Of a stretch of 44,399 nt of DNA, positions 1 to 44,399 are shown piece by piece (the stretch's first letter is position 1; every line of letters starts with the position of its first letter). Both the position numbers and the translations under genes were made by a program. The notes under the pieces are model-generated. The model saw only the letters and a program-made list of their open reading frames with translations, had not been told where the DNA came from and ran no database searches. Source of the stretch: Prevotella sp. (GTDB lineage: Bacteria > Bacteroidota > Bacteroidia > Bacteroidales > Bacteroidaceae); contig JAFVEE010000166.1 of NCBI GenBank assembly GCA_017478085.1, positions 1 through 44,399 on the forward strand, read 5' to 3'.

Positions 1-133
1 AACGCAGTGCCTAAAGAGGCACGGAGCCGATTAATTAGAACAAGAATTAATTCAGAATTACGCGAGCCGTGTGCGGTGAAAGTCGCATGCACGGTTCTTA
101 AAGGGGAAAGCGGGGGTAACCCCGCAGCCCTAC
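1..133 (+). mobile_element. Group II intron, 3' end (domains V and VI)
   Basis: Positions 64-97 form a canonical 34-nt group II intron domain V: the AGC triad sits near the 5' end (gAGCcgt), the two ends pair (GAGCCGT with ACGGTTC) and the apex is a GAAA tetraloop. Positions 103-131 fold as domain VI, with a GTAA tetraloop at 116-119, the stem 110-115/120-125 and a bulged A at 126. A branch-point A lies 7-8 nt before the 3' splice site and introns end in AY, so the intron should end at C133 (..CCCTAC). The rest of the intron, including any reverse transcriptase gene, lies left of the window. No complete reverse transcriptase end is recognisable in the first 60 bases, which are probably the 3' side of domain IV. 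Confidence 0.88.
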
Positions 134-165
134 TTAGAAGACAAATAGAAGTAAAAAAAGCCGAG

Positions 166-864
166 ATGATTGATTCCAAGAAGATAAAAGTACTGGCCTT
201 CGATGCCGATGATACCCTCTGGGACTGTCAGGGACACTTCGAAGTGGTGATGCAACGGCTCTATGATGAGCTGACACCTTGGGTGGACCGTGAGACCGCA
301 GCCCTGGAGCTCTTCGCCACCGAGCGTAAGAATATGCCGCTACTGGGCTACGGCGTCAAGGCCTTTACACTCTCCATGCTTGAGACGGCCATGCGCGTGA
401 GTTGCAACCAGATGTCAGCGACTACTATCAGCGACATACTCCAACAATGCTATACCCTGCTGAAGTTCCCCTGTACGCCGCTGCCCGAAGTGGAAGAGAC
501 GCTTAGCCAACTCTGTCAGCAGGGGTGGAGGCAAGTTGCCTTCACCAAGGGGGAACTGCTCGATCAAGAACACAAGCTGGAGCGCTCTGGCCTGCTCCCC
601 TACTTCAGTCATGTCGAAATAACCAGCGACAAGGGCGAGCCCGAGTTCCTTGCCCTCTGCAGAAAGCTCAACATCCAGCCTCAGGAACTGCTCATGGTGG
701 GCAACAGTCTCAAGAGCGACATTGCTCCTGCCCTTGCCGTCGGCAGCCAGGCCGTCTACATTCCTTTCCACGTCACCTGGCAGCTGGAGCACCACGACCA
801 CTTCGAGCACCCCCGCATGGCAGAGATAGAGCACTTCGGCCAATTAGTTGATATCCTGTCTTGA
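166..864 (+). CDS. HAD-superfamily hydrolase (phosphatase-like)
   Basis: A 232-residue soluble HAD-fold hydrolase. Motif I is FDADDTLWD with nucleophile Asp13 and acid/base Asp15. Motif II is the Thr of AFTKG, and motif IV is MVGNSLKSDIAPAL, which supplies the Mg-binding Asp. Length and spacing fit a small-molecule phosphatase with a helical cap between motifs I and II (about residues 20-100). The substrate cannot be read from the sequence. The frame stays open into the upstream intron, but the ATG at 166 gives a protein beginning directly before motif I, so longer starts are rejected. The gene begins only 32 nt after the predicted intron end, so the intron sits in its 5' leader or immediate upstream region. 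A perfect 22-bp palindrome (912-933) follows the gene and may end the transcript. Confidence 0.85.
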   Translation: MIDSKKIKVLAFDADDTLWDCQGHFEVVMQRLYDELTPWVDRETAALELFATERKNMPLLGYGVKAFTLSMLETAMRVSCNQMSATTISDILQQCYTLLKFPCTPLPEVEETLSQLCQQGWRQVAFTKGELLDQEHKLERSGLLPYFSHVEITSDKGEPEFLALCRKLNIQPQELLMVGNSLKSDIAPALAVGSQAVYIPFHVTWQLEHHDHFEHPRMAEIEHFGQLVDILS

Positions 865-911
865 TTTTCTGCGTAATGGCATCATCAGAAATCCAGAGTG
901 CCTCCCCATGA

Positions 912-933
912 AAAAATCTAGCGCTAGATTTTT
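912..933. terminator. 22-bp perfect palindrome, possible HAD-gene terminator
   Basis: An A5-TCTAGC / GCTAGA-T5 perfect palindrome centred between 922 and 923, 47 bp after the HAD stop codon. A GC-containing stem followed by a run of T could stop transcription in either direction. The stem has almost no loop, so a terminator role is tentative. It is also the first element of the repeat block that continues to 1015. Confidence 0.4.
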
Positions 934-1015
934 CAAAATCTCGGCCCCGCGCAAAAAAATCTCGGCCCCGCGCAAAAAAATCTCGGCCCCACACAAAAAA
1001 ATCTCGGCCCCACAT
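932..1015. repeat. Four tandem 21-bp repeats, A-rich / GGCC-rich
   Basis: Four successive units of 21 bp (932-952, 953-973, 974-994, 995-1015), each an A-run followed by ATCTCGGCCCC and a CGCGC or CACAC end. The units are nearly identical; the last two carry CACA instead of CGCG. GGCC centres fall at about 944, 965, 986 and 1007, and the palindrome centre at 922 is one further period away. They lie between the HAD gene and the metG promoter. No coding sense is seen. The remainder of 1016-1120 shows only short weak inverted repeats. Confidence 0.8.
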
Positions 1016-1120
1016 ATATCTATCTGATTAGAATTAAAGTCTGAGGGACACTTTTTTAGACGAAATTCAACTCAGACTGACACAGGAAATCCCTGCTGCT
1101 CCACACTTTTCTCTGAAAAA

Positions 1121-1155
1121 TTGACTTTAATCTCAGTATAATTTCGTAACTTTGC
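1121..1155 (+). promoter_or_regulatory. metG promoter, Bacteroidetes type
   Basis: The -7 element TAACTTTGC (1147-1155) matches TAnnTTTGY exactly. A TTGAC at 1121-1125 lies 21 bp upstream, at the expected -33 spacing. The predicted start of transcription is about 1161, leaving a leader of roughly 23 nt before the metG ATG. Confidence 0.75.
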
Positions 1156-1183
1156 AGGCAAATTCAAAAACAAATTGATACAA

Positions 1184-3250
1184 ATGGAACAAAAACAGTT
1201 TAAACGCACCACCGTGACAGCGGCTCTGCCCTATGCCAACGGCGGTGTACATATCGGTCACTTGGCTGGTGTCTACGTACCCGCCGATATCTACGTACGC
1301 TACTTGCGCCTAAAGAAGCGCGAGGTGATGTTTATAGGCGGAAGCGACGAGCATGGAGTACCTATTACTATTCGCGCGCGCAAGGAAGGTATCACGCCTC
1401 AGGATGTTGTCAATCGTTATCACTCCATGATCAAAGAGTCGTTCGAGGACTTCGGCATCTCCTTCGACATCTACAGCCGCACCACCTCGAAAACCCATCA
1501 CCAGTTTGCGGCCGACTTTTTCCGCAAGCTCTACGACGAAGGAAAACTGACCGAAGAAACTACCACACAGCTCTATGACGAAGAGGCCAAGCAGTTTCTG
1601 GCCGACCGCTACGTCACTGGCGAGTGTCCCCACTGCCACAATCAGGGAGCCTATGGCGACCAGTGCGAAAAGTGCGGACGCGACCTCAGCCCGACGGAAC
1701 TTATCAACCCCAAGTCGGCTATCAGCGGTTCCACGCCCGTACTGAAGGAGACGAAGAACTGGTATCTACCCCTGAACGAATATCAGGACTGGCTGAAGCA
1801 GTGGATTCTGGAGGAACATAAGGAGTGGCGCCCCAACGTCTATGGTCAGTGCAAATCATGGCTTGACATGGACCTGCAGCCTCGCGCCATGACCCGCGAC
1901 TTGGACTGGGGCATCCCTGTACCCGTGGAGGGTGCCGACGGAAAAGTGCTCTACGTGTGGTTCGATGCTCCCATCGGCTACGTGTCGAACACCAAAGAGC
2001 TCTGCGAGATGGATCCGCAGCGCTGGGGTACCTGGCAGAAGTGGTGGCAGGATGAGGACACACGACTGGTCCACTTCATCGGCAAGGACAACATCGTGTT
2101 CCACTGCATCATCTTCCCCGTGATGATGAAGGCCCACGGCCAGTACATCATGCCCGACAACGTGCCGGCCAACGAGTTCCTGAACCTGGAGGACGACAAG
2201 ATCTCGACCTCGCGCAACTGGGCCGTTTGGCTGCACGAATATCTGGAGGACATGCCCGGCAAGCAGGACGTGCTGCGCTATGTGCTCACGGCCAATGCGC
2301 CCGAGACCAAGGACAACAACTTTACCTGGCGCGACTTCCAGGACCGCAACAACAACGAGCTGGTAGCCGTCTACGGCAACTTCGTGAACCGCGCCCTGCA
2401 GCTCACCAAGAAATACTGGGGTGGGGTGGTGCCCGCCTGTGGCGAGCTTGTGGAGAGCGATTATGTCGCTCTCAATGAATTCAAGGACGTGAAGCAGAAG
2501 GTGGAGCGGCTGCTGGAGCAGTTCAAGTTCCGTGATGCCCAGTTCGAGGCCATGAACCTGGCCCGCATCGGCAATAAGTACATCACCGACTGCGAGCCGT
2601 GGAAGGTGTGGAAGACCGACCCGAAACGCTGCGAGACCATCCTGAACATCTGCTTGCAGCTCACGGCCAACCTGGCCATCGCCTTCGAGCCCTTCCTGCC
2701 TTTCTCTTCGAAGAAACTGCGTCAGATGCTGAACATTGAGAGCTTCGAGTGGGAACAGCTGGGCAGCACCAATCTGCTGAAGGCCGGACACCAGCTGGTC
2801 GAGCCCGCCCTGCTCTTCGAGAAGATTGAGGACGAGGTGATACAGAAGCAGCTGGACAAGCTGGAAGCCACGAAGAAGCAGAACGAGGCCGCCCAGTGGA
2901 AGCCGGCCCCGGTGAAGTACACCGTGAGCTTCGACGACTTCGAGAAGCTCGACATACGCGTGGGCCTGGTGATGGCCTGCGACCGTGTGCCCAAGTCGAA
3001 GAAGCTGCTGCAGTTCCTCATCGACGACGGTTCGGGCCAGACGCGCACCATCTGCTCGGGCATCGCCCAGTACTACGAGAACCCAGAAGAACTGGTGGGC
3101 CGCCGCATCCTGTTCGTGGCCAACTTTGCCCCGCGCAAGATGATGGGCATCGAGAGCCAGGGCATGATCCTTTCGGCCGTAGACCACGACGAGACGCTCA
3201 GCGTGGTGACCACCACAAAGGACGTGAAGCCCGGTTCGCAGGTAGGATAA
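1184..3250 (+). CDS. metG: Methionyl-tRNA synthetase with C-terminal tRNA-binding domain
   Basis: Class I aminoacyl-tRNA synthetase that charges tRNA-Met in the cytoplasm (688 residues). The HIGH motif is at residues 23-26. A zinc knuckle has Cys148/Cys151 and Cys161/Cys164. The KMSKS equivalent is KISTS at 339-343. An EMAP-II/Trbp111-like OB-fold tRNA-binding domain runs from about residue 583 to the end ([12 protein letters not shown] onward), which is the usual dimer-forming architecture of about 680 residues. The frame could begin at a TTG at 1175, but the ATG at 1184 sits correctly behind a strong promoter and is preferred. The next gene starts 3 nt after the stop, so metG probably heads an operon with the envelope genes that follow. 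Confidence 0.97.
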
Positions 3251-3253
3251 GAG

Positions 3254-4765
3254 ATGAGAGGCAAGCGGCTCTTACCATATCTCTGCCTGCCCATCGTGGG
3301 CGTGCTGCTGGTGGCCTTCGAGCAAGACCTGCTCTATCAGGCACAAGAGCAGAACCTGTTTCTGCACACCACGCTTTTCTTCGAACAACAGATGGTGAGA
3401 GCGGGCGGCATGCTGACGTGGGCCGGTGCCTACCTCACACAATTCTTCTACTACCCTATGCTCGGAGCAGGCTTGCTGTGCCTGCTCTGGGCTCTTTTTA
3501 TGTGGCTACTGGTGCGGGCCTTCCGCCTTGCTGATGCGTGGATGACGCTGTTGCCCGTGGCCTGCCTGCTGCTTACGGTCGTAGACCTGGGCTATTGGGT
3601 CTACTACCTGAAGTTGCCCGGCCACCCCTTCTGCGCCACACTGGGCGGCATCGTGGTTGCCTCGTTGGTATGGGGCTACCGGCTGCTGCCCCGCAAGTAC
3701 GGCCTGCCGTCGGTGTTCATCCTGCTTACGGCCTGCGTGGGCTATCCGCTTTTTGGCTTCTACGCCTTGTGGGCCACGGTGCTTATGGGCATCATGGCAT
3801 GGCAGGCGGAAAGGCACCGGGTGCTCGATGCGGTGCTGGCCGTGGGGGCCGTGGTCGCCGTTCCACGGGCTTGCTACGAGCTGCTGTACCACGAGACCCA
3901 CCTTGTGAACATCTATTGGGCGGCACTGCCCGTGTATTGTCATACGTCCGACAGGCTCTTTGCCTACAATCTGCCCTACGTGGGACTGGTGCTCAGCACG
4001 CTTTGCTTTGCCATCGGCCCGTGGCAGCATCTCCGCTTGCGCTGGCTTCGCCCCGCTGTGCTGGTGGCTGCGGCAGTATGTGTGGCTGTGTTCTGGCAGA
4101 AAGACGACAACTTTCACCGCGAGCTGTCTATGAGTCGCAGTATGGAGCGGCAAGACTGGCCGCAGCTGCTCCGCACGGCCAAGGCCACGAAGGGCGAGCC
4201 TACCCGTGCCATCTGCCTGATGAAGAACCTGGCCCTCTACCGCTTAGGGCGACCTGCCGAGGAGATGCTCAGCTATCCCGAGGGAGCGCACAGGCCAGAT
4301 GCCCCCTTCTCCATTCGGCTGGTTCACACGGTGGGCAAGATGCTCTACCTGCAATACGGACTTCCCAACTACTGCTATCGCTGGTGCATGGAAGACGGAG
4401 TGGAGTTCGGATGGACGGTGGAGCGGCTGAAGCTGATGGCTAAGTGCTCGCTGCTGAACGGTGAGCACGTGGCTGCCCAACGCTATCTAAACATGCTCAA
4501 GAAGACCGACTTCCACCGAGCGTGGGCCAGGAAGTACGAGCGCTACCTGCACGACCACCGCCTGATGGAGCAGGACACTGAACTGCGGGCCATACGTCCC
4601 TTGATGCGAGCCGATAACTTCCTGACAGCCGACCAGTCGCAGTTGGAACTTTTTCTCATAGAGCAAATCCTGAGCACTCCGGGGAAGATTCCCGAGCAGC
4701 GTGAGCTGGCCCGTCGCACCATGTTCTACTACCGAAACAACCCTCACGAATTAGCCGAGCAATGA
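3254..4765 (+). CDS. Polytopic membrane protein, DUF6057-like, copy 1 (short form)
   Basis: A 503-residue integral membrane protein. About the first 290 residues are hydrophobic, with roughly ten membrane segments. The remainder is a soluble helical domain with TPR-like character and the conserved stretch LPNYCYRWCMEDGVEFGW (about residues 373-390). I believe the family is DUF6057 of the Bacteroidetes; its function is unknown. The gene starts 3 nt after metG and overlaps the next gene by 4 nt (ATGA), so coupling is likely. A paralogue at 29124 (663 residues) aligns along the whole length. This copy lacks about 45 residues at the N-terminus, a short loop insert and about 100 residues at the C-terminus. 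It therefore has only a partial soluble domain, yet it ends at a stop that is translationally coupled to the next gene. Confidence 0.8.
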   Translation: MRGKRLLPYLCLPIVGVLLVAFEQDLLYQAQEQNLFLHTTLFFEQQMVRAGGMLTWAGAYLTQFFYYPMLGAGLLCLLWALFMWLLVRAFRLADAWMTLLPVACLLLTVVDLGYWVYYLKLPGHPFCATLGGIVVASLVWGYRLLPRKYGLPSVFILLTACVGYPLFGFYALWATVLMGIMAWQAERHRVLDAVLAVGAVVAVPRACYELLYHETHLVNIYWAALPVYCHTSDRLFAYNLPYVGLVLSTLCFAIGPWQHLRLRWLRPAVLVAAAVCVAVFWQKDDNFHRELSMSRSMERQDWPQLLRTAKATKGEPTRAICLMKNLALYRLGRPAEEMLSYPEGAHRPDAPFSIRLVHTVGKMLYLQYGLPNYCYRWCMEDGVEFGWTVERLKLMAKCSLLNGEHVAAQRYLNMLKKTDFHRAWARKYERYLHDHRLMEQDTELRAIRPLMRADNFLTADQSQLELFLIEQILSTPGKIPEQRELARRTMFYYRNNPHELAEQ

Positions 4766-6264
4766 AGAACCTGCTTCTACTACCAGTCGTCGCCCTCCTG
4801 CTATTGGCTTGCAGTGGCAGCGGGCTGCCCAGCGAGTTTGCCCAGAGCAGCGAGCTGCCGCACATCTATCCCGACTATGCCGAGGTGACGGTGCCGGTGA
4901 ACATAGCTCCGCTGAACATGGAGCTGCTGACCGATGCCGACGATGCCATCATGCGTTTTGCCTTTGGCGATGATGAGATTCTGTGCGAGGGAATGAAGGC
5001 GCGGCCCGACGTTGACGACTGGCACACGCTGACGGCCAAGGCGAGTGGCAAGGCCGTAAGCGTTGAGGTGTATGCCAGGAAGGAAGGCCAATGGCTGCGC
5101 TACAAGCCCTTCAATATCTACGTGTCGCCCGACAGCATCGACCCGTGGCTCAGCTACCGCATGATCTCCCCCTCGTATGTGTCGTACGAAGAGCTGACCA
5201 TCAACCAGCGCTGCTTAGAGAACTTCGACGAGCAGGTGGTGGTCGACAATATGCTCTGCTCTACCGAGGCTGGTGGCCAGTGCGTCAACTGCCACAGCTA
5301 CCAGCAATACAATCCCGACCGCATGCAGTTTCACGCCCGCCAGACCCACGGTGGCACCTTCATTGCCTACGACGGGCAGTTAGAGAAGATTAGCCTGAAG
5401 AGCGACTCCATGCTTTCGGCCGGTGTCTATCCGTCCTGGCATCCCTGGCTGCGGCTCATTGCCTATTCTACCAATGCCACGATGCAAGCCTTCCACACGG
5501 CCCATCAGAATAAGATTGAGGTAATCGATGCGCAGAGCGACCTCGTCTTGTATGATATTGACGCCCACCGGGCAACCACCATCGAGCGGCAGCCCAACGA
5601 GCTGGAGACCTTTCCCTGCTGGGCTCCCGACGGGCGCAGCCTCTACTTCTGCAGTGCCCACTTCGAGTATTCGGCCGACAGCGTAGACACCTCTGAGATT
5701 ACCCTGCGGGCGCAGGAGGTGAAGTACAACATCTACCGCAAGACCTTTGACCCCGACACCCGCCAGTTTGGCGAGCGCGAACTGGTGTTTCGCGCCGACA
5801 CCCTTTGCCCCAGGCCATCGGTGAAGGGCATGAGCGCCACGCTGCCCCGCCTGTCGCCCGACGGGCGCTGGCTGCTGTTCACGATGGGCGAGTGGGGATG
5901 CTTCCACATCTGGCATCACGATGCCGACCTGTGGCTGATGGACCTACAGACGGGGCAGGCACGCCCCTTGGCTGAATGCAACTCCGACGATACCGAGAGC
6001 TATCACACCTGGTCGGGCAATGGCCGCTGGGTGGTCTTCTCTTCACGCCGCTACGATGGCGTGTTCACCCGCCCCTTCATTGCTCATATAGACCTGCAAG
6101 GGCATGGTTCGAAGCCCTTTGAACTGCCCACCCAGGATCCCGACCGCCACCGCCAGTTGCTGAAAAGCTACAACGTGCCCGAACTGATGCGAGGGCCCGT
6201 GAAGCTCACCCCGCAGCAGATTGCCCGCGTGCTGAAACGCGACGGCACACCTCTTCAAAGGTAA
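4762..6264 (+). CDS. Lipoprotein with CxxCH haem motif and PD40 beta-propeller, copy 1
   Basis: A 500-residue predicted lipoprotein: the signal peptide ends in LLLLAC with lipid-accepting Cys17. An N-terminal beta-rich domain (about 30-150) is followed by GGQCVNCHSY, a c-type cytochrome haem-attachment motif (Cys174, Cys177, His178). A TolB/PD40-type beta-propeller follows from about residue 210, with blades marked by YPSWHP, FPCWAPDGRSLYF, LSPDGRWLLF and YHTWSGNGRWVVF. It probably faces the periplasm or cell surface as a haem protein; partner and substrate are unknown. The start overlaps the upstream membrane-protein stop (ATGA), implying a functional pair. A close paralogue lies at 31120. 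Its last 59 bp overlap the convergent licD-like gene. A haem role is inferred from the motif only. Confidence 0.82.
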   Translation: MKNLLLLPVVALLLLACSGSGLPSEFAQSSELPHIYPDYAEVTVPVNIAPLNMELLTDADDAIMRFAFGDDEILCEGMKARPDVDDWHTLTAKASGKAVSVEVYARKEGQWLRYKPFNIYVSPDSIDPWLSYRMISPSYVSYEELTINQRCLENFDEQVVVDNMLCSTEAGGQCVNCHSYQQYNPDRMQFHARQTHGGTFIAYDGQLEKISLKSDSMLSAGVYPSWHPWLRLIAYSTNATMQAFHTAHQNKIEVIDAQSDLVLYDIDAHRATTIERQPNELETFPCWAPDGRSLYFCSAHFEYSADSVDTSEITLRAQEVKYNIYRKTFDPDTRQFGERELVFRADTLCPRPSVKGMSATLPRLSPDGRWLLFTMGEWGCFHIWHHDADLWLMDLQTGQARPLAECNSDDTESYHTWSGNGRWVVFSSRRYDGVFTRPFIAHIDLQGHGSKPFELPTQDPDRHRQLLKSYNVPELMRGPVKLTPQQIARVLKRDGTPLQR

Positions 6265-7015
6265 GTCCCTCGTCGAAATTAAGATAATAGTGATTGTGCT
6301 CCGACACCCGCTGCTCTACAGGCGGCAGCTGCATATAGTCGCCATAGAGGCAGGTCAGGTAGCCGTCGTAGTCGCGGGGCACGACGACGGTCGTGTCGCC
6401 AAAGGGCAGCTCGATCGTATCCTCGAACCACTCGCGCTTGAATATCTTGCCCGCCCACTGGGTTACGCATACCGACTTCGGGCCGTCGAAGCTGCTGTAC
6501 CAGCTTTGGTACTTAAAGAAGCGCTTCAGCATGATGCTTCGCAGGGGGCGTAGCAAGGGGTTCGTCAAGGTTTTCTGGTAGTTATAGAACTTCTTCAGGC
6601 TGCGCCGCTGAATGGCTGTCAGCTCAGCATCGCTGCAATCGAAGTTGTCGAGGGCAAAGAGATCAACGTAGACCCCCATCAGGAAGGGGAACTTCTCTTG
6701 TTCCCACAAGGTGGTATGAAGGTCGGACACCTTGGCGAAGGGCAGATAATAGCCCTTGTCGCGAAGCGAGATCACGTCGAACCCCTCGCGCCGGGCCTCG
6801 TCCTTCAGGTCGAGCAGCCGTTCGTAGTCGGCACGCGGCAGGTAGATGTCGATGTCGTCGTCCCAGGGAATGAAGTCCTTGTGGCGCACGGCTCCCAGCA
6901 CGGTGCCGCCGCAGGCCACGTAGCGCAGGTGGTGCTGTTCCAGAAAGCGCACCGTGAACTTGAACACATGCAGGATTTGCTCCTTGAAGCGCTTGTCGAA
7001 ATCGGTTTGCTGCAT
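6206..7015 (-). CDS. LicD-family phosphotransferase
   Basis: A 269-residue cytoplasmic enzyme of the LicD family, which transfers phosphocholine, phosphoglycerol or related groups from CDP-activated donors to surface glycans. The family core is clear: GGTVLGAVRHKDFIPWDDDI (about residues 37-56) contains the Gly-rich start and the acidic WDDDID metal site. It is the last gene of a three-gene minus-strand operon, starting 3 nt after the PP-loop gene. The cytidylyltransferase at its head would supply the CDP-linked donor. Its 3' end overlaps the convergent lipoprotein gene by 59 bp, so its last 19 codons are read on both strands. The donor group cannot be decided from the sequence. Confidence 0.87.
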   Translation of the reverse strand: MQQTDFDKRFKEQILHVFKFTVRFLEQHHLRYVACGGTVLGAVRHKDFIPWDDDIDIYLPRADYERLLDLKDEARREGFDVISLRDKGYYLPFAKVSDLHTTLWEQEKFPFLMGVYVDLFALDNFDCSDAELTAIQRRSLKKFYNYQKTLTNPLLRPLRSIMLKRFFKYQSWYSSFDGPKSVCVTQWAGKIFKREWFEDTIELPFGDTTVVVPRDYDGYLTCLYGDYMQLPPVEQRVSEHNHYYLNFDEGLTFEEVCRRVSARGQSAAG

Positions 7016-7018
7016 GGC

Positions 7019-8059
7019 TCAGAGCATGTTAAGGAACTGTTCGGCGCACCACAGCTGCCACTTCTGGTTGCCCGTGAGCTGCTGCATCGGTATGTCCTTG
7101 CGGAACTCCGGTCGTCTGGGGCCTTCCCAGTCCTTGAAGATAGCGTCGACAGGGCGTGGCATAGGTATCTTGAACGGAATCTCGAGCTCAGGGTATTTGA
7201 TGGCGTAAAGCCCTCTTACCAAGTACTTAGGCTCGCCGTTCCTCACGCGATCCATATCGAGAGGATCGGCCATGACCAGGCAGGCATACGGATCGTAGTA
7301 AGGCATCCACGCAGCGCCGAAGGCATTCAGATAAGAGCTGGAGCTCTCAATGGCAAACACCTCGTCCATAAAGCGCATCACGTCGATGCCCTCATCGCCC
7401 TGACGATACTGCTCGAACAGCTCCATCTGGCTGACAGGACGCTGCAACACCAGTTCGGGCTGAAGGAAGGTGTAGCGCTGGGCAAAGCCGTCGAACGTCC
7501 ATTGCGGCGAGATAAGCTTGTCCATCCCGCCGAATATCAGGTCGGCACTCTCGCCCACGATCATCAGCTGCACCCCGTCGGCCTTGGCCAGCTGGGCTGC
7601 CTTGTATATCTGCGGCTCGATGGAGTGCACGGGAGCAAACTTATAGCGCATGACGATGGGCGTGAACTGCTCGTAGTCGTCCATCGTGATGTTGATGAGA
7701 TGATGGTGCAGCTGCCACTTGGCGCAATACTTCCTGGCCCGCTCTACATCGGCATTGAACTCGCCAGAGGCCGAGTTGAACGTGTAGGCGTGGCTGCCGG
7801 GCTTCAGGTAGGCCGCCAGGTTGGCGCTGTCCATGCCGCCCGAAAGAAGTATGCCTATGTTGTCGTACTTCTGATAAAGGCAGTCAAACTGTTGCAGAAT
7901 CTCACGGTCAATATCCTCCGGGGTCTTCACGGCAATGCGCTCGCTGGCATTCAGCGGGCGGTAGTTCTTGTGCTGGAATCCTTCGGCAAAGTCGACTCCG
8001 TCTTTCCAGATGTAGCGGAAAGCGATATACGAACTGAGGCAGAAATCCTTGTCTATCAT
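7019..8059 (-). CDS. Asparagine-synthetase-like PP-loop protein without glutaminase domain
   Basis: A 346-residue protein with the ATP-pyrophosphatase signature ILLSGGMDSANL (about residues 89-100) of the asparagine synthase C-terminal domain. The N-terminal class-II glutaminase domain with its catalytic Cys2 is absent. The N-terminus resembles the linker that precedes the synthetase domain in AsnB (LSSYIAFRYIW). Such stand-alone PP-loop proteins occur in surface polysaccharide clusters, where they may adenylate a carboxylate and form an amide. That role is inferred here from neighbours: it sits 12 nt after the cytidylyltransferase and 3 nt before licD. It is unlikely to be a true asparagine synthetase. 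Confidence 0.8.
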   Translation of the reverse strand: MIDKDFCLSSYIAFRYIWKDGVDFAEGFQHKNYRPLNASERIAVKTPEDIDREILQQFDCLYQKYDNIGILLSGGMDSANLAAYLKPGSHAYTFNSASGEFNADVERARKYCAKWQLHHHLINITMDDYEQFTPIVMRYKFAPVHSIEPQIYKAAQLAKADGVQLMIVGESADLIFGGMDKLISPQWTFDGFAQRYTFLQPELVLQRPVSQMELFEQYRQGDEGIDVMRFMDEVFAIESSSSYLNAFGAAWMPYYDPYACLVMADPLDMDRVRNGEPKYLVRGLYAIKYPELEIPFKIPMPRPVDAIFKDWEGPRRPEFRKDIPMQQLTGNQKWQLWCAEQFLNML

Positions 8060-8071
8060 AGTGGTATGTTT

Positions 8072-8506
8072 TTATTTCACGTCGGTTAAGTCATGTTTCC
8101 TCACAGCATTCAGGGCCTCGTTGATCTTGGTCGACGAGATGCCCTTGGTATAGGGGAAGTAGACAATCTGGATGCCGGCCTCGGCAAACTCCTTCTCGTA
8201 CTGCTGCCACTTCTCGGTGCCATACCAGTCGTCGCCCACGAAGAGGAACTTGGCCCCCAGCTTCTTGCAGGCCTCCAGCTTGTTCATGTCGTATTGGGGG
8301 ACGGCGGCATCCACGTATTTAATGCTGCGCACGATCTCGATGCGGTCTTCAAAAGGAATCATGGCCTTCTTGCCTTTGTAGGCCACCAGTTCATCGACCG
8401 TCACGCCTACAATCAGCTTGTCGCACATGCCCTTGGCATTCTTCAGCAAGTTCAAGTGGCCTATGTGGAAAAGATCATAGACCCCCGTGGTATATCCAAT
8501 TATCAT
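8072..8506 (-). CDS. TagD/GCT-like cytidylyltransferase
   Basis: A 144-residue nucleotidyltransferase of the glycerol-3-phosphate / phosphocholine cytidylyltransferase type, forming a CDP-linked donor from CTP. HIGH lies at residues 14-17 within TGVYDLFHIGHLNLL, and the C-terminal signature is GISSTKI. Length is normal for the compact family members such as TagD. It heads the minus-strand operon with the PP-loop and LicD genes, so the natural reading is that it makes the CDP-activated group that LicD transfers. The substrate (glycerol phosphate, phosphocholine or another) is not determined. Its promoter is shared, back to back, with the flippase gene. Confidence 0.87.
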   Translation of the reverse strand: MIIGYTTGVYDLFHIGHLNLLKNAKGMCDKLIVGVTVDELVAYKGKKAMIPFEDRIEIVRSIKYVDAAVPQYDMNKLEACKKLGAKFLFVGDDWYGTEKWQQYEKEFAEAGIQIVYFPYTKGISSTKINEALNAVRKHDLTDVK

Positions 8507-8526
8507 AATGAAGTATTAATTGTGGT

Positions 8527-8577
8527 GCAAAAGTACGCAAAAACTTTTGAACATCCAACAAAAATGCGTACTTTTGC
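8527..8577. promoter_or_regulatory. Divergent promoters embedded in a 13-bp perfect inverted repeat
   Basis: GCAAAAGTACGCA (8527-8539) and TGCGTACTTTTGC (8565-8577) are exact reverse complements. Each contains a -7 element TACTTTTGC: one directs transcription leftward into the cytidylyltransferase operon (8535 to 8527), the other rightward into the flippase gene (8569-8577). TTTTG at 8545-8549 serves as the -33 element of the rightward promoter (19-bp spacer). TTGG read leftward at 8558-8555 serves the other (19-bp spacer). The predicted rightward transcript begins only about 4 nt before the flippase ATG. Confidence 0.75.
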
Positions 8578-8586
8578 GCACTGAAT

Positions 8587-10026
8587 ATGGAGAATCTGAA
8601 AGAGAAGACCGCAAAGGGACTGATGTGGGGGGCCGTGAACAACGGCACGATGCAGGTGCTGAACCTGCTCATAGGCATTGTGACACTGCGCCACCTGACC
8701 CCCGGCGACACGGGCCTTATAGGCTTGCTGGCCATCTTCTCGGCCATTGCCGGCAATGTGCAGTCGAGCGGATTCTCTACCGCCCTGATCAACGAGAAGC
8801 AGCCCACGGCAGCGCAATACAACAGCGTGTTCTGGTTCAACATCCTGATGAGTGCCGCCATCTACGCCGTGCTGTTCTGCGCGGCCCCGCTCATTGCCGC
8901 CTTCTTCCATCAGCCCCGTCTCATCGACCTGTCGCGCTTCCTCTTCCTGTCGTTCTTCATCTCGTCGTTTGGCATCTCGACCAATGCCTACATGGTGAAG
9001 AATATGATGAACCGCGAGATTACCATCGTAAACATGGTGGCCCTGACGCTGTCGGGTGCCACGGCCATCGTGATGGCCCTTTGCGATATGGCCTACTGGA
9101 GTCTGGCCTGGCAGCAGGTGGTCAATGCAGCCCTGCTGGTGCTGGGCCGGTTCTACTTCGTGAAGTGGAGGCCCGCGCTGCGGTTCTCGTTCGACTATAT
9201 TCGCCAGACCTTCTCGTTCTCGATGAAGATCCTGGTCACGATGATGGTGAACACCGTCAACCAGAACCTGCTCACCGTAATCTTCGGTCGCCTGTTTCGC
9301 GATGAGCGCGTGGTGGGCAACTTCTTCCAGGCCTATAAGTGGGATTCGATGGCCTTCCAGACCGTGGGCGGCATGCTGCAGCAGGTGGCTCAGCCCGTAC
9401 TGGTGAGCGTGCGCGAAGAGCACGAACGCGAGCGGCAGGTGTTCCGCAAGATGCTGCGCTTTGCGTCGTTCCTCTCCTTTCCGGCCCTGTTCGGGCTGGC
9501 CCTCGTATCGCGCGAGTTCATCCTCTGCACCATTGGCGATGAGTGGGCCGGGTGCATACCGCTGTTGCAGATTCTCTGCCTGAGCGGAGCCTTCATGCCC
9601 CTCTATACGCTCTATCAGAATCTGGTCATCAGCCATGGGCGCAGCGATGTGAACATGTGGCTCAACATTGTGCAGATCCTGCTGCAGCTGGCCATCGTCC
9701 TGCTGGCCTATCGCTATGGCATGACGGCAATGGTGGCTGCCTATACCCTGTTCAACGTGGTCTGGCTCTGTGCCTGGCAGCCCTATGCCCGCCGCCTGAT
9801 AGGTCTTCGCACCCTCGACGTGCTGAAGGACGTGCTCCCCTTTGCGCTGATTGCCGCCCTGACGATGGTGGCTACCCACTTCCTGACCCTTGCCCTGCAC
9901 AGCCTCTGGCTGCTGCTCGCTGCCCGCATCGTCGTGGCCGCGTTGCTTTACTATGCTGCCATGCGGTGGCTCAACGTGGCCATCCTGAAGGAGTGCATGC
10001 AGTTCCTGCGCTCCAAGGCCCGCTGA
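8587..10026 (+). CDS. Wzx-type oligosaccharide flippase (PST/MOP family)
   Basis: A 479-residue inner-membrane protein with about 12-14 hydrophobic helices throughout and the typical N-terminus of polysaccharide exporters (ENLKEKTAKGLMWGAVNNG). These proteins move undecaprenyl-linked sugar units across the inner membrane. The family is clear from the topology, the pattern GDTGLIGLLAIFSAIAGNVQ and the overall length. The gene is divergent from the CDP-donor/LicD operon and shares a symmetrical promoter with it, so flipping and decoration of the same glycan is plausible. No Wzy polymerase is found nearby. A 22-bp phased palindrome array begins just after the stop codon. Confidence 0.88.
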   Translation: MENLKEKTAKGLMWGAVNNGTMQVLNLLIGIVTLRHLTPGDTGLIGLLAIFSAIAGNVQSSGFSTALINEKQPTAAQYNSVFWFNILMSAAIYAVLFCAAPLIAAFFHQPRLIDLSRFLFLSFFISSFGISTNAYMVKNMMNREITIVNMVALTLSGATAIVMALCDMAYWSLAWQQVVNAALLVLGRFYFVKWRPALRFSFDYIRQTFSFSMKILVTMMVNTVNQNLLTVIFGRLFRDERVVGNFFQAYKWDSMAFQTVGGMLQQVAQPVLVSVREEHERERQVFRKMLRFASFLSFPALFGLALVSREFILCTIGDEWAGCIPLLQILCLSGAFMPLYTLYQNLVISHGRSDVNMWLNIVQILLQLAIVLLAYRYGMTAMVAAYTLFNVVWLCAWQPYARRLIGLRTLDVLKDVLPFALIAALTMVATHFLTLALHSLWLLLAARIVVAALLYYAAMRWLNVAILKECMQFLRSKAR

Positions 10027-10027
10027 G

Positions 10028-10132
10028 CAATCGAGGCTTCGTTGATTTGGTATAAAGCCCTTATACCATTGTAATAGAGGCTTTATTCCATTGGTATAAG
10101 GGCTTTATTCCAGTCTAATGGAGCCTCGGTTG
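10028..10132. repeat. Phased palindrome array A (5 units, 22-bp period)
   Basis: Five short palindromes with centres at 10036, 10058, 10080, 10102 and 10124, exactly 22 bp apart. Central pentamers are AGGCT, AGCCC, AGGCT, GGGCT and AGCCT (all RGSCY). Arms: CAAtCGA/TCGTTG (one bulge), GGTATAA/TTATACC (perfect), AATAG/TTATT (one G-T pair), GGTATAA/TTATTCC (one mismatch), and AATGG/CGGTT (weak). Units 2 and 4 are also reverse complements of each other over 17 bp (10052-10068 and 10092-10108). The array fills the space between the flippase stop and the priA promoter and has no coding content. Confidence 0.9.
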
Positions 10133-10220
10133 CGTTGGCACCGGCGGCAGCCATGGCGGCGTTTAACGTTTTTTGCAGAAAAACCGCCCGCCGCAAGCGC
10201 CAAAACTCCAAACTCTTTCG

Positions 10221-10229
10221 TACCTTTGT
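10221..10229 (+). promoter_or_regulatory. priA -7 element
   Basis: TACCTTTGT fits TAnnTTTGY. Transcription is predicted to start at about 10235, one or two bases before the ATG at 10237, so the mRNA would be leaderless or nearly so. A convincing -33 element is not seen. Confidence 0.6.
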
Positions 10230-10236
10230 AGCCCGT

Positions 10237-12498
10237 ATGAACTATGCCGACATCATATTGCCGCTGCCGCTCGACGGCTACTTCACCTACTCCATACCCG
10301 TGGCCATGCAGGGTAGGGTGGCCGTAGGCGTGCGCGTGCTGGTGCCCTTTGGCCGTTCGAAGACCTATGTGGGCATCGTGGCGCGGCTGCACGACCAGCA
10401 GCCCACCGGCTATCAGGTGAAGGACATTGCCCAGCAGCTCGACGGGCAGCCCATTCTGCTGCCGTCGCAACTGCGCCTGTGGCAGTGGATCAGCGACTAC
10501 TATATGTCGCCCATCGGCGAGGTCTACAAGGCCGCACTGCCCTCGGGGCTGAAGGCCGAGGACGGCTACAAGCCCCGCACCGAGACCTACATTCGCCTGA
10601 CTGCCGCCTACCAGAACGAGACGGCCCTGCACGTGGCCCTGAACCTGCTGGCCCGCGCCTCGAAGCAGCAGGAGGCCTTCATTGCCTACCTTCAACTGTC
10701 GGGCTGGGAAAACATTGGAAACTCAGAATCGAGAGCGGAGAGTTTAGAGGTTTCGCGCGACGAGCTGATGAACGAGTCGGGCTGCACGCTGTCTACGCTA
10801 AGCCTGCTGGTGAAGCGCGGCATGCTCGAGACCTACGAGCGCGAGGTGGGGCGGCTGAACCACGGCGGCGAGCCGCACTTCGAGAACATCAAGAAGCTGA
10901 GCCCCGCCCAGCAGGAGGCCTACAACCAGATTCTGTTCTCGTTCCTGAAGAAGAATGTCACGCTGCTGCACGGCGTCACGTCGAGCGGAAAGACCGAGAT
11001 ATACATTCACCTCATCAAGCGCGAGCTGGACCAGCACCGGCAAGTGCTGTTCCTCATGCCCGAGATAGCCCTCACCGTGCAGATGATGCAACGCCTGCAG
11101 CAGGTGTTTGGCAACCGCTTAGGCATCTACCACTCGAAGTACAGCGATGCCGAGCGCGTGGAGATCTGGCAGAAGCAGCTGTCGCCCTGCCCCTACGACG
11201 TGATTCTGGGGGCCCGCTCGGCCGTGTTCCTGCCCTTCCAGCGCCTGGGCCTCGTCATCGTCGACGAGGAGCACGAGACCAGCTACAAGCAGCAGGAGCC
11301 TGCCCCAAGGTATCATGCCCGCAGCGCTGCCATTATGCTGGGGGCGAAGACCCTTCTGGGCACGGCCACTCCCTCGCTCGAGTCTTATCATAATGCGAAG
11401 ATGGGGAAGTACGGACTGGTGGAGCTGACCGAGCGCTACCAGGGCATAGAGCTGCCGCAGATACAGATTGTTGACACGAAAGACCTACAGCGGCGCAAGA
11501 TGATGAACGGGCCGTTCTCACCAATATTATTATCGCGCGTGCGCGAGGCACTGGAGCAGGGCCAGCAGGCCATTCTCTTCCAGAACCGCCGTGGCTGGGC
11601 ACCGATGGTAGAGTGCCGGCAGTGCGGATGGGTGCCCCGCTGCGAGCACTGCGACGTGAGCCTGACGCTGCACCGCAACACGAACCAGCTGTCGTGCCAC
11701 TACTGCGGCAACACCTACAGGGTGCCTACTGAGTGCCCTGCCTGTGGGTCGAAAGACCTGCGGGGGCGCGGCTACGGCACCGAGAAGATAGAAGACCAGA
11801 TACGCGAGCTGCTGCCCGATGCCCGTGTGGCCCGTATGGACCTGGACACCACCCGCACCCGCAACGCCTACGAACGCATCATCAGCGACTTCTCGAGCGG
11901 GCGCACCAACCTGCTCATCGGTACGCAGATGATCTCGAAGGGGCTCGACTTCGACAGGGTGTCGGTGGTCGGCATCCTGAGTGCCGACTCTATGTTGAGC
12001 TACCCCGACTTCCGCGCCTACGAGCAGGCCTATACCATGATGGCCCAGGTGAGCGGGCGGGCCGGGCGCAAGGGCAAGCGGGGCCTGGTCATCCTGCAGA
12101 CGAAGCAGCCCGACCTGCCGCTGCTGCAATATGTGGTGCGCAACGACTACGGGGCCTTCTACAGCGAGCTCATAGCCGAGCGGCAGGCCTTCCGCTACCC
12201 GCCCTACTACCGTCTGATATACGTCTTCCTGAAGCACAAGAGCGACGGGCTGGTAGAGACCGCCTCGCTGGAGTTGGGGTCGCGCCTGCGCCAGTGGTTC
12301 GGCGGTCGCGTGCTGGGCCCCGACAAGCCTGCCGTGGCGCGGGTGAAGACGCTCAGCATACGCAAGCTGGTGCTGAAGCTGGAGGGCGGCATCGACCTGA
12401 AGAAGGTGCGCCAGTACCTGGCAATGGCCCAGCAACAGATGCTGCAAGACAAGCGCTACAGTGCGCTGCAGGTGTACTACGACGTTGATCCTCAGTAA
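10237..12498 (+). CDS. priA: Primosomal replication-restart helicase PriA
   Basis: A 753-residue superfamily 2 DNA helicase that recognises stalled forks and reloads the replisome. An N-terminal 3' DNA-binding domain (ADIILPLPLDGYFTYSIP) is followed by Walker A GVTSSGKT (246-253) and DEEH (343-346). Eight cysteines in paired CxxC-type knuckles make the zinc-binding insert (CRQCG..CEHC..CHYCG..CPACG, about residues 461-506). Helicase motifs V/VI follow (GTQMISKGLDFDRV, QVSGRAGRKGKRG). Length is standard. An in-frame start at 10135 exists, but the first 34 residues would be unlike the family and would lie upstream of the -7 element, so 10237 is chosen. A glycosyltransferase gene follows 8 nt downstream. 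Confidence 0.97.
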   Translation: MNYADIILPLPLDGYFTYSIPVAMQGRVAVGVRVLVPFGRSKTYVGIVARLHDQQPTGYQVKDIAQQLDGQPILLPSQLRLWQWISDYYMSPIGEVYKAALPSGLKAEDGYKPRTETYIRLTAAYQNETALHVALNLLARASKQQEAFIAYLQLSGWENIGNSESRAESLEVSRDELMNESGCTLSTLSLLVKRGMLETYEREVGRLNHGGEPHFENIKKLSPAQQEAYNQILFSFLKKNVTLLHGVTSSGKTEIYIHLIKRELDQHRQVLFLMPEIALTVQMMQRLQQVFGNRLGIYHSKYSDAERVEIWQKQLSPCPYDVILGARSAVFLPFQRLGLVIVDEEHETSYKQQEPAPRYHARSAAIMLGAKTLLGTATPSLESYHNAKMGKYGLVELTERYQGIELPQIQIVDTKDLQRRKMMNGPFSPILLSRVREALEQGQQAILFQNRRGWAPMVECRQCGWVPRCEHCDVSLTLHRNTNQLSCHYCGNTYRVPTECPACGSKDLRGRGYGTEKIEDQIRELLPDARVARMDLDTTRTRNAYERIISDFSSGRTNLLIGTQMISKGLDFDRVSVVGILSADSMLSYPDFRAYEQAYTMMAQVSGRAGRKGKRGLVILQTKQPDLPLLQYVVRNDYGAFYSELIAERQAFRYPPYYRLIYVFLKHKSDGLVETASLELGSRLRQWFGGRVLGPDKPAVARVKTLSIRKLVLKLEGGIDLKKVRQYLAMAQQQMLQDKRYSALQVYYDVDPQ

Positions 12499-12506
12499 TC
12501 AAAGAG

Positions 12507-13442
12507 ATGTTTATGGAAATATCAGTCATCATTCCCGTCTATAATAAGATAGAATACCTGGACAAGTGCTTCGAGAGCATCTTTGCCCAGGAGTTCGAGG
12601 ACTTCGAGGTGGTGGCCGTCGACGATGGCAGCACCGACGGCTCGGGCCAGGTCTGCGACCGCTGGGCCCAGCGCGAGGGGCGGCTGCGCGTATGCCATAC
12701 GCCCAACGGCGGCGTGACGGCTGCCCGTCGCCACGGGTTGGAGCAGAGTAGGGGGCGCTACATCATGTTTGCCGATGCCGACGACCTCTTCACGCCGGGT
12801 GCCCTGGCCATGATGCACAAGGCCATCACCGAGAGCGGGGCCGACGAGGTGATAGGTACCTACGACGACCAGTATGGCCGCCGCTACGATTCGGGCCTGC
12901 GCGGCTACGTGGAGCCCGAGGTGGTGGTGAGGCGCCTGCTGGCCCTGAAGGGGGGCATCTGCGTGCTGTGGGGCATCATCTTCCGTCGCGAGCTGCTCGA
13001 AGGCTGTCTGGGCGCACCGCGCCAGATCGTTGAGCGCGAGGACTCGCTCATGCAGATCAAATGCCTGATGAAGCAGCCCCGGGTGCTCTTCATTGCCGAG
13101 TCGGCCTACCTGCACTATGAGGACGTGCCCAACACGCGGGTGGAGGATCTGCAGATGATCCGCATCTACGACGACGAGCTGCGTCTCACGCTGCAGCCGC
13201 AGTGGGAGCGCTACCGTGCGGCCTTCGTGGGCCATCAGATCAAGGTCTACGAGAAGTTCATAGACCGTCGCCAGTTCCACGTGCTCGGTGAGTACTATCG
13301 TCCGCTGCGGCGGCAGCTCGACGGTTCCATCCCCCTGATGGACCGCATAGCCCTGCTGTTGCCGCCCCAGTTGAGCTATGTGCTCATACACGGCTACAAG
13401 TGGTTGCTGAAGAAGAAAAAAGGAAGTTCGAGAATATTTTGA
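12507..13442 (+). CDS. Family 2 glycosyltransferase
   Basis: A 311-residue GT-A fold glycosyltransferase that uses a nucleotide-sugar donor at the cytoplasmic face. The N-terminus ISVIIPVYNKIEYLDKCFES is the hallmark of family GT2. It is followed by VVAVDDGSTDGS, the DxD-type FADADDLF (about residues 92-99), and WGIIFRRELLE followed by REDSLMQ in the acceptor half. The product sugar is unknown. An in-frame ATG at 12513 is an equally good start. It follows priA by 8 nt and may be cotranscribed. The nearby flippase and second glycosyltransferase point to a surface-polysaccharide role. Confidence 0.9.
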   Translation: MFMEISVIIPVYNKIEYLDKCFESIFAQEFEDFEVVAVDDGSTDGSGQVCDRWAQREGRLRVCHTPNGGVTAARRHGLEQSRGRYIMFADADDLFTPGALAMMHKAITESGADEVIGTYDDQYGRRYDSGLRGYVEPEVVVRRLLALKGGICVLWGIIFRRELLEGCLGAPRQIVEREDSLMQIKCLMKQPRVLFIAESAYLHYEDVPNTRVEDLQMIRIYDDELRLTLQPQWERYRAAFVGHQIKVYEKFIDRRQFHVLGEYYRPLRRQLDGSIPLMDRIALLLPPQLSYVLIHGYKWLLKKKKGSSRIF

Positions 13443-13448
13443 CAGAAA

Positions 13449-13481
13449 TTTGGTAAATTGGCAAGAAATGACTATATTTGC
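13449..13481 (+). promoter_or_regulatory. Promoter of the AAA ATPase gene
   Basis: The -33 TTTGG (13449-13453) and the -7 TATATTTGC (13473-13481) are separated by 19 bp, a textbook Bacteroidetes promoter. The predicted start of transcription, about 13487, leaves a leader under 10 nt before the ATG at 13496. Confidence 0.8.
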
Positions 13482-13495
13482 ACCAAACAACCGAC

Positions 13496-15112
13496 ATGAT
13501 GCTTATGGAAAAGTTCTTCAACACCGCCGGGCCGAATAAGTCCAACATCCATTATGAGATTGATCCGCTGACCCGCTTCGACCTCGACGAGGTAATGATG
13601 CTCATACAGCAACAAAAGTATTTCGTCCTGCACGCCCCACGCCAGACGGGCAAGACCACCTGCATGCTGGCCCTGCGCGACTACCTGAACAGGACTGGCG
13701 ATTTCGTTGCTGTCTATGCCAATGTAGAGGGCGGCCAGGCCGCACGCGAGAATGTGGCAAGCGTTGTTGCCGGGATATGCGATGTCATTGCCCGCCAGGC
13801 TACTTACGTAACGGGCGACAACAGCCTGAGCGAGGTGAGGCGAAGTGTGGACAATGAGGATGTGAGCAGCATGCTCTCAACGTTTCTGGCACAACTCTCT
13901 CAGACATTGCCCAAGCCCTTGGTGCTCATTCTCGACGAGATCGACTCGCTGGTAGGCGACAGCCTTATCAGCGTGTTGCGCCAGATACGCTCTGGCTATG
14001 CCGATCGCCCCCAGCGTTTCCCGCAGACCATTATTTTATGCGGTGTGCGCGATGTGCGCGACTATCGCCTGCAAGTTGCGGGTAAGGATGTCATCACTGG
14101 TGGCTCAGCTTTCAATATCAAGTCTAAGTCGCTTAGACTGGGCAATTTCTCAAAGGAAGAGATCCGTACGCTATATATGCAACATACGGAGGCTACAGGA
14201 CAGCAGTTCGACGAGGCTTGCTTCCCTATGATCTGGGAGGCCACCGAGGGGCAGCCGTGGCTGGTGAACGCGCTGGGCTACGAAGTGACGACAGAAATTC
14301 GTGAGAACCGCGACCGTTCCGTTCGCATCACCCCGGAAATGGTTTTCCGCGCCCAGGAGCAGATTATATACCGCCGCGATACGCATATCGACCAGCTTAT
14401 CGACAAACTGAAGGAACCGCGCGTGAAGCATGTCATTGAGCCGATGCTGGCCAACAGTAGCGAAGCCCAGGATGGTCTGGTGTCTACCGACGACATACAG
14501 TATGTAGAGGATCTGGGCCTCATCAAGATAGAGCGCGGCCACGAGCGGCGCATTTCCTGCGGCATCTATCGTGAAATCATTCCACGCGAGCTGACGTGGA
14601 GCACGCAGACCTCGCTCACCCTGCAGCCGCAGTGGTATCAGCGTGAGGACGGCAGCATCAATATGGAGAAGCTGCTGCTCGATTTCCAGCAGTTCTTCCG
14701 ACAGAACAGCGACTCGTGGATTGGCAAGTTCGACTATGCCGAAGCCGGGCCGCAACTGCTCCTACAGGCTTTCCTGCAGCGAATCGTGAACGGGGGTGGG
14801 TACATTGACCGCGAATATGGCCTGGGCCGCAAGCGCACCGACTTGCTCATTCGCAAGCCGCTGACCGACGGCTACGGAGGCCCCATACAGCGCATTGTGC
14901 TGGAACTGAAGATCAAGCGCGAAAAGGAAAGTCTCGACACACTGATAGCCAAGGGGCTGGAGCAGACCTGGACGTATATGGACACCGTGGGCAGCGTAGA
15001 CGAGGGACATCTCATCATCTTCGACCGCTCCGGCCTGCTTTCGTGGGACGAGCGCATCTGGCATGAGCCCAGACAGTATAACGGGCGTCCTATTGTAGTA
15101 TGGGGAATGTGA
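13496..15112 (+). CDS. AAA ATPase fused to PD-(D/E)XK nuclease-like domain
   Basis: A 538-residue predicted ATP-binding protein. Walker A is APRQTGKTT (47-55) and Walker B is PLVLILDEID (141-150). The opening FFNTAGPNKSNIHYEIDP is typical of a Bacteroidetes AAA-like family often annotated only as ATP-binding protein. The C-terminus carries a PD-(D/E)XK nuclease core: RTDLL with Asp449, then LELK with Glu470 and Lys472, followed by a helix with a Gln (EQTW). Function is unknown; DNA targeting or defence is possible but unproven. Three clustered ATGs (13496, 13499, 13505) are possible starts. It has its own promoter although it lies between two glycosyltransferase genes, and its stop is just before the next gene. 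Confidence 0.8.
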   Translation: MMLMEKFFNTAGPNKSNIHYEIDPLTRFDLDEVMMLIQQQKYFVLHAPRQTGKTTCMLALRDYLNRTGDFVAVYANVEGGQAARENVASVVAGICDVIARQATYVTGDNSLSEVRRSVDNEDVSSMLSTFLAQLSQTLPKPLVLILDEIDSLVGDSLISVLRQIRSGYADRPQRFPQTIILCGVRDVRDYRLQVAGKDVITGGSAFNIKSKSLRLGNFSKEEIRTLYMQHTEATGQQFDEACFPMIWEATEGQPWLVNALGYEVTTEIRENRDRSVRITPEMVFRAQEQIIYRRDTHIDQLIDKLKEPRVKHVIEPMLANSSEAQDGLVSTDDIQYVEDLGLIKIERGHERRISCGIYREIIPRELTWSTQTSLTLQPQWYQREDGSINMEKLLLDFQQFFRQNSDSWIGKFDYAEAGPQLLLQAFLQRIVNGGGYIDREYGLGRKRTDLLIRKPLTDGYGGPIQRIVLELKIKREKESLDTLIAKGLEQTWTYMDTVGSVDEGHLIIFDRSGLLSWDERIWHEPRQYNGRPIVVWGM

Positions 15113-15117
15113 GCAAA

Positions 15118-16143
15118 ATGGAAAAATATCCTTCTCAGGTCGATGTGGCTGTGCTGCTGCTGTTCTTTACCCGCAGCGACACGTTCCAACAGGTGTTCAA
15201 CGAGGTGAAACGGGCACGGCCCTCGCGGCTGTTCCTCTTTCAGGACGGCCCGCGTGGCGAGCGCGACCTGGCGGGCATAGAGGCCTGCCGCCGCATCGTG
15301 AGCGACGAGCAGATAGACTGGGAGTGCGACGTGCACCGCAACTATCAGGAGCAGAACCTGGGGTGCATGGTGGCAGGCTACACCAGTCACCAGTGGGCTT
15401 TCTCGCTGGCCGACCGCTGCATCGTGCTCGAAGACGACGTGGTGCCCTCTCAGTCGTTCTTTCCCTTCTGCAAGGAAATGCTCGACCGCTATGCCGACGA
15501 CGAGCGCATCACGATGATTTCGGGATTCAATATGGACGAGGTGACGGCTGAGTGTCCTTATGACTACTTCTTCACCTCGGCCTTCAGCATCTGGGGATGG
15601 GCTTCTTGGCGAAGGGTTGTCTCTCAGTGGGACGGGAAATACACTTTCCTTGACGATGAGTATGCGATGAAACAGCTCGATGCCCTCATTCGTCAGCGAG
15701 GCTACAAGAAAAGCTTCATCCAGATGTGCCGCGACCACAGGGCCTCGGGACAGCCTCAGTTCGAGAGTGTGTTCTGGGCCACGATGCTATTCAACAGCGG
15801 ACTGGCTATTATGCCGCAGAAGAATATGATTAGCAATGTGGGGGCTTCGGCCGACTCGGCCCACTATTCTGAGTTCAAGACCATGCCGCACCGGCTGAAG
15901 CGGCTCTTCACTATGAAGCGGTTTGATGTAGACTTCCCCCTGCGCCATCCGCGATACGTCATAGAGGAGGTAGGCTACTGGAAGCGAATGTACAGGACTA
16001 ACGCTTGGGGCTATCCCCTCGTCAAGATAGGCCGCTCGGTCGAGGAGCTATGGCTCAACATTCGCTACGGCAACTGGCAGTTTATCGCAAAGTCGGTAAA
16101 ACGCCGCATTCGGAAGTGGATGGGCCGCGAGCGCTACATCTGA
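15118..16143 (+). CDS. Glycosyltransferase, HlpA-like GT-A fold
   Basis: A 341-residue protein with a nucleotide-sugar transferase fold: VAVLLLFFTRSDTFQQVFNEV at the start and a DxD-containing CIVLEDDVVPSQSFF (about residues 102-116). It has the signature FTSAFSIWGWASWRRV found in HlpA/hemolytic-protein-like glycosyltransferases. It probably adds a sugar to a surface glycan. The ATG at 15118 lies 5 nt after the preceding stop. An earlier in-frame ATG at 15100 would overlap that gene by 13 bp and is the alternative. It ends 13 bp from the convergent comM gene with no room for a classical terminator. Confidence 0.8.
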   Translation: MEKYPSQVDVAVLLLFFTRSDTFQQVFNEVKRARPSRLFLFQDGPRGERDLAGIEACRRIVSDEQIDWECDVHRNYQEQNLGCMVAGYTSHQWAFSLADRCIVLEDDVVPSQSFFPFCKEMLDRYADDERITMISGFNMDEVTAECPYDYFFTSAFSIWGWASWRRVVSQWDGKYTFLDDEYAMKQLDALIRQRGYKKSFIQMCRDHRASGQPQFESVFWATMLFNSGLAIMPQKNMISNVGASADSAHYSEFKTMPHRLKRLFTMKRFDVDFPLRHPRYVIEEVGYWKRMYRTNAWGYPLVKIGRSVEELWLNIRYGNWQFIAKSVKRRIRKWMGRERYI

Positions 16144-16156
16144 CCGCGATGCGCTT

Positions 16157-17704
16157 TTATATACCTCTCTCAGCCCAGTCACCTCTATCAAGGTTTCGGT
16201 AGCCGATGGCTTCAGCGATGTGCATGGACTCGACTTTCTCTGAACCGGCGAGGTCGGCGATGGTGCGGGCTACCTTGAGGATGCGGCTGTAGGCACGGGC
16301 TGAGAGCTTCATACGCTCCATAGCTATGCGGAGCATGTCGAGCGACTGGGCATCGGGCTCGGCATATTGATGAAGCATCTTCTCTGTCATCTGGGCGTTG
16401 CAGTGAATGCCCTTGTGCTCACGGAAACGCTCCTCTTGAATCTTACGGGCGGCAACCACTCGCTCACGAATCTTTTCGCTCGGCTCGCCCGGCTGCATCT
16501 TGGAGAGCTGGGCGAAGGGAACGGCCTGAATCTCGCAATGAATGTCGATGCGGTCGAGCAGGGGGCCGCTGATCTTGTTCATATAGCGCTGAATCTGGCC
16601 GGGAGTGCAGACGCAGTGGTGGGTGGGGTCGCCATAGTAGCCACAGGGACAGGGGTTCATCGAGGCGACGAACATAAAGGAAGCAGGATAGTCGATGGAG
16701 TATTTGGCACGGCTGATGGTGATGCGACGATCCTCAAGCGGCTGACGCAACACTTCGAGGACGGAACGGTTGAACTCGGGCAGCTCGTCGCAGAAGAGAA
16801 CACCATTGTGGGCAAGGCTGATTTCGCCCGGCTGCGGGTTCTGGCCGCCTCCCACCAGAGCCACCTGCGAGATGGTGTGATGGGGCGAACGGAAAGGCCG
16901 CTGACTGATGAGCGAGGTGTCGCGCGAGAGTTTGCCTGCAATGGAGTGAATCTGGGTGGTCTCCAGACTCTCGGCCAGCGAGAGCGGAGGCAGAATGCTG
17001 GGCAGCCGCTTGGCCATCATGCTCTTGCCGCTGCCCGGCGGGCCTATCATAATGAGGTTATGTCCACCAGCGGCAGCTACTTCCAGGGCACGCTTCACGC
17101 TCTCCTGTCCGCGAACGTCGCTGAAATCGAACTCGAAGCGGCTCTGGTGGTCGTAGAACTCGCGGCGCGTGTCGATGACCATAGGCTGGAACTGCTGGGT
17201 GTCGTTGAAGAAGTTGATGACGTCTGTCAGTGAGTCCATGCCATAGACCTCCAGGTTGTTCACCACGGCGGCTTCGCGTATGTTCTGCTGTGGAACGATG
17301 AGGCCCCGGAACTTCTCCTTACGGGCACGGATGGCGATGGGCAGTGCACCGCGAACGGGCTGCAGGTGGCCGTCGAGCCCCAGCTCGCCCACCATCATAT
17401 ATTCGTGAAGACGGTCGGAGCGTATCTTTCCGTCGCAGGCCAGTATGCCGATGGCCAGCGGCAGGTCGTAGCCGCTGCCTTCCTTCTTCAGGTCGGCAGG
17501 CGACAAGTTGACCGTAAGGTCCATCTGTGGCATTTGGTAGCCATTATTGATGATGGCCGAGCGAATGCGGTCGTAGCTCTCGCGCACGGCAGTATCGGCC
17601 AGGCCCGACATACGGAAGGATGAGCCGCGCGTCATGCTGACCTCGGTGGTTACGGTAACGGCATCGAGACCCGTGACGGCGGCACAGAATGTCTTGACAA
17701 GCAT
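16157..17704 (-). CDS. comM: ComM/YifB-family Mg-chelatase-like AAA ATPase
   Basis: A 515-residue member of the ComM/YifB family. In naturally competent bacteria ComM is a branch-migration helicase for transformation; its role in Bacteroidetes is not established. The N-terminal Lon-like fold (MLVKTFCAAVTGLDAVTVTTE, GLADTAVRES) is followed by an AAA+ domain with Walker A GPPGSGKS, GVLFCDELPEF as Walker B and the typical MNPCPCGYYGD signature. Length is standard. It is the third gene of the minus operon, starting 7 nt after the thioredoxin-like gene. Grouping with two envelope lipoproteins is probably only positional. Confidence 0.94.
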   Translation of the reverse strand: MLVKTFCAAVTGLDAVTVTTEVSMTRGSSFRMSGLADTAVRESYDRIRSAIINNGYQMPQMDLTVNLSPADLKKEGSGYDLPLAIGILACDGKIRSDRLHEYMMVGELGLDGHLQPVRGALPIAIRARKEKFRGLIVPQQNIREAAVVNNLEVYGMDSLTDVINFFNDTQQFQPMVIDTRREFYDHQSRFEFDFSDVRGQESVKRALEVAAAGGHNLIMIGPPGSGKSMMAKRLPSILPPLSLAESLETTQIHSIAGKLSRDTSLISQRPFRSPHHTISQVALVGGGQNPQPGEISLAHNGVLFCDELPEFNRSVLEVLRQPLEDRRITISRAKYSIDYPASFMFVASMNPCPCGYYGDPTHHCVCTPGQIQRYMNKISGPLLDRIDIHCEIQAVPFAQLSKMQPGEPSEKIRERVVAARKIQEERFREHKGIHCNAQMTEKMLHQYAEPDAQSLDMLRIAMERMKLSARAYSRILKVARTIADLAGSEKVESMHIAEAIGYRNLDRGDWAERGI

Positions 17705-17711
17705 ACAAAAT

Positions 17712-18731
17712 CTATTTGGTAGTAGTTTCCAGTAGTTCCTCGATCTTCTCTTTCAGTTCTTTCGAGGTGTTGATGTTGCGGGCCACAATCTTGCCTTGCT
17801 TGTTGGTGATGATATTGGCAGGCAGAGTGGCCATGCCCAGTTTGATGACGAGCGGCGACTGCCACATCAGTCCATCGCACACGACGGGGTGGCTGATGCT
17901 GTCGCGCTCAAGAAACGAGCGGCTTTCGGAGGGAGAGGCATCGAGGCTGACCGACACGATGCTGATGCGGTCGCGATGCTCCTTCTGCAACTTGTGTAGC
18001 TGCGTCAGCAGACTGCGGCTCTCGGAATTCCACGTGGCCCATAGCTGCACCACATTCACGTCGGACTGTAGCTGCTTGTTGGTCACAGCCTTGCCGTCGG
18101 TGGCTTTGGCCGAGAAGGCAGGCAGCTTACTGCCCATAGCTCCGTTCTTCAGCCGGGCCAGTTCCTTGCGCAAGCGGACGGCAGCCCCGTTGCCGCCAGT
18201 CTTGGCAATCGTGTCGCACAGGCGGTAGGCCTCGGCATAGTCGGGCGTGGGCCCTTGGATGAAGTAGCGTTGCAGCAGGTAGAAACTGACGGGTGAGGCA
18301 GGCTGCTCCAGGATATAGTCGCGTGCCGAGGCTATGACCTCGGGCGGCATCTGGTTGTTGGCCCGCAGGCGGAAGGCCGTCATCTCCTTGTTCTCATTAG
18401 AACCCTTCACTTCTGTTTCCCTAAGATGCGAGGCATCGCCCTGCATCTCGACCGTAATGCCCGGACGGGCAAAGATAGGAATGACGGAATAGTTGGGAAA
18501 CATAAGTACGAGCGTAGCCGTGTCGGTTAGGCTACGCTCGTAGGCCATTCGGCCACTTCGCACGTGGATGGTGTCTTTCCATCCCTTCTGCTGGTCGAAG
18601 ATATAGAACTCTGCCTGGTTCATGTTCTTGAACTTACCCTCCAGACGGAAGGGGCCGGAAGAAGATGAACAGGACGAGAGTGCTGCGACAAGCAATAAAA
18701 AGCAAATAGAAAAACGCTCTCCTTTTGTCAT
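17712..18731 (-). CDS. Thioredoxin-fold lipoprotein with DUF4369-like domain, catalytic cysteines absent
   Basis: A 339-residue predicted lipoprotein (signal peptide ending LSSCSSSS). The N-terminal half resembles the DUF4369 domain found before thioredoxin domains in Bacteroidetes (about residues 25-115). The C-terminal half is a TlpA/AhpC-like thioredoxin fold (SKLPAFSAKATDGKAV, VNVVQLWATWNSESRSLL, LPANIITNKQGKIV). The active-site WCxxC is replaced by WNSES, so both redox cysteines are missing and disulfide chemistry is not expected. It may be a structural or binding protein. A TTG start at 18743 is possible, but the ATG at 18731, one base after the upstream stop, gives a better signal peptide. 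Confidence 0.85.
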   Translation of the reverse strand: MTKGERFSICFLLLVAALSSCSSSSGPFRLEGKFKNMNQAEFYIFDQQKGWKDTIHVRSGRMAYERSLTDTATLVLMFPNYSVIPIFARPGITVEMQGDASHLRETEVKGSNENKEMTAFRLRANNQMPPEVIASARDYILEQPASPVSFYLLQRYFIQGPTPDYAEAYRLCDTIAKTGGNGAAVRLRKELARLKNGAMGSKLPAFSAKATDGKAVTNKQLQSDVNVVQLWATWNSESRSLLTQLHKLQKEHRDRISIVSVSLDASPSESRSFLERDSISHPVVCDGLMWQSPLVIKLGMATLPANIITNKQGKIVARNINTSKELKEKIEELLETTTK

Positions 18732-18732
18732 T

Positions 18733-20421
18733 TTACTTTGCAACCTTACTCAGTTCCAGATCCTTGGCAGCGTAGGCAGCATAGGTGGGATCCTTGGCAA
18801 TGGCAGCCTTCAGCGCCTCGGCAGCCTCGGCGGTCTTGCCAGTGCGGGCGGCTACGATGGCCTTCAGATAGTCGGTGGTGGCATCGGCACGGTCAACGTA
18901 CTTCAGCGTCACGGCAGCCTGGGCATAGTTCTGGTTCATAATCTGAGCCAGGGCAGCCGAGTTGGTGAAAATCTCCTCGAAGTCCTGCTCAGCCAGAGCA
19001 TACTTGCCCTGAGCCAGGTGCAGGTTGCCCATCACCTCGTTCAGTCCGTTGGCGCTCGAAGCCTTGGCAATATAGTTCTCAGCCGAGAGCAGGTCGCCCT
19101 CGCTCAGTGCCATCAGGCCCAGGTTGGCGTTGGTCTCCGGCATGTTGGCGTTTAGGCGCTGGGCCCTCTCTAACCACTGCTGGGCCTCGGCCTTGTTGCC
19201 CTTGGCAAACTCCATCACAGCCACGTTGTTGAAGGCGCGGGCATCCTTCGGATACAGCTCGGCAGCCTTCTTATAGGCAGCCTCGGCCTTGTCCATATCC
19301 TCGTCGTAGAGCGTGGCGGCATAGAGCAGTTCCTCGACCGAGAGCTTCGAGGCATCCCTGCTGAGCTGCTCCTTGATCTGGTCGTCATCGCGGCCAATGA
19401 GCTGGTAGTTGATGGTCATACGGGCACGGCGCAACTGCGGCAGGATGCCGTCGGCCAGCTCGCGGAAAGCACTCGAGATGGTCTTGATTTGCTGCTCGCG
19501 CTCCTCAGGATCCTTATACATTGAGAGCACACGCAGAATGACGTCCTTGTCCTGAATGTCGGATGCAGCCACCAGTTCCTGGAATCCCTCCCAGTCCTCG
19601 GCCGTGTACTTCGTGTCCAGATTGCCTTCGGCGTTTTGCTTCTTCATCTGCTGCTTCACATAGTCGGCAGTCACATCCTGACGCTTGCCGGCCAGCTTCT
19701 CGTTCAAGGCAAAACCGCCATCGGGCGAAGCGTAGGCCGAAACCTCCACGCCATCGAGCAGCTTACCCTCCTGATCGCGGGCAATCTCGCCCAGCAGACG
19801 CACGAACTCCTGCACCGAGTTGTTCTGCAGCTCGCTCTTGCGCAGCTGAGCCTGACCGATGAGGAACTTGATGTTGGCATCCTGCTTCTGCTCGATGACA
19901 CGCTGGAAGGCATCCTGTGCCGTGGCACCCAGAGCCGACGTGAGTGTGCGACGATACAGCTCGCTGGTGGCGATGATGCCCGTGGCCACCTTCACCTCAG
20001 GCACGTTCACCGTCTTCTTGCCCACCTTGGCATTGAAGGTCAGGTAGAGGTCGCTCTGCTGCATCTCGGGCTGGTACTGCCAGTTGCTCTTCATCGTATA
20101 GCGGCCACCTATCAGGTAGCTGATGGTCTGGTCGTTGCCCTGCACCTTCTCGCCCTGGAAGGTGGCACTGGTGCCGCGAAGGGCTTTCTGCCCCGTCGTG
20201 GTCTGGTAGCGCAGCTCGGGTGTCACCGTCACCACGGCCTTCTTCTTCAGATATTTCTCAGGGAACATGCCATTGATGGTGGCGGGCACCTGGCCCTCCT
20301 GCACCTCCAGCGGATTGGGCGTCACGTTAAAGTTGTCGGCCGAGAGTGCTCCCAGCTTTCCGGAGCACGATGCCAGCAGCACAGCAGCTGCCGGAAGGAT
20401 GAAAAGATTCTTTTTCTGCAT
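18733..20421 (-). CDS. TPR-repeat lipoprotein with OmpA-like segment
   Basis: A 562-residue predicted lipoprotein (AAAVLLASC, acylated at about Cys19). The first 200 residues are beta-rich. A stretch VEVSAYASPDGGFALNEKLAGKRQ (about residues 226-249) resembles the peptidoglycan-binding OmpA C-terminal domain. The last 220 residues are tandem TPR-type helices (YPKDARAFNNVAVMEFAKGN, MPETNANLGLMALSEGD). It probably acts in the periplasm, perhaps anchoring the outer membrane or scaffolding a complex. Exact function is unknown. It is the first gene of a three-gene operon, with the thioredoxin-like gene starting 1 nt after its stop. The Bacteroidetes promoter at 20462-20470 lies about 40 bp upstream. 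Confidence 0.85.
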   Translation of the reverse strand: MQKKNLFILPAAAVLLASCSGKLGALSADNFNVTPNPLEVQEGQVPATINGMFPEKYLKKKAVVTVTPELRYQTTTGQKALRGTSATFQGEKVQGNDQTISYLIGGRYTMKSNWQYQPEMQQSDLYLTFNAKVGKKTVNVPEVKVATGIIATSELYRRTLTSALGATAQDAFQRVIEQKQDANIKFLIGQAQLRKSELQNNSVQEFVRLLGEIARDQEGKLLDGVEVSAYASPDGGFALNEKLAGKRQDVTADYVKQQMKKQNAEGNLDTKYTAEDWEGFQELVAASDIQDKDVILRVLSMYKDPEEREQQIKTISSAFRELADGILPQLRRARMTINYQLIGRDDDQIKEQLSRDASKLSVEELLYAATLYDEDMDKAEAAYKKAAELYPKDARAFNNVAVMEFAKGNKAEAQQWLERAQRLNANMPETNANLGLMALSEGDLLSAENYIAKASSANGLNEVMGNLHLAQGKYALAEQDFEEIFTNSAALAQIMNQNYAQAAVTLKYVDRADATTDYLKAIVAARTGKTAEAAEALKAAIAKDPTYAAYAAKDLELSKVAK

Positions 20422-20461
20422 ATTATTGTTTCTATTTAATGTTTGCGTACCATAATTATAT

Positions 20462-20470
20462 GCAAAGGTA
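20462..20470 (-). promoter_or_regulatory. -7 element of the TPR-lipoprotein operon
   Basis: TACCTTTGC on the minus strand (20470 to 20462). Transcription is predicted to begin at about 20456, giving a leader of about 35 nt. Confidence 0.65.
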
Positions 20471-20548
20471 CGTATATAAATCAGTAAGAACGGCCAACGT
20501 GCCTTGTTTTTTATGTTTTATTAATCATTTTATTGCTAATTTTTTTCT

Positions 20549-20557
20549 ACCTTTGCA
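20549..20557 (+). promoter_or_regulatory. -7 element of the first GH43 gene
   Basis: TACCTTTGC, 27 bp before the GH43 ATG at 20585. The T-rich region upstream has no clear -33 TTTG at ideal spacing. Confidence 0.6.
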
Positions 20558-20584
20558 CCTGCAAACTAAACTTACGTAAATACG

Positions 20585-21616
20585 ATGCTACACAACCGAC
20601 CCCACCTGCTATTCTGTTTGCTGATGGCCCTGACCTTCAGCCAAGTTGTTCTGGCCCAGCCCCAGAACCGTCGCCCCCGCTTTCGCCGCATGGCCTTTGT
20701 CACCGATACGGTGATGGTTCACGACCCCGTGATGGCCTACGAGCGGGGCCAGTACTACCTGCTCTCTACGGGCAACGGGCTGCAATGGGCCACGTCGAAA
20801 GACCGCAAGACGTGGGTGGTGCAGTCGACTCCCTTCATTGAGCAGCTGCCGCAATGGACGCAAGACTCCGTGCCTGGCTTCCGCAACCACGTTTGGGCCC
20901 CCGACATCGTTCGCTGGCACAACCGCTGGTGGCTCACCTACAGCTGTTCTACATTTGGCAAGAACACCTCGGCCATCGGCCTGATGAGTGCCGACCGCCT
21001 GAACGGCGAGTGGCGCGACGAGGGCTGCCTGGTGAAGTCGCAGGAGAAGCGCAATGACTGGAACGCCATAGACTCGAACATCGCCATCGACGACAACGAC
21101 ACGCCCTGGATGGTGTGGGGCTCGTTCTGGGACGGCATTCAACTGGCCCGCCTCGACACGACGATGCATCTGGCCACGGCGCCTGTGACCATAGCCCGCC
21201 GTCATCGTCTGGGCGACCCAAACGCAGCTGAGAACCCCACCTCAAAGTTTGCAGGGCGCAACGCCATTGAGGCACCCTTCATCTTCAAACACGATGGCTA
21301 CTACTATCTGTTCGTGTCGTGGGACTATTGCTGCCGTGGTGCCAAGAGCAACTATCGCGTGGCCGTGGGCCGCTCGAAGACGATCGATGGTCCCTATCTG
21401 GACCGAGAGGGAAAGGATATGGCCAAGGGTGGAGGTACGCTCTTCCTTGAGGGCGACAAGCAGGAGTTTGAGGCCGCCGGCCATTGCGCAGCCTATCACT
21501 TTGATGGCGAAGACATCTTCATCTGCCACGGCTACAGCACCCGGCTGAACGGGCAGAGCATCCTCGTGCAGCACACCATCAAGTGGACCAGCGACGGCTG
21601 GCCCACCCTTCAGTAA
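20585..21616 (+). CDS. GH43-family arabinanase-like secreted glycoside hydrolase
   Basis: A 343-residue secreted five-bladed beta-propeller enzyme. A signal peptide ends near residue 24 (VVLAQ). The GH43 catalytic triad is visible: base Asp47 in VHDPVMAY, pKa modulator Asp163 in NAIDSNI, and acid Glu229 in NAIEAPFIF. The sequences VWAPDI, SWDYCCRGAKSNYRVAVGRS and EAAGHCAAYHF match endo-1,5-alpha-L-arabinanases, so it probably cuts arabinan in pectin. It stands alone behind its own promoter with no SusCD pair next to it. Its last 7 bp overlap the convergent chrA-like gene. Confidence 0.87.
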   Translation: MLHNRPHLLFCLLMALTFSQVVLAQPQNRRPRFRRMAFVTDTVMVHDPVMAYERGQYYLLSTGNGLQWATSKDRKTWVVQSTPFIEQLPQWTQDSVPGFRNHVWAPDIVRWHNRWWLTYSCSTFGKNTSAIGLMSADRLNGEWRDEGCLVKSQEKRNDWNAIDSNIAIDDNDTPWMVWGSFWDGIQLARLDTTMHLATAPVTIARRHRLGDPNAAENPTSKFAGRNAIEAPFIFKHDGYYYLFVSWDYCCRGAKSNYRVAVGRSKTIDGPYLDREGKDMAKGGGTLFLEGDKQEFEAAGHCAAYHFDGEDIFICHGYSTRLNGQSILVQHTIKWTSDGWPTLQ

Positions 21617-22185
21617 AGCAAGAGCAGACCGGCAAAGGCACTCATAACGATTATCTTGATGGGATTGATCTTGAAGATAAGGGTGCCTATGGCGGTGAAG
21701 ACGAAGAGCAGAACGCTGATCCAGAACTGCCAGGCGTTCTCAGAAGGCGAGGAGAAGTTCTCCTTGGTGCAGAGCAGCAGCGTGGCGGCGGCCAGCAGGC
21801 CCACCACGGCAGGGCGCAGACCTGTGAAGACCGACTGAACGGTCTGCGTCTTCATGTATTTCAGGAACATCTTACTAATCAGAATCATCAGGATGAGCGA
21901 CGGCAACACCAGCGCAAAGGTGGCCGTGGCCGATCCTAAGATGGCCATGGGCATAGAGTAGCCCGCATTGGCCACGGCCTGATAGCCGCAATAGGTGGCC
22001 GAGTTGATGCCGATGGGCCCGGGCGTCATCTGGCTGATGGCCACGATGTCGGTGAACTCCGACGTAGAGAGCCAGTGCCAGCGCTCCACCGTCTCGTGCT
22101 GAATGAGCGACAGCATGCCATAGCCGCCGCCAAAGCCAAAGAGGCCAATCTTGAAGAAAGTGATAAATAGGTAGACGTAAATCAT
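21610..22185 (-). CDS. chrA: Chromate-transporter family protein, short (single CHR domain), second subunit
   Basis: A 191-residue membrane protein with the CHR domain: FFKIGLFGFGGGYGMLSLI, then SQMTPGPIGINSATYCGY and about six hydrophobic helices. Short-chain CHR proteins are encoded as adjacent pairs that together equal one long ChrA. Family members export chromate in some bacteria, but gut Bacteroidetes pairs are untested and the real ion is unknown. It starts 3 nt after its partner. The stop overlaps the convergent GH43 gene by 7 bp. Confidence 0.88.
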   Translation of the reverse strand: MIYVYLFITFFKIGLFGFGGGYGMLSLIQHETVERWHWLSTSEFTDIVAISQMTPGPIGINSATYCGYQAVANAGYSMPMAILGSATATFALVLPSLILMILISKMFLKYMKTQTVQSVFTGLRPAVVGLLAAATLLLCTKENFSSPSENAWQFWISVLLFVFTAIGTLIFKINPIKIIVMSAFAGLLLLY

Positions 22186-22188
22186 AAC

Positions 22189-22779
22189 TCACTCCGTTGG
22201 CTTAATCAGATTACCATAGACGTAGCCGCCGATGCCGGCCGCCAGTATAATATAAATAGGTGAAACGCCCATCAGCCAGATAAGCAGCGCACCGACAATG
22301 GGAATCCAGCAGTTGGCCCACGACAACCGGGCACTCTTGGCCAGATTGAACGTGGGCACGGCTATCAGGGCCACCACCGCCGGGCGTATGCCACGGAACA
22401 TCGCAGCCACCACGGGGTTGTCCTTGAACTGATGGAAGAACATAGCGATGAGCAGGATGATGAGGAACGAGGGTAGGGCAGTGCCCAGGGTACAGCAGAC
22501 AGCCCCCGCCACCCGTCGCAGCTTATAGCCAATGAAGATGCTGATGTTGATGGCAAACACACCTGGACAGCTCTGCGCTATGGCAATGAGGTCGAGAAAC
22601 TCTTCCTTCGACACCCATTGGTGCTTATTGACCACCTCGTTCTCAATCAAGGGAATCATGGCATATCCACCCCCAAGGGTGAACATGCCAATCTTGAAGA
22701 AGGTGGTGAAGAGGCCTACCCCCAACCCCTCCCCAAGGGAGGGGAGTTGGTTAGCCTGGCTGTTAGTGTTGTCCGACAT
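22189..22779 (-). CDS. chrA: Chromate-transporter family protein, short (single CHR domain), first subunit
   Basis: A 196-residue partner of the downstream CHR protein, with FFKIGMFTLGGGYAMIPLIE and AQSCPGVFAINISIFIGY. The ATG at 22779 is preferred: it lies 37 nt after the purL stop, while the in-frame ATG at 22878 would overlap purL by 62 bp. The first ~24 residues are not family sequence. They end in LPSLGEGLGVG, which is encoded by a copy of the G-rich palindromic repeat (22714-22750) that abuts the first membrane helix. The sister protein starts directly at the helix, so this N-terminus looks like repeat-derived sequence. Confidence 0.85.
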   Translation of the reverse strand: MSDNTNSQANQLPSLGEGLGVGLFTTFFKIGMFTLGGGYAMIPLIENEVVNKHQWVSKEEFLDLIAIAQSCPGVFAINISIFIGYKLRRVAGAVCCTLGTALPSFLIILLIAMFFHQFKDNPVVAAMFRGIRPAVVALIAVPTFNLAKSARLSWANCWIPIVGALLIWLMGVSPIYIILAAGIGGYVYGNLIKPTE

Positions 22780-22860
22780 AAGATCTTTATCAGTCCAAAT
22801 AATAGTCAGAGAAGACCTATTTAGGCGCCCCTCCCTTGGGGAGGGGTTGGGGGTGGGCTT
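22714..22860. repeat. Inverted pair of G-rich REP-like repeats (R1, R2)
   Basis: Two ~36-bp repeats in opposite orientation: R1 at 22714-22750 (minus) and R2 at 22824-22860 (plus). Both carry the head CCCCTCCCTTGGGGAGGGG followed by a G-rich tail (TTGGGGGTRGG). The heads face each other across a 73-bp spacer that contains the chrA start codon; the purL stop lies at its edge. R1 encodes residues LPSLGEGLGVG of ChrA and R2 encodes the PurL end HPQPLPKGGAPK. The arrangement is that of a REPIN. Confidence 0.85.
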
Positions 22861-25800
22861 CAACCCATTTCCTTGCATTCACGAAGGCCTCAATCCACGG
22901 CGTTACCTCGTCCATACGCTTGCCCACAGGGTACCAGGCGCACTGCCAGGGGAAGATGGCGCGCTCCAGGTGGGGCATCATGCACAGATGGCGACCGTCG
23001 GCCGAGCAGATGCCGGCCACGTCGTAGTCAGAGCCGTTGGGGTTGGCGGGATAGCCGTGGTAGTTGTACTTCGCAATGATGTTGTAGTCGCTCTCCTGGC
23101 CAGGCAGCGAGAACTTACCCTCGCCGTGAGCTACCCACAGGCCCAGCTTCGTACCGCTGAGGCTGCCGAACATCACGCTGTCGTTCTTGGGAATCTGCAA
23201 GGTGATGAACTCGCTCTCGAACTTGTGGCTATCGTTGTGCAACATCTTCGCGCCCTTTGCACCCGTCAGCCCCAGTTCAACCATCAGCTGGCAACCGTTG
23301 CAGATGCCAAGGCTCAGGGTGTCCTCACGGGCATAGAACTTGTCGAGGGCCTCCTTGGCCTTGGGGTTGTAGAGGAAGGCACCGGCCCAGCCCTTGGCCG
23401 AACCAAGCACGTCGCTGTTGGAGAAGCCACCGCAGAAGACGATTAAGTTCACGTCCTCCAGCGTCTCGCGACCGCTGATGAGGTCGGTCATCATCACGTC
23501 CTTCACGTCGAAGCCAGCCAGATACATTGAGTAGGCCATCTCACGCTCGCCGTTGGTGCCCTTCTCTCTTATGATTGCTGCTTTGGGATTGGTGGGCAGG
23601 ACGGGGTGAGTAGGCATCAGACCGTACTGCTTCAGCGTGCCCTCGAAGTGGCGGGGGAATTTCATCTCCAGCGGCTGCTGCTTGTAGTTGGCGTAGCGCT
23701 CGGCAGCCTTGCCGTTGAAGCTCTGCTTGCGGTCGAGCAGGTAGCTGGTCTTGTACCACACGTCGCGCAGGTGGTCGATGTCGAAGATGAGTGACTCCGT
23801 TGAAGCGGAGTCCACGGGAACCACTACCTCGATGGTGCGGCTGTCCTCGACGGGATAGCCTATCTTGGCGAAGCCTACGCCCAGGTCTTCCATCAGCTCA
23901 CGGAACTCAAACTTATGCTCGTCGCTCACCTCGATGACCACGCCGGGGTTCTCGGCGAAGAGCGTCTTCACGATGTCGCCATCCTTGCACAGGTCGTGCA
24001 GGTTGATGTGCAGACCGCCACGGGTGTTGGCAAAGCACATCTCCAGCAGGCAGGTGATGAGGCCACCAGCCGAGATGTCGTGACCGGCCTCCACCCAACC
24101 GCGACGAATCAGCTCCTGCACGGCATTGAAGGCATCGGCAAAGTATTCGGCATCTTTCACCGTGGGCACGTCGTCGCCCACCTTGCCTAAGCTCTGGGCA
24201 AAGGCCGAACCGCCCAGTCGCTGCTCGTCGAACGAGAAGTCGATGTGGTAGAGCGAGCTGTTCTTATTGCTGTTGAGCACGGGCGAGACGACCTTGCGGA
24301 TGTCGCTCACCTCGCCGCCGGCGCTGACGATGACCGTTCCCGGGGAGATGATCTTCTCGCCGTTGGGGTACTGCTGGCTGAGCGACAGCGAGTCCTTGCC
24401 CGTAGGCACGTTGATGTGCAGGTCGCAGCAAAAGTCGCTCAGGGCTTTCACGGCGCTGTAGAGGCGTGCATCCTCGCCTTCCTGTGAGCGGCAGGGCCAC
24501 ATCCAGTTGGCGCTGAGGCTGATGCTGTCGAGGCCTTCTGATAGCGGTGCCCATACGATATTGGTCAGGGCCTCGGCCACAGAGAGCACGCTGCCTGCCT
24601 CGGGCGAAGCCAGACCGGCCTGCGGGGCGTGGCCGATGGCGGTGGCAATACCTTTGCGGCCGCGGTAGTCGAGTGCCACCACGCCGCAGTCGCTCAGCGG
24701 CAGCTGCAGCACGCCCTGGCACTGCTGGCGGGCAATCTTACCCGTCACGGAGCGGTCTACCTTGTTCGTGAGCCAGTCCTTGCAAGCCACGGCCTCGAGC
24801 TGAAGCACGCGCTCGAGATACTCGTTGATGGCAGCGGCAGAACCGCTGGCCACACTATAGGTGACGGGGGCGTAATGGCGCTCCACGGTGTTGTCGCGCA
24901 TGATGGTCTTGGGTGAGTGGCCGAACATCTGGGCCACGTCGAGGTCGAAGGGCTTCACGCCGTCGCCCTGACGGAAGGAGAAGTGGGCGTCGCCAGTGGT
25001 CTGGCCTACCACGTACATCGGGGCGCGCTCGCGCTCGGCAATGCGGCGCACGTGGTCAATGTGCTTCTCGTCGATGAGCAGGCCCATGCGCTCCTGACTC
25101 TCGTTGGCAATGATTTCCTTTGACGAGAGGGTCTTGTCGCCGATGGGCAGCTTGGTCATATCGATCTCACCGCCGCACTCCTCAACCAGCTCGCTGAGGC
25201 AGTTCAGGTGTCCGGCCGAGCCGTGGTCGTGGATAGAGACCACGGGGTTCACGTCCTCCTCGCAGAGGGCGCGCACCAGGTTGTAGGCACGCTTCTGCAT
25301 CTCGGGGTTGGCACGCTGAATGGCGTTCAGCTCGATGCCGTTGCTATAGCGGCCCGTGTCTACGGAAGAAACGCTGCCGCCGCCCAGACCGATGCGGTAG
25401 TTGTCGCCGCCGACGACCACAACCTTGTTGCCGGGCTGCGGCTCCTTCTTCAGGCAGTCGCGCTTGGTGCCGTAGCCCACGCCGCCGGCCAGCATGATGA
25501 CCTTGTCGTAGGCGTATTTGGTGGGAGCGGCAGAACCACTCTCCACGCTGGGCTCCTGGTGTTCAAACGTAAGCACCGAGCCGCAGATGAGAGGCTGGCC
25601 GAACTTGTTGCCGAAGTCGCTGGCACCGTGTGAGGCCTTGATGAGGATCTGTTCGGGTGTCTGGTACAGCCACTCGCGCACGGGCAGAATGGCTTCCCAG
25701 TCGCGGGCCTGCCGCTCGTCGTCGGTCAGACGGGGATAGGCCGTCATATAGACCGCCGTGCCTGCAATGGGCCACGAGCCGGTGCCGCCGCCCATACGGT

Positions 25801-26602
25801 CGCGAATCTCGCCGCCGGTGCCGGTGGCTGCGCCGTTGAAGGGCTCCACGGTAGTGGGGAAGTTGTGCGTCTCGGCCTTCAGCGAGATGACGCTCTCGAT
25901 GTCCTTCACCTGGAACCAGTCGGCTGTGCTCTGGTCTTTCGGGGCAAACTGCTCCACGACGGGGCCTTGTGCGAAGGCCACGTTGTCCTTATAGGCCGAG
26001 AGAATCTTGTTGGGGTTCTCCTGCGTGGTACGCTTGATCATCTGGAAGAGGCTCGATTCCATCTCCTTGCCGTCGATGATGAATGTGCCACCGAAAATCT
26101 TGTGGCGGCAGTGCTCCGAGTTGATCTGGGCGAAGCCGAAGATCTCTGAGTCGGTCAGCGGACGGCCGTTCTGCTTCTCCAGCCCGTGCAGGTATTCAAT
26201 CTCCTCGGGCGAGAGGGCCAGACCCTCCTGCTCGTTGTATTCCTCCAGGTTCTCCACATGCTTAATGGGCTCGGGCTTCAGGTTGATGGTGAAGATGCCC
26301 TGGTCCAGTCCGTCGTACTTGCGCTGCAGCATAGGGTCGAAAGAGTCAGCGCCCGGAAAGTATTCCTCGATGCGCTGAATGCCCTTGAGGCTCATGTTTT
26401 GCGTGATCTCGACGGCATTGGTCGACCACGGGGTGACCATCTCGCGGCGCGGGCCGATGAAGCTGCCCTCTACGCGCTCGCCTTCCAATAACGTGGCATC
26501 GCCGTAGAGCCAGCATAGTTCCTGTACTTCGTTGGGGGTGAGCTGATGGTCCACCTCGGTGGCAATCACGCTCTGTTGTGGGGTCTTGAAGAAAAGAATC
26601 AT
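22817..26602 (-). CDS. purL: Phosphoribosylformylglycinamidine synthase (large, single-chain)
   Basis: A 1261-residue cytoplasmic enzyme of purine synthesis converting FGAR, ATP and glutamine to FGAM. It has the long fused form: an N-terminal PurS-like domain, two AIRS-type halves ([55 protein letters not shown]) and a C-terminal class I glutaminase with the nucleophile in LGICNGCQ and the His-Glu of [10 protein letters not shown]. Length is normal for the family apart from the end: the last dozen residues ([13 protein letters not shown]) are encoded by repeat R2. It heads an operon with two chrA genes. A PurR-type regulator site is not recognised. The -7 element is at 26641-26649. Confidence 0.97.
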   Translation of the reverse strand: [1261 protein letters not shown]

Positions 26603-26640
26603 AATTCCTTATGTGTACCTTATTAATTATTAATTTGCCT

Positions 26641-26666
26641 GCAAAGGTACAACAAATTATAGACAT
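26641..26666 (-). promoter_or_regulatory. purL promoter
   Basis: On the minus strand the -7 TACCTTTGC runs from 26649 to 26641. A TTTGG lies 19 bp further upstream, inside the ATTTGGC/GCCAAAC region at about 26669-26684. Leader length is about 30 nt. Confidence 0.65.
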
Positions 26667-26724
26667 TGCCAAACATTTGGCCGAAAAGAAAGTCAACGCC
26701 CTGCTTATTGGCTCACTATTGTCT

Positions 26725-26809
26725 CAGTACGGAGCCCTCGTACTGTTAGTACGGAGCCTCCGAACTATCAGTACGAGGGCTCCGTACAGATGCAATGGAG
26801 GCTCCGTTG
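26725..26809. repeat. Phased palindrome array B (4 units, 22-bp period)
   Basis: Four palindromes with centres at 26735, 26757, 26779 and 26801, exactly 22 bp apart. Central pentamers are AGCCC, AGCCT, GGGCT and AGGCT (RGSCY). Arms: CAGTACG/CGTACTG (perfect 7 bp), TAGTACGG/CCGAACTA (one mismatch), GTACG/CGTAC (perfect), and CAATGG/CCGTTG (one G-T pair). Units 1 and 3 are reverse complements over 18 bp. The array lies upstream of purL (minus) and upstream of the small-RNA and ompA promoters (plus), so it cannot be a simple 3' terminator. The rest of 26660-26930 shows no gene; an 85-codon open frame at 26611 is not protein-like. Confidence 0.9.
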
Positions 26810-26938
26810 TGGCCCAGTCTGCCGCCGGAACCATCGGTAGGTGTCAAATTATAAGCAACGGAGTTTGATTTATGTCAATTAAACACCGAAACGATGCGAA
26901 AAAGTTACGATTTCGTTTGCAGGTGTTGCTAAAAGTCG

Positions 26939-26947
26939 TACCTTTGC
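26939..26947 (+). promoter_or_regulatory. -7 element of the candidate small RNA
   Basis: TACCTTTGC, followed within 75 bp by an intrinsic terminator rather than a gene. A TTTGCAGG at 26917-26924 can act as the -33 region. Confidence 0.65.
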
Positions 26948-26952
26948 AATGT

Positions 26953-27020
26953 GTTTTTCATAGTATTAGATTTAAGGTTAACAAAGGTTGGGTCACAGCG
27001 GTGACCCTTTTTTATTTTTT
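26953..27020 (+). ncRNA. Candidate ~65-nt small RNA with own promoter and terminator
   Basis: Transcription from the -7 element at 26939-26947 should begin near 26953. It should stop at a strong intrinsic terminator: stem GGGTCAC (26990-26996), loop AGCG, GTGACCC (27001-27007), then a long T-rich tract to 27020. The 35 nt before the hairpin (around TAGTATTAGATTTAAGG) are AT-rich and unstructured. No open frame of useful length is present. It could be a free small RNA or a terminated leader controlling ompA, whose own -7 element lies at 27074. It may match a known Bacteroidales RNA family, but I cannot confirm which. Confidence 0.6.
26990..27020 (+). terminator. Intrinsic terminator of the candidate small RNA
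   Basis: A 7-bp GC-rich stem (GGGTCAC/GTGACCC) with an AGCG loop is followed by TTTTTTATTTTTT. This is the clearest plus-strand terminator in the window. Confidence 0.85.
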
Positions 27021-27073
27021 GTTAAACTATTATAATTCCTTGCAACTTTCCATTGTTTTGGCCGTCATATCAG

Positions 27074-27082
27074 TAAATTTGC
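27074..27082 (+). promoter_or_regulatory. ompA-like gene promoter (-7 element)
   Basis: TAAATTTGC fits TAnnTTTGY. TTG at 27053-27055 gives an 18-bp spacer. The leader is about 30 nt to the ATG at 27119. Confidence 0.65.
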
Positions 27083-27118
27083 ACCCGAATTTGATTTTAT
27101 CATTAAAAAGTGAAAGTT

Positions 27119-27970
27119 ATGAAGAAAAGTTTGTTTATGGTGCTCACGGCAGGTCTGCTGCTGAGCAGCTGTGCCAGCAAGAAGGCCTTGCAGGCATGTC
27201 AGGATGAGAATAAATCGCTGACCACCAATCTGCAGAACGCTCGCGAAGATTTGGCCGGCAAGAACGCCCGCATTACCAGCCTTGAGGAGCAGCTGGCTGC
27301 TCAGAGGCATGCTCTCGAGGAGCAGAAGAAGCAGACCACCAATCTGCAGGCTTCGCTCGACAAGAGCCTCTCGAACGCATCGCAGAACAACGTGTCGATA
27401 GAGAAGCTGGTCGACCAGATCAACGAGTCGAACCAGTACATCCGCCATCTGGTCGAGGTGAAGTCGAAGAGCGACTCGCTGAACCTGGTGCTGACCAACA
27501 ACCTGACCCGCTCGCTCTCGAAGGAAGAGCTGAAGGAGGTCGACGTGCAGGTGCTGAAGGGCGTGGTCTACATCTCGCTGGCCGACAATATGCTCTACAA
27601 GAGCGGCAGCTACGAAATCAACGACCGTGCCGCCGAGACGCTGTCGAAGATTGCCAAGATCATCACCGACTACAAGGACTACGACGTGCTAATCGAGGGT
27701 AACACCGACGATGTGCCCATCAAGCGCGAGAACATTCGCAACAACTGGGACCTCTCGTGTCTGCGTGCCTCGAGCGTGGTGCAGGAGCTGCAGAACAAGT
27801 ATGGCGTAGACCCCAAGCGCCTGACCGCCGGTGGCCGTGGCGAGTACAACCCCCTGCAGAGCAACGACACCGAGCTGGGCAAGCAGCGCAACCGCCGCAC
27901 CCAGATCATCATCACGCCGAAGCTCGACGAGTTTATGGAGCTCATCGGCGAGGCTCCCGAGACGAAGTAA
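27119..27970 (+). CDS. OmpA-family lipoprotein with coiled coil
   Basis: A 283-residue outer-membrane-associated lipoprotein (GLLLSSC, acylated Cys18). Residues ~25-125 form a long coiled coil rich in Glu, Lys and Gln. Residues ~150-270 are the OmpA peptidoglycan-binding domain (LIEGNTDDVPIKRENIRNNW, LSCLRASSVVQEL, RLTAGGRGEYNP, NRRTQIIITP). It probably ties the outer membrane to the cell wall, in the manner of Pal. The frame extends to a GTG at 27110, but the ATG at 27119 gives a standard signal peptide. It has its own promoter and a strong terminator at 27991. Confidence 0.92.
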   Translation: MKKSLFMVLTAGLLLSSCASKKALQACQDENKSLTTNLQNAREDLAGKNARITSLEEQLAAQRHALEEQKKQTTNLQASLDKSLSNASQNNVSIEKLVDQINESNQYIRHLVEVKSKSDSLNLVLTNNLTRSLSKEELKEVDVQVLKGVVYISLADNMLYKSGSYEINDRAAETLSKIAKIITDYKDYDVLIEGNTDDVPIKRENIRNNWDLSCLRASSVVQELQNKYGVDPKRLTAGGRGEYNPLQSNDTELGKQRNRRTQIIITPKLDEFMELIGEAPETK

Positions 27971-27990
27971 CCTACGAATATCCATGACAC

Positions 27991-28021
27991 GCCCCCTCTC
28001 CTTGGCGGGAGGGGGCTTTTT
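27991..28021 (+). terminator. Intrinsic terminator after the OmpA-like gene
   Basis: Stem GCCCCCTC (27991-27998) with GAGGGGGC (28009-28016), then TTTTT (28017-28021). The downstream GH43 gene begins only 24 bp later and has no visible promoter of its own, so it may depend on read-through. Confidence 0.8.
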
Positions 28022-28044
28022 CAATGAATAACCCAAACAAAACT

Positions 28045-29091
28045 ATGAAGAAGCTACTACTTTCTGCTACACTGGCCATCGCTGCCGTGTCGGCCTCGGC
28101 CCAGAACTACGTGAAGGGCGACTATGGCTACCTGTACTGCCACATGAGCGACCGTGGCGAATACACGGCCTACGCCATCAGCCGCGATGGCTACAACTAC
28201 GAGGACATTCTTGATGGCAATGCCATTATGGACCCCAAGGAGCACGCCCGCATTGAGGGCGGCCAGCGCGATGCCTTCATCACCCGTGCCTACAACGGCA
28301 AGGGCTTCGTGATGGTGACCACCGATATGTGCGTGGCCAAGAGCCATATCTGGGACAACTACGGCATAGACCTGCTGAAGAGCGACGACCTGATTCACTG
28401 GACCAGCGTGACCTTCGACTACCGCAAGGGCACCAGCATCTTCAGCAACCCCGACGCCCCCAGCGTCTACAAGGACTGGTCGACCATCAACCGCGTGTGG
28501 GCCCCGCAGATTTTCTGGGATCCCAACTACGTGTGGGAGAATGGCGACAAGGGCGGCTACTGCATCTACTACTCGATGCTGAACCGCCCCGAGGAGCAGT
28601 ATGACCGTATGTACTACTCTTATGCCGACAAGTCGTTCACCCGCCTCACGCAGCCCAAGCTGCTCTTCGACTGGGGCTATGCCACCATCGATGCCGACAT
28701 CAACCTGCTCGACGATGGGCTCTACCACATGCTCATCAAGAAAGAGGGCGGCAAGCCCGGCATCTACACGGCCACGTCGAAGCACCTGACCAGCGGTTGG
28801 GGCGAGCCGGTGGAGGACGACTACGTGAGCTTCGAGGGCAAGAAGAAGTGCGAGGGCTCGAGCGCCTTCCAGCTCATGGGCGACAAGACCTGGCGCGTGG
28901 CCTACATTCAGTATAGCGACAACCCCAAGCACTACCGCATCTGCGAGGCCGACGAGAACCTGCGCAACTTCCGCAATCCCGTCGACATCAAGGGCGTCAC
29001 CGGCCCGCAGCACGGTTCGTTTATGCGACTGACCAAGAAAGAATATAAGCGACTGAAGAAATGGAGACCCACCCCCAGCCCCTCCCTATAG
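28045..29091 (+). CDS. GH43-like secreted beta-propeller glycosidase
   Basis: A 348-residue secreted protein with signal peptide ending near ASAQ (residue 20). Its five-bladed propeller motifs resemble GH43 (RVWAPQIFWDPNYVW, IDADINLLDDGLYHMLIKKE, GIYTATSKHLTSGWGEP, CEGSSAFQL with a candidate acid Glu). The usual N-terminal HDP base motif is not obvious; DAFITRAYNGKGFVM may take its place, so substrate and activity are uncertain. The ATG at 28024 would sit on the end of the ompA terminator, and 28045 gives a clean signal peptide. The last residues, RPTPSPSL, and the stop codon are encoded within repeat R3. Confidence 0.8.
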   Translation: MKKLLLSATLAIAAVSASAQNYVKGDYGYLYCHMSDRGEYTAYAISRDGYNYEDILDGNAIMDPKEHARIEGGQRDAFITRAYNGKGFVMVTTDMCVAKSHIWDNYGIDLLKSDDLIHWTSVTFDYRKGTSIFSNPDAPSVYKDWSTINRVWAPQIFWDPNYVWENGDKGGYCIYYSMLNRPEEQYDRMYYSYADKSFTRLTQPKLLFDWGYATIDADINLLDDGLYHMLIKKEGGKPGIYTATSKHLTSGWGEPVEDDYVSFEGKKKCEGSSAFQLMGDKTWRVAYIQYSDNPKHYRICEADENLRNFRNPVDIKGVTGPQHGSFMRLTKKEYKRLKKWRPTPSPSL

Positions 29092-29264
29092 GGAGAGGGG
29101 GGATATAGACCTGCAAAAACGATATGAGTAAGAAAAACAAAAGAGAGGTGCACGTCCCGCCCCAGAAAGCTAGCCACCTGCAACCAAACGTCCCCAAAAA
29201 CGGAGGTCATCAGGCGAAAGAACTATCTACTCCCCTCTCTGCAGGGAGGGGTAGGGGGTGGGTC
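29066..29264. repeat. Inverted pair of G-rich REP-like repeats (R3, R4)
   Basis: R3 (29066-29103, minus orientation) and R4 (29229-29264, plus orientation) carry the palindromic head (CCTCCCTATAGGGAGAGG; CCCCTCTCTGCAGGGAGGGG) and the GGGGGTGGG tail seen in R1 and R2. Their heads face each other across about 125 bp. R3 encodes the end and stop of the GH43-like protein. R4 encodes STPLSAGRGRGW near the N-terminus of the second DUF6057 protein. Confidence 0.85.
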
Positions 29265-31115
29265 AGTTGGGCTTTCTGGGGATGGGGGCTTCCAATTCTG
29301 GCCTTGCTTGCCACCTTCATCATCCTGACAACCTGCGAGAGCGACTACCTGCTGCGGGCGCAGGAGCTGAACCTGTTTCTCTACACCCCGCTGTTCTTCA
29401 AGCAGCAGATGGTGGTGGCAGGCGGCATGCTCACCTACGCAGGTACCTATTTCACCCAGTACTTCTATCACCCCTGGTTGGGCACGCTGCTGCTCTGCCT
29501 GTGGCTTGGGCTGCTGATGTGGCTGGTCTACAAGGCCTTCCGCATTTCGCCCCGCTGGTCGGTCCTGCTGCTGGTGCCCGTGGCACTGGTGCTCATCACC
29601 GACTTCAACCTGGGTTACTGGCTCTACTACCTGAAGCTGCGCGGCCACTTCTTTATTGCCGTGATGGGCACCTCGGCCGCCGTGGCGCTGGTCTGGGCCT
29701 ACCGCGCCGCCATAGTCTCTGTGGGCCGCGATTCTATCGCGGCATCCCGGGCAGCCTGCGCCCTGGCACTGATGGTGGTGGCTGCCCTGGCAGGCTACCC
29801 CCTGCTGGGCTTCTACGGCCTGCTGGCCGTTGCGCTGATGGGCATCATCAGCTGGCGGCTGCCCTTGTCGCTGCCCCTGAAGGCCGCTGCCAGCATCCTG
29901 GCCGTGCTGCTCATCGCCTTCGTGCCCATGCTCTACTACCGTCAGGTGTACTATCAGGCCAACTCCGACTTCATCTGGTGGCAGGCACTACCCATCTACC
30001 CCGACTGCGAAGGCCTTTCTCCCTACTACTGGACCTACATCATCCTGTCGCTCTTCCTGGCCGTGCTGGCCGCCTGCTATGGGCTGAAGAGCAAACTGCT
30101 GGCCCGCACCGGGCTCTGGGCCGGGGCGCAACTGCTGCTCGTGGCCGCCATCGTGTGGGGCACGTGGCACTTCTGGTTCAAGGACAAGACCTTCCACGAG
30201 GAGATTCAGATGAATGCCTGCGTAGACCAGCTGGACTGGGAGGGCGTGCTCAGCATAGCCCGGCAGCACGAGGGCGAGCCCACCCGCATGATGGTGACGC
30301 TGAAGAACCTGGCCCTCTTCAAGCTGGGACGCGCCGGCAACGAGATGTACACCTACCGCGACGGTGCCCGCAAGCCTGCCGCCGACTTCGAGCTGCGTAT
30401 GGCCCAGCTGAGTGGCAAGAACCTCTACCTGCACTACGGCTTGCCCAACTACTGCTACCGCTGGTGTCTGGAAGACGGCGTGGAGATGGGCTGGCGTGTG
30501 GAGCACCTGAAGTACCTGGTGCGCTGCGCCATCTTGAACAAGGAATATGAGGTGGCCCAGAAATACATGGACCTGCTGAAGCAAACGAAGTACTACGGCG
30601 ACTGGGCTGCCCACTACGAGCAAATGGCCTGGGCTGAGGATGAGGGCGTCGTGAAGAACGACCCCGAGCTGGGCCCCGTGCTCCGGCTGATGAACGGCCT
30701 CGACATCCTGGGCAGCGACCAGTCGCTGGTAGAGCTGTTTCTGCTGAACATTCAGGCCTACCGGCAGACCGACGACCTGGCGTGTGCCGAACTGGTGCTC
30801 ATCTCGGCCCTGCAGCTGAAGGACATTCCCACCTTCTGGCGGGCCTTCAACCAGTATGCCCTGCTGAAGAAAGACGGGATCATTCCCCGCCACTATCAGG
30901 AGGCTGCCTATCTGTATGGCCATTTGGAGAACCATGTTGACATTAGCCACATGCCCTTCGACCAGAGCGTGCGCGACAGCTACGAAGGTTTCATGCAGAT
31001 GGCCCAGCGGTATCGCGGTATGAGCGAGGAGCAGATGAAGGAAGTGTTCTACCCCCGCTACGGCAACACCTTCTATTATAACTACTTCCTGATGCGCCAC
31101 ATGAAATCGTACTAA
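29124..31115 (+). CDS. Polytopic membrane protein, DUF6057-like, copy 2 (long form)
   Basis: A 663-residue membrane protein paralogous to the one at 3254. Residues 1-45 are a hydrophilic extension partly encoded by repeat R4 and absent from the other copy. Next come about ten membrane segments (about 48-355), then a helical soluble domain with the shared motif YGLPNYCYRWCLEDGVEMGW. A further ~100-residue helical C-terminus (ending with YPRYGNTFYYNYFLMRHM) is missing from copy 1. Function is unknown. An internal start after the extension would restore the copy 1 N-terminus, but no ATG lies between residue 1 and the first membrane helix, so the extension is probably translated. The paired CxxCH lipoprotein gene starts 4 nt after its stop. 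Confidence 0.8.
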   Translation: MSKKNKREVHVPPQKASHLQPNVPKNGGHQAKELSTPLSAGRGRGWVSWAFWGWGLPILALLATFIILTTCESDYLLRAQELNLFLYTPLFFKQQMVVAGGMLTYAGTYFTQYFYHPWLGTLLLCLWLGLLMWLVYKAFRISPRWSVLLLVPVALVLITDFNLGYWLYYLKLRGHFFIAVMGTSAAVALVWAYRAAIVSVGRDSIAASRAACALALMVVAALAGYPLLGFYGLLAVALMGIISWRLPLSLPLKAAASILAVLLIAFVPMLYYRQVYYQANSDFIWWQALPIYPDCEGLSPYYWTYIILSLFLAVLAACYGLKSKLLARTGLWAGAQLLLVAAIVWGTWHFWFKDKTFHEEIQMNACVDQLDWEGVLSIARQHEGEPTRMMVTLKNLALFKLGRAGNEMYTYRDGARKPAADFELRMAQLSGKNLYLHYGLPNYCYRWCLEDGVEMGWRVEHLKYLVRCAILNKEYEVAQKYMDLLKQTKYYGDWAAHYEQMAWAEDEGVVKNDPELGPVLRLMNGLDILGSDQSLVELFLLNIQAYRQTDDLACAELVLISALQLKDIPTFWRAFNQYALLKKDGIIPRHYQEAAYLYGHLENHVDISHMPFDQSVRDSYEGFMQMAQRYRGMSEEQMKEVFYPRYGNTFYYNYFLMRHMKSY

Positions 31116-31119
31116 GACT

Positions 31120-32619
31120 ATGGTAAAGAAATATTTTGCATGTATGGCCGCGATGTTGCTGCTGGCCTGCAACAAGGCCGAGGTGCCCGCCAACTATACC
31201 GAGGCCGAGGCACCGGCCACCATCTATCCCGACTATCAGGGCGTTACGGTGCCCGTGAACCTGGCTCCGTTGCGCTTCCAGTGGGCGGGCGAGGCCGACG
31301 AGGTGGTGGCCCGCCTCAGCGTGGCCGATGAGGAACTGGTGCTCGGCGGGCCGAAGATCTGCCCCACGACCGCTGAGTGGCAACAGCTGGTGGCCAAGGC
31401 CGTGGGCGGCGACTCCATTCGCGTGGACCTGTATGTGAAGCAGCAGGAGACCTGGCAGCACTACAAGCCCTTCGGCATCTATGTGTCTCCCGACAGCATC
31501 GACCCCTGGATCTCGTACCGCCTCATCTCGCCCAGCTACGTCACCTACGAAGAGCTCACGCTCAACCAGCGCTGTCTGGAGAGCTACGAGGAGCGCGTCA
31601 TCTACGACAACATACTGTGCAGCACCGAGCAGAACGGCCAGTGCATCAACTGCCACCATAGTCAGCTGGGCAACCCGCAGCGCACGCTGTTCCATGCCCG
31701 CCAGAACCTGGGCGGCACGATGATCAACTACGACGGTCAGCTGCTCAAGGTGAACCTGAAGACCGACTCGACCCTCTCGGCAGGCGTCTACCCCGCCTGG
31801 CACCCCACGCAGCAAAGCCTCATTGCCTTCTCGACCAACCTGACGATGCAGAGCTTCCATACACGCGACATCGACAAGATTGAGGTGCTCGACTCGCAGA
31901 GCGACCTCATTCTCTACGACATCGAGAAGAACGAGGTGACCACCGTCGAGAACGACTCAACGGAGTTTGAGACCTTCCCCTGCTGGACACCCGATGGCCG
32001 CTGGCTCTACTACTCGTCGGCCCACTTCGAGTATGGCGACACCGTTCATAATCATGAGGGCGAGAGCATTATTCGCTATAAGGACATTCGCTATAACATC
32101 TACCGCAAGGCGTTCGACCCCACGACGCGCCAGTTTGGCCCGCGTGAGGTGGTGTTCCGTGCCGACTCGATGGGGCTGAGTGCCACGCTGCCGCGCATCT
32201 CGCCCGACGGTCGCTGGCTACTGGCTGCCGTGGGCGAGTGGGGCACGTTCCACATCTGGCACCGCGATGCCGACCTGTGGCTCATCGACCTGCAGCAGCA
32301 GAACGAGGCTCGCCCTTTCAGCGAGGTGAACAGCGAGAGCGTGGAGTCGTATCACACCTGGAGCCACGACGGACGGTGGATCGTGTTCAGCAGCCGCCGC
32401 TACGATGGCAACTTCACCCGCCCCTTCTTTGCCCACGTCGACAAGGACGGCCACGCCACCAAGCCCTTCGAACTGCCTGCCGAGGATCCCAACTACCACC
32501 GCGAGCTGATGAAGAGCTACAACGTGCCCGAGTTCCTGCGCGGCCCCGTTGAGATAGCCCCGCAGACCTTTGCCGACGCGCTGAAGAAAGATGCCAAGGC
32601 TGCCGGCTACAAAAAATGA
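31120..32619 (+). CDS. Lipoprotein with CxxCH haem motif and PD40 beta-propeller, copy 2
   Basis: A 499-residue predicted lipoprotein (AAMLLLAC, acylated Cys17), closely similar to the protein at 4762 over its full length. It has the N-terminal IYPDYQGVTVPVNLAPL domain, then GQCINCHHS with haem-binding Cys175, Cys178 and His179. The propeller follows, with YPAWHP, FPCWTPDGRWLYY, ISPDGRWLLA and YHTWSHDGRWIVF. It is predicted to be a periplasmic or surface c-type haem protein; its electron partner is unknown. It follows the membrane protein by 4 nt, exactly as in copy 1. The gene order therefore has been kept through the duplication. The last 13 bp overlap the convergent phosphopantetheinyl transferase gene. 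Confidence 0.83.
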   Translation: MVKKYFACMAAMLLLACNKAEVPANYTEAEAPATIYPDYQGVTVPVNLAPLRFQWAGEADEVVARLSVADEELVLGGPKICPTTAEWQQLVAKAVGGDSIRVDLYVKQQETWQHYKPFGIYVSPDSIDPWISYRLISPSYVTYEELTLNQRCLESYEERVIYDNILCSTEQNGQCINCHHSQLGNPQRTLFHARQNLGGTMINYDGQLLKVNLKTDSTLSAGVYPAWHPTQQSLIAFSTNLTMQSFHTRDIDKIEVLDSQSDLILYDIEKNEVTTVENDSTEFETFPCWTPDGRWLYYSSAHFEYGDTVHNHEGESIIRYKDIRYNIYRKAFDPTTRQFGPREVVFRADSMGLSATLPRISPDGRWLLAAVGEWGTFHIWHRDADLWLIDLQQQNEARPFSEVNSESVESYHTWSHDGRWIVFSSRRYDGNFTRPFFAHVDKDGHATKPFELPAEDPNYHRELMKSYNVPEFLRGPVEIAPQTFADALKKDAKAAGYKK

Positions 32620-33170
32620 CAAACCGTATAGACATACCGCTCGTCGGGGCTTACCACCGTGGTAAACTCCGACGAGCTGTCTTTTAGTACGTCCTTCAAG
32701 TTGTTGCGAATGCCCTCGCCCGTGAGCTTCAGCACGGCTTCCTTCATCGTCCAGAAACGCGTAAAGGCCACGTCGGGGCGGGCGGCATTCTGTATGCGCT
32801 CCATCTCCTCGTCGTTCATCGTATACCGGACCAGCGTGTCCTTATACTCGCGCACCGACTCCACATCGACCCCTATGGGCCTGTCGCTCAGCACGCATAC
32901 GGCGGCCTCGCGGCAGTGGCTCAGGTTGAAGTGAATCGCCGGGTGCCCCACGATGCTGGGCTTGCCGTGCTCGCCATACTCAAACAGCGGCTTCTCTTCG
33001 ATGCCATACTCCCGTTGAAGCCCTTCGCACAGCAGCAGATAGGCCGCCGCACAGGTGCGCCGCCCCAGCTCGTGGCGGAAGCGCAATGCCTGCTCCCGCC
33101 GTTGCTGCGACAGTTGCTGCAAGGCCTCGTCGAGGTCAAAGTCCCATATATGATCGTTCAAATAGAGCAT
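32607..33170 (-). CDS. 4'-phosphopantetheinyl transferase (Sfp-like)
   Basis: A 187-residue enzyme that moves the phosphopantetheine arm of CoA onto a carrier-protein serine. The superfamily signatures are intact: IGVDVES with Mg ligands Asp102 and Glu104, and FWTMKEAVLKLTGEG with Trp140, Lys143 and Glu144. It belongs to the Sfp/Gsp group rather than the short AcpS type. No polyketide or peptide synthetase is in the window, so the carrier is unknown and could be the fatty-acid ACP. The start at 33170 lies 10 bp after the -7 element; an ATG further upstream (33209) would precede the promoter and is rejected. Confidence 0.9.
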   Translation of the reverse strand: MLYLNDHIWDFDLDEALQQLSQQRREQALRFRHELGRRTCAAAYLLLCEGLQREYGIEEKPLFEYGEHGKPSIVGHPAIHFNLSHCREAAVCVLSDRPIGVDVESVREYKDTLVRYTMNDEEMERIQNAARPDVAFTRFWTMKEAVLKLTGEGIRNNLKDVLKDSSSEFTTVVSPDERYVYTVCHFL

Positions 33171-33179
33171 CTTGCGGGT

Positions 33180-33188
33180 GCAAAGGTA
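33180..33188 (-). promoter_or_regulatory. -7 element of the phosphopantetheinyl transferase gene
   Basis: TACCTTTGC on the minus strand, ending 9 bp before the ATG. The transcript should start about 4 nt before the start codon. Confidence 0.65.
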
Positions 33189-33307
33189 AGGAAAAAAATC
33201 GAGAATCATTGTACAATAAAAGCCAAATTAGACTTGAAAGCAGGATGAATAACAACTGAGACAAGTCACGAAAAAGACCGGGTTGATGCTGTTTTTGCAT
33301 GAAATGC

Positions 33308-33359
33308 TTGGCCTCATACGGGAAAAAAGGTACTTTTGCAGCACCTTAACGTATGAGGC
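33308..33359 (+). promoter_or_regulatory. Promoter flanked by 10-bp inverted repeats
   Basis: The -33 TTGG (33308-33311) and the -7 TACTTTTGC (33331-33339) are 19 bp apart. The sequence GCCTCATACG (33311-33320) is the exact reverse complement of CGTATGAGGC (33350-33359). The repeat therefore brackets the -7 element, and its right arm includes the start codon ATG (33353). Confidence 0.65.
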
Positions 33360-34165
33360 TTATGCATAAAAGTGTAAAAAGAAAAATAGCATATAGGAAC
33401 AGGGTACAACGGCAGGGCAGGAAAGTGGTGCTGTCGCCCTTCGACGAGGAGCTGACACCCGAGCAACGCATGGAGCGTGCCATCGAGCTGTCGCTGCTGG
33501 TGACGAAGATGGTGACCCACGTCATCTGTCACGTCATCGTGGATTTTCGCGAACAGTTAGAGGAGGACGAGCGCCTGTCGGTAGCACTGGCCTTCCTGCA
33601 GCGGGTGACCACGACACATATGTGCAACCACAAGCTGACGGCCGAGGGACTGGTCTACGAGTTTCAGGGGCAGCAATTCCAGCTGCACGAGGGCTACAAG
33701 ACGATGGCTCTGACACGGTCGGTGTATGAGCATCTGGCCATGTTCTACTTCCTGTATGAGCACCCCAAGAGCGAGGAAGAGCGTGACGTGGTGTGGCGCT
33801 ACTGGCAGGCGAACGGCAAGCGCAATGGCAGCATAGAGGCCGTGATGAACGGCGATAAGTATGAAGTGAAGCGCATATCCTATAGCCAGGCGTGGAAGTT
33901 CCTGTTCAAGAACGAAGAGACTGCCGAGCTGTATCAGCACCTCAGCATGCACTGCCACCCGGTGTTCGACGGTCTCGACCAGTATCAGAACCAGTCGGCC
34001 TGCGACCAGGGCGACGACAGCATTCCACTGTACCTTTCGAGCAGCTTCCTGGCCCATCTGTGCCGCCTGTTTCTGAAGCTGATACCCCAGCACGAGAAGA
34101 TGATCAAGGGCGAGTTCACAGACCACGAACTGTCTGTGTTCCGCGAACTGGCCCAGATTATATAA
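33353..34165 (+). CDS. Conserved-looking helical protein of unknown function
   Basis: A 270-residue soluble, mostly alpha-helical protein that I do not recognise. It has no signal peptide, opens with a basic tail (KRKIAYRNRVQRQGRK) and contains His/Cys-bearing helices (TTTHMCNHKL, LSMHCHPVFDGLDQYQ, LAHLCRLFLKL). The pattern of SVYEHLAMFYFLYEHP and SYSQAWKFLFKN faintly recalls DUF5677-type proteins, but this is a guess. ATGs at 33353 and 33362 are both possible starts; the predicted leader is about 7 nt. The deaminase gene starts 12 nt after its stop and is likely cotranscribed. Confidence 0.7.
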   Translation: MRLMHKSVKRKIAYRNRVQRQGRKVVLSPFDEELTPEQRMERAIELSLLVTKMVTHVICHVIVDFREQLEEDERLSVALAFLQRVTTTHMCNHKLTAEGLVYEFQGQQFQLHEGYKTMALTRSVYEHLAMFYFLYEHPKSEEERDVVWRYWQANGKRNGSIEAVMNGDKYEVKRISYSQAWKFLFKNEETAELYQHLSMHCHPVFDGLDQYQNQSACDQGDDSIPLYLSSSFLAHLCRLFLKLIPQHEKMIKGEFTDHELSVFRELAQII

Positions 34166-34177
34166 CCCCCATTTACC

Positions 34178-34630
34178 ATGCCAACAGAAGAACAACAGAA
34201 AAGCGACGAGCAGTTTATGCGTCGTGCACTCGACGAGGCCCGGAAAGCCTTCGACAAAGGAGAGATACCCATAGGAGCCGTGGTGGTGTGTCGTGGGCGC
34301 ATCATTGCCCGTGCCCACAACCTGACCGAAACGCTCTGCGACGTGACGGCCCACGCCGAGATGCAGGCCATCACCATGGCGGCCAATGAGCTGGGTGGCA
34401 AGTACCTGACCGACTGCACGCTCTACGTCACCGTGGAGCCATGCCCCATGTGTGCCGGAGCCCTGGGATGGGCCCAGGTGCCCCGCATTGTCTATGGTGC
34501 GCCCGACGAGAAGCGTGGCTACCGCGAGTATGCCCCCCGTGCCATGCACCCCAAGGCACAAATAATTGGCGGCATCCTTGAAGAAGAATGCCGCCAACTG
34601 ATGCAAGAGTTCTTTCGCCAGAAGCGATAG
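34178..34630 (+). CDS. tadA: tRNA adenosine(34) deaminase-like enzyme (TadA family)
   Basis: A 150-residue zinc deaminase. The zinc and catalytic sites are HAE (His59-Glu61) and PCPMC (Cys89, Cys92) in the order typical of the cytidine-deaminase superfamily. The N-terminal EQFMRRALDEARKAFDKGEIPIGAVVV and AHAEMQAI match TadA, which converts adenosine to inosine at the wobble position of tRNA-Arg. Guanine deaminases look similar, so the assignment is likely but not certain. Its stop directly abuts the stop of the convergent Rpn-type gene, with no base in between. Confidence 0.88.
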   Translation: MPTEEQQKSDEQFMRRALDEARKAFDKGEIPIGAVVVCRGRIIARAHNLTETLCDVTAHAEMQAITMAANELGGKYLTDCTLYVTVEPCPMCAGALGWAQVPRIVYGAPDEKRGYREYAPRAMHPKAQIIGGILEEECRQLMQEFFRQKR

Positions 34631-35611
34631 TCATACTTTTTCTATCTCATCTTCTGTCAGTCCCGTTACCTTGGCAATCTCGGCAATGGGTATGTTGAGC
34701 TGTTTCAAATTTCGCGCTACACTGAGGATGCCCTCCTTACGGCCTTCTTCACGGCCCTCCTCACGGCCCTCCTCACGGCCTTCAGCGCGGCCTTCAGCAC
34801 GGCCTTCAGCGCGGCCCACTTCAAGTCCTTCGGCAAGGCCTTTGGCAAGCCCCTCGGCACGGCCTTCTACAAGACCTTCTGCCTTTGCAGTGTCGAGCAC
34901 ATCGTTTTGCAACATCATATTGTCGAGGTGTGCATCATAGGCACGGCGCTCGGCCTCGCTCATGGCCAGATATTGCAATCTCTCGCGGGCCATCTCCAGA
35001 CCAGGAGCCGTGGTGTTCTCCTTGATATGGCCGTTCTTCAGGTAGTCCAGCCATTCCTCCAGTGGTGTGGTGGCCAGGTCGTTGAACTCGTTGACACGAA
35101 TGATATAATACTCCGGGAAGATCTCCTCTGGGGTCTTCATCCTGATGATGTTGTCTTCCTTCACATTCACCTTGAGCGTGTCCTTGGTATGTACTCCTAC
35201 GAAGGTGTTTGTTCCGTGGTAGAGGTAGTCGGCCCCCTGGCCCAGGTCGAAGTAGACAATGCTGATGGAGTAGACTTTCTTCACCTCATCATACTTCTTG
35301 CCCAGCTTGATATGTTCCGTAACGGCCTTGGCAACCCCGTAGAGGATGCGCTGCAGATAGTAGATGTGGCGGGTGAGCTGCACCTCGACGATGATAATCT
35401 CATCGTTGGCCGTCTTGGCCTTCACGTCCACACGGTTGAACTTGTCGTCTTCGGCCTCCTGATTACCCTCGCTTTCCAGAATTTCCACAATCTCAACGGT
35501 TTGCCCCAGGAGAACGGTAATCAGGCCTTCCAGCACGCCGAAGTTGGCCTTGTCGCGCAACATGCGCTTCACGGCCCAGTCGAACCTTACATATTTATTA
35601 TCTGCATTCAT
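34631..35611 (-). CDS. Rpn/PD-(D/E)XK nuclease family protein (transposase-like) with repeat-rich C-terminus
   Basis: A 326-residue member of the Rpn recombination-promoting nuclease group (PD-(D/E)XK family transposase). The N-terminus YVRFDWAVKRMLRDKANFGVLEGLI and the nuclease core RVDVKAKTANDEIIIVEVQL (Asp and Glu-x-Gln) are diagnostic. A low-complexity stretch of Glu-Gly-Arg/Ala/Leu units (about residues 242-300, DNA 34725-34890) precedes a short helical end. Such proteins are numerous and fast-evolving in Bacteroidetes; they increase recombination in E. coli. It stands alone with its own -7 element. The repeats are prone to slippage, so length may vary between strains. Confidence 0.88.
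   Translation of the reverse strand: MNADNKYVRFDWAVKRMLRDKANFGVLEGLITVLLGQTVEIVEILESEGNQEAEDDKFNRVDVKAKTANDEIIIVEVQLTRHIYYLQRILYGVAKAVTEHIKLGKKYDEVKKVYSISIVYFDLGQGADYLYHGTNTFVGVHTKDTLKVNVKEDNIIRMKTPEEIFPEYYIIRVNEFNDLATTPLEEWLDYLKNGHIKENTTAPGLEMARERLQYLAMSEAERRAYDAHLDNMMLQNDVLDTAKAEGLVEGRAEGLAKGLAEGLEVGRAEGRAEGRAEGREEGREEGREEGRKEGILSVARNLKQLNIPIAEIAKVTGLTEDEIEKV
34737..34848. repeat. Tandem GGCCTTC / GGCCCTCCTCAC repeats inside the Rpn-type gene
   Basis: About nine 12-bp units (variants of CGGCCTTCAGCG and CGGCCCTCCTCA) encode EGRA/EGRE repeats on the minus strand. The phase is a multiple of three, so gain or loss of units keeps the frame. Confidence 0.75.
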
Positions 35612-35632
35612 ACCACGTAGCTTTTTTCGTTG

Positions 35633-35641
35633 GCAAAGATA
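35633..35641 (-). promoter_or_regulatory. -7 element of the Rpn-type gene
   Basis: TATCTTTGC on the minus strand. A TTG 20 bp upstream serves as a -33. The leader is about 15 nt to the ATG ending at 35611. Confidence 0.6.
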
Positions 35642-35673
35642 CGAAGATTCCTCAGAATACGCAAGTGTTTGCA

Positions 35674-35712
35674 GAAAAAAATGAGGGCATGCCCATTTTT
35701 GAGCATGCCCTC
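35674..35712 (-). terminator. Intrinsic terminator of the susCD operon
   Basis: A 10-bp perfect stem (GAGGGCATGC at 35683-35692 with GCATGCCCTC at 35703-35712). On the minus strand it is followed by ATTTTTTT. It lies about 45 bp after the stop of the last gene of the susC-susD-lipoprotein operon. Confidence 0.85.
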
Positions 35713-35758
35713 ACCGATATTCTATTTCACGATCACCGATATGGTGGTGAAGCGTTTC

Positions 35759-37495
35759 TTACCTGATGCTGATGAGCGACTTCTTGCCCGTCTGCTGCAG
35801 CTGGCGCAGTTCGGGCTTCAGCTGGCTATTGTTCACCTTGCCCTTGAACGTCTTCTTGGCAGCCTGGTGTGCCTTCAGTGCACGTGCGGCCTGCCCCGTT
35901 AGCGTAAAGGTGTCGAGCACGTAGGCGAATGCACCTGCATCTACGTGGTAGGCCAGGAAGAAGTTGAACACGCCGTTCTCGTAGTAGCTGGTGATGTTGC
36001 CAGCACCGTAAGTGAGCACGTCGGTAGCCACGATGTCGCCATACGTGGGATGGGTGTGACCCGTGAACACATGGTCGACCACGATGCTGTTGTCCTCATT
36101 GAGCGTAAACTCAAGACCCTCTTCGCCTTCCAGGTTGGCCCAGGGAGCAATCTTATAGCGCGAGTCGTCGAGGTCGCTGACGTAGAGCGTGACGCCCTCG
36201 TCGGTGATGACCTCATCGTAGAACAGGCCACCGTCCTGTGTCAGGCTCTGGGCACCATAGACGTAGGTGCCCACGTAGACCGGCGTCCAGGTCTCCTTGG
36301 CATCGGGCGATGCGAAGTACTTGAAGCTGGCTTCGGCATAGTTCTGAGCCTCTTCGTCGAGGAACGACACCACGACAAAGGTGTAGCTGCCATCGGCCAG
36401 CGAGTCGGCAGCGAACTTCACCTGTCCGCTTGTGGTCACCTCCTGCAGCGTTTCAGCCGAGCCGTCGATCACGGCGTTCAGCGACTCCTGGCTCAGGTCG
36501 CCCTCGATCAGGGCCACGTTGGCCTTCGTCACATCGGCGCCCAGGGTGACGTCGGCCAGCACATAAGTCGTACCGTCGACAGCATTGAGCTTGCCTACAT
36601 AGGCAACGTCGCAAGACACGTCGGCACGCAGATAGCCGTCGATGGTGACGGTCTCATTGTCGTAGCCAAAGGTACCTGCCGAGACGTAGTAGGCCAGAGG
36701 AATGGTGATGATGCCGTTCTCCTCGTCGAAGTGACCGTAGTCCTCCTCCGACATCTTTGAAATGTCGGTGCCACGCACATTGAACCAGTAGTAGTAGCTG
36801 TCGGCCACCAGCACATCGCCATAGGTGGCGTGAGCGTAGGCAAACTGAGGAGCGCAGGTGACATGTCCTGTTTCCGTGTCGTAGTCGAGCACGAGGTCGA
36901 CACCCGAACCCCAGTTGCTCAGCTTGAACTGATAGAGGTTGGTGTGAATCGTGTTGTGGCGATAGACGAAGGGCAGGCCAGGATTGTCGCCGCTCCAGAG
37001 GTTGACGTACGTATAGGTAGCCGTGCCGGCGCTGTTCCACTTCTCCCAGGGCCCCCAGTCGGTGACGCCTGCTATCACGGTGGTGGCGGTGTTGCCGTAG
37101 ACCGTGGTGTAGCTGGCATCGTTGATGGCGATGGAGATGGTGTCGTAGCGGCCATACTCAATGCTGGCGGGGTCGTAGCTCACGGGAATGTCGACCGTGC
37201 GCTGGCCAGCAGCGAAGCTCACCTGCGAGGGCACCGAGAAGATGCTGCCTGCGGTAATCGTTGACTGCAGGGGCACGGTGATGGCATCGGTAGAGTCGAC
37301 GCGCGAGATGGCCACGGCAAAGCTGGTGGCATCGGGCGAGATCTCGACCTGCGAAGGCAACTCGTTACTAAAATACACCTGACTACCCGAAGCTGCCGGT
37401 GTGGCGTCGTACTCGTAGCTTTCTGTGCAAGAGCCCAGTGTGAGGGCCGTTATGCCGAGCAGCGCCAAGAATGCATATCTAAAAATCTTCTTCAT
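35759..37495 (-). CDS. SusCD-associated lipoprotein (putative surface glycan-binding protein)
   Basis: A 578-residue predicted lipoprotein (TALTLGSC, acylated Cys23), the third gene of the susC-susD operon. The N-terminal 120 residues resemble a Calx-beta/immunoglobulin-like strand domain (VYFSNELPSQVEISPDATSFAVAISR). Two related domains follow with repeated patterns: YTYVNLWSGDNPGLPFVYRH, VTCAPQFAYAHATYGDVLVAD, IPLAYYVSAGTFGYDNETVTIDG, and later THPTYGDIVATDVLTYGAGN with FFLAYHVDAGAFAYVLDTFTLTG. Position and form point to a SusE/F-like surface protein that binds the ligand of this transporter; the ligand is unknown. A strong terminator follows. Confidence 0.78.
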   Translation of the reverse strand: MKKIFRYAFLALLGITALTLGSCTESYEYDATPAASGSQVYFSNELPSQVEISPDATSFAVAISRVDSTDAITVPLQSTITAGSIFSVPSQVSFAAGQRTVDIPVSYDPASIEYGRYDTISIAINDASYTTVYGNTATTVIAGVTDWGPWEKWNSAGTATYTYVNLWSGDNPGLPFVYRHNTIHTNLYQFKLSNWGSGVDLVLDYDTETGHVTCAPQFAYAHATYGDVLVADSYYYWFNVRGTDISKMSEEDYGHFDEENGIITIPLAYYVSAGTFGYDNETVTIDGYLRADVSCDVAYVGKLNAVDGTTYVLADVTLGADVTKANVALIEGDLSQESLNAVIDGSAETLQEVTTSGQVKFAADSLADGSYTFVVVSFLDEEAQNYAEASFKYFASPDAKETWTPVYVGTYVYGAQSLTQDGGLFYDEVITDEGVTLYVSDLDDSRYKIAPWANLEGEEGLEFTLNEDNSIVVDHVFTGHTHPTYGDIVATDVLTYGAGNITSYYENGVFNFFLAYHVDAGAFAYVLDTFTLTGQAARALKAHQAAKKTFKGKVNNSQLKPELRQLQQTGKKSLISIR

Positions 37496-37525
37496 AATCT
37501 GTTACTTCTTTTTTAGGGATTTGCA

Positions 37526-39169
37526 TTATTCTTCTGTCCAGGGATCGTAAGCATCGGTGGGATCGGGGTTGTTCCAGCGATCGACAGCCGTGTTGTTGTT
37601 AGACTCTGTGCGCACGATGACCAGGTTCATCCAGGCAGGACGGCCATTGGTGTTCAGGCGGGTCAGGTCGAAGAAGGGAGTGCCGGGATAGCCACGGGTC
37701 ACCGAGTAGTTCAGGCGCTTGATGTCGAAGAACGTCTGGCCCTCGCCCCACAGCTCGACGCGCTTCTGGAATACGATTTCCTCGACCACGTCGTTCGTGT
37801 CGGTCACCTTGCAGGTGTAGTTGGCATCGCGGTAGTTCTTCATAAAGTCCTCTACGAGCGCCTTGCCCTGGCCAGCGTTCTGGTGGGCGGCTGCCTCGGC
37901 CTCGATGAAGTACATTTCCTCAACGCGCATAATGGGATAGGCACTGGCGGCACCCTCGGCATAGTCCTCGATGTTGCCGTTGTTAGGACGGAACTTGATC
38001 GAGGCGTATGCAGGCATGGCCTCGCCCAGCTCTTCGTCGATGAAGATGTTCTGGCCCTCGAGAGCCGAACCGGCAGGAGCCACGAACTCCAGCTTGCGCC
38101 AGTCGTTGTCGCCTATGCGCTTGTACATGTTGGCGTCCATCACGCTGTAGAGCGTGGTCGAGAGGCCCGTGTAGCCGAAGGTGGTCTGGTTGCTGAGCCA
38201 CGAGGTCCAGTTGATGATACCCGTATTGACGGTGTAGTCCTCGGTGGTCTGCTGCGAGGCCCACATAAAGTCGCTGGCGGTGTTGTAGCCGTTGATGGTG
38301 CTCAGGGCGCGCTCACGGGTGAGCGGCTTCACCTTCGAGGCATCGATGGCCTTGCGGGCATACTCCTGAGCCTTGGCGTAGTCCTCGACCCACATGTAGA
38401 GGCGGGCCTTCAGACCGTAGACGCAGGCCAGGTCGGGCAGCACGTTGCCGCGCGTGTCCTTCAGGTTCACGATGTACTCCTCGGCCTTGTTCAGGTCGTC
38501 CTCGATGAAGGTCTTCATATCCTCGCGGGTGGCGCGGGGGTTGTTGGCAGCGTCGGCCTGGTTCATCTCGGCCTTCACGATGGGCACGGTGAGGTTCAGC
38601 ACGTCGTTACCGTCCTTGTTGATGCTCGAGGTCTTGTCGTTGGGCAGGAACTCGTACATACGGGCCAGGTCCAGGTAGAGCAGCGAGCGGAAGGCCAGAC
38701 CGGCTCCCAGATAGCCCAGCTGCTGGTCGGTGGCCGTCTCGGCATTGACGCCGCCCACGGTGTTGTTGGCAGCCAGCACGAAGCCGTAGTAGTAGCGCCA
38801 CAGGTACTGGGTCTTCAGGTAGCTGTCGCCCATATCCTTGTTCTGTGCCCATGCGCTGAAGTGGCCGGCATAGCGCGACTGGTTGAAGCCCAGGTCGCCC
38901 GTCATCAGGTCGCGAATGAACATGATGGCACCATAGCCGAAGGGGAAGTGGCTGCCGTCATCGATCCAGTCTTCATAGCTTGCGGCCTCGTTGAAGTAGG
39001 CCGGCATGGCCATCATCAGTGCCTCGGCAGCCGACGATGACTCGGCTATCTGGTCGGTGGTTGCAACAGTGGTAGGCTCAGTCTCGTCGATGCAGCTTGT
39101 CAGCGATGCCACGCTCAGGGCCACGAGGCCTGCGCCAAATATTGACTTATAAATCTTTTTCATAATCAT
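37526..39169 (-). CDS. susD: SusD/RagB-family outer-membrane lipoprotein
   Basis: A 547-residue surface lipoprotein (ASLTSC, acylated at about Cys26) of the SusD/RagB family, which caps the SusC channel and binds the incoming glycan or peptide. Typical features are the early helical region (AEALMMAMPAYFN), YLWRYYYGFVLAANNTVGGV, the TPR-like helices with LGAGLAFRSLLYLDLARMYEF and the C-terminal RVEEMYFIEAEAAA..LVEDFM..YR and ELWGEGQTFFDIKRLNY motifs. It starts 41 nt after susC. An in-frame ATG two codons later (MKKIYK) is an equally good start. No glycosidase or regulator gene is in the operon, so the substrate is not inferable. Confidence 0.95.
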   Translation of the reverse strand: MIMKKIYKSIFGAGLVALSVASLTSCIDETEPTTVATTDQIAESSSAAEALMMAMPAYFNEAASYEDWIDDGSHFPFGYGAIMFIRDLMTGDLGFNQSRYAGHFSAWAQNKDMGDSYLKTQYLWRYYYGFVLAANNTVGGVNAETATDQQLGYLGAGLAFRSLLYLDLARMYEFLPNDKTSSINKDGNDVLNLTVPIVKAEMNQADAANNPRATREDMKTFIEDDLNKAEEYIVNLKDTRGNVLPDLACVYGLKARLYMWVEDYAKAQEYARKAIDASKVKPLTRERALSTINGYNTASDFMWASQQTTEDYTVNTGIINWTSWLSNQTTFGYTGLSTTLYSVMDANMYKRIGDNDWRKLEFVAPAGSALEGQNIFIDEELGEAMPAYASIKFRPNNGNIEDYAEGAASAYPIMRVEEMYFIEAEAAAHQNAGQGKALVEDFMKNYRDANYTCKVTDTNDVVEEIVFQKRVELWGEGQTFFDIKRLNYSVTRGYPGTPFFDLTRLNTNGRPAWMNLVIVRTESNNNTAVDRWNNPDPTDAYDPWTEE

Positions 39170-39210
39170 CTGTTATCTAATTACTGTCTCTTCTAAGTTG
39201 CATTAACGAT

Positions 39211-42200
39211 TTAGAACGTGAGTGTTACGCCACCCGAAATGGTGCGGATGGACGAATAGTAGGCATTGGTGGTGCTGCCGGTGATGCTCTGTCGGGGATC
39301 CATGCCCTGGCGCTTGCTCCAGGTCCACAGGTTGTCGCCCACGCAGTAGATGCGCAGCTTCTCGATGCCCACCTTGCGGGTAAGCGAGCGGGGCAGCGTG
39401 TAGCCGATGGTGACGTTCTGCAGCGTGAGGTACGAGGCGCTGGTGAGCCAGCGGTCGGAGCCCGAAGCCATATAGGTGTCGTTGTACTGCAGACGGGGCA
39501 CGTCGGTGTTGGGGTTCTCGGCCGTCCAGGCATTCTCCAGGTCGGCGTGCATAGCGCGGCCCGATGCGAAGCCCATCAGCGAGGCATACGAACCGTCGTA
39601 GACCTGGCCGCCCAGCTGGTACTGGAAGTCGAGCGAGAGGTCGAAGCCCTTCCACGCCACGCTGGTGCCGAAGCCACCATAGACGTCGGGCAGTACGTCG
39701 CCGCACAGGTAGTAGTCGGCATCGCCATACTGGTCGGTAGCTTCCTTGCCAGTGATCTTGCGGCGCTTCTCGCCCGAGTAGTTGTCGGGATCGTCGATGA
39801 CGTTCCAGTTCTTGTCATAGTAGACGGTGTGGGTCACCACGTTGCCGTCGTCATCCTTCACGGGGTTGCCGTTGGCATCGAGCGTGGGAGCCGTTTCGTA
39901 GGTGTTCTTCCAATAAGTGGCCTTACCCGTCTCGGGGTCAACGCCGGCGTAGCTCTTCGTATAATAGGTATAGCGCGACGAGCCTTCGCGGTAGAAGAAC
40001 GAACCGCTGGAGTAGCCATAGCTCTCGATGTTGTCGTACCAGGTCTTCTTGCGGGCTTCGGCCAGCTCGGTTATCTCGTTGTGGTTCGTAGTCAGGTTGG
40101 CGTAGATGTTCCAGGTGAAGTCCTTCTGGCGAATCACATCGGCGTGCAAGTCGATCTCGACACCGTTGTTCTTCATATTACCCACGTTGTCGTAGTAGCC
40201 AGAGAAGCCGAACGACTCAGGCAGCGGAGCCCACGACAGCATATCCTTGGTGATGTGGTTGTAGTACTCGATACCACCCCAGATGCGGTTGTTGAACAGC
40301 GAGAAGTCGATACCCACGTTGAACTTGGCGTTCTTCTCCCACGAAATGTCGTGGTTGCCCAGTGCCGAGGGCACGAGCGACACCGAGTTGTTGGAGTTGT
40401 TGATGCTGTAGTACGTGATGTACTGGTAGTTACCAATCAGGTCGTTGCCGTTCTCGCCGTAGGAGGCCTTCAGCTTCAGCTCGTTGATCCACTTCACGTC
40501 GCTCAGGAACTTCTCCTTGTTGATGAGCCAGCCGCCGCCCACGCTCCAGAACGTGCCCCAGCGGTTGTCCTTGGCAAAGCGCGAAGAAGCCTCGCGCATG
40601 ATGCTGCCCTGCAGGAAGTAGCGCTCGTCGTAGTTGTAGTGGGCACGGCCCAGCCACGACTCGGTGTTGTAGTCGGTCATGTACGACGAACCGCTACCGG
40701 GAATCACGGCACCTGCCAGCTCCTTGTTGAATACCGAGAACTGATTGGTCATATAGTAATCGAGCTCGTATTCGCGGGTGCGGTAGTACTCGTGGGCGGC
40801 CATGGCCTCAATGTTGTGCTGGCCGAACGAGTGGCGCCAGTTCAGTCGCTGCTGGTAGTTGTACGACCAGTCGCGCAGGTTCTCCTTCACCACCTGTCCC
40901 TTCGACGAGGCATACTGGCCGAAGAACGGGTTGGTGGTGTTGGTATAGCGGTACTCGTGCAGGTACACGTTGTTGATCGTGGTGAAGGTGAAGCCCCAGG
41001 GCAGCCTGATCTCAGCCTCGCCCGTGCCGTTGAAGGTGTTGCCCTCGCGCTGGCGGGTATCCAGCTGGTTCGACGACAGGGGGTTGGCCTGGTTCAGGTA
41101 GCCGCGCACCAAACCGTTGATCGAGCCGTCACCGTAGTCGTAGTTGTTGATGCGGGCATTCTCGTCGTAGCGGATGCTGCCGTCGGCATTGCGTATGTAG
41201 ACGGGGTAGATAGGAGCCAGCGAGGTCAGTGCGAAGGCGTTGCCGCTGGAGCCTGCCGAGCCGTCGTCGCCCAGGTAGTTGCGCTCGTAGTGGCCGTAGC
41301 TCATATTACCCGTCAGCTTCAGCCAGGGCTTAATCTGGTAGCTGGCCTTCAGTCGCGAGGTCAGGCGCTTGTAGTCAGAAGCCTCAGTGATACCGTCGTT
41401 GCTCAGGTAGTTCACCGAGCCGTAGAACGTCGACTTGTCGGTCGATGCCGTGGCCGAGAGCGTGTACTCCTGGCGCATGGCCGTCTTGTAGGTAGCATCC
41501 ACCCAGTCATCGGGCGTAATCAGGAAGTCCTCGCCTTTATAGGTAAAGGTGCGGCCCAGCGTGGCGTTGGGGTTCAGCTTGCCGTTCAGGCCAATGAGGG
41601 CCTGGCCCTCGGGCAGGGTGTAGACGTTGTAGCCCAGGTCGGTCGTAGTGCCGGTGTCAAACATGGCGGTGTTGGCCCACTGCCAGGCCTGCTCAGCTGT
41701 GTAGCCCAGAGCGTTCAGGGCGTAGTTGTTCAGACCGCGATAGTAGGTCTCGTAGTAGGCAGCGGGATCGTCTATCTTCTTATACTCGGGCGTGGCCTTC
41801 GAGTTCACGCCCCACTTGGCGTCGAGCGACACCACGGCGTTCTGGCCCTGCTTGCCGCTCTTGGTCGTAATCAGGATCACGCCGTTACCACCACGGGCAC
41901 CATACAGGGCCGTCGAGGCGGCGTCCTTCAGCACGGTCATCGACTCCACGTCGTTGGGGTTGATGTCGTTCAGCGAGCCGTCGTAGGGCGAGCCGTCGAG
42001 CACGATCAGCGGGTCGCTGTCGGCATTGATCGAGTTCACGCCACGGATGCGGATGGTAGGAGCGGCACCGGGCTGGCCCGTGGCCGTGTTGATCTGCACG
42101 CCGGCGGCCTTACCCTTCAGGGCGTCCACGGCGTTAGTCACCTGCACCTTGCCAATTTCCTCGGCACCCAGCACGGCAGCCGAGCCGGTGAAGGCGCTCT

Positions 42201-42537
42201 TCTTCTGCGTACCGTAGGCCACGACGATCACCTCGTCGAGGGCGGCCTGGTCACTGGTCAGCACGATGCGCATATTGGGCCTTGCGCTCACCTCGAGCGG
42301 CTCCATGCCCACGTAGCTGATGCGCAGCGTGTTCTTGCCCTGCGGGCAGGTCAGCGAGAACTGGCCCTGCGCATTGGTCACCGTGCCAACCTGAGTGCCC
42401 ACCACCAGCACCGAAGCGCCAATGACGGGCTGCCCATCGTCTTGCGACACCACGGTGCCGCTGACCTTAGTCTGGGAAAACACCCCCCCCACCAGTAGGA
42501 AGAGGCTCACCAAAAGCATTGTTAGTCTTTTTTTCAT
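39211..42537 (-). CDS. susC: SusC/RagA-family TonB-dependent outer-membrane transporter
   Basis: An 1108-residue TonB-dependent receptor that imports glycan or peptide fragments, paired with the following SusD. A signal peptide (MLLVSLFLLVGGVFSQ) leads to a carboxypeptidase-D-regulatory-like domain (VSGTVVSQDDGQPVIGASV). Next are the SusC TonB box/plug region (DEVIVVAYGTQKKSAFTGS), the plug (IRIRGVNSINADSDPLIVLDG, TVLKDAASTALYGARGGNGVILITTKSG) and a 22-strand barrel that ends in a terminal phenylalanine. The frame continues 54 codons upstream, but that part lies in the 5' leader; the ATG at 42537 is the true start. The ~150-nt leader contains a GC-rich hairpin (42596-42613). No anti-sigma/sigma pair is next to it. 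Confidence 0.95.
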   Translation of the reverse strand: MKKRLTMLLVSLFLLVGGVFSQTKVSGTVVSQDDGQPVIGASVLVVGTQVGTVTNAQGQFSLTCPQGKNTLRISYVGMEPLEVSARPNMRIVLTSDQAALDEVIVVAYGTQKKSAFTGSAAVLGAEEIGKVQVTNAVDALKGKAAGVQINTATGQPGAAPTIRIRGVNSINADSDPLIVLDGSPYDGSLNDINPNDVESMTVLKDAASTALYGARGGNGVILITTKSGKQGQNAVVSLDAKWGVNSKATPEYKKIDDPAAYYETYYRGLNNYALNALGYTAEQAWQWANTAMFDTGTTTDLGYNVYTLPEGQALIGLNGKLNPNATLGRTFTYKGEDFLITPDDWVDATYKTAMRQEYTLSATASTDKSTFYGSVNYLSNDGITEASDYKRLTSRLKASYQIKPWLKLTGNMSYGHYERNYLGDDGSAGSSGNAFALTSLAPIYPVYIRNADGSIRYDENARINNYDYGDGSINGLVRGYLNQANPLSSNQLDTRQREGNTFNGTGEAEIRLPWGFTFTTINNVYLHEYRYTNTTNPFFGQYASSKGQVVKENLRDWSYNYQQRLNWRHSFGQHNIEAMAAHEYYRTREYELDYYMTNQFSVFNKELAGAVIPGSGSSYMTDYNTESWLGRAHYNYDERYFLQGSIMREASSRFAKDNRWGTFWSVGGGWLINKEKFLSDVKWINELKLKASYGENGNDLIGNYQYITYYSINNSNNSVSLVPSALGNHDISWEKNAKFNVGIDFSLFNNRIWGGIEYYNHITKDMLSWAPLPESFGFSGYYDNVGNMKNNGVEIDLHADVIRQKDFTWNIYANLTTNHNEITELAEARKKTWYDNIESYGYSSGSFFYREGSSRYTYYTKSYAGVDPETGKATYWKNTYETAPTLDANGNPVKDDDGNVVTHTVYYDKNWNVIDDPDNYSGEKRRKITGKEATDQYGDADYYLCGDVLPDVYGGFGTSVAWKGFDLSLDFQYQLGGQVYDGSYASLMGFASGRAMHADLENAWTAENPNTDVPRLQYNDTYMASGSDRWLTSASYLTLQNVTIGYTLPRSLTRKVGIEKLRIYCVGDNLWTWSKRQGMDPRQSITGSTTNAYYSSIRTISGGVTLTF

Positions 42538-42595
42538 AAAAATTCTCTCTCGTTTTGTTATTATTATATAATGTGTATATTGTCTGCCGCTGCTG

Positions 42596-42613
42596 CCCGG
42601 CGCGCGTGCCGGG
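42596..42613. promoter_or_regulatory. GC-rich hairpin in the susC leader
   Basis: CCCGGC (42596-42601) pairs with GCCGGG (42608-42613) around a GCGCGT loop, halfway between the promoter and the susC start codon. It stands out in an otherwise AT-rich leader and could modulate translation or mRNA stability. No known riboswitch fold is recognised. Confidence 0.45.
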
Positions 42614-42695
42614 GGCGTTTTGCTGCCATTTTGCAAACTTTTTGTCGCTTTTTGGCTATGGGTTGTAAGCCAATCGGCCTTTTTCGTTTCAAATT

Positions 42696-42704
42696 GCAAA
42701 GATA
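42696..42704 (-). promoter_or_regulatory. susC promoter (-7 element)
   Basis: TATCTTTGC on the minus strand (42704 to 42696). The transcript should begin near 42690, giving a leader of about 150 nt, which is long for this window. Confidence 0.65.
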
Positions 42705-42801
42705 GACAATAGTTTTGTAAAAAGCAAATAAAATTAAGAAAAAGTTACATTTCGCCCCTCTTTTTTTGCAATCGTCAAGGTTTTATAGCTAAAAAAGTGT
42801 T

Positions 42802-42907
42802 ACAACGGGGCCTCCGTTGTGGCATAACGGAGCCTCGGTTGCTGTGTAACGGAGCCTCCGTTGCAAACGAATGGAGGCCCCGTTGTCAGCTAACGGAGCC
42901 TCCATTG
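42802..42907. repeat. Phased palindrome array C (5 units, 22-bp period)
   Basis: Five palindromes with centres at 42811, 42833, 42855, 42877 and 42899, all exactly 22 bp apart. Central pentamers are GGCCT, AGCCT, AGCCT, AGGCC and AGCCT. Arms: ACAACGG/CCGTTGT (perfect 7 bp), AACGG/CGGTT (one mismatch), AACGG/CCGTT (perfect), AATGG/CCGTT (one G-T pair) and AACGG/CCATT (one mismatch). The 6-bp gaps between units are unrelated in sequence. The array lies between the stop of the 54-residue peptide gene and the susC promoter, both on the minus strand. No gene is present in 42705-42937. Confidence 0.92.
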
Positions 42908-42937
42908 TGAGAGAGCTGTTTCTATGGGTGTTTCGGA

Positions 42938-43102
42938 CTATTCGTCGTCGTCCCAACCGCCACGGCGGCCACGCGATTCCATCTCGGCGCCTTTGCTAAA
43001 TGTCTGAGCATTATTGGTGTTCTCGTCGAACGAACCTGCCAGAATGTTTTCCGTATGGAGCTTGATGGTCTGGCATACGGGGGTTGCATATTGTCTTTTC
43101 AT
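42938..43102 (-). CDS. 54-residue orphan peptide, secreted-precursor-like
   Basis: A 54-codon frame starting at the ATG at 43102, preceded by AAGGAG 9-14 bp upstream. The peptide begins MKRQYATPVCQTIKLHTENI, contains LAGSFDENTNN and ends in an Arg/Gly then acidic tail (SRGRRGGWDDDE). Short proteins of this layout (a K-rich start, a P-x-x-x-x-I/V-K/E-L core, a central LAGS and a disordered end) occur next to large secreted proteins in Prevotella and Bacteroides. Their role is unknown. It follows the large secreted-protein gene by 40 nt on the same strand and may be cotranscribed. A Gly/Ser-type leader cleaved after LAGS is possible but unproven. Confidence 0.65.
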   Translation of the reverse strand: MKRQYATPVCQTIKLHTENILAGSFDENTNNAQTFSKGAEMESRGRRGGWDDDE

Positions 43103-43142
43103 ATCTTTTTCTCCTTATATAATATAATAATGTGTGGGTTGC

Positions 43143-44399
43143 TTATTTCACGAAATATTTCCTACCATCGATAATGTAGAGACCCTTGCGGGTGGGGGCG
43201 CTGACCCGCTGACCGCTGAGGTTGTACATGCCAGTGGCCTTGCCACGGGCAGCGGCCTGGGTGCTCAGCTCGGTAATGCCCAAGGTGCTTTCCTCGTCGA
43301 ACGAGGCCACGAGGCGGGCGCTGGTCAGCGGCTTGTCGCTGACGATGTAGGCGCGGAAGGGGCTTATGAAGGCTCCCTCGGTACTCACCTTTGAGAAGGC
43401 GCCTGTGGTGCTGTAGCCGTAGTAGGTGGTACCGTCAGCTACAGATTTCAGTTCCTGGCGCGTCATCGTGCCCGTGAAGGTGAGGTCATCGGTGGTTACG
43501 CTAATCAGCTTAGTGGGGTGCACGGTCTTATTGGTCAGTCCTTCGAAGGGCTGTGCCTTCGCGGCAACGAACACGTAGGGCGTGTAGGCCTGCGGGGCTT
43601 TCTCTATGGCGAAGTGTATGTTGCCCGTCTCGGCGTTGTAGCTGCCAATGCGGTAGTAGGTGCCTGTTGTGGCAGCCTCGCCCTCGGTGAGCGAGAAGGG
43701 CAGGCAGATGGTGCTCTTCTGGCCTGGGGTGAAGGTGCGGCTGTAAGAGGCGTTGCTGGCTGTGAAAGCCTCGCCCGTGTTGCCAAAGTCGTAGGCGCCA
43801 TCGGTCAGCACCAGACTGCGGCATACCCCGTTGGCAATCACGTTGTAGCTCAACTTGGCGGCATCCTGATCGCTGTTGGCCAGAATCAGGGCGTTGGGGT
43901 TGGCACCACGCTCAAAGAAGCTGAAACCCGTCTGCTGGGTGGCATCGTAGTAGGTATGGGTCGTGGCGGCAGTGGCCTTGGTGGCTTTGTTCGTTGTCAC
44001 GCTCAGGGCGCCCAGCTGCCACTCTGCAGCGGTGGCGCTGACGGTTACTTCTACTTTCTTGGCCTCGCCGAGTGTGAAGCTCACTTCGGCCTTCTGCCAG
44101 CCGTTGTTGGTGCCCTTCTTGAACCGCTCTACGGTGCCGTTGGTGGCCACGGTCGATTCGGCTCCGTCTGTCATGCCGGTCAGTGCGGCATTGTCGGTCT
44201 GGCTTTCGGAACTCAGTGTGGCCGTGGCGCCAGTCGTACCGCGCACAATGGCCTGCACGGTGTAGGTGCCTGGCTGCAGGTTGAGGGTCTTGGTGAAGGT
44301 GTTATTGCTGGTCATTCCGGCCACCTTCTCCTGCTTGCCGTTCCAGTTGGTGGCGGTCACGGCGTTCTCCGCCACAACGCTGGTCTCCTCGCTGGGGGC
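43143..44399 (-). CDS. Large secreted protein, C-terminal part (runs off the window)
   Basis: The frame is open to the right edge, so at least 418 residues are the C-terminal part of a longer protein. A carbohydrate-binding-like beta-sandwich is seen at the left of the protein (LNLQPGTYTVQAIVRGTTG, then WQKAEVSFTLGEAKKVEVTVS). Beta-rich segments follow (TFTPGQKSTICLPFSLTEGEA). The end is a Prevotella-type sorting tail (GMYNLSGQRVSAP, then KGLYIIDGRKYFVK), related in pattern to type IX secretion C-terminal domains. The catalytic domain, if any, lies outside the window. An internal GTG at 44375 should not be taken as its start. Confidence 0.8.
   Translation of the reverse strand, partial: APSEETSVVAENAVTATNWNGKQEKVAGMTSNNTFTKTLNLQPGTYTVQAIVRGTTGATATLSSESQTDNAALTGMTDGAESTVATNGTVERFKKGTNNGWQKAEVSFTLGEAKKVEVTVSATAAEWQLGALSVTTNKATKATAATTHTYYDATQQTGFSFFERGANPNALILANSDQDAAKLSYNVIANGVCRSLVLTDGAYDFGNTGEAFTASNASYSRTFTPGQKSTICLPFSLTEGEAATTGTYYRIGSYNAETGNIHFAIEKAPQAYTPYVFVAAKAQPFEGLTNKTVHPTKLISVTTDDLTFTGTMTRQELKSVADGTTYYGYSTTGAFSKVSTEGAFISPFRAYIVSDKPLTSARLVASFDEESTLGITELSTQAAARGKATGMYNLSGQRVSAPTRKGLYIIDGRKYFVK

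Follow-up and report, generated by a model that had tools for sequence, protein, structure and literature searches.

The matS sites bound by MatP, and the sites of Noc and SlmA, are palindromes dispersed over the chromosome, and the dimeric proteins that bind them serve to organise or to protect the nucleoid; the matS palindrome is odd, and the sites in these systems are single and of one sequence. CRISPR loci are built of near-identical repeats of 24–48 bp with regular unique spacers. To our knowledge, the division of Bacteroidota chromosomes into domains is an open question, and no Hi-C study of Bacteroides was found in the open literature. REP sequences and BIMEs are numerous short intergenic palindromes arranged in arrays with inverted units, and the consulted sections of their descriptions give neither a 22-bp phase nor a fixed unit number (PMC2817692, PMC3733652). 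BrickBuilt of Porphyromonas gingivalis, a member of the Bacteroidales, is an intergenic element containing short tandem repeats, and is described as a MITE with terminal inverted repeats, a leader and a tail (PMC4596501).

The arrays described here resemble each of these systems in part, and seem, from their sequence, to be a set of protein landing sites not described before, in several gut and rumen Bacteroidales. Like matS and Noc sites they are dyads dispersed across the chromosome, but they form multi-unit, species-specific and quasi-regularly spaced arrays. They share repeated units and variable spacers with CRISPR loci, but the units are variable dyads of 15–17 bp, the spacers are 5–7 bp, the arrays are palindromic throughout and there are dozens per genome. 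Like REP sequences and BIMEs they are clustered intergenic palindromes, but with both a 22-bp phase and a preferred unit number. Ends of the BrickBuilt kind were not seen in the Prevotella genome, where arrays have little in common beyond their units; several arrays of genome G016 do have common flanks. The first-pass annotation of this locus knew of no named element of the kind in Bacteroidales, and this holds for the open literature (including PMC5771137, PMC4596501, PMC3733652 and PMC12306157, each in part; subscription papers and preprints lie outside its scope), in which no such element is described.

The window, a stretch of 44,399 nucleotides, is contig C28 of a Prevotella sp. genome (3.13 Mb, 77% complete); the nearest relatives of its purL-like protein, among the matches listed, are in Prevotella/Xylanibacter-type MAGs (86% protein identity). 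It contains three arrays, none assigned a strand. Array C (42804..42906) comprises five 15-bp odd palindromes at period 22 (42804–42818, 42826–42840, 42848–42862, 42870–42884 and 42892–42906), and its centres at 42811, 42833, 42855, 42877 and 42899 follow exactly the 22-bp steps first reported; the gaps, given then as 6 bp, are 7 bp between 15-mers and 5 bp between 17-mers. The units have 6, 6, 7, 5 and 6 paired positions out of a possible seven. A five-unit dyad statistic has its window maximum of 0.88 at 42811 and never exceeds 0.486 in 200 Markov-1 versions of the window, and the palindromes of array C are far beyond chance. Array A (10029..10131; five units, centres 10036–10124) starts 2 bp after a stop codon and 105 bp upstream of a priA-like gene, has TATAA/AATAG-type arms in three of its five units, and is predicted to fold with unit 1 paired to unit 5 and unit 2 to unit 4 (−61 kcal/mol, z −11.5). 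Array B (26728..26808; four units, centres 26735–26801) lies in a divergent gap upstream of the minus-strand purL-like gene; across 17 bp its unit 3 is the exact reverse complement of unit 1, and its predicted fold has z −9.3. The steps between arrays are 16.7 and 16.1 kb, and the RGSCY core reported for all 14 units (five in A, four in B, five in C) is indeed present in each. The window also has an Rfam match to FopS, a paralogous Bacteroidetes sRNA (RF04319; 26951–27019, plus strand, 76.7 bits), about 140 bp past array B in the upstream gap of the purL-like gene, a group II intron domain match (RF00029; 62–139, plus strand, 57.9 bits), and a 21-bp tandem direct repeat (935–1011; 3.7 copies, 96% matches) upstream of a predicted gene at 1184.

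The family extends well beyond these three arrays. A position model was run on 13 contigs of the same genome (720 kb), picked as long and with at least one hit, and identifies 38 arrays of at least two units, with none in the reversed sequence; two single-unit hits are excluded from this count. Five units is the preferred number (29 arrays), with three arrays of six, two of four, one of three and three of two, and RGSCY is present in 173 of the 180 units. A further 33 stretches, chosen by pattern hits, yield 32 arrays, 23 of them with five units. Extrapolated from the 13 contigs, the expected number is about 165 arrays per genome, although this may be high because the contigs were selected for hits. 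The phase is strict rather than scattered: all 43 GGAGSCTCC pairs found with 3–30 bp allowed between them have a gap of 13, which is period 22 (periods of 12–39 being permitted; control 0), and without any imposed phase 300 of 301 unit-to-unit distances of up to 120 bp are 22, 44, 66 or 88. Units scoring at least 14 are found 164 times inside arrays and three times outside. Weaker arrays of 3–4 units with GCAAAC/GTTTGC-type arms are present at C84 25724, C93 48577, C31 38031 and C116 49650, and possibly represent a second family.

In several other Bacteroidales the architecture recurs with a motif that differs by species. GGAGSCTCC pairs at period 22 are found in none of 59 relatives. Genome G004 (500 kb) has 62 arrays with motif RAAARRYSRYYTTTY, 47 of them with four units; on a 420-kb contig stretch period 22 gives 51 arrays, against no more than one at 16–21 or 23–29, and units may join unlike half-sites such as AATAT with CTTTT. 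The single-contig genome G141 (340 kb covered) has 11 blocks of exactly five CATCCAG-SSS-CTGGATG units, flanked in phase by TAAAAG..CTTTTA units, 4–6 on the left (11/11) and 4–5 on the right (10/11), with an exact 4+5+4 layout in four blocks by this model; the B model gives 17 hits, of which the 11 with an SSS core were kept and the other six lie between A units. The cores are CCC in units 1 and 2 of every block, and GGG-side in unit 4 (10/11) and unit 5 (9/11). In 100 kb each, G003 has eight arrays, five with five units (best control 2), and G016 has eight, six with six or seven units (controls 0). Bacteroides mediterraneensis has motif AAACGYAMKTRCGTTT with an even centre and six arrays, five with five units (controls 0); its genome contains 146 motif pairs (control 0), with a gap of 6 or 28 at all places among the matches listed.

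The B. mediterraneensis motif is common to one relative, G174 (one of 39 other genomes searched), and at one orthologous site both have arrays, of four and six units, between flanks that are 82–86% identical, the left flank in G174 lying some 5 kb further away. Spacers and cores do not match, so in this one case arms and phase are kept and the rest has changed more than the flanks. An automated scan upstream of priA in 29 relatives (best hit per locus) shows no array there; in two of these relatives, even-centred arrays with a 22-bp step lie roughly 1 kb away from the match. Upstream of purL, eight of 36 loci (from a set of 80) score at least 0.6 on a three-unit statistic, six of these at period 21–23, of which at least one (L063) is a plain direct repeat; the result is suggestive only. 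Among 80 named loci, 15 exceed a loose dyad threshold at period 21–23, the only periods scored, six of them at 21, and in a four-unit scan other periods are rarer. Samples of G009, G069 (partly masked), B. xylanisolvens and X. ruminicola have no convincing arrays, and second-motif discovery in G004, G016 and G003 gave diffuse models only, which were discarded. Viral contigs include five stretches with two units of the Prevotella core at period 22, with no array by the Prevotella model and none of the B. mediterraneensis pairs; no plasmid matches array C.

The internal anatomy of the units bears on how they are read. In Prevotella arrays of at least four units RGSCY fits 305 of 324 units, so the core is common and not invariant, and changes at ±2, 3 and 5 are mainly transitions, whether or not RGSCY is required for array extension. 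The arm compensation anticipated by the first-pass annotation holds at pair 7 (0/2000 shuffles, 324 units), stemming from minority arrays with GTAC, GTATAA or GTTCC-like arms, and fails at pairs 2, 3 and 5 (1019, 1977 and 1877 of 2000), with pairs 4, 6 and 8 between (146, 174 and 95). Arms vary among some arrays with palindromy retained, which is not what one strict reader protein would predict. The five-base spacers are varied (143 distinct among 208), and sequence information beyond the five units is close to sampling bias, exceeding it slightly beside the array (2.3 and 3.2 bits; bias 1.3). In G004 the orientation of units fits + − − +: units 1–2 and 3–4 are reverse-complementary (0/2000 permutations each), units 2–3 are alike in direct sense (1/2000 over the core, 90/2000 over 17 bp), and the remaining pairs show the same tendency over the core without significance; this pattern is mixed and less marked in the Prevotella genome. 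Such reverse-complementary units could stem from hairpin formation or from template switching. Template switching is able to perfect inverted repeats, and transitions dominate at the variable positions, so the arrays might be functionless by-products of replication slippage or template switching; we regard this as highly improbable, given spacers that differ while the 22-bp step does not, the preferred unit number, dozens of copies without control hits, and the even spacing described below.

Placement relative to genes was scored for the 35 Prevotella arrays of at least three units, using positions from a simple gene caller. None lies within a predicted gene, one overlapping a gene end by 25 bp; 12 are in convergent, 16 in tandem and 7 in divergent gaps, where the respective totals of gaps 130 bp or longer are 18, 86 and 58. 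Of 40 adjacent gene 3' ends, 36 are no more than 38 bp from an array, and 28 of 30 gene starts are at least 85 bp away and widely scattered. The close 3' ends are what a chain of RNA hairpins, the alternative first offered, or a terminator or 3' UTR element would give; the four predicted RNA folds (z −5.3 to −11.5) and the reverse-complementary units of G004 point the same way, and some between-unit pairing does exist. This reading is nonetheless disfavoured, and we think it quite unlikely. Intrinsic terminators have a hairpin with a T run and occupy gene ends only, whereas divergent gaps hold 7 of the 35 Prevotella arrays and 23 of 56 in G004 (none inside genes), and the T fraction past arrays shows only a modest excess (0.30 versus 0.21 across contigs). 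The most variable pairs, 2, 3 and 5, are uncompensated, half-sites can be unlike, and Rfam gives no match to the arrays at gathering threshold and two chance hits (E about 0.8); 22-bp phase and chromosomal spacing would be left unexplained. Avoidance of reading frames and promoters fits the placement better than termination does.

Tandem dyads upstream of genes, as in arrays A, B and C, could also be regulon operators bound by an ordinary transcription factor. The 12 of 35 arrays in convergent gaps, the remote and scattered gene starts and the even spacing all speak against operators, and none of 28 ortholog pairs flanks arrays in both the Prevotella genome and G004, a comparison of low power; we judge this alternative, too, quite unlikely.

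The arrays are quasi-regularly spaced in the two genomes measured, Prevotella and G004. In the former, 25 intervals range from 8,550 to 33,187 bp (mean 17.9 kb, CV 0.386), an evenness reached in 0/20,000 trials either by random placement (CV 0.83) or by random choice among intergenic gaps (CV 0.78); arrays of at least three units alone have CV 0.41 (1/20,000). A motif-free scan adds five phased arrays, all intergenic. Three are odd-centred and 15.6–16.9 kb distant from a main array, one of them halfway along the longest gap, and two are even-centred, one being 2.5 kb from an odd one; the CV becomes 0.34 with the odd-centred three and 0.39 with all five (0/20,000). A looser model adds seven arrays, with smallest distances to others of 105 bp and 4.5–7.8 kb, and raises the CV to 0.49 (1/20,000), or 0.52 with every off-motif array included (13/20,000), so arrays near the main ones weaken and do not abolish the evenness. 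In G004, with hits up to 400 bp apart merged, 39–47 intervals according to threshold have a mean of 8.3–10.1 kb and a CV of 0.36–0.49 versus 0.98 at random (0/20,000), the smallest being 839 bp or 4.1 kb by threshold. The 38 B. mediterraneensis intervals among the matches listed have CV 1.04 and a minimum of 8.1 kb, which counts against evenness there, although the exact-pattern list from which they come misses arrays. The longest array-free stretches were considered as mobile islands and this was rejected, the ten proteins inspected (C3, C116) being products of ordinary or unassigned chromosomal genes, including TonB receptors, SecA, ValRS and GH32.

Even spacing could also result from target immunity if the arrays were mobile repeats like REP sequences and BIMEs. 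They would then be hairpins that a transposase disperses and that persist in intergenic gaps, perhaps as gyrase-binding sites. Intergenic palindromes that are numerous and arrayed (38 in 720 kb, 0/35 in genes), array-level inverted repeats, and several G016 arrays with common flanks in either orientation are in keeping with this. The Prevotella arrays, however, have little or no common sequence outside the units, their unit consensus on inspection has no GTAG/CGTC foot, and their spacers are mostly distinct; phase is exact, a unit number is preferred and single units are nearly absent. The link to RAYT is not required either, since the Y1 transposase family PF01797 matches six of seven genomes (one match in Prevotella) and not array-bearing G003 (99% complete). 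Mobile repeats are therefore a rather unlikely explanation.

The reading we prefer, to which we give an even chance, is that the arrays are cis-acting pads for putative stacked protein dimers and act as spaced anchors organising the chromosome. Each array would be a landing pad for a putative dimeric DNA-binding protein, one dimer per dyad of about 15–17 bp, and a step of exactly 22 bp, or two helical turns, would let neighbouring dimers stack on one helix face. The preferred unit number would set the size of the patch: five in Prevotella, four in G004, and five flanked by a second kind in G141. Since the patches are intergenic, mostly away from promoters and quasi-regular, we propose that they are spaced anchors, as borders of loops or supercoil domains. 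The specificity of the protein would shift fast between species, with the arrays following. We infer protein binding, and its cooperativity in stacks of set size, from a phase of exactly two turns, from half-sites that change independently, and from the counted units and the spacing, and a structural role from the spacing and indifference to gene context; the role is probably nucleoid organisation. The original interpretation is thus supported in part: selection on phase and dyad symmetry, with stacked dimeric sites on one helix face, is well supported by the sequence, and the preferred unit number, even chromosomal spacing and change of motif between species under a fixed architecture go beyond it.

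More speculatively, and with doubts that outweigh our confidence, the arrays may be a chromosome ruler, a quasi-regular lattice (about 8–20 kb) of counted 22-bp multi-dimer anchors that sets loop or supercoil-domain size in many Bacteroidales, reader and arrays co-evolving fast in a centromere-like manner. With a DNA signal that is countable and evenly spaced, chromosome domain size would become directly testable, and motif change under constant architecture would be a rare bacterial case of possible co-evolution of DNA sites and protein, in a group dominant in gut and rumen.

Some variants and neighbouring repeat classes were also seen in the relatives. In the first 100 kb of G016 (L211–L215), arrays at 33113, 48961, 61152 and 70029 share both flanks, of which the left is TTTTGTAAAG..TTTTTAACA..AAATAGAAA-like, and those at 40081 and 96947 seem to bear the shared flanks in opposite orientation; these arrays are possibly parts of an element of some 450 bp. 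Bacteroides graminisolvens has two arrays at period 23; four GTAYACCCGGGTRTAC-like palindromes at this period (L086, 5578) are a clear variant in a type strain. G009 (L121–L125) contains many GTTGACA-type 7-bp repeats, a separate repeat class.
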